From Planctomycetota bacterium (GTDB taxonomy: Bacteria; Planctomycetota; UBA1135; UBA2386): a stretch of DNA of 34,973 nt. Below the pieces are notes generated by a model, which saw nothing but the letters and a program-made list of their open reading frames with translations, was not told the origin of the DNA and made no database searches. The position numbers and the translations under genes are program-made. Location: contig JAEUHV010000238.1 of assembly GCA_016794485.1 (NCBI GenBank), forward strand, positions 1 through 34,973, written 5' to 3'. Positions within the stretch are counted from its first letter, which is position 1, and every line of letters begins with the position of its first letter. Positions 1 to 34,973 of this stretch are shown in pieces.

Positions 1-752
1 GCGAGGGCCGTGAGCAGCAGCTGCAGCGCCGGGTCACCGGCGCGCACGTGCGCCAGTTCGTGTCGCAACACGGACCGCAGTTGCGAACGGCACTCCGGCG
101 CGAGCAGGCTCACGGGAACGACGACCACAGAGCGCCCGCACCAGGCACAGAACGGCCGCACCGCCCGCTCGACGCCGCGCACGCGCACGCCGCGCGGGAC
201 CTCGACTCCAGCGAGTTCGGCATCCGCGACGGGTCGGCTCGCGCGCAGCAGGCGGAACAACCGGGCAAAGCCGACGCAGGCCCGCAGCGCCATCGCCGCG
301 GCGAGCACGAGCCAGGAACCGACGGCGAGGCGTGCCCACGGCCACGGGGCAGCGGCGACGATCGGCGCCGGGACGGCAGGCACCGGGGCGGGAACCGCGG
401 CGGCGATCGTCGGGTCCGGCGACGACGGCGTCGCGACGCGATCGGCCGGATCCGGAACGGCGACGAGGTCGGCCGTCGCGGCGAGCAACCGCTCGATGCG
501 TTCGGATGCAGCGGCGACCGTCCGCGGGGCCGGCTCGACCGCGTCGGGCGCCCAACGGGGCAGCGGCACCACGGCCACGGCGAGGTAGAGCGCAACCGCA
601 CCGGCACACAGGCCGCCCAGCCGCCGCCGTTCCCCCGACCGCCGCGCGAAGGTGACGGCAACACAACCGACCGCGAGCACGATCGTGACGCCGAGCACCA
701 GGACGCCGAAGTGCACGGCGATCGCGTCGACGGCTTCGAGCAGCGCGTTCAT
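1..752 (-). CDS. M56-family membrane metallopeptidase, BlaR1/MecR1-like (3' end beyond window)
   Basis: Reading from the ATG at 752, the frame stays open for 250 codons and runs off the left edge, so the C-terminus is missing. Hydrophobic segments lie near residues 14-35, 42-60 and 125-150, which fits the multi-pass membrane N-domain of M56 sensors. The zinc-metalloprotease motif HELAH is at residues 231-235, followed by VRAGDP, typical of the cytoplasmic protease loop of BlaR1. A Pro/Ala/Val-rich linker lies between the second and third hydrophobic segments. The ATG overlaps the stop of the upstream BlaI-type repressor as ATGA, and a GAGG ribosome-binding site lies just before it, so the two are co-translated. 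In characterised systems the peptidase senses a signal and triggers cleavage of the repressor. The ligand here is unknown and need not be a beta-lactam. Family assignment is secure; the sensory role is inferred. Confidence 0.87.
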   Translation of the reverse strand, partial: MNALLEAVDAIAVHFGVLVLGVTIVLAVGCVAVTFARRSGERRRLGGLCAGAVALYLAVAVVPLPRWAPDAVEPAPRTVAAASERIERLLAATADLVAVPDPADRVATPSSPDPTIAAAVPAPVPAVPAPIVAAAPWPWARLAVGSWLVLAAAMALRACVGFARLFRLLRASRPVADAELAGVEVPRGVRVRGVERAVRPFCAWCGRSVVVVPVSLLAPECRSQLRSVLRHELAHVRAGDPALQLLLTAL

Positions 753-1138
753 GCCCCACCTCGCTTGCGTTCGGCCTCGGCGAGCAAGGCGCGCAGCCGC
801 GTGAGCTCGTCGGCGCTCGGCTTCTTCGCCGCCAGCGCGCTGGCGACGAGCTGGTCGAGCGATCCGTCGAACACCGAATCGAGCAGGCCCGACAGCAGGT
901 TCTTCTTGGTCTTGTCGCCCGGCGTCGTCGCGCGATAGACGAACGACCGGCCCTCGGTTCGGTGCGTGACGAGGCCCTTGTCCTCCATCAGCCGCAGGAA
1001 CGCCTGCACCGTGTTCTGCACGATCGGCACTTCCTCGCGCAGGGCCTCCCACACCTCGCGCACGGTCGCTTCGCCGCGCTCCCAGAGCACCTTCAGCAGC
1101 AGCAGTTCGCGATCGGTCGGTTCGGGACGTTCGGCCAT
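749..1138 (-). CDS. BlaI/MecI/CopY-family winged-helix repressor
   Basis: 129 residues, the usual length for the family. The N-terminal half reads as the BlaI winged helix: a TDRELLLLKVLWERGEAT opening, then a helix-turn-helix with VWEALREEVPIVQNTVQAFLR, and a wing at residues 55-68 (GLVTHRTEGRSFVYRAT). The C-terminal half is helical, with the FDGSLDQLVASAL segment that forms the dimerisation arm in relatives. Its stop overlaps the start of the M56 peptidase gene (ATGA), giving the classic repressor-protease pair. A TTGACG-N17-TAAGCT promoter with an overlapping palindrome lies just upstream, which suggests autorepression. Regulated targets other than its own operon are not visible here. Confidence 0.93.
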   Translation of the reverse strand: MAERPEPTDRELLLLKVLWERGEATVREVWEALREEVPIVQNTVQAFLRLMEDKGLVTHRTEGRSFVYRATTPGDKTKKNLLSGLLDSVFDGSLDQLVASALAAKKPSADELTRLRALLAEAERKRGGA

Positions 1139-1181
1139 GGTCGGAGCAGGTCGACGACGGGATCGGTCGCCGAGGACTCCA

Positions 1182-1210
1182 AGCTTAATTCTTTAAGCGT
1201 TAGCCGTCAA
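1182..1210 (-). promoter_or_regulatory. blaI promoter with overlapping palindromic operator
   Basis: On the minus strand a -35 box TTGACG (1210-1205) is followed after exactly 17 bases by a -10 box TAAGCT (1187-1182). The perfect inverted repeat GCTTAA-N4-TTAAGC (1183-1198) covers the -10 and part of the spacer, where a repressor would block RNA polymerase. It is an AT-rich island in GC-rich DNA and also overlaps the stop codon of the DoxX-like gene. The predicted transcript would have a leader of about 35-40 nt before blaI. The half-site differs from the TACA/TGTA half-sites of staphylococcal BlaI operators. Assignment is by position and symmetry only. Confidence 0.7.
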
Positions 1211-1672
1211 GCCGGTGGGCATCGGCCCTGGCGCCGCGCGGCTGGCCCACCGCTGATCGACCGACAACGGTCCACCGCCCTTCGCCGCGAGCCACAGCGC
1301 CGCCACGAGATACGGCACCGGCGCTGCCTCGTCGAAGCCGGCCCCGAGCCGCAGCCCGGCGGCGAGATCGGCACCGTGCGCCGTCAGGAGCGCCACGAGC
1401 ATCGTGCCCACCAGCAGGCCGGCCGCGGCGCGAGTCCCGGCCCCCAGCACCAGCAGGATGCCGCCGAGCAGTTCGACCGCGCCGACCAGAGGCGCCTGCA
1501 GGCTCGGGAACGGGATGCCGAGCGATCCGAAGAAATCGACGGTGCGGTCGAGGTTGGCGAGCTTGCCGTAGCCGGTCAGCGCGAACGCCTGGCCGAAGGC
1601 GAGGCGGGTGACCAGCTGGGCAACGGGAGTCGCGAGGCGATCGAACGTGGCGGCGAGCGTGCGGTGCTTCAT
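1193..1672 (-). CDS. DoxX-family integral membrane protein
   Basis: 159 residues with four hydrophobic stretches (about 15-32, 60-80, 83-100 and 118-132). The pattern fits DoxX: an N-terminal LVTRLAFGQAFALTGYGKL helix, a loop with FFGSLGIPFP, then LVGAVELLGGILLVLG, which is the family's most recognisable segment. DoxX proteins are small four-helix membrane proteins of mostly unknown activity; some relatives are subunits of quinone-linked oxidoreductases. The gene sits 48 bases downstream of the DinB-like gene on the same strand and may be co-transcribed with it. A TAGCAC box 9 nt before the ATG could instead serve as a weak start-proximal promoter. Function is not predicted further. Confidence 0.8.
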   Translation of the reverse strand: MKHRTLAATFDRLATPVAQLVTRLAFGQAFALTGYGKLANLDRTVDFFGSLGIPFPSLQAPLVGAVELLGGILLVLGAGTRAAAGLLVGTMLVALLTAHGADLAAGLRLGAGFDEAAPVPYLVAALWLAAKGGGPLSVDQRWASRAAPGPMPTGLTANA

Positions 1673-1720
1673 GCAGGCCGCGTGCTACGAGGCAATCGAG
1701 CCGCCGTTCCATCGCGCCGG

Positions 1721-2329
1721 TCACGGCCGTTCGGTCACCGCCCGCACGACCGCCGGCGGCAGCGGCGCCTTCGCCCCACCCGACTCTTCCCCAGCGAGCA
1801 GACCGGCCACGTCGGCGTACGGATAGACGACCGGTGGCTTGTCCTTGGCGAGCCCGCCGGTGTCCGCCGTAGGGCCGTACGTGCTGTGCAACCCGCGGCC
1901 GAACGAGCGCAGGAGTGCCGTCTGCTGGCCGCGGTGGTGCGCGGTGTGCGCGATGCGCCGCACCAGGATCCACGTGCGCGGCCGCGGCACCTCGAAGAAC
2001 GGCACCACCGTCTCGAACCACGCGTCGTCCTTGGTCGCCAACTGCGCCTGCCGGAACTGCGCCGCCGCGGCGTAGTGGCGGAGGAACGCGACCCGCGTCG
2101 GCTCCGGTGGCAGCACGTCGCCCGGCGCCGCGATGCCGAACATGCCCGTGAACCAGCCGTTCTCGCTCTGGCACTGGTGCACCATGTGCTCGCGCAGCGT
2201 GCGGCCACGGCGATCGCCGGCGCGCGGCCGCACGTCGAGGTCCTCGTCGTGCACCATCGACCACACCGACAGCACCTTCAGGATCTCGGAAGCAAAGGTG
2301 TCGACGAGGAACGCGTAGCGGCTCGGCAT
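1721..2329 (-). CDS. DinB-like four-helix metal-binding protein
   Basis: 202 residues from the ATG at 2329. The frame is open further upstream, but that extension is Gly/Ala-rich and not protein-like, so the start before PSRYAFLVDTF is preferred. Helical segments carry the DinB/YfiT arrangement of metal ligands: a His pair in LREHMVHQCQSENGWF (about residues 47-50), and the distal RRIAHTAHHRGQQT motif (about residues 128-141), whose His-xxx-His-Arg-Gly-Gln end is the family signature. Members bind a divalent metal in a four-helix bundle. Some are thiol-dependent transferases, but most have no known reaction. It is probably the first gene of a short minus-strand unit with the DoxX gene. The substrate cannot be told from sequence. 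Confidence 0.8.
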   Translation of the reverse strand: MPSRYAFLVDTFASEILKVLSVWSMVHDEDLDVRPRAGDRRGRTLREHMVHQCQSENGWFTGMFGIAAPGDVLPPEPTRVAFLRHYAAAAQFRQAQLATKDDAWFETVVPFFEVPRPRTWILVRRIAHTAHHRGQQTALLRSFGRGLHSTYGPTADTGGLAKDKPPVVYPYADVAGLLAGEESGGAKAPLPPAVVRAVTERP

Positions 2330-2443
2330 CCTGGCATCGTCGAGCGCCGCCGCGCCCGAACAAGCCCGCACGTGCCCGACCGCCACCATCCCACAGCCCG
2401 GTCCATTGGCACGGGCGGCGCCTGAGCTACCGCTGCTCCGCAT

Positions 2444-2461
2444 CAACCATGGACATGGTTG
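2444..2461. promoter_or_regulatory. 18-base perfect inverted repeat, candidate operator
   Basis: CAACCATG and CATGGTTG are exact reverse complements separated by GA. The site lies in the divergent spacer between the DinB-like gene (start 2329, minus) and the PKD protein (start 2532, plus). It ends 39 bases before the TAGACT box at 2500, a position that suits a dimeric regulator. No second copy was noticed in the window. The regulator is unknown. Confidence 0.45.
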
Positions 2462-2499
2462 CGACATTCGAAGGCAACACAGCGACCAGGGACCTTGCC

Positions 2500-2505
2500 T
2501 AGACT
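2500..2505 (+). promoter_or_regulatory. Candidate -10 box (TAGACT) for the PKD-domain gene
   Basis: TAGACT fits the TAnnnT pattern seen before several other genes here and lies 26 bases before the ATG at 2532. That would give a leader of about 20 nt. No convincing -35 hexamer stands at 16-18 bases upstream, so the call rests on the -10 match alone. Confidence 0.4.
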
Positions 2506-2531
2506 CACCGCTCGTCTCGTCTCACGAACCC

Positions 2532-4628
2532 ATGAACACCATGCGCACCCTTCTCGCCATGGGCGGCCTCGTTGCCGCTGCATCGGCCCAGTTCACCCTC
2601 GTCGCGCCGAACGGCTACGCCACCGCTGAAGGCGGGGCCAACAACATCTATCCCTGGAACCGCGGTGCTTCGAGCACGCGCATCCAGTTCGTCACCGACA
2701 GCACGCACTTCACCAGCCAGGGCGCGACGTTCCCGATCTTGATCACGCAGCTGCGCTACCGCGCCGACGCGGCGACCGCGACGACGACGTGGCCCGGCGG
2801 CACCTGGCCCCAGGTCCGCATCGACCTGGCCACGTGCCCGGTCGACTACCTGGCGGTGACGAGCACGTTCGCCAGCAACCTCGGCCCCGACGTCACCACC
2901 GTGCACAACGGTCCGGTGACCGTCGCGGGCGGCACGGGCAACGGCACCGGCATCCCCGGGCCGTGGTACATCACGATCCCGATCACGCCGTTCGTCTACG
3001 ACCCCAACCTCGGCGACCTGGTGGTCGACATCTACCAGGACGGCACCGGCTGGACCGGCACGAGCCGCGCCGCCGACCACGTGTCGACCGGCACGCCCGC
3101 GTCCCTCGGCAGCCGCATCTACAACATCGCCGCGGGCGCGCTCACGGCCGCGACCGGCACGGTCGGCCTCAACTACGCCGCGGTGACCGAGTTCACCTAC
3201 ACGCCGGCGAACGGCCTCTACTCGGCGTTCACCGCGAACGTGACCAGCGGCAATTCGCCGCTGACGGTGAGCTTCACCGACCAGACGTTCACCAGCACGC
3301 CGAGCGGCATCACGAGCTGGGCTTGGGACTTCGACGGTGACAACGTCGTCGATTCGACCGCGCAGAACCCGACGTTCACCTACACGACGTGCGGCGACTT
3401 CAACGTCACGCTGACCACCACGGACGGCGTGTTCCCGCCGAGCACGCTGACCAAGACGGCCTACATCAAGACCGACGACATCGTCGCCAACTTCACGCAC
3501 GCCGTGGTCGGCCCGCTGACGGTGCAGTTCACCGACACGTCGAGCCCAGCCGCGACCGCCTGGGCATGGGACTTGGACGGCGACAACATCGTCGACAGCA
3601 ATGCACAGAATCCGGTCTGGGTCTACGCGAACCAGAACGCGGTCAACGTGACGCTCACTGCCACGCGCAGCTGCAAGTCCAACGCCGTGACCAGGTCGGT
3701 CGTGCCGGCCCAGCAGCTGACGACGAACCTCGCCGCCAACAACGGGGGCGCGTCGCTGTGGACCGTCTACTTCAACATGGACGTGCTCAACCCGGCCGGC
3801 GTCGACATCAGCGCGTTCGACTCGATCTCGTCCAGCGTCAACACCGCGTTCACCGTCGATGCCTACCTCAAGCAGGGCGGCTACTCGGGCAACGAGTACG
3901 TCGCGGCGCCGTGGACGCTCGTCGGCACCGCCAGCGGCACCTCGAACGCAGTCGCCAACCAGCCGTCGTTCGCCCAGTTCGCCCAGGCGTTGCACGTGCC
4001 GGCCGGCTCGTACGGCGTCGCGCTGCGCTACATCGGCATCGTGCCGCGCTACGTCACGCTCGGCGCGCTGACGACCATCGGCAACGGCGACATTTCGCTG
4101 ACCTGTGGTTCGACCGCGGCGACCACCGTGGCGCCGTTCCAGGGCACGACCACCACGATCAACTCTCCGCGCATGTGGAGCGGCACGCTCTACTACGGGA
4201 GCCACAACGTGACCGGCCTCGCCGGCCACGGTTTCTTCGCCCAAGGCTGCGCCGGAACGGCCGGCACCTCGCACCAGACCTACATCACGCGGCCGCAGCT
4301 CGGCGGCACGCTGTCGATCGCCTGCAACAACCTGCCGTTCGCGCTCGGCGTGATGGTGGTCGGCACCAGCAACACGATCTCGGGCTTCGGGCCGCTGCCG
4401 GTCGACCTCGGGTTCATCGGTGCGCCCGGCTGCCCGCTGCACGTCAGCCTCGACGGCACGGACACGGTGGTCGGGGCCGGCACGACGGCGACCTGGAACT
4501 TCCCGATCCCGAACGTGCCCGCACTGAACGGCCTGCTGTTCTACAACCAGCTGGCGGTGCTCGATCCGACGGCGAACGCGTTCGGCCTGGTGATGGGTGA
4601 CGCAGCCGGCTGGGTGCTCGGCGGCTGA
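2532..4628 (+). CDS. Secreted PKD-domain protein with a C-terminal module shared in this window
   Basis: 698 residues. The ATG at 2532 gives a clean signal peptide (MNTMRTLLAMGGLVAAASA, cut before QF). Residues 30-225 are an unrecognised beta-rich region with many Thr, Asn and Gly. Two PKD domains follow, at about 230-315 and 318-397. Each carries the WAWDxDGDNxVDSxAQNPxxxY signature, with WDFDGD and WDLDGD in copies one and two. PKD domains are Ig-like beta-sandwiches used in extracellular adhesion and glycan-binding proteins. Residues 400-560 are again beta-rich and unassigned. The last ~135 residues (from FFAQGCAG) resemble the ends of the Kelch-like protein at 12146 and the protein at 18004, suggesting a common sorting or anchoring tail. 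No catalytic motif is visible. It is probably monocistronic, with a palindrome upstream and hairpins downstream. Confidence 0.85.
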   Translation: MNTMRTLLAMGGLVAAASAQFTLVAPNGYATAEGGANNIYPWNRGASSTRIQFVTDSTHFTSQGATFPILITQLRYRADAATATTTWPGGTWPQVRIDLATCPVDYLAVTSTFASNLGPDVTTVHNGPVTVAGGTGNGTGIPGPWYITIPITPFVYDPNLGDLVVDIYQDGTGWTGTSRAADHVSTGTPASLGSRIYNIAAGALTAATGTVGLNYAAVTEFTYTPANGLYSAFTANVTSGNSPLTVSFTDQTFTSTPSGITSWAWDFDGDNVVDSTAQNPTFTYTTCGDFNVTLTTTDGVFPPSTLTKTAYIKTDDIVANFTHAVVGPLTVQFTDTSSPAATAWAWDLDGDNIVDSNAQNPVWVYANQNAVNVTLTATRSCKSNAVTRSVVPAQQLTTNLAANNGGASLWTVYFNMDVLNPAGVDISAFDSISSSVNTAFTVDAYLKQGGYSGNEYVAAPWTLVGTASGTSNAVANQPSFAQFAQALHVPAGSYGVALRYIGIVPRYVTLGALTTIGNGDISLTCGSTAATTVAPFQGTTTTINSPRMWSGTLYYGSHNVTGLAGHGFFAQGCAGTAGTSHQTYITRPQLGGTLSIACNNLPFALGVMVVGTSNTISGFGPLPVDLGFIGAPGCPLHVSLDGTDTVVGAGTTATWNFPIPNVPALNGLLFYNQLAVLDPTANAFGLVMGDAAGWVLGG

Positions 4629-4640
4629 TCCAACCGCACG

Positions 4641-4701
4641 GGCCGACTCGTTTCGGCCGGCGTGCATGCCCGGGCCACCTTCGCCTCGCGACGGTGGCCC
4701 G
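4641..4701. terminator. Two hairpins between convergent genes, bidirectional terminator candidate
   Basis: Two stem-loops fill the 80 bases between the stops of the PKD gene (4628, plus) and the lipoprotein gene (4709, minus). The first has a six-pair stem, GGCCGA/TCGGCC (4641-4646 with 4653-4658). The second has a perfect nine-pair stem, CGGGCCACC/GGTGGCCCG (4671-4679 with 4693-4701), and a 13-base loop. Neither has a U-tract, which is common in high-GC genomes, so termination efficiency is uncertain. Confidence 0.55.
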
Positions 4702-4708
4702 CGGTGTT

Positions 4709-5752
4709 TCAGGGCGTGAGGGTCGTCCGAGCGTGCACGATCGCGTCCTCGGAGAGGCCGAGCAGGCCGACCCCCGGCGCGAACCAGAACACGTACTGCC
4801 GCTGCCCGACACCGAGGTCGTGGCGATTCCAGGCCAACGCCAGGGTCACCTGCACGACGTCGCGCAAGGTCGTGCCACCGATGGTGCGCGGCGCACTCCA
4901 ACCCCACTGGCCGTCCGCCGTCATCGCGCCGGCGACCGACAATCCGTTCATGGGACTCGACACCGCCATCGTCGTCGAGAACGACCCGGGCACCGTCCCG
5001 ACCTGCGAATGCTCCCAAACCGGATACCGCTGCGCCCACGCTTCGCGCCAGTTCGCGAGGTCCGATTCGCGCCCCACCACCGCAGTGCCGCGGAAGTAGA
5101 TCAGGTCGTCCACTCCCGGCGCGGTGATCCGCCAGCGGTAGGCGTCCGGCGCCGCGAACGGCGAACCGGCAGGCACCTCCTCGACGGCAAACGAATAGCC
5201 ATCGGCGAGAGCCACCGCCGTGCCCGGAGCCTGCCAGTACGCGGCCACCGAGCTCTGCGAAGGACCGCGCACGACGTTGCACTGCGACAGGGTGCGGAGC
5301 GGAACTTCGATCCAGCCCGCGTCCAGATCCACGGCGACCGGCTCGAGGTCGACGAGGTTGCCGTTGCGCGCCTGCCGCAGCAGCACGTTGCCCGGCGCAG
5401 TGCCCAGCACGTGGATCACGCGGTACGGCGCACGCAGCGTGGCCAGCACGTCGAGCCGCAGTTCGACCGGCTCGAGCGTGAACGGCTGCCCCGGCACCGG
5501 CGCGTAGGACAGCGCGTAGATTCCGGGCGCTGGCAGCAGCGCCGCGTCGCGAACCCGGATCTCGGTCGGCGCCGCGAGCGCTCCCGCGGGAATCGTCAGG
5601 CGCAGCCCGGCCTGCGGACCGCTGGTCACGGCGACCTCGCCGCCTTCGGGACCGATGGTCGCGGCGGCGAGCACGGGAGCCGAGTTCTCCGAACGTGAAT
5701 GGCTGCAGGCGACTGCAGCCAGGGCACACACTGTGAGCAGGCAGTATTTCAT
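4709..5752 (-). CDS. Lipoprotein with ZU5-like N-terminal domain
   Basis: 347 residues from the ATG at 5752. The N-terminus MKYCLLTVCALAAVAC is a short lipoprotein signal with lipobox AVAC, so the mature protein should start at Cys16. Residues 33-75 carry ATIGPEGGEV...LTIPAGALAAPTEIRV. This pattern is typical of ZU5-like domains in bacterial surface proteins, where IPAGAL is the hallmark strand. The remaining ~250 residues have no motif I recognise, but are beta-rich with several Trp and end at a VFWFAPGVGLLGLSEDAIVHA segment. No enzyme signature is visible. The gene is divergent from the beta-sandwich protein at 5806, with 53 bases between starts. A TAGTTT box lies 11 bases before the ATG and no Shine-Dalgarno sequence is seen. 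A role at the outer envelope is inferred only from the lipobox. Confidence 0.78.
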   Translation of the reverse strand: MKYCLLTVCALAAVACSHSRSENSAPVLAAATIGPEGGEVAVTSGPQAGLRLTIPAGALAAPTEIRVRDAALLPAPGIYALSYAPVPGQPFTLEPVELRLDVLATLRAPYRVIHVLGTAPGNVLLRQARNGNLVDLEPVAVDLDAGWIEVPLRTLSQCNVVRGPSQSSVAAYWQAPGTAVALADGYSFAVEEVPAGSPFAAPDAYRWRITAPGVDDLIYFRGTAVVGRESDLANWREAWAQRYPVWEHSQVGTVPGSFSTTMAVSSPMNGLSVAGAMTADGQWGWSAPRTIGGTTLRDVVQVTLALAWNRHDLGVGQRQYVFWFAPGVGLLGLSEDAIVHARTTLTP

Positions 5753-5763
5753 GGGCGGCCAGG

Positions 5764-5769
5764 AAACTA
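5764..5769 (-). promoter_or_regulatory. Start-proximal -10 box (TAGTTT) for the lipoprotein gene
   Basis: On the minus strand TAGTTT ends 11 bases before the ATG at 5752. A transcript starting about 7 bases downstream of the box would have a leader of about five nucleotides. It belongs to the set of start-proximal TAnnnT boxes described in the findings. Confidence 0.45.
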
Positions 5770-5805
5770 GCCCGTTCGCAGCGCAGCGTAACGAACCGAC
5801 TTTCC

Positions 5806-7485
5806 TTGGCGGTCGCCGCGCCCAGCGAACGCTGCCCGCACGTGCCGCCCCCTGCCCGTTGCGATCGACTGCGCCGCGTGGCGGTTCGCGCCGGCGTCGG
5901 CGCCCTTGCCGCAGGACTCGTCGCAGCAGGCGCCTTGTGGGCGATACCGATCGACCCGCCGGACGCCCCCATGGCCGCGGCCCGGATCGAGACGACGCCA
6001 CCGAACGCTCCGCAACCAGGCGCCGCCGGAGCGATCGTGCTCGACACCGCGGCGGGCGCGACCAGTAGCCCCCCGGCGCCCGACGACGCCGGCACCGCAT
6101 CCCCACCGCCGCCTTCACCAGGCCGGACCCGGATCTGCGTGCACGTCGTCGACACGGCCGGAACGCCGGTGGCGGGTGCGCGGGTCGTCCTGGTCGCAGG
6201 CGAACGCGACCTGGTGCGGTCCTGCACCGACGACCAGGGAAGCGCCCACCTGGAACTCGTGCCCGAGGCGATCGCCTGCCGCGCGCACGCCGTCGGGTTC
6301 CTGCCGCACACGGTCGCGGTGGCGGCGATGGCGACGACGCGCATCGAGCTGCCGCGAGCACCGTGCGTACACGGCCGCGTGTTCGCTGCGGACGGGCAGC
6401 CGCAAGCCGGAGTCGAGTTCGCGCTGCTGCCCACGGTCGCAGGCCGGCGCGGGCCACCACCGAGGCTTCCGCTCGACACGCACACCGTGCACAGCGACGC
6501 GCGCGGCCACTTCCGCTTGCCTTGGCCGTCGACGACGCCGCACGACCTGATCGCGTGCAGCCGCGGCCATGCCCCTCTGGTCGTGCCCGCGTTGCGACCG
6601 CCGAACGACGCGCCGTTGCTGCTGACCCTGGTCGCCGGCGCCACGCTGGTCGGCGTCGCCTGCGACGGCACGGAGCGCACGCCGCACGCCGTGGTCGAAG
6701 TCTGGACCGCCGCCGAAGAGCCCGGCGGCACGACGTTCGGCCCCGCGGTGCCATGGCGTGGCGGGCAGCTGCTCGCCCACACCCGCTGCGATGCGACGGG
6801 CGCCTTCCGCTTCCCCGACGTGCCGGAAGGTCGTGCGTGGCTGACGTTCGGCGCCGCGACGCCGTGGCACGGCCAGGTGGCCGTGGACCTGGCCCGCGCG
6901 CAGACAACGCAGGTGGAACTGCGCGCCAGCGCCCAGGCCAGCGTGTCCGGGGTCGTGCAAGGTGCCGACCGCGACGCGCAGGTGTTCGTGTTCGGCGGCA
7001 CCCTGCCGGTGCAGACGCGGGCGATCGCCCTCGACGGAACGTTCGCCGCGATCGAAGTGCCGCCCGGCCGCTACCTCGTCGGCGTCGCGACACCGCCGAT
7101 CGCGCCGCTGCTCCACGCCGCGGTGCAGCAATGGTCGCTCGACGGCCGCACGGATCTGGCGCAGCCGATCACGCTGCAGGCCGGGGAACGGCGCGCGTTG
7201 CGGCTTGCGGCAGGCAACGTCGCCGAAGGCAGGGTGGCCGGCGTGGCGTTCGTGGCCGGACGCCCGGCGCTCGACCACTGCGTGGTGTTGGATTCGGTCC
7301 CGGCCGCGGGCGCCCGCCGCCGCACCTGCGTCGTGCGCGCCGACGGGTCGTTCGAATCCCCGGCCTTGCCCGGAGGCCTGTGGCTGGTCAGCCTGCAGGC
7401 CGCGCCTGGCTCCGCCGATCTGGCCAGCACGACGTGCCGGGTGCACGCCGGCGCAACATCGCGCGCGATGCTCTCGGCACCGTGA
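5806..7485 (+). CDS. Membrane-anchored or secreted protein with about five carboxypeptidase-regulatory-like beta-sandwich repeats
   Basis: 559 residues if the TTG at 5806 is used. In-frame GTG codons at 5842 and 5878 would also keep the single hydrophobic helix (GVGALAAGLVAAGALWAI, about residues 30-47), so the exact start is open. A Pro/Ala-rich linker (48-105) follows. Then come about five repeats of 70-100 residues, each built like a CarboxypepD_reg/FN3-like domain: a V.G.V...G.PVAGA.V opening and a D..G.F.......G....V closing. Examples begin near 108, 186, 285, 385 and 465. Such domains bind or present extracellular ligands, or act as rigid spacers. No active site is seen. It is divergent from the lipoprotein gene and converges on the acyltransferase gene with only 13 bases between stops. 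Confidence 0.72.
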   Translation: MAVAAPSERCPHVPPPARCDRLRRVAVRAGVGALAAGLVAAGALWAIPIDPPDAPMAAARIETTPPNAPQPGAAGAIVLDTAAGATSSPPAPDDAGTASPPPPSPGRTRICVHVVDTAGTPVAGARVVLVAGERDLVRSCTDDQGSAHLELVPEAIACRAHAVGFLPHTVAVAAMATTRIELPRAPCVHGRVFAADGQPQAGVEFALLPTVAGRRGPPPRLPLDTHTVHSDARGHFRLPWPSTTPHDLIACSRGHAPLVVPALRPPNDAPLLLTLVAGATLVGVACDGTERTPHAVVEVWTAAEEPGGTTFGPAVPWRGGQLLAHTRCDATGAFRFPDVPEGRAWLTFGAATPWHGQVAVDLARAQTTQVELRASAQASVSGVVQGADRDAQVFVFGGTLPVQTRAIALDGTFAAIEVPPGRYLVGVATPPIAPLLHAAVQQWSLDGRTDLAQPITLQAGERRALRLAAGNVAEGRVAGVAFVAGRPALDHCVVLDSVPAAGARRRTCVVRADGSFESPALPGGLWLVSLQAAPGSADLASTTCRVHAGATSRAMLSAP

Positions 7486-7498
7486 ACCGCGCCCGTGG

Positions 7499-8440
7499 TC
7501 ACGCGCAATGACGCCCGCCGGCCGGGGCAAGGCCCGTGAGCAGGGCCGCAGCGCTGTGGCTTTCGATGGCGGCGCCGTGATGACGCACGAAGCGTGCTGC
7601 ATGCCGGCCCGGACCGAGGTCGAGGAAGCGGGTCACGCCGTGGCGTTCGTGCAGGCTTGCCACGGCAGCGGCGAAGTCGATCGGCGCACACACATTGGCG
7701 GCGAATTCGGCGCGCAGGTCGTCACCCGGTGCGACCGCGCGCCCCCACAAGGTCGAGAACATCGCGCGCCGCGGCGACTGCACTGCGGCGGACCCGGCGA
7801 GCGCGAACAGCAGCGTGGCGAGGCAGCGCTGCTGCGGCGCATGCAACGGGCAACCCGCCAGCGCCTGCGTCCGCACCGGCCAGCGCCGGCACGTGGCCAA
7901 AGCCGCGGCGACGTCCCCCTCGGCGCCGGCGAGCATCAGGAACTGGCGCGACAACCGGCTCGCCGCGACCGGGGTGCGGACCAGTACCGAAACCAGGTCG
8001 TCGAGCACCGCCGCCGACGGGGCGACCACCGCGGCCGAGGCGCCGGCGGCGAGCGGCAGTTCGGGCAGGGCCGCGGCGAACGCGACGAGGGCCGCGAACG
8101 ACAGCGCACCCGCATGGCAACTGCGGGCGAGATCGCCGACCGAGTAGCCGCACAGCCAATCGGCGTGTTCGCCGCGGCGTTCGAGTTCTTGGGCGGTGCC
8201 AAGCTGCAGCGCGGTCACGGCCAGCGCGCGGTACGGCCATGCGGCCGGCGCGTGCGGCAGTTCGTCACCCCGGTGCAGCGCCGCGTCGAACTCGGCGAAC
8301 GACGGCCTTCCGGCGAATGCGTGCTGGCACACGCGCCAGTGGTCGCGCACGCACGCAGACTCCAGCAGCGGCATGTGCTCGCCGGTGTGCCCGGCTCCGT
8401 TGAGGCCGGGGAACACGAACGCGGTGCGTGGGCGCGCCAT
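7499..8440 (-). CDS. Orphan FabD-like acyltransferase domain protein
   Basis: 313 residues, the length of a stand-alone malonyl-CoA:ACP transacylase. It opens with FVFPGLNGAG, matching the FVFPGQGSQ start of FabD/AT domains. The nucleophile elbow is GYSVGD (about residues 98-103), a variant of GHSxGE that keeps the Ser. The catalytic His is probably in CPLHAPQQ (about residue 200). The helix after the elbow, where FabD has the RGxxM Arg that grips the malonyl carboxylate, reads FAALVAFAAALPEL and has no Arg. The enzyme may therefore accept a non-carboxylated acyl group, or be inactive. No ACP, ketosynthase or malonate decarboxylase genes are nearby. It lies 12 bases downstream of a small lipoprotein gene on the same strand, so they are probably one transcript. 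It is unlikely to be the housekeeping fabD. Confidence 0.7.
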   Translation of the reverse strand: MARPRTAFVFPGLNGAGHTGEHMPLLESACVRDHWRVCQHAFAGRPSFAEFDAALHRGDELPHAPAAWPYRALAVTALQLGTAQELERRGEHADWLCGYSVGDLARSCHAGALSFAALVAFAAALPELPLAAGASAAVVAPSAAVLDDLVSVLVRTPVAASRLSRQFLMLAGAEGDVAAALATCRRWPVRTQALAGCPLHAPQQRCLATLLFALAGSAAVQSPRRAMFSTLWGRAVAPGDDLRAEFAANVCAPIDFAAAVASLHERHGVTRFLDLGPGRHAARFVRHHGAAIESHSAAALLTGLAPAGGRHCA

Positions 8441-8452
8441 CGCGGTCCCCGC

Positions 8453-8962
8453 TCAGACCTTGGTCAACGTCGCGTTCGCCGCGGCACTGCCGCCACCGTC
8501 GAAGGCGATGGTGACGTTGGCGGTGATCTGCGTGGCGGTCCACGTTCCGGTCAGCGTGAACGTGTCGACGCTGCCGGGAATCGCCGAGCCAGACGCGGTC
8601 AGCGTGCCGTTCGCAGCCAGCGATCCGGTCAACGTGCCGTACGTGCTCGACGTGAGGCTGACCAGCGACGCGTTCGCCGCCGACACGTTGGCGGTGAAGG
8701 TCTCGAGCGCCGGATTGCTGCCGCCGAACACGTTGCCGTCCATGTCGAACTGCAGCGTGAACTCGCTGCCGGACTGCGTGACGGTCACCGAGAGGGCGCC
8801 CGTGCTGGAGAACGTGGTGTTGGTCCAGGTTCCGGTCCACGTGCCGAGGTAGGTGGAGGCTTCGAACGTGGTCGAACCGCCGCCACCGCCACCACCGCCA
8901 CTGCAGGCAGGGAACGACATCGCGGACAACAGGACGAGGGACAACGGGAGGGTCGGGTGCAT
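8453..8962 (-). CDS. Small lipoprotein with octaglycine linker
   Basis: 169 residues starting at the ATG at 8962. The signal peptide MHPTLPLSLVLLSAMSFPAC ends in a lipobox-like FPAC, and Ser plus eight Gly residues follow the Cys as a flexible linker. The rest (about 35-169) is a Thr/Ser/Asn-rich beta protein. It has alternating GTWTGTW, FTLQFDMDGNVFGG and TFTLTGTWTATQITANVTI strands, reminiscent of a lipocalin-like or META-like beta barrel, although I cannot assign a family. It is co-oriented with the acyltransferase gene 12 bases downstream. A divergent 180-base spacer separates it from mqnC. No TAnnnT box or Shine-Dalgarno site stands out before the ATG. Function unknown. Confidence 0.72.
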   Translation of the reverse strand: MHPTLPLSLVLLSAMSFPACSGGGGGGGGSTTFEASTYLGTWTGTWTNTTFSSTGALSVTVTQSGSEFTLQFDMDGNVFGGSNPALETFTANVSAANASLVSLTSSTYGTLTGSLAANGTLTASGSAIPGSVDTFTLTGTWTATQITANVTIAFDGGGSAAANATLTKV

Positions 8963-9126
8963 TGGCGAGTTCGGGAGCGCGGGATGCGCACCCCGAAGGC
9001 GGCTGCCCCGGCCACCGACCGCCAGGATTTCGCCGCACGGGCGTCGCCCTGGTCGGATGCGGCAATTACGGCCCGTCCACACCGTTCGCCGCGGAGGTTC
9101 TGCTTCTCGGCATCGCCCGTTCGGCC

Positions 9127-9132
9127 TACCTT
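9127..9132 (+). promoter_or_regulatory. Start-proximal -10 box (TACCTT) for mqnC
   Basis: TACCTT ends 10 bases before the mqnC ATG at 9143, inside the stretch GGCCTACCTTTCG. A near-identical stretch (GGCCTAACTTGC) precedes mqnE, so the two menaquinone genes may share promoter architecture. The expected leader is only a few nucleotides and no Shine-Dalgarno sequence is present. Confidence 0.5.
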
Positions 9133-9142
9133 TCGTCCCCCC

Positions 9143-10336
9143 ATGACCGCCACCCCGGACCCGATCCGCCTGCGCGACCTCGGCCAGAAGGCCACAGCCG
9201 GCGGAATGCTGTCGCCCGACGAGGCACTCGCGCTCTACCGCGGCCTCGACCAACCCTCGCTCGGCCTGCTCGCGCACGACGTTCGCCTGCGCCTCAATCC
9301 GCCGCAGCCCGACGGCACGGTGCGCGTCACCTACATCGTCGACCGCAACCTCAACCCGACCAACGTCTGCGTCACCGACTGCGGCTTCTGCGCGTTCTAC
9401 CGTTCGCCGAACGACGCCGAGGCCTACGTGCTGCCGCGCGAGGTCATCTACCAGAAGGTCGACGAACTGGTCGCGAAGGGCGGCAACCAGCTGCTGCTCC
9501 AAGGTGGTCACCACCCGTACTTCAAGACCGACTGGTATGCCGAACTGTTCCGCGACCTGAAGCAGCGCTACCCGCAGGTCTGGATCCACGGCATGAGCCC
9601 GCCCGAGATCACGCACGTGGCACGGCTCGAGAAGCGTCCGGTGCGCGCGGTGCTGCAGGACCTGAAGGCCGCCGGCCTCGACTCGATCCCCGGCGGCGGC
9701 GCCGAGATCCTGGTCGAACGCGTGCGCAAGATCATCGCGCCGAAGAAGGCCACCACCGAACAATGGCTCGACGTGATGCGGCAGTGGGCCGCACTCGGCG
9801 GCCACGGCAGCGCGACGATGATGTTCGGGCACGTCGAGACCGACGCCGAACGCATCGAGCACATGACGCGCATCCGCGAGTTGCAGCAGGAGACCGGCGG
9901 CGTGTTCACCGCATTCATCCCGTGGACGTTCCAGCCGGAGAACACGCCCAAGGGTCCCGAACTGCTCGCCGGCCGCGGCGGGCTGAAGGCCACCGTCGCC
10001 GAGTACCTGCGCACGCTGAGCCTGTCGCGCCTCTACCTGCAGAACGTGCCGCACGTGCAGTCGAGCTTCGTGACGCAGGGCATGAAGGTCTGCCAGATCG
10101 GGCTGTCGATGGGCGCCGACGACTTCGGCTCGGCGATGCTCGAAGAGAACGTGGTCAGCTCGGCCGGCTGCTCGCACCCGACGTCGATCCCGGAGATCGA
10201 ACGGCACATCAAGGACGCGGGCTACGTGCCGCAGCGGCGCAACATGATGTACGAACCGGTCGCGACGCCCGTGACCGACAAGTTCGGCAACCCCGTCGGG
10301 CAGAAGAAGGTCGTCACCAGCCAGGTCGAGGCCTGA
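9143..10336 (+). CDS. mqnC: Cyclic dehypoxanthinyl futalosine synthase (radical SAM)
   Basis: 397 residues. The radical-SAM cluster motif CVTDCGFC (Cys76, Cys80, Cys83, CxxxCxxC) lies in the RNLNPTNVC...AFYRSP context characteristic of MqnC. Further matches are GGNQLLLQGGHHP (about 112-124), WIHGMSPPEI (about 150), DSIPGGGAEIL (about 187-197), FIPWTFQPENTP and the C-terminal EENVVSSAG segment. MqnC cyclises dehypoxanthine futalosine in the futalosine route to menaquinone, using S-adenosylmethionine and a 4Fe-4S cluster in the cytoplasm. The ATG at 9143 is preferred because the upstream frame is non-coding in character. It lies 47 bases before the Uma2 gene; the later pathway enzyme-coding genes mqnA, mqnB and mqnD are not in the window, while mqnE lies 12.5 kb away. 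Assignment is strong. Confidence 0.95.
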   Translation: MTATPDPIRLRDLGQKATAGGMLSPDEALALYRGLDQPSLGLLAHDVRLRLNPPQPDGTVRVTYIVDRNLNPTNVCVTDCGFCAFYRSPNDAEAYVLPREVIYQKVDELVAKGGNQLLLQGGHHPYFKTDWYAELFRDLKQRYPQVWIHGMSPPEITHVARLEKRPVRAVLQDLKAAGLDSIPGGGAEILVERVRKIIAPKKATTEQWLDVMRQWAALGGHGSATMMFGHVETDAERIEHMTRIRELQQETGGVFTAFIPWTFQPENTPKGPELLAGRGGLKATVAEYLRTLSLSRLYLQNVPHVQSSFVTQGMKVCQIGLSMGADDFGSAMLEENVVSSAGCSHPTSIPEIERHIKDAGYVPQRRNMMYEPVATPVTDKFGNPVGQKKVVTSQVEA

Positions 10337-10371
10337 CGAGCCGCGCCCCTTGCCGGGGTCGCGCGCGGCGT

Positions 10372-10377
10372 TACGTT
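10372..10377 (+). promoter_or_regulatory. Start-proximal -10 box (TACGTT) for the Uma2 gene
   Basis: TACGTT is followed by six bases and then the GTG at 10384. Transcription beginning at the usual distance from a -10 box would start at or next to the GTG itself, making this the clearest leaderless candidate in the window. Confidence 0.45.
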
Positions 10378-10383
10378 CCGGCC

Positions 10384-10953
10384 GTGCACCGGGAATCAGG
10401 CAACGTCACCGCCGAGCGCTACCTCGTCGACGAGGCACGTTCGCCAGCGCGGCGTGAATACGTCGGCGGCGTCGCCTACGCGATGGCCGGGGCGAGCAAT
10501 GCCCACAACCAGATCGCGACCAACACCCTGGTGGCCCTGGCTACGCGGCTGCGCGGCACTGCATGCCGCGCCTTCAACTCGGACACCAAGGTGCGGATCC
10601 ACCTGCCGGGCCAGATCCGCTTCTACTATCCCGACGTCTCGGTCACGTGCCGGCCGAATGCGATGCACGAGTCGTTCCAGGATGCCCCGAGGGTCGTCGT
10701 CGAGGTGACCTCCGCCGAGAAGCGGCGAATCGACGAAGGCGAGAAGCTGCTCGCCTACCAGACGATCCCGTCGCTCGCGGTCTACCTGATCGTCGAGCAG
10801 GACCGCGCCCGCGTCGCCGTGTTCCGCCGCACGGCCGCCGGGTTCGGGTTCCAGGAGTTCGAGTCCGGCGGAGTGGTGCCGCTGCCGGAGATCGGCTGTG
10901 AGCTGCCGCTGGCCGAGGTCTACGACGGCGTCGTCGCGACGACGGGAGAGTGA
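10384..10953 (+). CDS. Uma2-family PD-(D/E)xK nuclease-fold protein (DUF820)
   Basis: 189 residues from the GTG at 10384. That start leaves the usual ~25 residues before RREYVGGVAYAMAGASNAHN, the conserved Uma2 opening. The nuclease-fold core follows: FYYPDVSVTC (about residues 80-89) supplies the catalytic-type Asp, and VVVEVTSAEKRRIDEGEKLLAYQ (about 105-127) supplies Glu and the downstream Lys. So the predicted metal site is intact. Uma2 proteins resemble restriction endonucleases, but their substrates are unknown and they often occur in many copies per genome. It follows mqnC, and its stop is four bases from the next gene, so it is co-transcribed with the exported unknown at 10957. A role in mobile-element defence is possible but not supported by neighbours. 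Confidence 0.85.
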   Translation: MHRESGNVTAERYLVDEARSPARREYVGGVAYAMAGASNAHNQIATNTLVALATRLRGTACRAFNSDTKVRIHLPGQIRFYYPDVSVTCRPNAMHESFQDAPRVVVEVTSAEKRRIDEGEKLLAYQTIPSLAVYLIVEQDRARVAVFRRTAAGFGFQEFESGGVVPLPEIGCELPLAEVYDGVVATTGE

Positions 10954-10956
10954 ACG

Positions 10957-12042
10957 ATGCGGGCGCGAATCGCATCGACGTTCGCGTTCGGGCTCTGGTT
11001 CACGGGCACGCTGACCTCGCAGTCGATCCCCGTCGACAAGCTGCGTCAGGACCTCGCCAGCCAGAAGGCCATCGACGTCGCGTGGGCCGCGTACCATGTC
11101 CGCGCCGAAAAGCACAGGCAACTCGTCGTGCCGCTGCAGCGCGCGCTCGGCGCGTGGCGCCAAGCGGCCGGCGAAGAGTCCAAGGTCGTCTGCCTGCACG
11201 TGCTCGACGCGCTGATCGCGCTCGACGCCAAGGTCCCCGCCGGCGAACTCGTCGATCTCGTCGACGATGCGACCTGCGGCACCGCTGCGTTCGTGCTGCT
11301 CGCGCGCGAGCCGAAGACCAACGAGGCCGAGCTGTGCGCGTTGTTCCGGCGCGACTTCCCGGTGATCGACCTCGAACTGGCGAAGCAAAGGGACCGCCAG
11401 ACGCTGGTACTCGGCGAACTGCTCGCCATGCAGGCCCCGCCGGGCTTCGCGGACCTCGTCGCTCCAGCCTGTGCGTTCCGCCTCCACCTCGAAGTCCTGG
11501 CTCCTGGCGAATCGCCGCGCACGCCGTCGATCCGGCTCCACCTGGACCGCCCGACGGTGTCCATGCCGACGGCCGAGTGGCCGCTGCGCCCAGTGTTCTT
11601 CCACGCGCCGCCCTCGGCGCAGGGCCAGGAAGTCGGCAGCATCCGGATCCACCCGAAGCTGCAGCGATGGGTGCAGCGCAAAGACACGCCACCGCGGGAC
11701 CGCGGCATCGTGTCGTTCGAGCTGCCGATCGTGCCAGCGCATGCGGAACGCCCGCTGCCCGTGCCCTTGGGCCTGTTGCGGACGGCGGCAGATCTGACCG
11801 AAAGGCCGCACACCGAGGTCACGATCCACTGGACGAACGACGCACAGTACGTGCGCGAAGCCACCGCCGCCCGCGACCGCCTGCAGGCCTTCGTCGACGC
11901 GATGCGCACGAAACTCGTCGCGAAGGGCGCGCTGCGTGCCGAAGACGCATCCAAGCTGCTGCCGGTGCGGATCGAGGTCGAGGTCACCGACGGCCGCACG
12001 AACCCTGCCGCCCCGCTGCCTGGCCTGCCATCGCCGAAGTAG
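10957..12042 (+). CDS. Exported protein of unknown function
   Basis: 361 residues with a signal peptide (MRARIASTFAFGLWFTGTLTSQS). The region from about 25 to 165 is helical and resembles an armadillo/HEAT-type solenoid: repeating segments of small hydrophobic residues with VDVAWAAYHV, VPLQRALGAW, VVCLHVLDALIAL and ELVDLVDD. Residues 170-300 are beta-rich, with paired FRLHLEVLAPG and SIRLHLDRP strands. The C-terminal ~60 residues form a helix-rich basic/acidic tail ending in PLPGLPSPK. No catalytic motif or known family is recognised. It starts three bases after the Uma2 stop, with a GGGAG site inside the end of that gene, so it is translated from the same mRNA. The pairing of a nuclease-fold protein with an exported one looks incidental. 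Confidence 0.72.
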   Translation: MRARIASTFAFGLWFTGTLTSQSIPVDKLRQDLASQKAIDVAWAAYHVRAEKHRQLVVPLQRALGAWRQAAGEESKVVCLHVLDALIALDAKVPAGELVDLVDDATCGTAAFVLLAREPKTNEAELCALFRRDFPVIDLELAKQRDRQTLVLGELLAMQAPPGFADLVAPACAFRLHLEVLAPGESPRTPSIRLHLDRPTVSMPTAEWPLRPVFFHAPPSAQGQEVGSIRIHPKLQRWVQRKDTPPRDRGIVSFELPIVPAHAERPLPVPLGLLRTAADLTERPHTEVTIHWTNDAQYVREATAARDRLQAFVDAMRTKLVAKGALRAEDASKLLPVRIEVEVTDGRTNPAAPLPGLPSPK

Positions 12043-12145
12043 CGAGCTGCACGGGAAAACTTGTTCGACCCCACGGTGTAACGCGACGGGTCAGCCTCAC
12101 TAAGGAAGGGCTCTCTCTCCGCCCCGCCCGCTTCGCGCGATCCCC

Positions 12146-13513
12146 ATGTCGACCCTCCGCATCCTCCCGTTCGCCGCCGCAACAATCGCCAGCTCCCTGT
12201 TCGCCCAGGACTGGTCGCTGCAGTCGCCCACCCCGAGCCCCGCCGGAGCGATCTTCCCGCGCATGGTCTACGACGTCGCCCGCGCCCGCTGCGTCGAGTT
12301 CGGCGGCTGGAGTGGCGCCAGCGTGTTCGACAGCACCTGGGAGTACGACGGCACCGCGTGGCAGCTGCGCACGCCGGCGACCGTGCCCGACGAACGCGAC
12401 AGCCACTGCATGGCCTACGACCTCGCCCGCGGCCGCACGGTCATGTTCGGCGGCTGGGACATCAACTTCGTGCACCTGGGCCAGACCTGGGAATGGGACG
12501 GGACCAACTGGACCAACGCGAGCCCCGCGGTCGGCCCGGCGGGGCGCATCCTGTCGGCGATGACCTACGACATCGCGCGTGGCGTCGTCGTGCTGTTCGG
12601 CGGCACTTCGCCGAGCGCGTTCCTCGCCGACACCTGGGAATGGAACGGCTCGACCTGGACGCAGCGCACTCCGGCGACGTGGCCTTCCCCGCGCAACAGC
12701 CATGCGCTGGCCTACGATTCGGCGCGTGGTCGCGTCGTGCTGTTCGGTGGATGGAACGGCACCACGATCCTCGGCGACACCTGGGAGTACGACGGCACGA
12801 CCTGGACGCAGGTCGCGACCGACGGGGCGCCGCCGGCGCGGGTCGACGCGCAGATGGTGTTCGATGCGGCGCGCGGTCGCTGCGTGTTGTTCGGCGGAGC
12901 CGACACGGCGATCGACCGCAACGACACCTGGGAATACGACGCGCGCGGCTGGCGGCGCCTGTTCACCGCCAGCGTGCCGCAGGGCAACTCGGCGATGGCG
13001 CTGGCCTACGACCTGGGCCGCGCCCGCACCGTCCTGTTCGGCGGCTTCAACGGCACCGGCTCGATCGGCGAAACATGGGAACTCGGCGGCGCCGTCGCGA
13101 CCTGGCGCACGTTCGGCACCGGCTGCCTCGGCAGCAACAACCTGGCACCGCGGCTCGTGCCCGTGGCGTTGCCCGGGATCGGCGCGACTGCGCAACTCGA
13201 CGTGGTCGACCTGCCGGGTGCGAGCGGGTTCGTGATGCTCGGGGCCGGACTCAGCGACAGCCAGCTCGGCGCCGTCCCGTTGCCGCTCGACGTCGGCCCG
13301 ATCGGCCTGACCGGCTGCCGCCTCTACATGTCGAACGACGTCGCGGTCGTGCTCAACCACACCAACGGCATCGCGTCGTGGTCGCTGCCGGTGCCGAACA
13401 ACCCGGCCCTCGCCGGCTTCCAGATGTTCCTGCAGGCGCTGTCGCTCGATCCGGCGGTCACGCGGCCGTTCCCCGGGGCGTTGTCGGCGGCGGCGGAAAT
13501 GAACGTGCAGTGA
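12146..13513 (+). CDS. Secreted Kelch-like beta-propeller protein with shared C-terminal module
   Basis: 455 residues with signal peptide MSTLRILPFAAATIASSLFAQ. Residues 35-325 hold six Kelch-type repeats of about 50 residues. Each has the pattern AYDxARGRxVLFGGW...xxDTWEYDGTxWTQ, with the GG doublet and the Tyr/Trp pairs typical of Kelch blades. Six or seven blades close a propeller used in protein or glycan binding. The last ~135 residues (from WRTFGTGCLG) match the ends of the PKD protein at 2532 and the protein at 18004, with a Gly-Cys-x-Leu element, a SLPVPNNPALAGF turn and a final QAL.LDP strand. No enzyme motif is present. The 103-base upstream spacer has no clear promoter. A secreted structural or binding role is inferred. 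Confidence 0.88.
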   Translation: MSTLRILPFAAATIASSLFAQDWSLQSPTPSPAGAIFPRMVYDVARARCVEFGGWSGASVFDSTWEYDGTAWQLRTPATVPDERDSHCMAYDLARGRTVMFGGWDINFVHLGQTWEWDGTNWTNASPAVGPAGRILSAMTYDIARGVVVLFGGTSPSAFLADTWEWNGSTWTQRTPATWPSPRNSHALAYDSARGRVVLFGGWNGTTILGDTWEYDGTTWTQVATDGAPPARVDAQMVFDAARGRCVLFGGADTAIDRNDTWEYDARGWRRLFTASVPQGNSAMALAYDLGRARTVLFGGFNGTGSIGETWELGGAVATWRTFGTGCLGSNNLAPRLVPVALPGIGATAQLDVVDLPGASGFVMLGAGLSDSQLGAVPLPLDVGPIGLTGCRLYMSNDVAVVLNHTNGIASWSLPVPNNPALAGFQMFLQALSLDPAVTRPFPGALSAAAEMNVQ

Positions 13514-13536
13514 CGTCCGGGCCGGTCAGTGCCTGG

Positions 13537-13668
13537 TCAGGACGGGTTGCACGACTCTCGCAAAAGCCAGAGGCGCAGTACTTCGGCGCTTTGCACGGCG
13601 ATCTCCGCGTGCAGCTTGCGCAGGGTCTCCTGATGCGCCTCGGTCACTCCTGCGAAGGCACGGCGCAT
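13537..13668 (-). CDS. Small helical ORF, possible gene remnant
   Basis: 43 codons from the ATG at 13668. The peptide (AHQETLRKLHAEIAVQSAEVLRLWLLRE in its middle) is strongly amphipathic and helix-forming, with a heptad-like spread of Leu, Ala and Val. It resembles a segment of phasin-like or coiled-coil proteins, and looks more coding than any other frame in this stretch. The frame continues upstream for five more protein-like residues (QFAEL) without a better start. It lies only 23 bases from an equally helical ORF on the other strand, so both may be pieces of one rearranged gene. No ribosome-binding site is clear. Low confidence as a functional gene. Confidence 0.3.
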   Translation of the reverse strand: MRRAFAGVTEAHQETLRKLHAEIAVQSAEVLRLWLLRESCNPS

Positions 13669-13691
13669 GAGCTCGGCGAACTGCGATCGGC

Positions 13692-13808
13692 ATGGGGCCG
13701 GAAGACCTCGAGAAGGCGATGCAGAAGGCCGCGCAGGACATGGCCGACCAGATGCAAAAGGCCACGGGCGAGGCGGAGCGGCAGCCCGCGATGCCGAACG
13801 GCCGCTGA
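13692..13808 (+). CDS. Small helical ORF, possible gene remnant
   Basis: 38 codons from the ATG at 13692 to the TGA at 13806. The peptide (MGPEDLEKAMQKAAQDMADQ, then QMQKATGEAERQ) is rich in Gln, Ala, Lys and Met and would form a single amphipathic helix. That is quite unlike the Arg/Pro-rich shadows usual in this GC-rich DNA. It has no visible Shine-Dalgarno site or promoter. Its stop codon falls inside the first arm of the hairpin at 13805-13829. It may be a real micro-protein, or the inverted end of the gene whose other part is at 13537-13668. Confidence 0.3.
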   Translation: MGPEDLEKAMQKAAQDMADQMQKATGEAERQPAMPNGR

Positions 13809-13829
13809 CCGTGCGTCCCTGACGGTCAG
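13805..13829. terminator. Hairpin spanning two convergent stop codons
   Basis: CTGACCGT (13805-13812) pairs perfectly with ACGGTCAG (13822-13829) around a nine-base loop. The left arm holds the TGA of the plus-strand small ORF, and the right arm holds the stop of the minus-strand DUF1697 gene. It is probably a bidirectional terminator without a U-tract. Otherwise, the 312 bases between 13513 and 13826 hold only the two small ORFs. Confidence 0.4.
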
Positions 13830-14371
13830 GCGGAGTCGGCGGCCAGGATCGCCGCGAACGTCTTGCTGTTGCGCAGCGTCACGGTGCCGCCGACGAGACG
13901 GTCGAGCACCGCGGACGTGACCTTCGATCGCGCGACGCCGCCGACGAAGTCGATCCACAGGCACGAGCCGGCCACGGCGATGCGTTCGCCGGCCGTCGCG
14001 TACGGCGCGAGATCGGCAGCGAGCGACTTCGGCCATTTCGCGCGCGACCAGCCGGCGTGCAGCAGGTTCGCGCGTTCGGCTTGCGCGTCGGGGAACGGGC
14101 ACCCGGCGAGGTCACGGCGCAGCGCGTCGAGCCGACGCACCACCACCGGTACCGCGAACCCGAACTCCTCGGCGAGCGCGCGCTCGAGCGTTTTCGCCGC
14201 AGTGAGCTCGTCACCGTCGGCGGTGAACAGCAGGTTGCCGCTCTGGATCACCGTGACCGGATCGCGATGGCCGAGTTCGCCCGCGATTCGGCGCAGGTCG
14301 GCCATCGGCAGCTTGTGCTTGCCGCCGACGTTGATGCCGCGCAACAGCGCGACGAGGCGTGCGACCGCCAT
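13826..14371 (-). CDS. DUF1697-family protein
   Basis: 181 residues, matching the usual length of about 180. The start VARLVALLRGINVGGKHKLPMADLR is the family signature, followed by IQSGNLLF (about 43-50) and a middle segment with FAVPVVVRRLDALRRDL. The C-terminal GTVTLRNSKTFAAILA is also typical, because the family nearly always ends with a TxRNxxTxxkL-type helix. DUF1697 proteins are cytoplasmic, have ferredoxin-like folds and have no known reaction. The ATG shares one base with the stop of the upstream MGMT-like gene (TGATG), indicating translational coupling. The pair may act together, but no published link is known to me. Confidence 0.9.
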   Translation of the reverse strand: MAVARLVALLRGINVGGKHKLPMADLRRIAGELGHRDPVTVIQSGNLLFTADGDELTAAKTLERALAEEFGFAVPVVVRRLDALRRDLAGCPFPDAQAERANLLHAGWSRAKWPKSLAADLAPYATAGERIAVAGSCLWIDFVGGVARSKVTSAVLDRLVGGTVTLRNSKTFAAILAADSA

Positions 14372-14853
14372 CAGCTCGCCCCCGGTTGCACGAGACGCTT
14401 CTCGTGGTCCAGGACGAACATGCGCTTGCCGCGCACCTGGATCGTGTGCCCTTCCGCCTCGAGCCGCGACCGCAGTACCGCGAGCCCGCCGGGGAACTTC
14501 GGGTTCAACTCGCCGCCACTCTTCAACGTTCGCCAGTACGGCGTGATCCGCTTCTTGCCCGCCTGCTCGGCCTCGTCGGCGGCGTGCGCGGCGATGTTGG
14601 CGAAGATGCCGGTCGTCATCGGGCACGCCATCGTCGCCCCGTGCTGCTTCGCCAGCGCCCGCTGCAGCTCGGCGAACGTCGTCAGCTTGCCCTTGCCGAC
14701 CTTCTGCATCAGCGCGTCGACCTCGCGCGGCGCGGCGATCACCAGCGTGCCCTTGCCCCACTTCGCGTGCAGGCGCGGCGGGATCGGCTCCACCTTCGGC
14801 AGGCCGTGGTCGGTGGCGAGCTTCTCGGCCCAGGTCTTCTTCGACTTCTTCAT
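14371..14853 (-). CDS. MGMT/ATL-like DNA-binding domain protein without the alkyl-acceptor Cys motif
   Basis: 160 residues. The middle is a winged-helix typical of the O6-alkylguanine transferase C-domain: VGKGKLTTFAELQRALAKQHGA (about 52-73), then IAAHAADEAEQAGKKRITPYWRTLKSGGELNPKFPGG (about 85-121) and LEAEGHTI. The PCHR active-site motif of MGMT is absent. The equivalent PYWRTL segment fits alkyltransferase-like (ATL) proteins, which flip and flag alkylated bases for excision repair instead of repairing them. The N-terminal ~45 basic residues (MKKSKKTWAEKL) are an extra. It is coupled to the DUF1697 gene downstream and starts 38 bases from divergent glpK. A minus-strand TATGCT box at 14885-14880 is a promoter candidate. 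Confidence 0.7.
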   Translation of the reverse strand: MKKSKKTWAEKLATDHGLPKVEPIPPRLHAKWGKGTLVIAAPREVDALMQKVGKGKLTTFAELQRALAKQHGATMACPMTTGIFANIAAHAADEAEQAGKKRITPYWRTLKSGGELNPKFPGGLAVLRSRLEAEGHTIQVRGKRMFVLDHEKRLVQPGAS

Positions 14854-14891
14854 GATGGCGGCTCGTGCAACGGCGGCGCAGCATACCGGGC

Positions 14892-16364
14892 ATGCGCGCC
14901 GTCCTCGCGATCGACCAGGGCACCACCGGCAGCACGGCCCTCGTGCTGGACGAACGGCTGGCCGTGCGCGGCCGCGGCGACGCGGACTTCGCCCAGCACT
15001 TCCCCGAACCGGGCCACGTCGAACACGAGCCCGACGACATCTGGCGTTCGGTGCTCGATGCGGTGCAGCAGGCGCTGGCGCAGGCGGCGTTGCCGATGGA
15101 AGCGATCGCGGCGCTCGGCATCACCAACCAGCGCGAGACGGCCGTGGTGTGGGACCGCACCACCGGCACGCCGGTGCATCGCGCGATCGTGTGGCAGGAC
15201 CGCCGCACCACCGACGTCTGCGCACGCCTCGCCGCGGCGGGCCATGCCGAATCCGTCCGCAGCCGCACCGGACTGCCGCTCGACCCGTACTTCTCGGCGA
15301 CCAAGTTCGCATGGCTGCTCGACCACGGCGGGCTGCGCGCGCGGGCCGAACGCGGCGAACTCGCCGGCGGCACGATCGACTCGTTCGTGCTGCATCGCCT
15401 CACCGGCGGCGCGGTGCACGCCACCGACGCCACCAACGCGTGCCGCACGTCGTTGTGCGACCTGGCGACACTGCAGTGGAGCGACGAGCTGTGCGCGCTG
15501 TTCCGCGTACCGCGCGCATTGCTGCCCGCGATCCGGCCGAACGTCGGCACGTTCGGGCACACGCGCGGCGTGCCCGGCCTGCGCGACGGAATCCCGATCA
15601 CCGGCATGGCCGGCGACCAGCAGGCGGCGCTGTTCGGGCAAGGCTGCTTCGCGCCCGGCACCGCGAAGTGCACCTACGGCACCGGCGCCTTCCTGCTGCG
15701 CAACACGGGCCGCGCACCGATCCCGTCACGGCACGGCCTCGTCACCACGCTGGCGTGGGACCTGCCTGGCGAACGCAGCTACGCACTCGAAGGTTCGGCG
15801 TTCGTCGCCGGTGCTTGCGTGCAATGGCTGCGCGACGGCCTCGGGATCATCGACAGCAGTGCCGCGATCGAACCACTCGCGCGCAGCGTGCCCGACTCGG
15901 GCGGCGTCATGGTCGTGCCGGCGTTCACCGGCCTCGGCGCACCGCACTGGCGGCCCGAAGCGCGCGGGGTGATCACCGGACTCTCGCGCGGCACCACGAA
16001 GGCCCACCTGGCGCGCGCCGTGCTGGAGGGCATCGCGCTGCAGAACGTCGACATCCTGCAGGCGATGGAACGCGACGCCGGCGAGCCGCTGCGCGAACTG
16101 CGCGTCGACGGGGGCGCTGCGGCCAACGACCTGCTGGTGCAGTTCCAGGCCGACGTGCTCGGCGTGCCGATCCGGCGCCCGAAGAACCTCGAGACGACAG
16201 CGCTCGGGGCCGCGTTCCTGGCCGGGCTCGGGGCCGGCGTGTGGTCGTCCACCGCGGACCTGGCGACGCTGTGGCGCGAACAGGCGCGGTTCACTCCGGC
16301 GATGCCGCCGGACCAGGTGGCGACCTGGCGCGCGCGCTGGGCCGCAGCGGTGGCGAAGGCGTGA
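14892..16364 (+). CDS. glpK: Glycerol kinase
   Basis: 490 residues, the normal size. The FGGY-kinase landmarks are in place. These are the N-terminal ATPase loop LAIDQGTTGSTALV (5-18), GITNQRETAVVWD (about 76-88) with the glycerol-contacting Arg-Glu, IVWQDRRTTD (about 100) and GMAGDQQAALFGQGCF (about 238-253) with the catalytic Asp. Then come TYGTGAFLLRNTG, PAFTGLGAPHW, and the C-terminal signature region GLSRGTTKAHLARAVLEGIALQ with RVDGGAAANDLLVQFQAD. It phosphorylates glycerol to sn-glycerol-3-phosphate in the cytoplasm. No glpF, glpD or regulator is adjacent, so it stands alone, divergent from the ATL-like gene. The ATG at 14892 is nine bases from a short AT-containing CATACC stretch, so the mRNA may be nearly leaderless. 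It converges with rtcB, with three bases between stops. Confidence 0.95.
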   Translation: MRAVLAIDQGTTGSTALVLDERLAVRGRGDADFAQHFPEPGHVEHEPDDIWRSVLDAVQQALAQAALPMEAIAALGITNQRETAVVWDRTTGTPVHRAIVWQDRRTTDVCARLAAAGHAESVRSRTGLPLDPYFSATKFAWLLDHGGLRARAERGELAGGTIDSFVLHRLTGGAVHATDATNACRTSLCDLATLQWSDELCALFRVPRALLPAIRPNVGTFGHTRGVPGLRDGIPITGMAGDQQAALFGQGCFAPGTAKCTYGTGAFLLRNTGRAPIPSRHGLVTTLAWDLPGERSYALEGSAFVAGACVQWLRDGLGIIDSSAAIEPLARSVPDSGGVMVVPAFTGLGAPHWRPEARGVITGLSRGTTKAHLARAVLEGIALQNVDILQAMERDAGEPLRELRVDGGAAANDLLVQFQADVLGVPIRRPKNLETTALGAAFLAGLGAGVWSSTADLATLWREQARFTPAMPPDQVATWRARWAAAVAKA

Positions 16365-16367
16365 CGG

Positions 16368-17471
16368 CTACCCGCCCTTCCAGCCGAGCACCGGCCGCAG
16401 CCGCCGCACGACCTTGACCAGATCGCGTTGCGCGCGCATCACCGCGCCGATGTCCTTGTAGGCCCCCGGCGCCTCGTCGCGCAGCATCGGGCCGAGTTCG
16501 CGCGGGAAGTGCACGCCGCCGAGCTGCCGTTCGAACTCGCGCACCGAGATGCGCCGCATCGCTTCGCCGCGCGGCAGCCGCCGCCCGGCCCCGTGCGAAC
16601 TCGAGCCCAGGGCTGCCGCACAGCCGCGGCCTTCGACGTGGAACGACCAGCTGCCCATCGAGCCGGGGATCGCGCCGAACTCGCCCGCGGCCGCCGATGC
16701 GGCACCCTTGCGATGCACCCACAGCTCGGCGTCGCCGTGGCGTTCGCGGCGCACGAAGTTGTGCACCACGTCCTGCCAGGCGTCCCACTCGACCGTGACG
16801 CCGAGTGCCTCGTGCAGCGCGATCGCCGCTGCATCGGCGATCGCGCGTCGATTGCAGCGGGCGAACCACACTGCGACGTCGTGGTCGTGCAGGTAGTCGC
16901 GGCCGTGCCCACACGCCGGCAGCGCGGTGAGGCCCTTGCCGGCCGGCTGGCCACGCGCGAGGTGATGGTCGCGCACCGCCGGACCGAGCGCGCGCGAGCC
17001 GCTGTGCACCATCAGCCACAACCGGTCCGCGTCGTCGGCCTGCACTTCGAGGAAGTGGTTGCCGCGGCCGAGCGTGCCGAGTTCGAACGGCAGGTCGCGG
17101 CGCACGCGGCGAGCGAGCGCCTCGTCGGAGAATCCGACCTCGCCCAGTTCGCGGCGTCGCCGCTGCCGCAACGCCGGAACGTGCTCGCGCAGCGCCGCGA
17201 ACAACCGCTGCGCCGCGCCCTCGTCGGCGAGCACGTCGGCACGAGCCGCGAGGGCGACGGCCGCGATGCCGCAGCCGATGTCGCCGCCGACCGCCTGCGG
17301 ATACAGGCGATCGACGGTGCCGACGACGGTGCCGATGCAGACGTGTTCGGCGAGGTGCACGTCGGGCATCACCGCGACGTGCTGCACGCCCGGCGCCGCG
17401 GCGAGCCGTTCGATGGCTCGCGCGACGTCGGGCGAGAGTGGCTCCGCCAGCCAGCGGTGCACCACGGTCAT
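16368..17471 (-). CDS. rtcB: RtcB-type RNA 3'-phosphate/5'-OH ligase
   Basis: 367 residues, close to the shorter bacterial RtcB class. Active-site residues are visible: MPDVHL (Asp37, His39), AVGGDIGCGIA with metal-binding Cys67, GTLGRGNHFLEV (Asn138, His139), HSGSR (His156), IPGSMGSWSF (about 268-277) and HGAGRRLPRGEA with His293, the guanylate-accepting histidine of the family. RtcB seals 2',3'-cyclic phosphate or 3'-phosphate RNA ends to 5'-OH ends using GTP and Mn2+. In bacteria it acts in rRNA and tRNA repair. It overlaps the RbfA-like gene by four bases (ATGA) and has its own GGAGG site six bases before the start, so it is the second gene of that unit. No rtcA, rtcR or archease is nearby. 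Confidence 0.93.
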   Translation of the reverse strand: MTVVHRWLAEPLSPDVARAIERLAAAPGVQHVAVMPDVHLAEHVCIGTVVGTVDRLYPQAVGGDIGCGIAAVALAARADVLADEGAAQRLFAALREHVPALRQRRRRELGEVGFSDEALARRVRRDLPFELGTLGRGNHFLEVQADDADRLWLMVHSGSRALGPAVRDHHLARGQPAGKGLTALPACGHGRDYLHDHDVAVWFARCNRRAIADAAAIALHEALGVTVEWDAWQDVVHNFVRRERHGDAELWVHRKGAASAAAGEFGAIPGSMGSWSFHVEGRGCAAALGSSSHGAGRRLPRGEAMRRISVREFERQLGGVHFPRELGPMLRDEAPGAYKDIGAVMRAQRDLVKVVRRLRPVLGWKGG

Positions 17472-17794
17472 GGGGCACCTCCGGCCGGCATCACCGTGAA
17501 CGACAGCTGCGGCACGCGCCGTCGCGTCACCGCTTCGGCGACCGCTTCGCGCAGGAAGCCGCGCGCGCGATCGAGCGCTGCCAGGGAAGCGACCAGGCCG
17601 TGGCCGCACGGATCCTGCATCACGACGAGCACGTGCTTGTCGTCCTGCATCGGCTCGACACGGTCGAGCACGAGGTCCATCAGGACCGGATCGGAGGATT
17701 CGCCGAGGGCATACGACAACGCGTCGTGCACCTGGGCACAGAGTTGGCGGGTCTTCGCAATCGACCGCCCGCCGCGGTCGTCAGGGGAACGCAT
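17468..17794 (-). CDS. RbfA-like ribosome-binding factor
   Basis: 108 residues. It aligns along its length with RbfA: TRQLCAQVHDALSYALGE (residues 15-32) for the first helix, SDPVLMDLVLDRVEPMQDDKHVLVVM (34-59) for the two strands, then LAALDRARGFLREAVAEAVTRRRVPQLSFTV (71-101). The last part has the Ala-x-Gly kink of the KH-like fold and the RRVPxLxF strand. The C-terminal basic tail of longer RbfA proteins is missing. RbfA binds the 30S subunit late in 16S rRNA maturation and aids cold adaptation. The usual nusA-infB-rbfA context is absent; instead the gene overlaps rtcB. It may be the organism's only RbfA or a specialised paralogue. The family call is confident, the role is inferred, so no symbol is given. 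Confidence 0.8.
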   Translation of the reverse strand: MRSPDDRGGRSIAKTRQLCAQVHDALSYALGESSDPVLMDLVLDRVEPMQDDKHVLVVMQDPCGHGLVASLAALDRARGFLREAVAEAVTRRRVPQLSFTVMPAGGAP

Positions 17795-17881
17795 CTGCAG
17801 AGTGCCATGGCGTGCGCGAGCACGCCGGAATGGAACCGGGGTGTCAGGACTCGACGCTCGTCCCGGCCGCCGCTCGCCTTC

Positions 17882-17932
17882 TCAGGCGCGCGGGAACCGG
17901 GCGGCGGACACAGCGATGCAGATGCGTTGCAT
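17882..17932 (-). CDS. 16-codon ORF with strong Shine-Dalgarno site, possible leader or micro-protein
   Basis: The ATG at 17932 is preceded by GGAGG (17942-17938) with a five-base CCACC spacer, one of the best ribosome-binding sites in the window. The peptide, MQRICIAVSAARFPRA, is short, basic and slightly hydrophobic, without a charged-codon run typical of attenuators. It lies 72 bases after the stop of the large secreted-protein gene and 88 bases before the RbfA-like start, all on the minus strand. It could be a translated leader of the RbfA-RtcB unit or a small protein. Evidence is limited to the start signal. Confidence 0.35.
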   Translation of the reverse strand: MQRICIAVSAARFPRA

Positions 17933-18003
17933 GGTGGCCTCCAGGGGGCGCGCACGGTAGCGACGTTCGTCGTCGGCGCAAGCCCCGGCGCGCGGCGCAG
18001 TGT

Positions 18004-19791
18004 TCAGCGGAAGCTGATCGTGCTCGCGAGCGCGTTCGACAGCGCGACGCCGAACGTGTTGTCCGGTCCCGGCGGCACCAGGGCCGCCGCCTGGGTGAAG
18101 ATGCGTGTTCCCGAGAGCACGCCCGACGGCAACTGCAGCGTCGTGGTCGCCGTGGATCCCGTGCCGACGAACGACAGCAGCAGGTCCAGCGACCCCACGT
18201 GCAGCGCGCACGCGGGCATGCCGAGGAACGCGAGGTTCGTGCCGGTGAGGTCCTGGCCGAAGCTCACGATCGTGCAGCCGAGACGCAGTCCACCGGCCAG
18301 CTCGGGCACCGACTGATGGTCGAAGACGACCGGCGCCCCATACACACTCGTCGACAGCGGCGGCACCGACGAAGAAAGCACCATCGGCGGCGTGATGGCG
18401 TGGCGGAACGTGTCCGGCAACGTCGTCGTCAGCGCCACCGAACCAGGGTCGGCGATGACGCCCGCGCCCTTGTAGCCGACCAGGTAGCCGCTGCCGCTCC
18501 CCATCGTGCTGTTGGTCGCGAGGGACGCGACGACGAGCCACACTTCGCCGGTCAACAGATCGAACCGGTACTGGAACCACGACCGGTTCGCGGTCTCGGG
18601 CACCGCGAAGCTCTCGACGCCGTCCCAGGTCAGGTAGAAGTTCGTGCCGACCTGCTCGTAGCAGATGTTGCCACTGCCCGGCTCGGTGTCGTTGAAGTCG
18701 TGCCAGCAGTGGAACGCGGGCAGCGGGCTCGCCGCGAACTCGGCCCCGGTCGGGGTGTAATCCCCGTCATGCGGACTGGTCGCGGCCGAACCGAGGTGCA
18801 CGATGCCGTTGTGGCTCACGCGCAGCTGGGTCACCGTCCCGCTCGGCGTCGGCAGCGGGTACGGCAGGGTCACCATGTGGCTGCCGTCGTCGGTGGTCGG
18901 CAGCCAGTTCGTGTTCCCCGACGGCGGCACGAAGGCGCCCAGAGCGGGAAGCCGGCTCACTGCGTACGAGTTGCCGGCGATCGTGTAACGCAGCGCCACG
19001 CCATCGAGGGCCGCCGCCGCCTGCGCCGCAGTTCCGAACTCCTCGTAGAAGCCCTCGCCTGGCTGGGCGTTGCAGCCCTGCCCGTACGCAGCATGCGACG
19101 CGTGCATGCCGCACGCGAGCACCTGGCGGTAGCCGTTGCCCTCGGGCGTGAACGTGAGGATCGTCTGGTCGAGGGCCGTGCTGTGCAGCGGCAGGACCAT
19201 GTGCATGGCGGGCACCTGGCTGACCGTGGTGCCGGCCAGGAGGTTGCTTTCCGCCGGCATGACCGTGCCGTTGGATGCCGAGAGGCCGATCGTGGCGTAG
19301 TAGTCGCTGGGTGTGCAGTCCTGGTACTTCATGCGCACCTCGCCCGAGGGAAACAGCTCGGCGTGGAAGGTACGGAACCCGGGCCAGTTGTTGTCGTAGG
19401 CCCCATACCAGGAGACGCGGGTGACGGCCGGGCCGGATGCGACCCAGACACTGTTGACGTTCAGGTCCGTCATGTAGGGCGCGATGAGCGGGTTGCTGCC
19501 CGGCGGCTCGTAGAGCCACAGCGGGCCGCCGAACGGGTTCCACACCAGCGTCGAGTTGGTGACTCCATTGGTCAGCATCAGCCAGCCGTTGGTGCTGATG
19601 CGCATGTGGGTCCACGTGCCGGTGCCGGTACTGCCGGCCATCGGGAACGTGAAGCCGATCGGGATGTGGCCCGTGATCTGGTTGTCGCCGGAGGTGACGA
19701 CCACCCCACCCAGGAGGCCGCCGACGCACTGGGCGACGGCGGGAAGGGAGAACGACGCCCCGAGGGCGAGGGAGAGCAGGAATCGATGCAT
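18004..19791 (-). CDS. Large secreted protein with duplicated NIDO-like beta domain and shared C-terminal module
   Basis: 595 residues with signal peptide MHRFLLSLALGASFSLPAVAQ. Residues 25-200 read like a nidogen-like extracellular domain: IGFTFPMAG...MRISTNGWLMLTNG, then PLIAPYMTDLN and a VSWYGAY...FHAELFPSGEVRMKY strand pair ending ATIGLS. A diverged second copy spans about 265-470 (VTLPYPLPTP...LRVSHNGIVHLG, CWHDFN, FYLTWDGVESF...FRFDLLTGEVW-type pattern). Cys-containing AYGQGC separates them. The last ~110 residues resemble the ends of the proteins at 2532 and 12146 (ACALHV, LQLPSGVLSGTRIFTQAAAL). No catalytic motif is seen. A hairpin sits seven bases before the ATG. Surface or adhesive function is inferred from architecture only. 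Confidence 0.82.
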   Translation of the reverse strand: MHRFLLSLALGASFSLPAVAQCVGGLLGGVVVTSGDNQITGHIPIGFTFPMAGSTGTGTWTHMRISTNGWLMLTNGVTNSTLVWNPFGGPLWLYEPPGSNPLIAPYMTDLNVNSVWVASGPAVTRVSWYGAYDNNWPGFRTFHAELFPSGEVRMKYQDCTPSDYYATIGLSASNGTVMPAESNLLAGTTVSQVPAMHMVLPLHSTALDQTILTFTPEGNGYRQVLACGMHASHAAYGQGCNAQPGEGFYEEFGTAAQAAAALDGVALRYTIAGNSYAVSRLPALGAFVPPSGNTNWLPTTDDGSHMVTLPYPLPTPSGTVTQLRVSHNGIVHLGSAATSPHDGDYTPTGAEFAASPLPAFHCWHDFNDTEPGSGNICYEQVGTNFYLTWDGVESFAVPETANRSWFQYRFDLLTGEVWLVVASLATNSTMGSGSGYLVGYKGAGVIADPGSVALTTTLPDTFRHAITPPMVLSSSVPPLSTSVYGAPVVFDHQSVPELAGGLRLGCTIVSFGQDLTGTNLAFLGMPACALHVGSLDLLLSFVGTGSTATTTLQLPSGVLSGTRIFTQAAALVPPGPDNTFGVALSNALASTISFR

Positions 19792-19798
19792 GGGTGAA

Positions 19799-19833
19799 GA
19801 CACCCCGGGACCGGCCCATCCGGCCGGGGTGTC
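19799..19833. promoter_or_regulatory. Ten-pair hairpin just before the start of the secreted-protein gene
   Basis: GACACCCCGG (19799-19808) pairs perfectly with CCGGGGTGTC (19824-19833) around a 15-base loop that itself contains CCGG repeats. On the minus strand it follows the histidine-kinase stop (19901) by 67 bases and ends seven bases before the ATG at 19791. It could end the kinase operon transcript, or it could block ribosome entry at the secreted-protein gene. No U-tract is present. Confidence 0.45.
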
Positions 19834-19900
19834 CTGCCCCTGTCGCCGACGTCCGGACGGATTTGCGTACTCCCGCCGGAATCGTCCGTGCCGACCCGGC

Positions 19901-21646
19901 TCAGCCGCGCGTCGTGAACGCGCGCACCGCGGCTTCGGTGGCGAGCACGACGGCGTCCAGTTCGGCCCGCCGTTCCGGCACGAGGCGACCCGCCTTGCCC
20001 GCATCCTCGAGTTCGGCCGTCAACGCGCGCAACCGCGCAGCACCGACCGACGCCGCGGCCCCCTTCACTGCGTGCGCCGACTTCTGCAGTTCCTTCGCGT
20101 CGCTGCCCGCGAGGGCCGTGCGCACCGCGTCGACACTGGCGGCGAGGTGCTGCAGCCAGACTTCGCACAGCCGCACCAGGAGGCCACGCTTGCCGCCGAC
20201 CAGCTCGAGCGCCGCGGCCTCGTCGAACTCCGCCAACGGCTTCGCGGCGGCAGCCTGGGTCGCAGCCGGCTCCGACGCGGTCGCCGCCGTCGCGGCGGTG
20301 ACCGGAGCGGTTGCGGGCGCGCCGGACTGGGCGCGCGGGAGCAGGCGAACCATCGCCCGCAGCAGTTCTTCCTGACGGAACGGCTTGCCGAGCAGTCCCT
20401 GCATGCCGGCTTCGACGACCGCATCGCGGTTGTCGGGCGAAACGTCGGCGGAGACGGCGAGGATCGGGCCGCGGAATCCCTGGTAGCGGATCTTGCGGGT
20501 CGCCTGCAGCCCGGTCATTCCGGGCATGTGGCAGTCCATCAGCACGATGTCCGGTGGGCTCGCCTTCACCTTGCGGATCGACTCCGCACCGTCCTCTGCC
20601 AGCTGCACGCTGCAACCCAGTTCCACGAGCATGGCCTCGCCGATCGTGCGATTGACCGGGTGGTCGTCGACGAGCAAGGCGCGCACGCCGCGCAGCGAAA
20701 CGCCCGTCGGCACGGGCTCGGGTTCCTCGAGCTTGTCTGCGACCTTGTGCACCGTGGTGAACGTGAAGGTCGTGCCCACGCCGACCTCCGACTGCACGCG
20801 GATCGCGCCGCCCATCGCTTCGATGATGCGCTTCACGATCGACAGGCCGAGCCCGGTGCCGCCGAATCGCCGCGTGGTCGCGGCTTCCGCCTGCGAGAAC
20901 GGCTGGAACATCCGGCCCAGCGCGTTCGGCGGGATGCCACACCCGGTGTCCGCCACGCGCCAATCCACGGTGCACTGCCCGTCCGCGCCGGTGGTGCACG
21001 CCACGCGGACCGAGAGTTCGCCTTTCGCGGTGAACTTCAGTGCGTTGCTGAGCAGGTTGCCGAGCACCTGGCCGAGGCGGTGCGTGTCGCCGAGCAGCAG
21101 GCAGCGCGGGGCCACCGGCATGTCGACACGCAGCGTCAGGCCCTTCTGCACGGCGGCGACGGCATAGGCCTGCACGGCCTGGTGCACCTGGTCCTGCAGG
21201 CACAGCGGCCGCGCTTCGATCTCGAGCTTGCCCGATTCGATGCGCGTCCAATCGAGCACGTCGCCGATCACGCGCAACAGGCGACCACTGGACTGCTGGC
21301 ACAACGTGACGAGTTCGCGCTGGCGTTCGTCGAGCGTGGTGCGGCCGAGCACGTCGATGGTCCCCGACAAGCCGTGCAGCGGAGTGCGCAGTTCGTGGCT
21401 CATCTGCGCCAGGAAGTCGGACTTCGCCTGGTTGGCGGCCTGGGCCGTGCCGAGCGCGTCGCGCAGCTCGACCGTGCGCAACTCGACGAGCTGCTCGAGC
21501 GTCTGGTTCTGCTGCTGCAGCGTTTCGTTGACGAGATACAGCTCGCGCGTCTTGTCCTCGATCACTTGCTCGAGGATCGCGATGCGCTGCTTCTCCCGCT
21601 GCAACCGCCGCTGCAGCACCGCGACCTCGTCGACCCCGTCGGTCAT
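19901..21646 (-). CDS. Soluble hybrid histidine kinase (HisKA-HATPase-REC-HPt), H-NOX partner
   Basis: 581 residues with no transmembrane segment. In order: an N-terminal coiled coil (about 8-65, Gln/Leu-rich); HisKA with phospho-acceptor His84 in SHELRTPLHG; an HATPase domain with N-box NLLSNALKF (198-205), G1 DTGCGIPP (233-240) and G2 GGTGLGL (262-268); a receiver domain (about 320-440) with Asp327/328, phospho-site Asp371 in LMDCHMPG and Lys421; an Ala/Pro/Thr linker (441-470); and an HPt domain with His525 in SAHAVKGAA. The full phosphorelay is in one chain. The start overlaps the H-NOX stop (ATGA). In characterised systems, H-NOX binds its partner kinase directly and NO-bound H-NOX inhibits autophosphorylation, so this is the expected output kinase. 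All catalytic residues look intact. Confidence 0.94.
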   Translation of the reverse strand: MTDGVDEVAVLQRRLQREKQRIAILEQVIEDKTRELYLVNETLQQQNQTLEQLVELRTVELRDALGTAQAANQAKSDFLAQMSHELRTPLHGLSGTIDVLGRTTLDERQRELVTLCQQSSGRLLRVIGDVLDWTRIESGKLEIEARPLCLQDQVHQAVQAYAVAAVQKGLTLRVDMPVAPRCLLLGDTHRLGQVLGNLLSNALKFTAKGELSVRVACTTGADGQCTVDWRVADTGCGIPPNALGRMFQPFSQAEAATTRRFGGTGLGLSIVKRIIEAMGGAIRVQSEVGVGTTFTFTTVHKVADKLEEPEPVPTGVSLRGVRALLVDDHPVNRTIGEAMLVELGCSVQLAEDGAESIRKVKASPPDIVLMDCHMPGMTGLQATRKIRYQGFRGPILAVSADVSPDNRDAVVEAGMQGLLGKPFRQEELLRAMVRLLPRAQSGAPATAPVTAATAATASEPAATQAAAAKPLAEFDEAAALELVGGKRGLLVRLCEVWLQHLAASVDAVRTALAGSDAKELQKSAHAVKGAAASVGAARLRALTAELEDAGKAGRLVPERRAELDAVVLATEAAVRAFTTRG

Positions 21647-22212
21647 GGGTGGACCGGCACCAGGGCGGGGAACGTGACCCGGAACGTGCAGCGCGGCTCG
21701 CCGCGTTGCTTGCAGCAGGTGTGGGTGTGCTGGAACGGCACGCTGAAGTGTTCGGCGCAGCCGTCGAGCAGCCCCGACATCAACGCACACAGGCCGCGGC
21801 GGCTCTCGTAGTGCACGTCGATCGCGTTCGGATCGTCGGCAACGGGCTGGCAGAGCAGGCTCGGCGGCTCGGCGCCGTCCATCAGCTTGCGCACCTCGAC
21901 GTGGATGATGCCGTTCACCGATTCGATCAGATGGCGCGGCGAGTCCATGCCCTTCACGAAGGCGGGGAATCGCTTGGCGAGGCCCGGGAAGCAGAACTTG
22001 CCGAACGCCCGCAGCGCGTCTTCCGGCGCGACCGCGAGGCGTTTGCACGCTGCCGTCAGCAGGTCGACGATCCACTGGTCCGGATAGGTCTTCGGGGAGA
22101 CGAACGGTTCGGCCGCCGCGTGCGGGCAGTCGTCGAGCAGCTGCTCGAACGTCGCCTCACCCCAGTTGCGCACCACGAACTCCTCGAACAGCACGAACAC
22201 GACGCCCTTCAC
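21643..22212 (-). CDS. H-NOX (HNOB) haem nitric-oxide sensor
   Basis: 189 residues, full H-NOX length, beginning at a GTG (VKGVVFVLFEEFV) that overlaps the receiver-gene stop as GTGA. The proximal haem ligand is His104 in SVNGIIHVEVRKL. The haem-distorting Pro is in AEPPSLL (116-117), and the propionate-binding YxSxR motif is YESRR (135-139). The position nine residues after the motif Tyr, where O2-binding H-NOX proteins carry a distal Tyr, is Leu144. This predicts NO selectivity. Cys142, His164, Cys167 and Cys175, with Cys166 beside them, are placed like the zinc-binding cysteines I recall from some proteobacterial H-NOX proteins. It acts in the cytoplasm with the hybrid kinase encoded next in the operon. 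A GGAG-type site precedes the GTG. Confidence 0.94.
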   Translation of the reverse strand: MKGVVFVLFEEFVVRNWGEATFEQLLDDCPHAAAEPFVSPKTYPDQWIVDLLTAACKRLAVAPEDALRAFGKFCFPGLAKRFPAFVKGMDSPRHLIESVNGIIHVEVRKLMDGAEPPSLLCQPVADDPNAIDVHYESRRGLCALMSGLLDGCAEHFSVPFQHTHTCCKQRGEPRCTFRVTFPALVPVHP

Positions 22213-22613
22213 GGCTTCGCTCCGGTGCGGTTCTCCGCGACCTTGCGCAAGGCCTCGTCGAGCTTCGGCACGGACACCGGCTTGTTGAGGTAGGCGTCGG
22301 CCTTTTGCCGGAACGCCGCGACCACGTCCTGCGCGTCGCTCGACGCGGTGACGACCACGACGCCGGTGCGGCTGCCCTTGCGCATGTACTGGTCCACTTC
22401 GCGGATCATCGCCACGGTTTCCAGGCCGTCGGGCCCGGGCATCGACAGGTCGAGGCACACCACGTCGTAGGGCTTGCCGGCTCGCACCGCCTCGCGCACC
22501 TGCTCGATCGCGATCGCCGCGTTCTCGACTTCGTCGACTTCGCCGACTTCGGACAGCAGCATTCGCAGGTGCAGACGGGCGGTGGGTTCGTCGTCGACGA
22601 CAAGGCAGCGCAT
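22209..22613 (-). CDS. Single-domain response regulator (CheY-like receiver)
   Basis: 134 residues, a receiver domain and nothing else. Acidic pocket Asp7-Asp8, phospho-acceptor Asp55 in CLDLSMPGPDG, switch Thr89 and Lys111 in LNKPVSV are all present. It is the first gene of the operon, and its stop overlaps the GTG of the H-NOX gene. Its start has a GAGAGGAACCACC ribosome site. The likely job is to accept phosphate from the HPt domain of the hybrid kinase and pass the signal by protein contact, since no DNA-binding or enzymatic output domain is attached. Targets are not visible in the window; stand-alone receivers in other H-NOX relays act as adaptors or phosphate sinks. Confidence 0.93.
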   Translation of the reverse strand: MRCLVVDDEPTARLHLRMLLSEVGEVDEVENAAIAIEQVREAVRAGKPYDVVCLDLSMPGPDGLETVAMIREVDQYMRKGSRTGVVVVTASSDAQDVVAAFRQKADAYLNKPVSVPKLDEALRKVAENRTGAKP

Positions 22614-22833
22614 GGTGGTTCCTCTCCGGGCGCCAGCATCGGCAACCGCGGGCTCCGGGCTTAGCGGCTCCGGGTCGTGGTTTGTCCCTAGCCCCGACGC
22701 CCCACGGGATGACAGCCATGCCATCGCCGCCGCGTTTCGCCCCGGATCCGGGACTTGCCCGGCCCTGCGCCCCGAACGGCCGCCGTGCCCTTCTCCGGCA
22801 GCGGCTGCGGGCCTAACTTGCTCGCCCCGCACC
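22614..22833. other. 220-base divergent control region between the H-NOX operon and mqnE
   Basis: This is the longest non-coding divergent spacer apart from the small-ORF region. On the plus side TAACTT (22814-22819) sits 14 bases before the mqnE ATG. On the minus side a GAGAGGAA ribosome site precedes the receiver gene, with TAAGCC and TAGGGA as weak -10 candidates 50-80 bases further up. No clear palindrome was found. Confidence 0.5.
22814..22819 (+). promoter_or_regulatory. Start-proximal -10 box (TAACTT) for mqnE
   Basis: TAACTT lies in GGCCTAACTTGCTCG, closely similar to the stretch before mqnC. It ends 14 bases before the ATG at 22834, giving a predicted leader of about eight nucleotides. 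No Shine-Dalgarno sequence is present. Confidence 0.5.
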
Positions 22834-23973
22834 ATGACCGACTTCGCCTACGCCCACCTCGACGAATCCCTGGCGACGAAGCTCATCCAGAAGGCCGGCC
22901 TCGGCGACATCGACGCCAAGGTCCGCGCCGGCACACGCCTGTCGTTCGAGGACGGCGTGCGACTCTACGAGACGCCGCACCTCGCCGCAGTCGGCCTGAT
23001 GGCGCACCGCGTGCGCACGCGGCTGCACGGCAAGAAGACGTTCTTCAACATCAACCAGCACGTCAACTACACGAACATCTGCATCTACTCGTGCAAGTTC
23101 TGCGCGTTCGCGGCGAAGGAAGGCGAAGAGCGCGCCTACCTGATGACGCCGGCGATCGTCGAGCAGAAGGTGCGCGAGCAGCTGCACCGCCCGGTCACCG
23201 AGGTGCACATGGTCGCCGGCATCCACCCGACGATGCCGTACGAGTACTACCTCGACGTCGTGCGTGCGGCGAAGCGTGCGCGACCCGACATCCACGTCAA
23301 GGCGTTCACGATGGTCGAAATCGACCACATGCTGAAGATCTCCGGCAAGAGCGAGGCCGAGGTGTTCGCCGACCTGCGCGCGGCGGGCCTCGGCAGCTGC
23401 CCGGGCGGCGGCGCCGAAGTGCTGGTCGACCGCGTGCACAAGGCGGTGTTCCGCGAGAAGCAGGGCCCGCAGGGCTGGCTCGACACCGCGCGCAAGGTGC
23501 AGCAGGCCGGCTTCAAGATGAACGCGACGATGTTGTACGGCCACATCGAGCGCGTCGACGAACGCGTCACGCACCTGGTGAAGTTGCGCGAGCTGCAGGA
23601 CGAGTGCGGCGGCTTCATGGCCTACATCCCGCTCGCGTTCTGGCCGTACCACACCGACCTCGCCAACTTCGGCCACGTCACGACGGGCCACCTCGACCAG
23701 CGCTCGGTCGCGGTCGGCCGGCTGATGCTCGACAACTTCCCGCACATCAAGGCCTACTGGATCATGCTGACCCAGGAGTCGGCGCAGACCGCGCTGTCGT
23801 TCGGCGCCAACGACATCGATGGCACGGTGACCGAGGAGAAGATCACGCACGACGCCGGCACGACCGAGCCGCAGGCACTGAGCCCGGCCCAGCTGCAGCA
23901 CCTGATCCGCGAAGCGGGCTACGAACCGGTGCAGCGCACCACGGTCTACGAAGAGATCGGCGCGCCGGCCTGA
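22834..23973 (+). CDS. mqnE: Aminodeoxyfutalosine synthase (radical SAM)
   Basis: 379 residues. The cluster motif CIYSCKFC (Cys83, Cys87, Cys90) sits in NINQHVNYTNIC...AFAAKEGE, as in MqnE. Other matches are TEVHMVAGIHPTMPYEYY (about 125-142), GSCPGGGAEVL (about 188-198), MLYGHIERVDERV, FIP-type AYIPLAFWP and the late HDAGTTEPQ segment. MqnE adds the SAM-derived adenosyl radical to 3-[(1-carboxyvinyl)oxy]benzoate, the first radical step of the futalosine menaquinone pathway. mqnC at 9143 catalyses a later step, so the pathway is supported by two genes in one window. It is monocistronic or leads into the membrane-protein gene 70 bases downstream. Its paralogue MqnC and the F420 enzyme CofH are the only near alternatives, and the motifs favour MqnE. 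Confidence 0.93.
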   Translation: MTDFAYAHLDESLATKLIQKAGLGDIDAKVRAGTRLSFEDGVRLYETPHLAAVGLMAHRVRTRLHGKKTFFNINQHVNYTNICIYSCKFCAFAAKEGEERAYLMTPAIVEQKVREQLHRPVTEVHMVAGIHPTMPYEYYLDVVRAAKRARPDIHVKAFTMVEIDHMLKISGKSEAEVFADLRAAGLGSCPGGGAEVLVDRVHKAVFREKQGPQGWLDTARKVQQAGFKMNATMLYGHIERVDERVTHLVKLRELQDECGGFMAYIPLAFWPYHTDLANFGHVTTGHLDQRSVAVGRLMLDNFPHIKAYWIMLTQESAQTALSFGANDIDGTVTEEKITHDAGTTEPQALSPAQLQHLIREAGYEPVQRTTVYEEIGAPA

Positions 23974-24026
23974 GCGGGCCCCGCACAGCCGGATCGCACC
24001 GCGCGGCTTCAGCCCCGGCCCCCTCG

Positions 24027-24041
24027 CGGCCGAAACGGCCG
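24027..24041. terminator. Short palindromic hairpin between mqnE and the membrane-protein gene
   Basis: CGGCCG (24027-24032) and CGGCCG (24036-24041) flank AAA and can form a tight six-pair hairpin. It lies 53 bases after the mqnE stop and two bases before the ATG at 24044. It may attenuate read-through or mask that start; the next in-frame ATG at 24062 would escape it. Confidence 0.3.
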
Positions 24042-24043
24042 GG

Positions 24044-25012
24044 ATGGACGGCGAAGTCCCGATGCCACGGCCCAAGGCCGACGACCGGCCCGACCGCTGG
24101 CGCAGCGTGCTGCTGGTGGTGCTGCTGGCGAGCCTCGTCGTGGTCGTGTGGGAGCTCGTTCCCGCCACCTGGCAGCACCACGTCGGCTGGCGCGACACCC
24201 CGACACTGCGCCAGGTGACCCATGCGTTCTGGTACCACCTCAACCCGGTTGCGTTGACGCTGGCGGAGCTGGTCCTGCTGGTCGGCGCCGGCGGCGCTTT
24301 GGTGGCCCCCGCTCCGGGCTCGTCGCGACGTTGGCTGCTCGGCTCGTTCGCCGGGGCGCTGCTGCTGCAGGTGGCACCACGGCTCGTTCCGCTGTCGTGG
24401 ACGTACTCGTTCCCGCCCGAACTCGCCGAACAGGGGCGCGCCATCCTCGCCGCCGCCGCACCGATGGACGCGCTGGCCAGCGCCATCGATCTCGTGCCGC
24501 TGCTGTTGGCGATCACCCTCGGCTTGTTGCGCGCCGGTGTGCACGAGGAACGGCGCTCGCCGCACCGGGCCGTCGGCTCGATGCTGGTCTTCGCGATGTC
24601 GCTGCAGCTTGCACTGCTGGCGGTCGTCGCCCTGGCCCTGGTCGGGCCGCTGCAACCGGACGGCTGGCTCGGGCGCGGCCTCGCGCTGCTGGTGGTCGCC
24701 TACGCCGCGACCGCCGCTCGCAGGGTGCTGCGCCGGAACGGCACGACGGGCCGGCTCGGTCCGTGGCTCGACGCCGCGACGAGGTTGCTGGTGGTGCTGC
24801 CCGGCTGGGCGATGGTGTTCACTGGCCTCGAAGCGATCGAGTTCGGCGGCCAGCATCTGCTCGCGTTCGGCGACCGCGAGGGCCTGGTGACCATGGCCGA
24901 ACTGCCGCGCTACGCCGTGCACTTCGTGGCCCGCGGCTGCGCCACGGCACTCGCCGGACACGACTTGATCGTGCGCGTCCGCAGCGCAGCCGCCACGACC
25001 GCGACCGCGTGA
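24044..25012 (+). CDS. Multi-pass membrane protein of unknown function
   Basis: 322 residues from the ATG at 24044; an in-frame ATG at 24062 (MPRPKADD) is an equally good start. About seven hydrophobic segments follow (near 21-42, 68-88, 97-115, 143-162, 182-204, 210-226 and 248-268), with basic loops between them. I see no transporter, kinase or protease motif. A few charged residues inside helices (Glu in VWELV and TLAELVLLV) could matter, but no family is recognised. Its TGA abuts the stop of the convergent membrane-protein gene exactly, forming TGATCA. It may be co-transcribed with mqnE, 70 bases upstream. Function unknown. Confidence 0.7.
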   Translation: MDGEVPMPRPKADDRPDRWRSVLLVVLLASLVVVVWELVPATWQHHVGWRDTPTLRQVTHAFWYHLNPVALTLAELVLLVGAGGALVAPAPGSSRRWLLGSFAGALLLQVAPRLVPLSWTYSFPPELAEQGRAILAAAAPMDALASAIDLVPLLLAITLGLLRAGVHEERRSPHRAVGSMLVFAMSLQLALLAVVALALVGPLQPDGWLGRGLALLVVAYAATAARRVLRRNGTTGRLGPWLDAATRLLVVLPGWAMVFTGLEAIEFGGQHLLAFGDREGLVTMAELPRYAVHFVARGCATALAGHDLIVRVRSAAATTATA

Positions 25013-25687
25013 TCAGGTGCGGACCGGCGGTCGCGTCCAAGCCGCCGCGAACAGCAGCACGGGCGCCAGCAGTTCGAGCGCTTCCTCGACCCACTGCGTG
25101 TACGACACCAGCGGGATGCCGCGCAGGCGAGCGCCCGACCCGGCCGCCGCGTCCTCGAACACCTCGAAGCCGAGTGCTGCGGCGAGACCGGCGAAGCCGA
25201 GGAACAGGCAGGCGCGCCGGACCCGCTGGCCGGCCAACGCCCGCAACAGCCGCCATGCGCACCACGCACCGCAGAGCGCGAACACCGGCCCAAGCGTGCA
25301 GACCCAGACGTAGGCGCCGATGCCGCCGAGCCACGGATGCAGCCACTCGCCGAACGCTTCGTGCAGCATGCACAGGTCGTCGACGGCGAGATAGCAGAAC
25401 AGCACCCCCATCGCGCACCATGCGAGGTCGCGTTCGGCCCGCGGCCGCAGGCAACCCACGCCGGTGGCGAACGTCACCGCGACCGAAAAGAACGTCGGCA
25501 CCGTCCACTCGGCGGTGGCGACGAACCACGACCACGGCGCCTCGGCGTGCAAGGCGCGGCCGCGGAACGTCAGGCGCACGAAGAAGTCGGCCGCGGACAG
25601 CGCCAGGGCACCCATCGCCAACGGCCACGCGGCGCGCACCAAGGCGGCCGGCGGCGGAGCGGTCTGGATGCGGGCGTTGGCGTCCAT
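25013..25687 (-). CDS. Six-helix membrane protein with conserved acidic DDLCMLHE motif
   Basis: 224 residues from the ATG at 25687. Hydrophobic segments lie near 18-36, 55-75, 87-105, 122-145, 155-172 and 200-216. Two acidic motifs stand at membrane borders: VDDLCMLHEAFGEWL (about 101-115) and QWVEEALELLAPVLLF (about 197-212). The same D-D/E-x-x-x-x-H-E plus E-E-x-x-E layout occurs, as far as I recall, in an uncharacterised family of bacterial membrane proteins, where it could bind a metal. No function is known to me. It converges with the membrane-protein gene at 24044 with zero bases between stops. The amidohydrolase gene pair on the same strand ends at 25724, 36 bases upstream of this start. 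Confidence 0.7.
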   Translation of the reverse strand: MDANARIQTAPPPAALVRAAWPLAMGALALSAADFFVRLTFRGRALHAEAPWSWFVATAEWTVPTFFSVAVTFATGVGCLRPRAERDLAWCAMGVLFCYLAVDDLCMLHEAFGEWLHPWLGGIGAYVWVCTLGPVFALCGAWCAWRLLRALAGQRVRRACLFLGFAGLAAALGFEVFEDAAAGSGARLRGIPLVSYTQWVEEALELLAPVLLFAAAWTRPPVRT

Positions 25688-25723
25688 GGCGCCGCTATCG
25701 GCAGAACGGAGCGCCCGACCCGA

Positions 25724-26971
25724 TCACCGCACACCGGCGTGGTGCACGCCGTCGATCACGACGCCGATGCAGTGGCTCGTGTATTCGAACGGGTCGCCGT
25801 CGAACAACGCGACGTCGGCGTCCTTGCCCTTCTCCAGCGATCCGAGCCGCGCGTCGACCCCGAGCAGCTTCGCGGCATCGATCGTGAGCGCCCGCAGCGC
25901 CGCTTCGGCCGGCAGACCGTGCCCGACCGCAACCCCGGCCTCCCACAGCACCACGCGCGTCTTCGGAACGTAGGCCTCGTAGCCGCTCTGCAGGGCGAAC
26001 GGAACCTTCGCGTCGTGCAGCAGCTTCGCCAGCTCCATGGTGCCGTTCTTCAGTTCGCCACCGGTCCGGGCCATGGCCGGGTGCGGCAGCACCGCACAAC
26101 CGGCGGCCAGGATCTCGGGCCCGATCAGGTAGGCCTCGGCAGCGCCGTCGAGCACGACCGTGACCTCGAACTCCTTCGCGACGCGCAGTGCCGCGAGCAG
26201 GTCGTGGGCCCGGTGCGCGGTGACCAGCAGCGGCACCTCGCGCGCCAGGACCTTCGCCGTGGTCTCGAGGCCGAGGTCGACCGGGGTCTCGGGGTCCTTC
26301 TGCCGCTTCGCCGCGTACTCACGCGCCTTCTGCAGGTGCTCGCGCAGCATCGCCACGGATTTGGCGCGAGTGCCGGGCGCCTTGCCGCCGGCGGCCCGCC
26401 CACCGTCGCCGAGCGTCACCGCCAGCATGGCCAGCGGCTTCACGACGTCGGCCTCGACCGAACGACCGTGCGTCTTCACCACCATCGTCTGGCCCGACAC
26501 CAGGGCGCCGGGCCCGTGCCCGGTGTGCACCGTGGTGATGCCGAAGCCGCGCAACCAAACCACCAGGGGATCCTGGGCGTGGAACGCGTCGATCGCGCGC
26601 AGTTCGGGCTGGATCGGCGCCGACTTCTCGAGCTGGTCCTGATCGTGCGGAACGTTCAACACGCCGCTGAGGCCGACGGTCGCGTGCGCGTCGATCAGCC
26701 CAGGCGTCGCCACCTTCGCCACGACGACCGGCAGATCGGGCGGCAAGGCGACCTCTGCGGCCGGGCCGACCTGTTCGATCTTGCCGTCGCGCACGACGAC
26801 GACGCCGTCCGCGATCGGCGCCCCCGCCATCGTCACCAGCGTCGCCGCACGCACCGCGAAGTGCTTCGTCGCGGCCGACGGCGCGACCGGTGCTACCGGT
26901 GCAACCGGCGCGACCGGGTCCTGCGGCCCGCACGCCACCACCACCACCACCACGAGGAGCGAGCCGAACAT
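25724..26971 (-). CDS. Amidohydrolase-like lipoprotein lacking most metal ligands (probable pseudoenzyme)
   Basis: 415 residues. The N-terminus is a lipoprotein signal (MFGSLLVVVVVVAC, Cys14) followed by a Val-Ala-Pro repeat linker. The TIM-barrel amidohydrolase frame is clear: GVVVVRDGKIEQVGPAAEV, TPGLIDAHATVG and the C-terminal LGSLEKGKDADVALFDGDPFEYTSHCIGVVIDG. Where active relatives have HxH, this protein has His-Ala-Thr (His96). Where the partner gene has LHH and HTDD, it has LDG (about 274) and QSGY (about 328). Only the AHRAHD histidine (253) is kept. It is therefore unlikely to hold a binuclear or mononuclear metal site. It is translated with the intact paralogue upstream (TGATG overlap, with AGGAGG seven bases before the ATG). 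A binding or scaffold partner role is inferred. Confidence 0.82.
   Translation of the reverse strand: MFGSLLVVVVVVACGPQDPVAPVAPVAPVAPSAATKHFAVRAATLVTMAGAPIADGVVVVRDGKIEQVGPAAEVALPPDLPVVVAKVATPGLIDAHATVGLSGVLNVPHDQDQLEKSAPIQPELRAIDAFHAQDPLVVWLRGFGITTVHTGHGPGALVSGQTMVVKTHGRSVEADVVKPLAMLAVTLGDGGRAAGGKAPGTRAKSVAMLREHLQKAREYAAKRQKDPETPVDLGLETTAKVLAREVPLLVTAHRAHDLLAALRVAKEFEVTVVLDGAAEAYLIGPEILAAGCAVLPHPAMARTGGELKNGTMELAKLLHDAKVPFALQSGYEAYVPKTRVVLWEAGVAVGHGLPAEAALRALTIDAAKLLGVDARLGSLEKGKDADVALFDGDPFEYTSHCIGVVIDGVHHAGVR
26883..26918. repeat. Four 9-base tandem units encoding a Val-Ala-Pro linker
   Basis: Four imperfect copies of GCnACCGGn lie back to back. They encode the proline-rich spacer just after the lipidated Cys of the amidohydrolase-like lipoprotein. 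Units differ mainly at wobble positions, so copy-number change would keep the frame. A run of six Val codons in the signal peptide lies beside it. Confidence 0.6.
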
Positions 26972-28281
26972 CACTGGCCCTCCTGGCTGCCGAAGCAGCA
27001 CATCGACTGGGCCTGGCCGTCGGAGGCACCGTAGCCGCCGTTCGCGAACAGGCGGTCCTTCGCGTCCGCGAGGTCGAACACCTTCTTGCCCTCGACCCAC
27101 GTCTGCAGCACGCGGGTGTAGACCGAGAGCGGATCCCCCGACAGCACCACGAAGTCGGCGTCCTTGCCGGGCGACAGCGACCCGACGCGATCCTGCAGGT
27201 CGAGCATGCGGGCGTTGTTGATCGTCACTGCCGCCAGCGCGTGGTCGCGGGCCATGCCGGCCCGCACCGCGAGTGCGGCCGAACGCAGGAACAGGCGGCT
27301 GTCGGTGATGCCGTCGTCGGTGTGCAGGCCGACCAACACGCCGGCCCGGTCGAGCACCGCAGCGGTCTGCAGCGACAGGTTCGCGGCCTCGAGCTTGCCA
27401 CCCGGCGAATCGATCACGATGACCGAGCAGGGGATCTTCGCCGCGGCGATCGCGTCGGCGACCATCCAGCCCTCGCTGACGTGGTGCAGCACGCAGCGGA
27501 AGCCGAACTCCTGCTGCAGGCGCAGCACCGTCTGGATGTCGTCGGCACGGTGCGTGTGGTGGTGCACCACGCGCTTGCCCTCGAGCACCTCGACCAGGGC
27601 TTCGAGGCCGAGTGCGCGTTCGGGCGCCTTGCTCGCATCGTCCTTGGCGGCGGCGAGCTTCTTCTGGTGGTCGCGAGCGCGGTGCAGCTGTGCCCGCATC
27701 AACGCGGCGGCCTTGCCGCGCGTGCCGGCGAACGGCGGCTCCTTCTGCGGGTTGGTGCCGTTCGCCATCTTGATGCCGCCCGCAACCGTGCCGTCCGCGG
27801 CGCGGATCGCCAGTTCGTCGACGGTGCGCGCGTCGCGCAACTTCAGGTAGACCGTCTGGCCCGACAGCAGGTGGCCCGAACCCGGCATCACGTTCACCGT
27901 GGTGATGCCACCGGCCTGCGCCTTCTGGATGCCGGGGTCGAACGGATCCACCGCGTCGAGAGCTCGCACCTCGGGCTGGATCGGGCCGCTGCCGTCGGCG
28001 CCGGCGACCGCACCGATGTGCGAGTGGCTGCAGACGAGTCCCGGCACGATCGTGCGTCCCGCGGCGTCGATGCGCACGGCGTCGTCCGGCACCTTCACGT
28101 CGGCGACGGCACCGAGCGCCACGATGCGCCCGCCGTGCACCAGCAGCGTGCCGCGCTCGATCGCGGGGGCGTCGACCGGTTCGATGCGCGCCCCGACGAA
28201 GGCGTGCGGTTGCTGTTGGGCGACGGCAATTCCCAGCAACCAAAGAGGTGTCGAGAACATCGACGATCGGCGAAGACGCAT
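26971..28281 (-). CDS. Exported amidohydrolase with intact metal-ligand pattern
   Basis: 436 residues from the ATG at 28281; an internal ATG (residue 8) would give a tighter signal peptide (MFSTPLWLLGIAVAQ). Amidohydrolase-superfamily landmarks are AIERGTLLVHGGRIVALG, TIVPGLVCSHSHIG with His86 and His88, VVHHHTHRADD (His244 region), CVLHHVSEGW (His266/267), VGLHTDDGITD (Asp322/323) and GSLSPGKDADFVVLSGDPL. The set resembles imidazolonepropionase/isoaspartyl-dipeptidase-like enzymes that hydrolyse amide or cyclic amide bonds, but the substrate is unknown. The C-terminal ~30 residues (GGYGASDGQAQSMCCF) are Gly/Ser/Cys-rich and unusual. It is followed in coupled translation by the metal-ligand-poor paralogue. 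A TAGTCT box eight bases before the ATG suggests a near-leaderless mRNA. Export to the periplasm is inferred from the signal peptide. Confidence 0.85.
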   Translation of the reverse strand: MRLRRSSMFSTPLWLLGIAVAQQQPHAFVGARIEPVDAPAIERGTLLVHGGRIVALGAVADVKVPDDAVRIDAAGRTIVPGLVCSHSHIGAVAGADGSGPIQPEVRALDAVDPFDPGIQKAQAGGITTVNVMPGSGHLLSGQTVYLKLRDARTVDELAIRAADGTVAGGIKMANGTNPQKEPPFAGTRGKAAALMRAQLHRARDHQKKLAAAKDDASKAPERALGLEALVEVLEGKRVVHHHTHRADDIQTVLRLQQEFGFRCVLHHVSEGWMVADAIAAAKIPCSVIVIDSPGGKLEAANLSLQTAAVLDRAGVLVGLHTDDGITDSRLFLRSAALAVRAGMARDHALAAVTINNARMLDLQDRVGSLSPGKDADFVVLSGDPLSVYTRVLQTWVEGKKVFDLADAKDRLFANGGYGASDGQAQSMCCFGSQEGQ

Positions 28282-28289
28282 GGGACGGA

Positions 28290-28295
28290 AGACTA
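28290..28295 (-). promoter_or_regulatory. Start-proximal -10 box (TAGTCT) for the amidohydrolase operon
   Basis: On the minus strand TAGTCT ends eight bases before the ATG at 28281, in GGTAGTCTTCCGTCCC. The resemblance to the mqnC upstream stretch (CCTACCTTTCGTCCCC) is notable. The expected leader is one to three nucleotides. Confidence 0.45.
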
Positions 28296-28396
28296 CCGGG
28301 GTACGCGCTTTCCCCCTCAACGCCAATGGACGGCCCGGCCGATGCACGCCGAGCGCCGGCCGAGGTTGTCCGGCGCCAATGGAGAAAGCCCAGACC

Positions 28397-30637
28397 ATGC
28401 GCAAGTTCGTTTGTTCCTCGTTCGTCCTTCTTGCCCTGGCCGCCTGTGGTGGCGGCGGGTCCACCGCGACCGGCGACGTCCAGGGCCTGCAGGCCCCCGA
28501 ACAGGTTTCGATCGTCGATTCGGAGACCTCGGGCTCGGGGTCACTGCGGTTGCCGGCGGGCCTGCGCGCGATCGCGGGCAGTGACTACGAGACCGACCGG
28601 ACGCGCTTCTGGATCCGCGACGACAGCATGCAGGCGCTCGACACGGTCAACATGATCCTGAACAGCCTGCAGCAGACCCGCTACTGGGAACAGACCAACG
28701 CCGGCGCCTACCGCGCCCTGATCGAGCAGGACGACCGTGGCGGCGGCGAACGCGGCAACACCGGCAAGTCGTACGAGGAGTGGGTCGTCGATTCGACCCG
28801 CGCCAGCAACTCGGCGCCGCAGATCGTGTCGTTCTGGGTCAGCACCGAAGAGTCGATGGGCCAGACCATCCCGGCGATCATCTACGGCAAGTTGACGGTC
28901 ACCGAGGAGCCGTCGGACGGCCCGCCGCTGGGCCAGTTCACCCTGACCTTCCAGAACCTGCCAGCCTCCGAATCCGCGACCAGCACGGCGACGATGTTCG
29001 AGGGCTACCTGCGCACGGTGGCCCGCACCGACGGCCAGAGCGAAGTCGAGTTCTTCATGTCGCACGGCGACGTCGGCGGCAGCCTCTCCGTCGGCGACGT
29101 CGCGATGCGCGAACGTTGCCACGTGATCGGCAACCCGTCGACCGACAGCGGCCGCGCCTACGCGGAGAAGGCATTCGCGATGAACACCGGCTCGGGCACG
29201 CAGACCGACAACGCGGAGTACCAGCTGCAGTTCAATTCGAACTACGTCGCGCGGCGTGAAGTGTCGAACGGCAACGCGCTGACCGTGCTCGACCGCAACG
29301 ACTACGAGACCCGCGTGTTCCGCTACGGCCTGTACGACAACACGACCGAGGACCGCGTCGAGACGCAGTCGGGCTTCCCGGTCGAAGACGCCAACGGCCG
29401 CTACGGCTGGGCCGGCTTCGAGGGCATCTGGTTCCCGGACAACGTGACGTTGACGAACGGCCAGACGATCTACCGGCGCAACCACCAGGACAACTCGACC
29501 ACGCCGTACTCGATCGTGATCGCCGCCGGCAAGCTGATGAAGCGCACGCGTGCGTCGATCACCCTCGGCGACATCGTCAACGAGGAGCTGGAGTACTTCA
29601 GCCCGAACGGCGGCGGCGAGCAGAAGGTGATGTACACCGGCAGCGACTTCGTGCGCACCGCGTCGCGCGTCAACGGCGAATGGCAGCTCGAGAACACGCC
29701 GGTCAGCGTCGCCGGCAACTTCACCACCGGGCAGTGGTGCAACTTCTGGAGCCAGGCGCGCGGCTCGGTCGAGTTCACCTGGCCGGCCTCGCTGGCCAAC
29801 AACGTCGCCGCGTTCGTGTGGTCGAACACGACCGTCACCGCCGACTCGCCGGAGCTGGCGAACGGCGACCTGACGCTGAACGGCTACTTCCACATGCTGC
29901 GCGCGAACATCACCAGCGACCAGGCGAACTTCACCAACAGCGAGTCGCCGTACCTGCCGGACGCCAGTTCGACAAGCAGCGGCAACCAGACCTACGTGTT
30001 CGACCGCGACACGATGCTGCTGACCCTCGGCGGCAATCCGGTCACGCTCGGCAGCGGCGTCACCATCACGCAGGGCCCAGGCATGTGGGGCCTCAACTGC
30101 GGCCCGATGTTCTCGACCGCGCTCGGTTCGTTCAACGACATCCCGAACCAGACGACCAGCTACGAGTGGAGCATCGGCACCAACCCCTGGAACCAGCTGC
30201 GCACGTTGAAGGACGCCAACGACGACTTCGTGCAGTTCGACCCGCCGATCCGCATGACCTACGTGCACGACGAGGACGGCTCGGCGTTCGACGGCCGCAC
30301 GTTCTTCCTCGAGTTCGACGGCACGAGCCTGCGCGGCATCCCGCACGAACAAGTCGGCGAGACCGGCATGTGGTACCCGCTGTTCAACATCCCGACCGGC
30401 ACGACCCTGACCGCCGGCTCGGCGACCTACAAGGTGAAGCAGCTCGAAGGCGAGCAGTTCATGGTCGCGGTCGGCAGCCCGAGCACGGTGTACGCCGCCC
30501 AGGGCTTCGACATCGACGGCACGCCGATCACGGCCCCGGACGACTCCGGCTATGCGGATCCGGCCATCGGTGCGCGGCCGAGCATCACCGCGGCCCCGCT
30601 CTACGTCGGCGGCGTGGCGCAGACCAGCGACAACTGA
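28397..30637 (+). CDS. Large lipoprotein of unknown function
   Basis: 746 residues from the ATG at 28397; an in-frame ATG at 28379 adds MEKAQT but weakens the signal. The lipobox is LAAC (Cys17), followed by four Gly. The mature protein is acidic and rich in Asn, Thr, Tyr and Trp, with no Lys/Arg clusters and no transmembrane segment, as expected for an outer-surface or periplasmic beta protein. Residues 60-330 alternate helices and strands (YETDRTRFWIRDDSMQALDTV). The second half is mostly strands, including a GYFHMLRANI element and repeated YEWSIGTNPWN-like aromatic turns. No known domain or catalytic motif is recognised. A GGAGAA site lies about 12 bases before the ATG. It is divergent from the amidohydrolase operon and converges on the S46 peptidase gene with nine bases between. 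Confidence 0.78.
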   Translation: MRKFVCSSFVLLALAACGGGGSTATGDVQGLQAPEQVSIVDSETSGSGSLRLPAGLRAIAGSDYETDRTRFWIRDDSMQALDTVNMILNSLQQTRYWEQTNAGAYRALIEQDDRGGGERGNTGKSYEEWVVDSTRASNSAPQIVSFWVSTEESMGQTIPAIIYGKLTVTEEPSDGPPLGQFTLTFQNLPASESATSTATMFEGYLRTVARTDGQSEVEFFMSHGDVGGSLSVGDVAMRERCHVIGNPSTDSGRAYAEKAFAMNTGSGTQTDNAEYQLQFNSNYVARREVSNGNALTVLDRNDYETRVFRYGLYDNTTEDRVETQSGFPVEDANGRYGWAGFEGIWFPDNVTLTNGQTIYRRNHQDNSTTPYSIVIAAGKLMKRTRASITLGDIVNEELEYFSPNGGGEQKVMYTGSDFVRTASRVNGEWQLENTPVSVAGNFTTGQWCNFWSQARGSVEFTWPASLANNVAAFVWSNTTVTADSPELANGDLTLNGYFHMLRANITSDQANFTNSESPYLPDASSTSSGNQTYVFDRDTMLLTLGGNPVTLGSGVTITQGPGMWGLNCGPMFSTALGSFNDIPNQTTSYEWSIGTNPWNQLRTLKDANDDFVQFDPPIRMTYVHDEDGSAFDGRTFFLEFDGTSLRGIPHEQVGETGMWYPLFNIPTGTTLTAGSATYKVKQLEGEQFMVAVGSPSTVYAAQGFDIDGTPITAPDDSGYADPAIGARPSITAAPLYVGGVAQTSDN

Positions 30638-30646
30638 GCCGGGCGC

Positions 30647-32683
30647 TCAGCGCGCGAGCTCGCGCAGGATGCGGTTGGCGCCGTAGACCTTGCGCAGTGC
30701 CTCGACGATCGCCTGCGGGTGGACGCACACGCTGCGCTCCACCCGCTCGCCGTACAGGAACCGGTTCGCCAGCGACTCGATGTTGCCGTCGAACAGGAGT
30801 CCGGTGAACTCGCCCTTCCTGTTCACGACCGGGCTGCCGGAATTGCCGCCGGCGCTGTCGACCGTGCACACGAAGTCGACCGCCGCCTGCAGGTCGATGC
30901 GGTCCTTGGCCAGCAGCCATTCGCGCGGCAGGTCGTACGGCGGCAGGCCGTCGAACTCGGCCGAACGCGCGAACATGCCCTGGAACACGGTGCGCCACGG
31001 CGCCCGCGTCCCGTTGCATTCGTAGCCGAGCACGCGGCCGTCGCTCCAGCGCAGCGTGCCGGTCGCGTCCGGGGGCACTTCCTCGCCGTAGACCGCGAAC
31101 AGCAGCTTCGCCAGGCGGGTGCCCAGCGCCGTCTCCTTGGCCTCGATCGCCGCCTGCGTGGCCTTGGCCGCGTCCATCAGCGGCGCGATCTTGCGCGCCG
31201 CCACGATCGCCGAATCGGTGCTGGCTTCGACCGCCGCCTTGCCGCCGGCCAACAACCGTTCGGTCTCCGCGGCATCGCACAGGCGGGTGCCGGCCAGCAG
31301 TTCGGCCGCGGCGGCTTCCGGCTCGCGCCCACCGAGCATCGCCCGCACGTACGGATCGTCGGCGGGCAGATGCCGGCGGGCGCGCCGCAGATGGTCGGCG
31401 AACAACGCCTGCTGCACCGGATCGACGCTGCATTCGGAAGCGCGCGCGCGCGCGGCGATCGCGGCATCGCCGGTCCGCGCGAACTCGACGATGTCGAGGG
31501 CGCGCATCAGCAACGGCAACCAACCCGCGTTGTGGAAGTAGTAGGCCGCCTCGCTCTGGCGGCACTCCTTCGCCACGTCGGCGATGTCGTCCCAGACCCG
31601 CAGGTCCGGCGCGTGCCCGGCCTTGGCCGCGCGTTCCTTGAACATCGTCTCGGCCGCCCGCTTGCGCGCGACGAATGCCGGATCCAGCAACGCCTGGTGC
31701 TCGCCGCGGAACAGCTTCTGGCCGTTTTCCATCCACAGGATCGACGAACGCAGCCGCTTCTCCGCTGCAGCATCGTCGCGGGCGAAGTCGCGCAGGATCG
31801 CCAGCCGCGCGTCGATCAGTTCGCGCACGCGCGGGTAGCGCACGTCGCGGAGGAAATCGAGCTGGGCCATGGTCAGCTGGCGCTGCGTGCCGGCCGGATT
31901 GCCGGTCACGAACACGACCTCGCCCGCCGTCGGGCCATCGCCCCACACCAGATGGCAGTCCGTGGTGTCGAGCGGCTTGTCGCCGTCCCACGCCCGACAG
32001 AACGCGAAGTCGATCGCGTAGCGCGGGTAGGTGAAGTTGTCCGGGTCGCCGCCGAACATCGCGATCTGCTGGTGCGGCATCATCACCAGCCGCACGTCGT
32101 CGAACACCCGGTACTGGTACAGCCGCCACACCGCACCCTGGTAGAGCTTGACCACCTGCGGCTCGAGCTCCGGATCGGCCGCGCGCGCCGCGGCCAGCAC
32201 GGCTTCGCGGTTGGTCACCCGGATCGCTTCCTGCACCGCAGGGTCGGCGGCGGGCAGGACTCCGGCCTCGATGCGCACCGAGACGTCGCCGACGCGCACG
32301 AGCTGCTTGATCTCGAGCCCGGGCAAGCGCACCTCGTCGGACGCTTCCTTGGCCAGGAACCCGTCGATGCCCCATTCGAGCGCCTCGGGCGTCTTCGGCA
32401 GGAACTCGCGCACGCAGTGGTGGTTGGTCAGCACGAGGCCGCGCGCCGACACGAACGACGCCGACCCCCCTTTGCCGAACCGCAGCGACGCCGCTTGCAG
32501 TCGCGCGAAGAACGCCGCGTCCGGAACGAAGCCGTACTCACGCTGCAGCCACGCGGCCGGTGGACGTTCGAAAGTCCACATCTTGCCGAGGCCGAGTTCG
32601 TCCTGGGCCGGGGCCGCGACGGCGCCGAACAGCGCGACCGCGACCAGGGCGAGGGAACGCAGGAACTGCACGCGCGCGCTCAC
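30647..32683 (-). CDS. S46-family dipeptidyl-peptidase, DPP7-like
   Basis: 678 residues from a GTG at 32683 that overlaps the epimerase stop (GTGA) and has GGAG five bases before it. Signal peptide: residues 1-27 (LRSLALVAVALFGAVAAPAQ). The chymotrypsin-like catalytic residues are His89 in VLTNHHC, an Asp in FGGDPDNFTYPRYAIDFAF (about 225-243), and Ser615 in GGNSGSPV. A long helical insertion (about 280-560) separates the half-domains, as in DPP7 and DPP11. The residue 18 after the Ser, which selects the P1 side chain, is Gly633 (FDGN). In DPP11 it is Arg, so hydrophobic P1 residues rather than Asp/Glu are expected. It removes dipeptides from peptide N-termini in the periplasm. The usual Trp after DN is Phe here. 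Confidence 0.92.
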   Translation of the reverse strand: MSARVQFLRSLALVAVALFGAVAAPAQDELGLGKMWTFERPPAAWLQREYGFVPDAAFFARLQAASLRFGKGGSASFVSARGLVLTNHHCVREFLPKTPEALEWGIDGFLAKEASDEVRLPGLEIKQLVRVGDVSVRIEAGVLPAADPAVQEAIRVTNREAVLAAARAADPELEPQVVKLYQGAVWRLYQYRVFDDVRLVMMPHQQIAMFGGDPDNFTYPRYAIDFAFCRAWDGDKPLDTTDCHLVWGDGPTAGEVVFVTGNPAGTQRQLTMAQLDFLRDVRYPRVRELIDARLAILRDFARDDAAAEKRLRSSILWMENGQKLFRGEHQALLDPAFVARKRAAETMFKERAAKAGHAPDLRVWDDIADVAKECRQSEAAYYFHNAGWLPLLMRALDIVEFARTGDAAIAARARASECSVDPVQQALFADHLRRARRHLPADDPYVRAMLGGREPEAAAAELLAGTRLCDAAETERLLAGGKAAVEASTDSAIVAARKIAPLMDAAKATQAAIEAKETALGTRLAKLLFAVYGEEVPPDATGTLRWSDGRVLGYECNGTRAPWRTVFQGMFARSAEFDGLPPYDLPREWLLAKDRIDLQAAVDFVCTVDSAGGNSGSPVVNRKGEFTGLLFDGNIESLANRFLYGERVERSVCVHPQAIVEALRKVYGANRILRELAR

Positions 32684-33816
32684 TTCTTCTCCGCACCGCC
32701 GGCGACCTGCGCCCGCCACTTCGCGACCAGTTCGGCTTCGCGCGCCGCCGGCAGACCCGTGCGCGCGAACGGCTTGTCGCCCCGCTCGGATCGGGCCCAC
32801 TGCAACGTGTCGCGCACCGTCTCGCCGATCGGCCGGAACTTCAGGCCCGCCGCGATCGCGCGCGAGCAGTCGACGACGCTGCGGCCATCGCGTGGGATCC
32901 ACAGCGGCATCTGCATGTACGGCTGCACCTTGTTCTCGGCGAGGAACTCCTCGCTCGCCCACACCAGCTCGACCGCCTTGTCGGTCGCACACTTGCAGGC
33001 TCCGAGCACCTCCGCCATCGACACCCGACCCGCGAAGCCGGTCACGTTCATGGTGCCGGTCGCACCCTGTTCGGCGCAGTGCAGCATGAAGGCCGCCAGG
33101 TCGCGCACGTCGACGAACTGCACGTGGCCGTCGGGATCGCCCGGCGCCAGCACGGCACCGCCGCGATCGCACCGCACCGGCCACCACGTGAACCGATCGC
33201 TGGTGTCGCCAGGACCGACGATCAACCCCGGCCGCAACACGCACACCTTGCCCGGCAGCGCCGCCTCGGCGGCCTTCTCGCAGCGCGCCTTGAGAGCACC
33301 GTAGAACGGCATCGCCTTGCGGATCTCGTTCACCGCCGCCGCTTCCTTCGCCTTGTCCTCCGGCACGTCGGGCGTCTCGGCGTTCTCGTCGATGCGGTCC
33401 GGCCGCTGGCCGAAGCCGCCGTACACGCTGATCGTGCTGATGAACTGGTAGTGCTTCACACCGGCCAGGAGCCTGGCGGAAGCCTCGACGTGCGCCGGCA
33501 CGTAGCCCGACGTGTCGATCGCGACGTCGAACTCGCGGCCCTTCAGCGCGTCGAGGTCGCCCGTCTCGCGATCGCCGCGCAGCTGCTCGAGGTCCTTGAA
33601 CAGCTCGGGGTTGGTCTTGCCGCGATTGAACAGCGTGACGGTGTGGCCGTTGGCCCGGGCCGCACGCACGAACGGCGGGCCGAGGAACGCGGTGCCGCCG
33701 AGCACCAGGATCTTCAACGGGGCCACGCCGCGCGGACGGACGGTCGCGGCCAAGGGTGCCGCGACGCCGGCGGCAGCAACGGAAGCCAGGAACGTTCGGC
33801 GCGTGGAGGCAGGCAT
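32680..33816 (-). CDS. Twin-arginine-tagged NAD-dependent epimerase/dehydratase
   Basis: 378 residues. The N-terminus MPASTRRTFLASVAAAGVAAPLAAT is a Tat-type signal (RRTFL plus a mild hydrophobic stretch). The Rossmann fold starts at KILVLGGTAFLGPPFVRAA (about 35-53), with the GxxGxxG-like loop. FNRGKTN (about 63-69) follows beta-2, and FDVAIDTSGYVP (about 95-106) and FISTISVYGGF (about 123-133) mark beta-4 and beta-5. The YxxxK catalytic pair is YGALK (about 172-176), then VLRPGLIVGPGD. This is the extended short-chain dehydrogenase family, acting on nucleotide sugars or similar substrates; the exact one cannot be told. A cofactor-loaded exported protein would need the Tat route. It is coupled to the S46 peptidase gene. 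A TAGCAT box lies nine bases before the ATG. Confidence 0.87.
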   Translation of the reverse strand: MPASTRRTFLASVAAAGVAAPLAATVRPRGVAPLKILVLGGTAFLGPPFVRAARANGHTVTLFNRGKTNPELFKDLEQLRGDRETGDLDALKGREFDVAIDTSGYVPAHVEASARLLAGVKHYQFISTISVYGGFGQRPDRIDENAETPDVPEDKAKEAAAVNEIRKAMPFYGALKARCEKAAEAALPGKVCVLRPGLIVGPGDTSDRFTWWPVRCDRGGAVLAPGDPDGHVQFVDVRDLAAFMLHCAEQGATGTMNVTGFAGRVSMAEVLGACKCATDKAVELVWASEEFLAENKVQPYMQMPLWIPRDGRSVVDCSRAIAAGLKFRPIGETVRDTLQWARSERGDKPFARTGLPAAREAELVAKWRAQVAGGAEKK

Positions 33817-33825
33817 GGGTGTGGC

Positions 33826-33831
33826 ATGCTA
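33826..33831 (-). promoter_or_regulatory. Start-proximal -10 box (TAGCAT) for the epimerase-S46 operon
   Basis: On the minus strand TAGCAT ends nine bases before the ATG at 33816, so the mRNA would start within about two to three bases of the start codon. The 65-base spacer to the divergent Lnt-like gene (33882) shows no other motif. Confidence 0.45.
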
Positions 33832-33881
33832 CGGGCCGCGCACGGCCGCCGTTGGCGGGAATCCCGCGCGATCGAGCCCAC

Positions 33882-34973
33882 ATGCCCCACATCGCCGCCC
33901 TTGCCACCGGGCTCTTGTTGTTCGCCGCCGACCACCCGCTGCGGCTCTGGTGGTTGCAGCTGGTCGCGTTCCTGCCGTTCTGGTGGGCCCTAGCCCACCG
34001 CAACCAGGCGGGGCAGCACGCGTGGCCGCTGGGCACGCTGCTCGGACTCGGCTACGTGGCGCCCATGGTCGCCGCCGCGGGCACGTCGCCGCCGATCCTC
34101 GTCGCCGCGCTCGCCAACCTCGTGCAGTGGTCCATCACGGCCCTGCTGGCCGCCCGCGCGCTGCGCCGCGGCCCGGTGCTCGGCCCCCTCGCCGCGGCGG
34201 CCGTCGTGACGCTCGTCGAAGTCGCCGTCTGGTACGGCGTGCCGATGTTCGGCACCGCGCAGTGCTTCGTTCGGCCACTGTCGGCGGCACCGGGCATGGT
34301 GGCGTTCGTCGCCTTCACCGGCGTCGCCGGCCTCGTCTTCGTGCTCACCGTGACACAGGCTCTGCTGGTGTCGGCATGGCGCAGCGAACGACGCGCACCA
34401 CCGCTCGCCATCGCCGGCCTCGTCGTCGCAGCCACCACCTTCGCTTCCTGGCTGCGCTGGACGCGGCCCCTCGGCCCGACCACCACCGTCGCGACCGTCG
34501 GCTGGTACGGCGAATGGGACCGCTTCTTTTCGGGCTTCGACGGCATCGCCACCGAGGCGAAGGCACGCGGGGCCACGCTGCTGGTGACCCCGGAGACCGG
34601 CATCTCGACCGGGCACGAGCCGCGCGAACGCTCGCTGGGCAGGCTCGGCGGCATCGCCAGGACGAACGCGTTCACGCTCGCCGCCGGCGTCTGGCACGGC
34701 TCCACCAACGACAACCGCATCTGGTTCTTCGGCCCCGACGGGGCACTGCGCGGCGAGTACACGAAGACGCACCTGATCCCGTGGCTCGAAGACTACGTCG
34801 CCGGCGACGGCACGTTGTTCCACGGCGCGATCGGCGACACCTCGCTCGGCGGCATGATCTGCCAGGACGACAACTTCACCGACCTCGCGCGCGGCTACGG
34901 CCGTGCGGGCACGCGGCTCGTCGCGGTGCCGACCAACGACTGGCCGGCGATCCGCGCGTTCCACCTCGAGAAC
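33882..34973 (+). CDS. Apolipoprotein N-acyltransferase-like protein, C-terminus beyond window
   Basis: 364 codons from the ATG at 33882 to the right edge, with no stop. Residues 1-195 hold about six hydrophobic segments with the WWLQLVAFLPFWWAL start and a TLVEVAVWYGVPMFG region, like the membrane half of Lnt. The nitrilase-type half follows. The catalytic triad candidates are Glu in LLVTPETGIS (about 229-238), Lys in YTKTHLIPWLEDY (about 291-303) and Cys in GGMICQDDNF (about 325-334). Lnt transfers an acyl chain to the N-terminal Cys of lipoproteins in the inner membrane, and several lipoproteins are encoded in this window. The ICQDDNF wording differs from the ICYE of canonical Lnt, so an Lnt-related paralogue is possible. 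Family assignment is good; the exact role is less sure. Confidence 0.8.
   Translation, partial: MPHIAALATGLLLFAADHPLRLWWLQLVAFLPFWWALAHRNQAGQHAWPLGTLLGLGYVAPMVAAAGTSPPILVAALANLVQWSITALLAARALRRGPVLGPLAAAAVVTLVEVAVWYGVPMFGTAQCFVRPLSAAPGMVAFVAFTGVAGLVFVLTVTQALLVSAWRSERRAPPLAIAGLVVAATTFASWLRWTRPLGPTTTVATVGWYGEWDRFFSGFDGIATEAKARGATLLVTPETGISTGHEPRERSLGRLGGIARTNAFTLAAGVWHGSTNDNRIWFFGPDGALRGEYTKTHLIPWLEDYVAGDGTLFHGAIGDTSLGGMICQDDNFTDLARGYGRAGTRLVAVPTNDWPAIRAFHLEN

Follow-up and report, generated by a model that had tools for sequence, protein, structure and literature searches.

The window, by which we mean the entire 34,973-nucleotide contig (C603) analysed here, belongs to a 5.94-Mb draft genome (G000) of 605 contigs that is 83% complete. 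On its minus strand, three genes follow one another in the order lone receiver (22613–22209), H-NOX (22212–21643) and hybrid histidine kinase (21646–19901), with the receiver stop codon overlapping the GTG start of the H-NOX gene by four bases (GTGA) and the H-NOX stop codon overlapping the kinase ATG by another four (ATGA). Re-reading of the sequence bore out the coordinates, strand and overlaps reported for this operon in an earlier note on the same DNA, and all residues named there were found in place. The features of the locus are as follows.

22209–22613, minus strand: lone receiver domain protein, 134 amino acids, Asp55 as phospho-acceptor, without an output domain (Pfam Response_reg, 73.9 bits)
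21643–22212, minus strand: H-NOX haem sensor, 189 amino acids, GTG start, GTGA overlap with the receiver gene (Pfam HNOB, 113.5 bits)
21688–21789, minus strand: codons of the putative zinc ligands Cys142, His164, Cys167 and Cys175 (alignment with Shewanella oneidensis H-NOX)
19901–21646, minus strand: soluble hybrid histidine kinase with an N-terminal signalling helix, HisKA, HATPase, REC and HPt (Pfam and residues)
22614–22833, no strand: 220-base spacer from the receiver gene to the divergent mqnE (upstream-region alignments)
22834–23973, plus strand: mqnE, aminofutalosine synthase (TIGR03700, 453.6 bits, above cut-off)
9143–10336: mqnC

Pfam matches above cut-off for every domain supported the reading of these genes as an H-NOX/hybrid-kinase system. 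The H-NOX matched HNOB (PF07700) far above the curated cut-off of 25.5 bits, and the receiver carries D8, D55, T89 and K111. In the kinase, HATPase_c (105.9 bits), Response_reg (88.9), HisKA (66.4) and Hpt (42.4) were all recognised, together with the relay residues His84 (HisKA), Asp371 (REC) and His525 (HPt); Pfam detected no sensor domain, and beyond the HisKA-HATPase-REC-HPt core there is just a conserved N-terminal helix. The kinase thus has the makeup of the H-NOX-associated hybrid type, which adjoins an H-NOX, has no sensor domain of its own and contains HisKA, HATPase and REC. Taken together, the overlapping trio probably encodes an NO sensor that works through haem and controls its partner kinase.

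Conservation of the operon and its lone receiver

We found the operon in the window and in four relatives, with H-NOX identities to the window of 78% (G026), 74% (G032), 60% (G029) and approximately 56% (G005), an overall range of 55–78%. Kinase orthologues are present in G026, G032 (where the gene is cut by the contig end), G029 and G005. The three-gene order, which the earlier note had proposed as a test of its reading, is retained together with the 4-base overlaps in G026, G032 and G029, and G005 keeps the H-NOX and kinase with just a truncated remnant of the receiver; because of this retention, the arrangement is more than a chance one. The operon is a real, conserved and translationally coupled signalling unit, albeit slightly unusual in its arrangement.

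The lone receiver is intact in four genomes (window, G026, G032 and G029). Since G005 has lost most of it while keeping the H-NOX and kinase, the module does not require the receiver. The G005 remnant (L027, ~6500–6690, minus strand) retains the first half of the domain, including the Asp, and has lost the second half with the Thr and Lys.

A survey across the phylum detected H-NOX at E ≤ 1e-6 in 39 of the 392 genomes drawn from it. Scanning 48 H-NOX loci for same-strand receivers up to 1.5 kb upstream returned the five members of the operon clade and three further genomes, G079, G089 and G273. The row in G079 (L041, 2046–3520, minus strand) runs from an HTH_17-receiver protein through two receivers to the H-NOX, and that in G273 (L056, 101–1482) has a single receiver between the HTH_17-receiver protein and the H-NOX. 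In the G089 row (L043, 2006–3468, minus strand), the receiver part of the same protein lies at the edge of the sequence covered, followed by two receivers, the H-NOX and a kinase. The receivers of these three genomes are just 25–33% identical to that of the window, so a receiver preceding an H-NOX is a recurring theme and not one inherited operon. In those distant planctomycetes, the HTH_17-receiver protein could be the DNA-binding output of H-NOX signalling. A search for an orthologue of it in the family of the window genome gave matches that, with few exceptions, covered just the receiver part, and none was recognised as an orthologue.

These observations bear on whether the lone receiver is the main target of the H-NOX and kinase at all. 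It might instead serve as a phosphate sink or as the partner of another kinase, with the true output lying elsewhere in the genome, an alternative that we regard as possible though doubtful. Such a role would be consistent with the lack of an output domain, with the decay of the receiver in G005 while its neighbours persist, and with the DNA-binding HTH-receiver proteins that accompany receivers and H-NOX in distant planctomycetes, no full-length relative of which was seen beside the operon here. However, the 4-base overlap has been kept in four genomes, and the receiver is 71–76% identical between the window and its two closest relatives, which argues against this alternative.

Haem-pocket residues and probable zinc-thiol site of the H-NOX

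The H-NOX carries His104, Pro116-Pro117, the YxSxR motif (Tyr135, Ser137 and Arg139) and Leu144. Among solved structures, it is closest to those of S. oneidensis H-NOX, with 4u99 as the best PDB match (E 4e-24). An AlphaFold model built from a ten-sequence alignment (pLDDT 74.5) superposed on 4u99 with a TM-score of 0.82, and its top Foldseek matches were H-NOX proteins without exception. His104, Pro117, YxSxR and Leu144 are kept in all five orthologues in the alignment. The distal position, assigned by counting five residues past the YxSxR Arg to Leu144, is what we take to be the equivalent of Tyr140 in O2-binding H-NOX. None of the 48 homologues aligned has a Tyr at this position, in agreement with the NO-type distal pocket proposed in the earlier note; given the non-Tyr residue, we would expect a pocket of the NO type rather than the O2 type, with corresponding ligand behaviour.

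In a phylogenetic tree, the operon H-NOX proteins group in one clade with full support; Nitrospirales H-NOX is its neighbour, and a second H-NOX of the same genome falls elsewhere. This second protein (L002, G000:C525, ~1498–2058) is 29% identical to the operon H-NOX and is followed by a hybrid kinase running from ~2040 to the contig end; the pair has neither the zinc motif nor an adjoining lone receiver, and an orthologue of the second H-NOX is present in G026 (L018).

Cys142, His164, Cys167 and Cys175 align exactly with Cys139, His161, Cys164 and Cys172 of S. oneidensis H-NOX, which have been named as its zinc ligands (PMC7108781). The three Cys are kept in all five orthologues, and the fourth ligand is His in the window, G026 and G032 and Gln in G029 and G005, an alternation already reported (PMC7108781). 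Zinc-site H-NOX proteins, groups 2 and 3 of that survey, are defined by three Cys and one His or Gln at fixed positions (PMC7108781), and the window H-NOX has this pattern; in S. oneidensis, Vibrio cholerae and Caulobacter H-NOX the same residues form a zinc site, whose oxidation has been published (PMC7108781, PMC12329717). Judged from the alignment, the four residues are a probable zinc site, so that this part of the zinc/thiol suggestion in the earlier note stands, while its novelty does not, as the idea is already in print for relatives.

The conservation of this motif in all five orthologues, together with the activation of haem-free V. cholerae H-NOX by Cys oxidation (PMC7108781), could point to a protein that is mainly a zinc-thiol redox sensor instead of a haem NO sensor. 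We consider this improbable, however, as His104, Pro117 and YxSxR are likewise kept in five of five orthologues, as expected under selection for haem binding, and we retain the haem-based NO sensor as the preferred reading.

Departures from the haem pocket were observed elsewhere. In genus g9 of the same family, Glu replaces the haem-ligating His in all three species covered (L011/L149 in G012, L009/L150 in G014 and L017/L151 in G013); the HNOB match was well above cut-off in the two proteins tested, and a normal-looking kinase adjoins. On the neighbouring branch, the H-NOX of G011 keeps the His. As this His was described as absolutely conserved in a survey of 598 H-NOX sequences (PMC7108781), the g9 proteins may be haem-less. 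A divergent homologue in G192 (L044, G192:C284:6942–7472) has Arg at the haem-His position, a broken YxSxR motif and an intact Cys-Gln-Cys-Cys set, and is possibly a zinc-only descendant of H-NOX.

The mqnE neighbourhood

The earlier note had inferred that the operon acts on mqnE by way of the spacer between them, and had called for a survey of their adjacency. Among the 34 genomes of the family, 29 contain mqnE and five the operon; within 1.5-kb flanks of the 29 mqnE loci, the receiver/H-NOX pair lies beside mqnE only in the window and G026, whose flanking genes otherwise agree too (rtcB, for instance, and those at 25724–28239). The operon and mqnE are 12.7 kb apart on one contig in G029 and on different contigs in G032 and G005, and the gene divergent from the receiver in G032 encodes a glycosyl hydrolase family 2 protein. 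Some contigs are short (3.2 kb in G032), which makes single synteny cases weak, although not the pattern over 29 loci. The gap between mqnC and mqnE measures ~115 bases in G027, which is without the operon, ~4.8 kb in G005, where glpK lies between, and 12.5 kb in the window; the simplest reading is that the operon sits by chance in a variable mqnC–mqnE interval.

No sigma-70 consensus was found in the 220-base spacer, and alignments of the mqnE-upstream and receiver-upstream regions confined its similarity to relatives to the gene-proximal stretches; we therefore rejected it as a shared promoter region. Next to mqnE, the sequence is similar to that of genomes with no operon nearby. An NO-regulated menaquinone locus was likewise set aside, given the linkage in just 2 of 29 loci.

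That the H-NOX relay regulates mqnE, and hence menaquinone (vitamin K2) synthesis, through a shared divergent promoter region is thus highly unlikely: the genes do diverge across 220 bases in the window and are adjacent in G026 also, but the synteny is not conserved, the operon-less G027 has mqnC directly preceding mqnE, the sequence proximal to mqnE is like that of genomes where the operon is not close by, and all three operon proteins lack a DNA-binding domain recognisable by Pfam. mqnE appears to be an accidental neighbour.

A putative H-NOX-controlled phosphorelay

The N-terminal helix of the kinase contains a motif (RERxARxxAExLLExKSRELYxANxxL) common to many kinases of the phylum that adjoin an H-NOX. 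Of the 12 matches in the family that cover this helix, 11 adjoin an H-NOX; the twelfth is an orphan kinase in G002, a genome with no detected H-NOX, and its helix has diverged: compared with G005, identity is 48% there, as opposed to 60–66% in the other domains. From this co-occurrence and one natural exception, we propose the helix as a putative H-NOX docking site. The orphan kinase (L113, G002:C48, 406–1722, minus strand) has no HPt.

Taking these data together, we think it likely that the translationally coupled operon is an H-NOX-controlled phosphorelay with mqnE as a chance neighbour, for which we infer the ligand selectivity, the sign of regulation and the partner of the receiver. The H-NOX would bind NO and associate with the kinase, probably through the N-terminal helix. 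By analogy with known H-NOX/hybrid-kinase pairs, in which H-NOX carrying NO acts as an inhibitor of the kinase (PMC6759604, PMC12329717), NO-bound H-NOX may inhibit autophosphorylation or turn the kinase into a phosphatase. When NO is absent, phosphate would pass from His84 to Asp371, His525 and finally Asp55 of the lone receiver, possibly also reaching regulators elsewhere, and the zinc-thiol site may provide a second, oxidant input. With an HPt in the kinase and a lone receiver alongside, the operon by itself supplies every step needed to draw a full His-Asp-His-Asp relay. Its genes include none for a known output protein; lacking an output domain, the lone receiver would exert its effect through contact with other proteins, or serve as a phosphate sink or shuttle, and not as a transcription factor.

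The proposed relay resembles the H-NOX/HqsK systems of Vibrio harveyi and V. parahaemolyticus, which pair an H-NOX with a hybrid kinase in a His-Asp-His relay; there, NO-bound H-NOX inhibits HqsK, which relays to LuxU (PMC6759604). In Vibrio, however, the HPt function resides in a stand-alone protein, LuxU, that leads to LuxO, whereas the kinase of this operon includes an HPt domain and the H-NOX gene is preceded by that of a lone receiver. The S. oneidensis H-NOX/HnoK network contains the closest solved H-NOX, which has the same zinc ligands and a partner histidine kinase, but HnoK feeds HnoB (EAL), HnoC and HnoD (degenerate HD-GYP) (PMC6335343), none of which is found in this operon. Caulobacter similarly has a zinc-motif H-NOX adjoining a hybrid kinase; its HnoK, unlike the kinase here, is an HK-RR protein with no described HPt or lone receiver, and its downstream target was not identified (PMC12329717). 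The V. cholerae H-NOX has the same zinc-site positions, and its thiol oxidation was demonstrated in vitro (PMC7108781), with Gln as the fourth ligand in place of the His of the window H-NOX. Both the control of hybrid kinases by NO and redox sensing by a zinc-thiol site thus have published precedents in Vibrio, Shewanella and Caulobacter.

A literature search combining 'H-NOX' with 'Planctomycet' found no paper, and the operon extends a well-studied gas-sensor family to uncultured planctomycetes, a lineage that has received little study. Given the fused HPt and the lone receiver, three proteins would suffice to test the entire relay in vitro, and the family offers natural tests of the sensor in the relative that has lost most of its receiver (G005), the orphan kinase with a drifted helix (G002) and the sister genus whose H-NOX is without the haem ligand (g9). 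More speculatively, and with rather low probability, the two parallel H-NOX/hybrid-kinase systems of this genome, one with and one without a zinc-thiol site, might split NO and oxidant signals, the zinc type being a self-contained four-step relay that ends in an output-less, contact-acting receiver. We know of no description of an output-less receiver acting by protein contact as an output mode for H-NOX.

As to the source of NO, no NirK exceeded the cut-off in any of the five genomes with the operon. In the genome of the window, which is 83% complete, we recognised no COX1 protein of the NO-reductase-like kind, so an external source may supply the NO. Caulobacter, which bears H-NOX/HnoK, is not known to denitrify (PMC12329717). 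A second COX1-family protein of the genome was considered as an NO reductase and rejected, as it is a fused CcoN-FixO (cbb3-type) oxidase: this 788-residue protein (L132, 1447–3813; G000:C230) joins COX1 and FixO domains, corresponding to the cbb3 oxidase subunits CcoN and CcoO. G005 encodes a divergent COX1-family protein of 461 residues.
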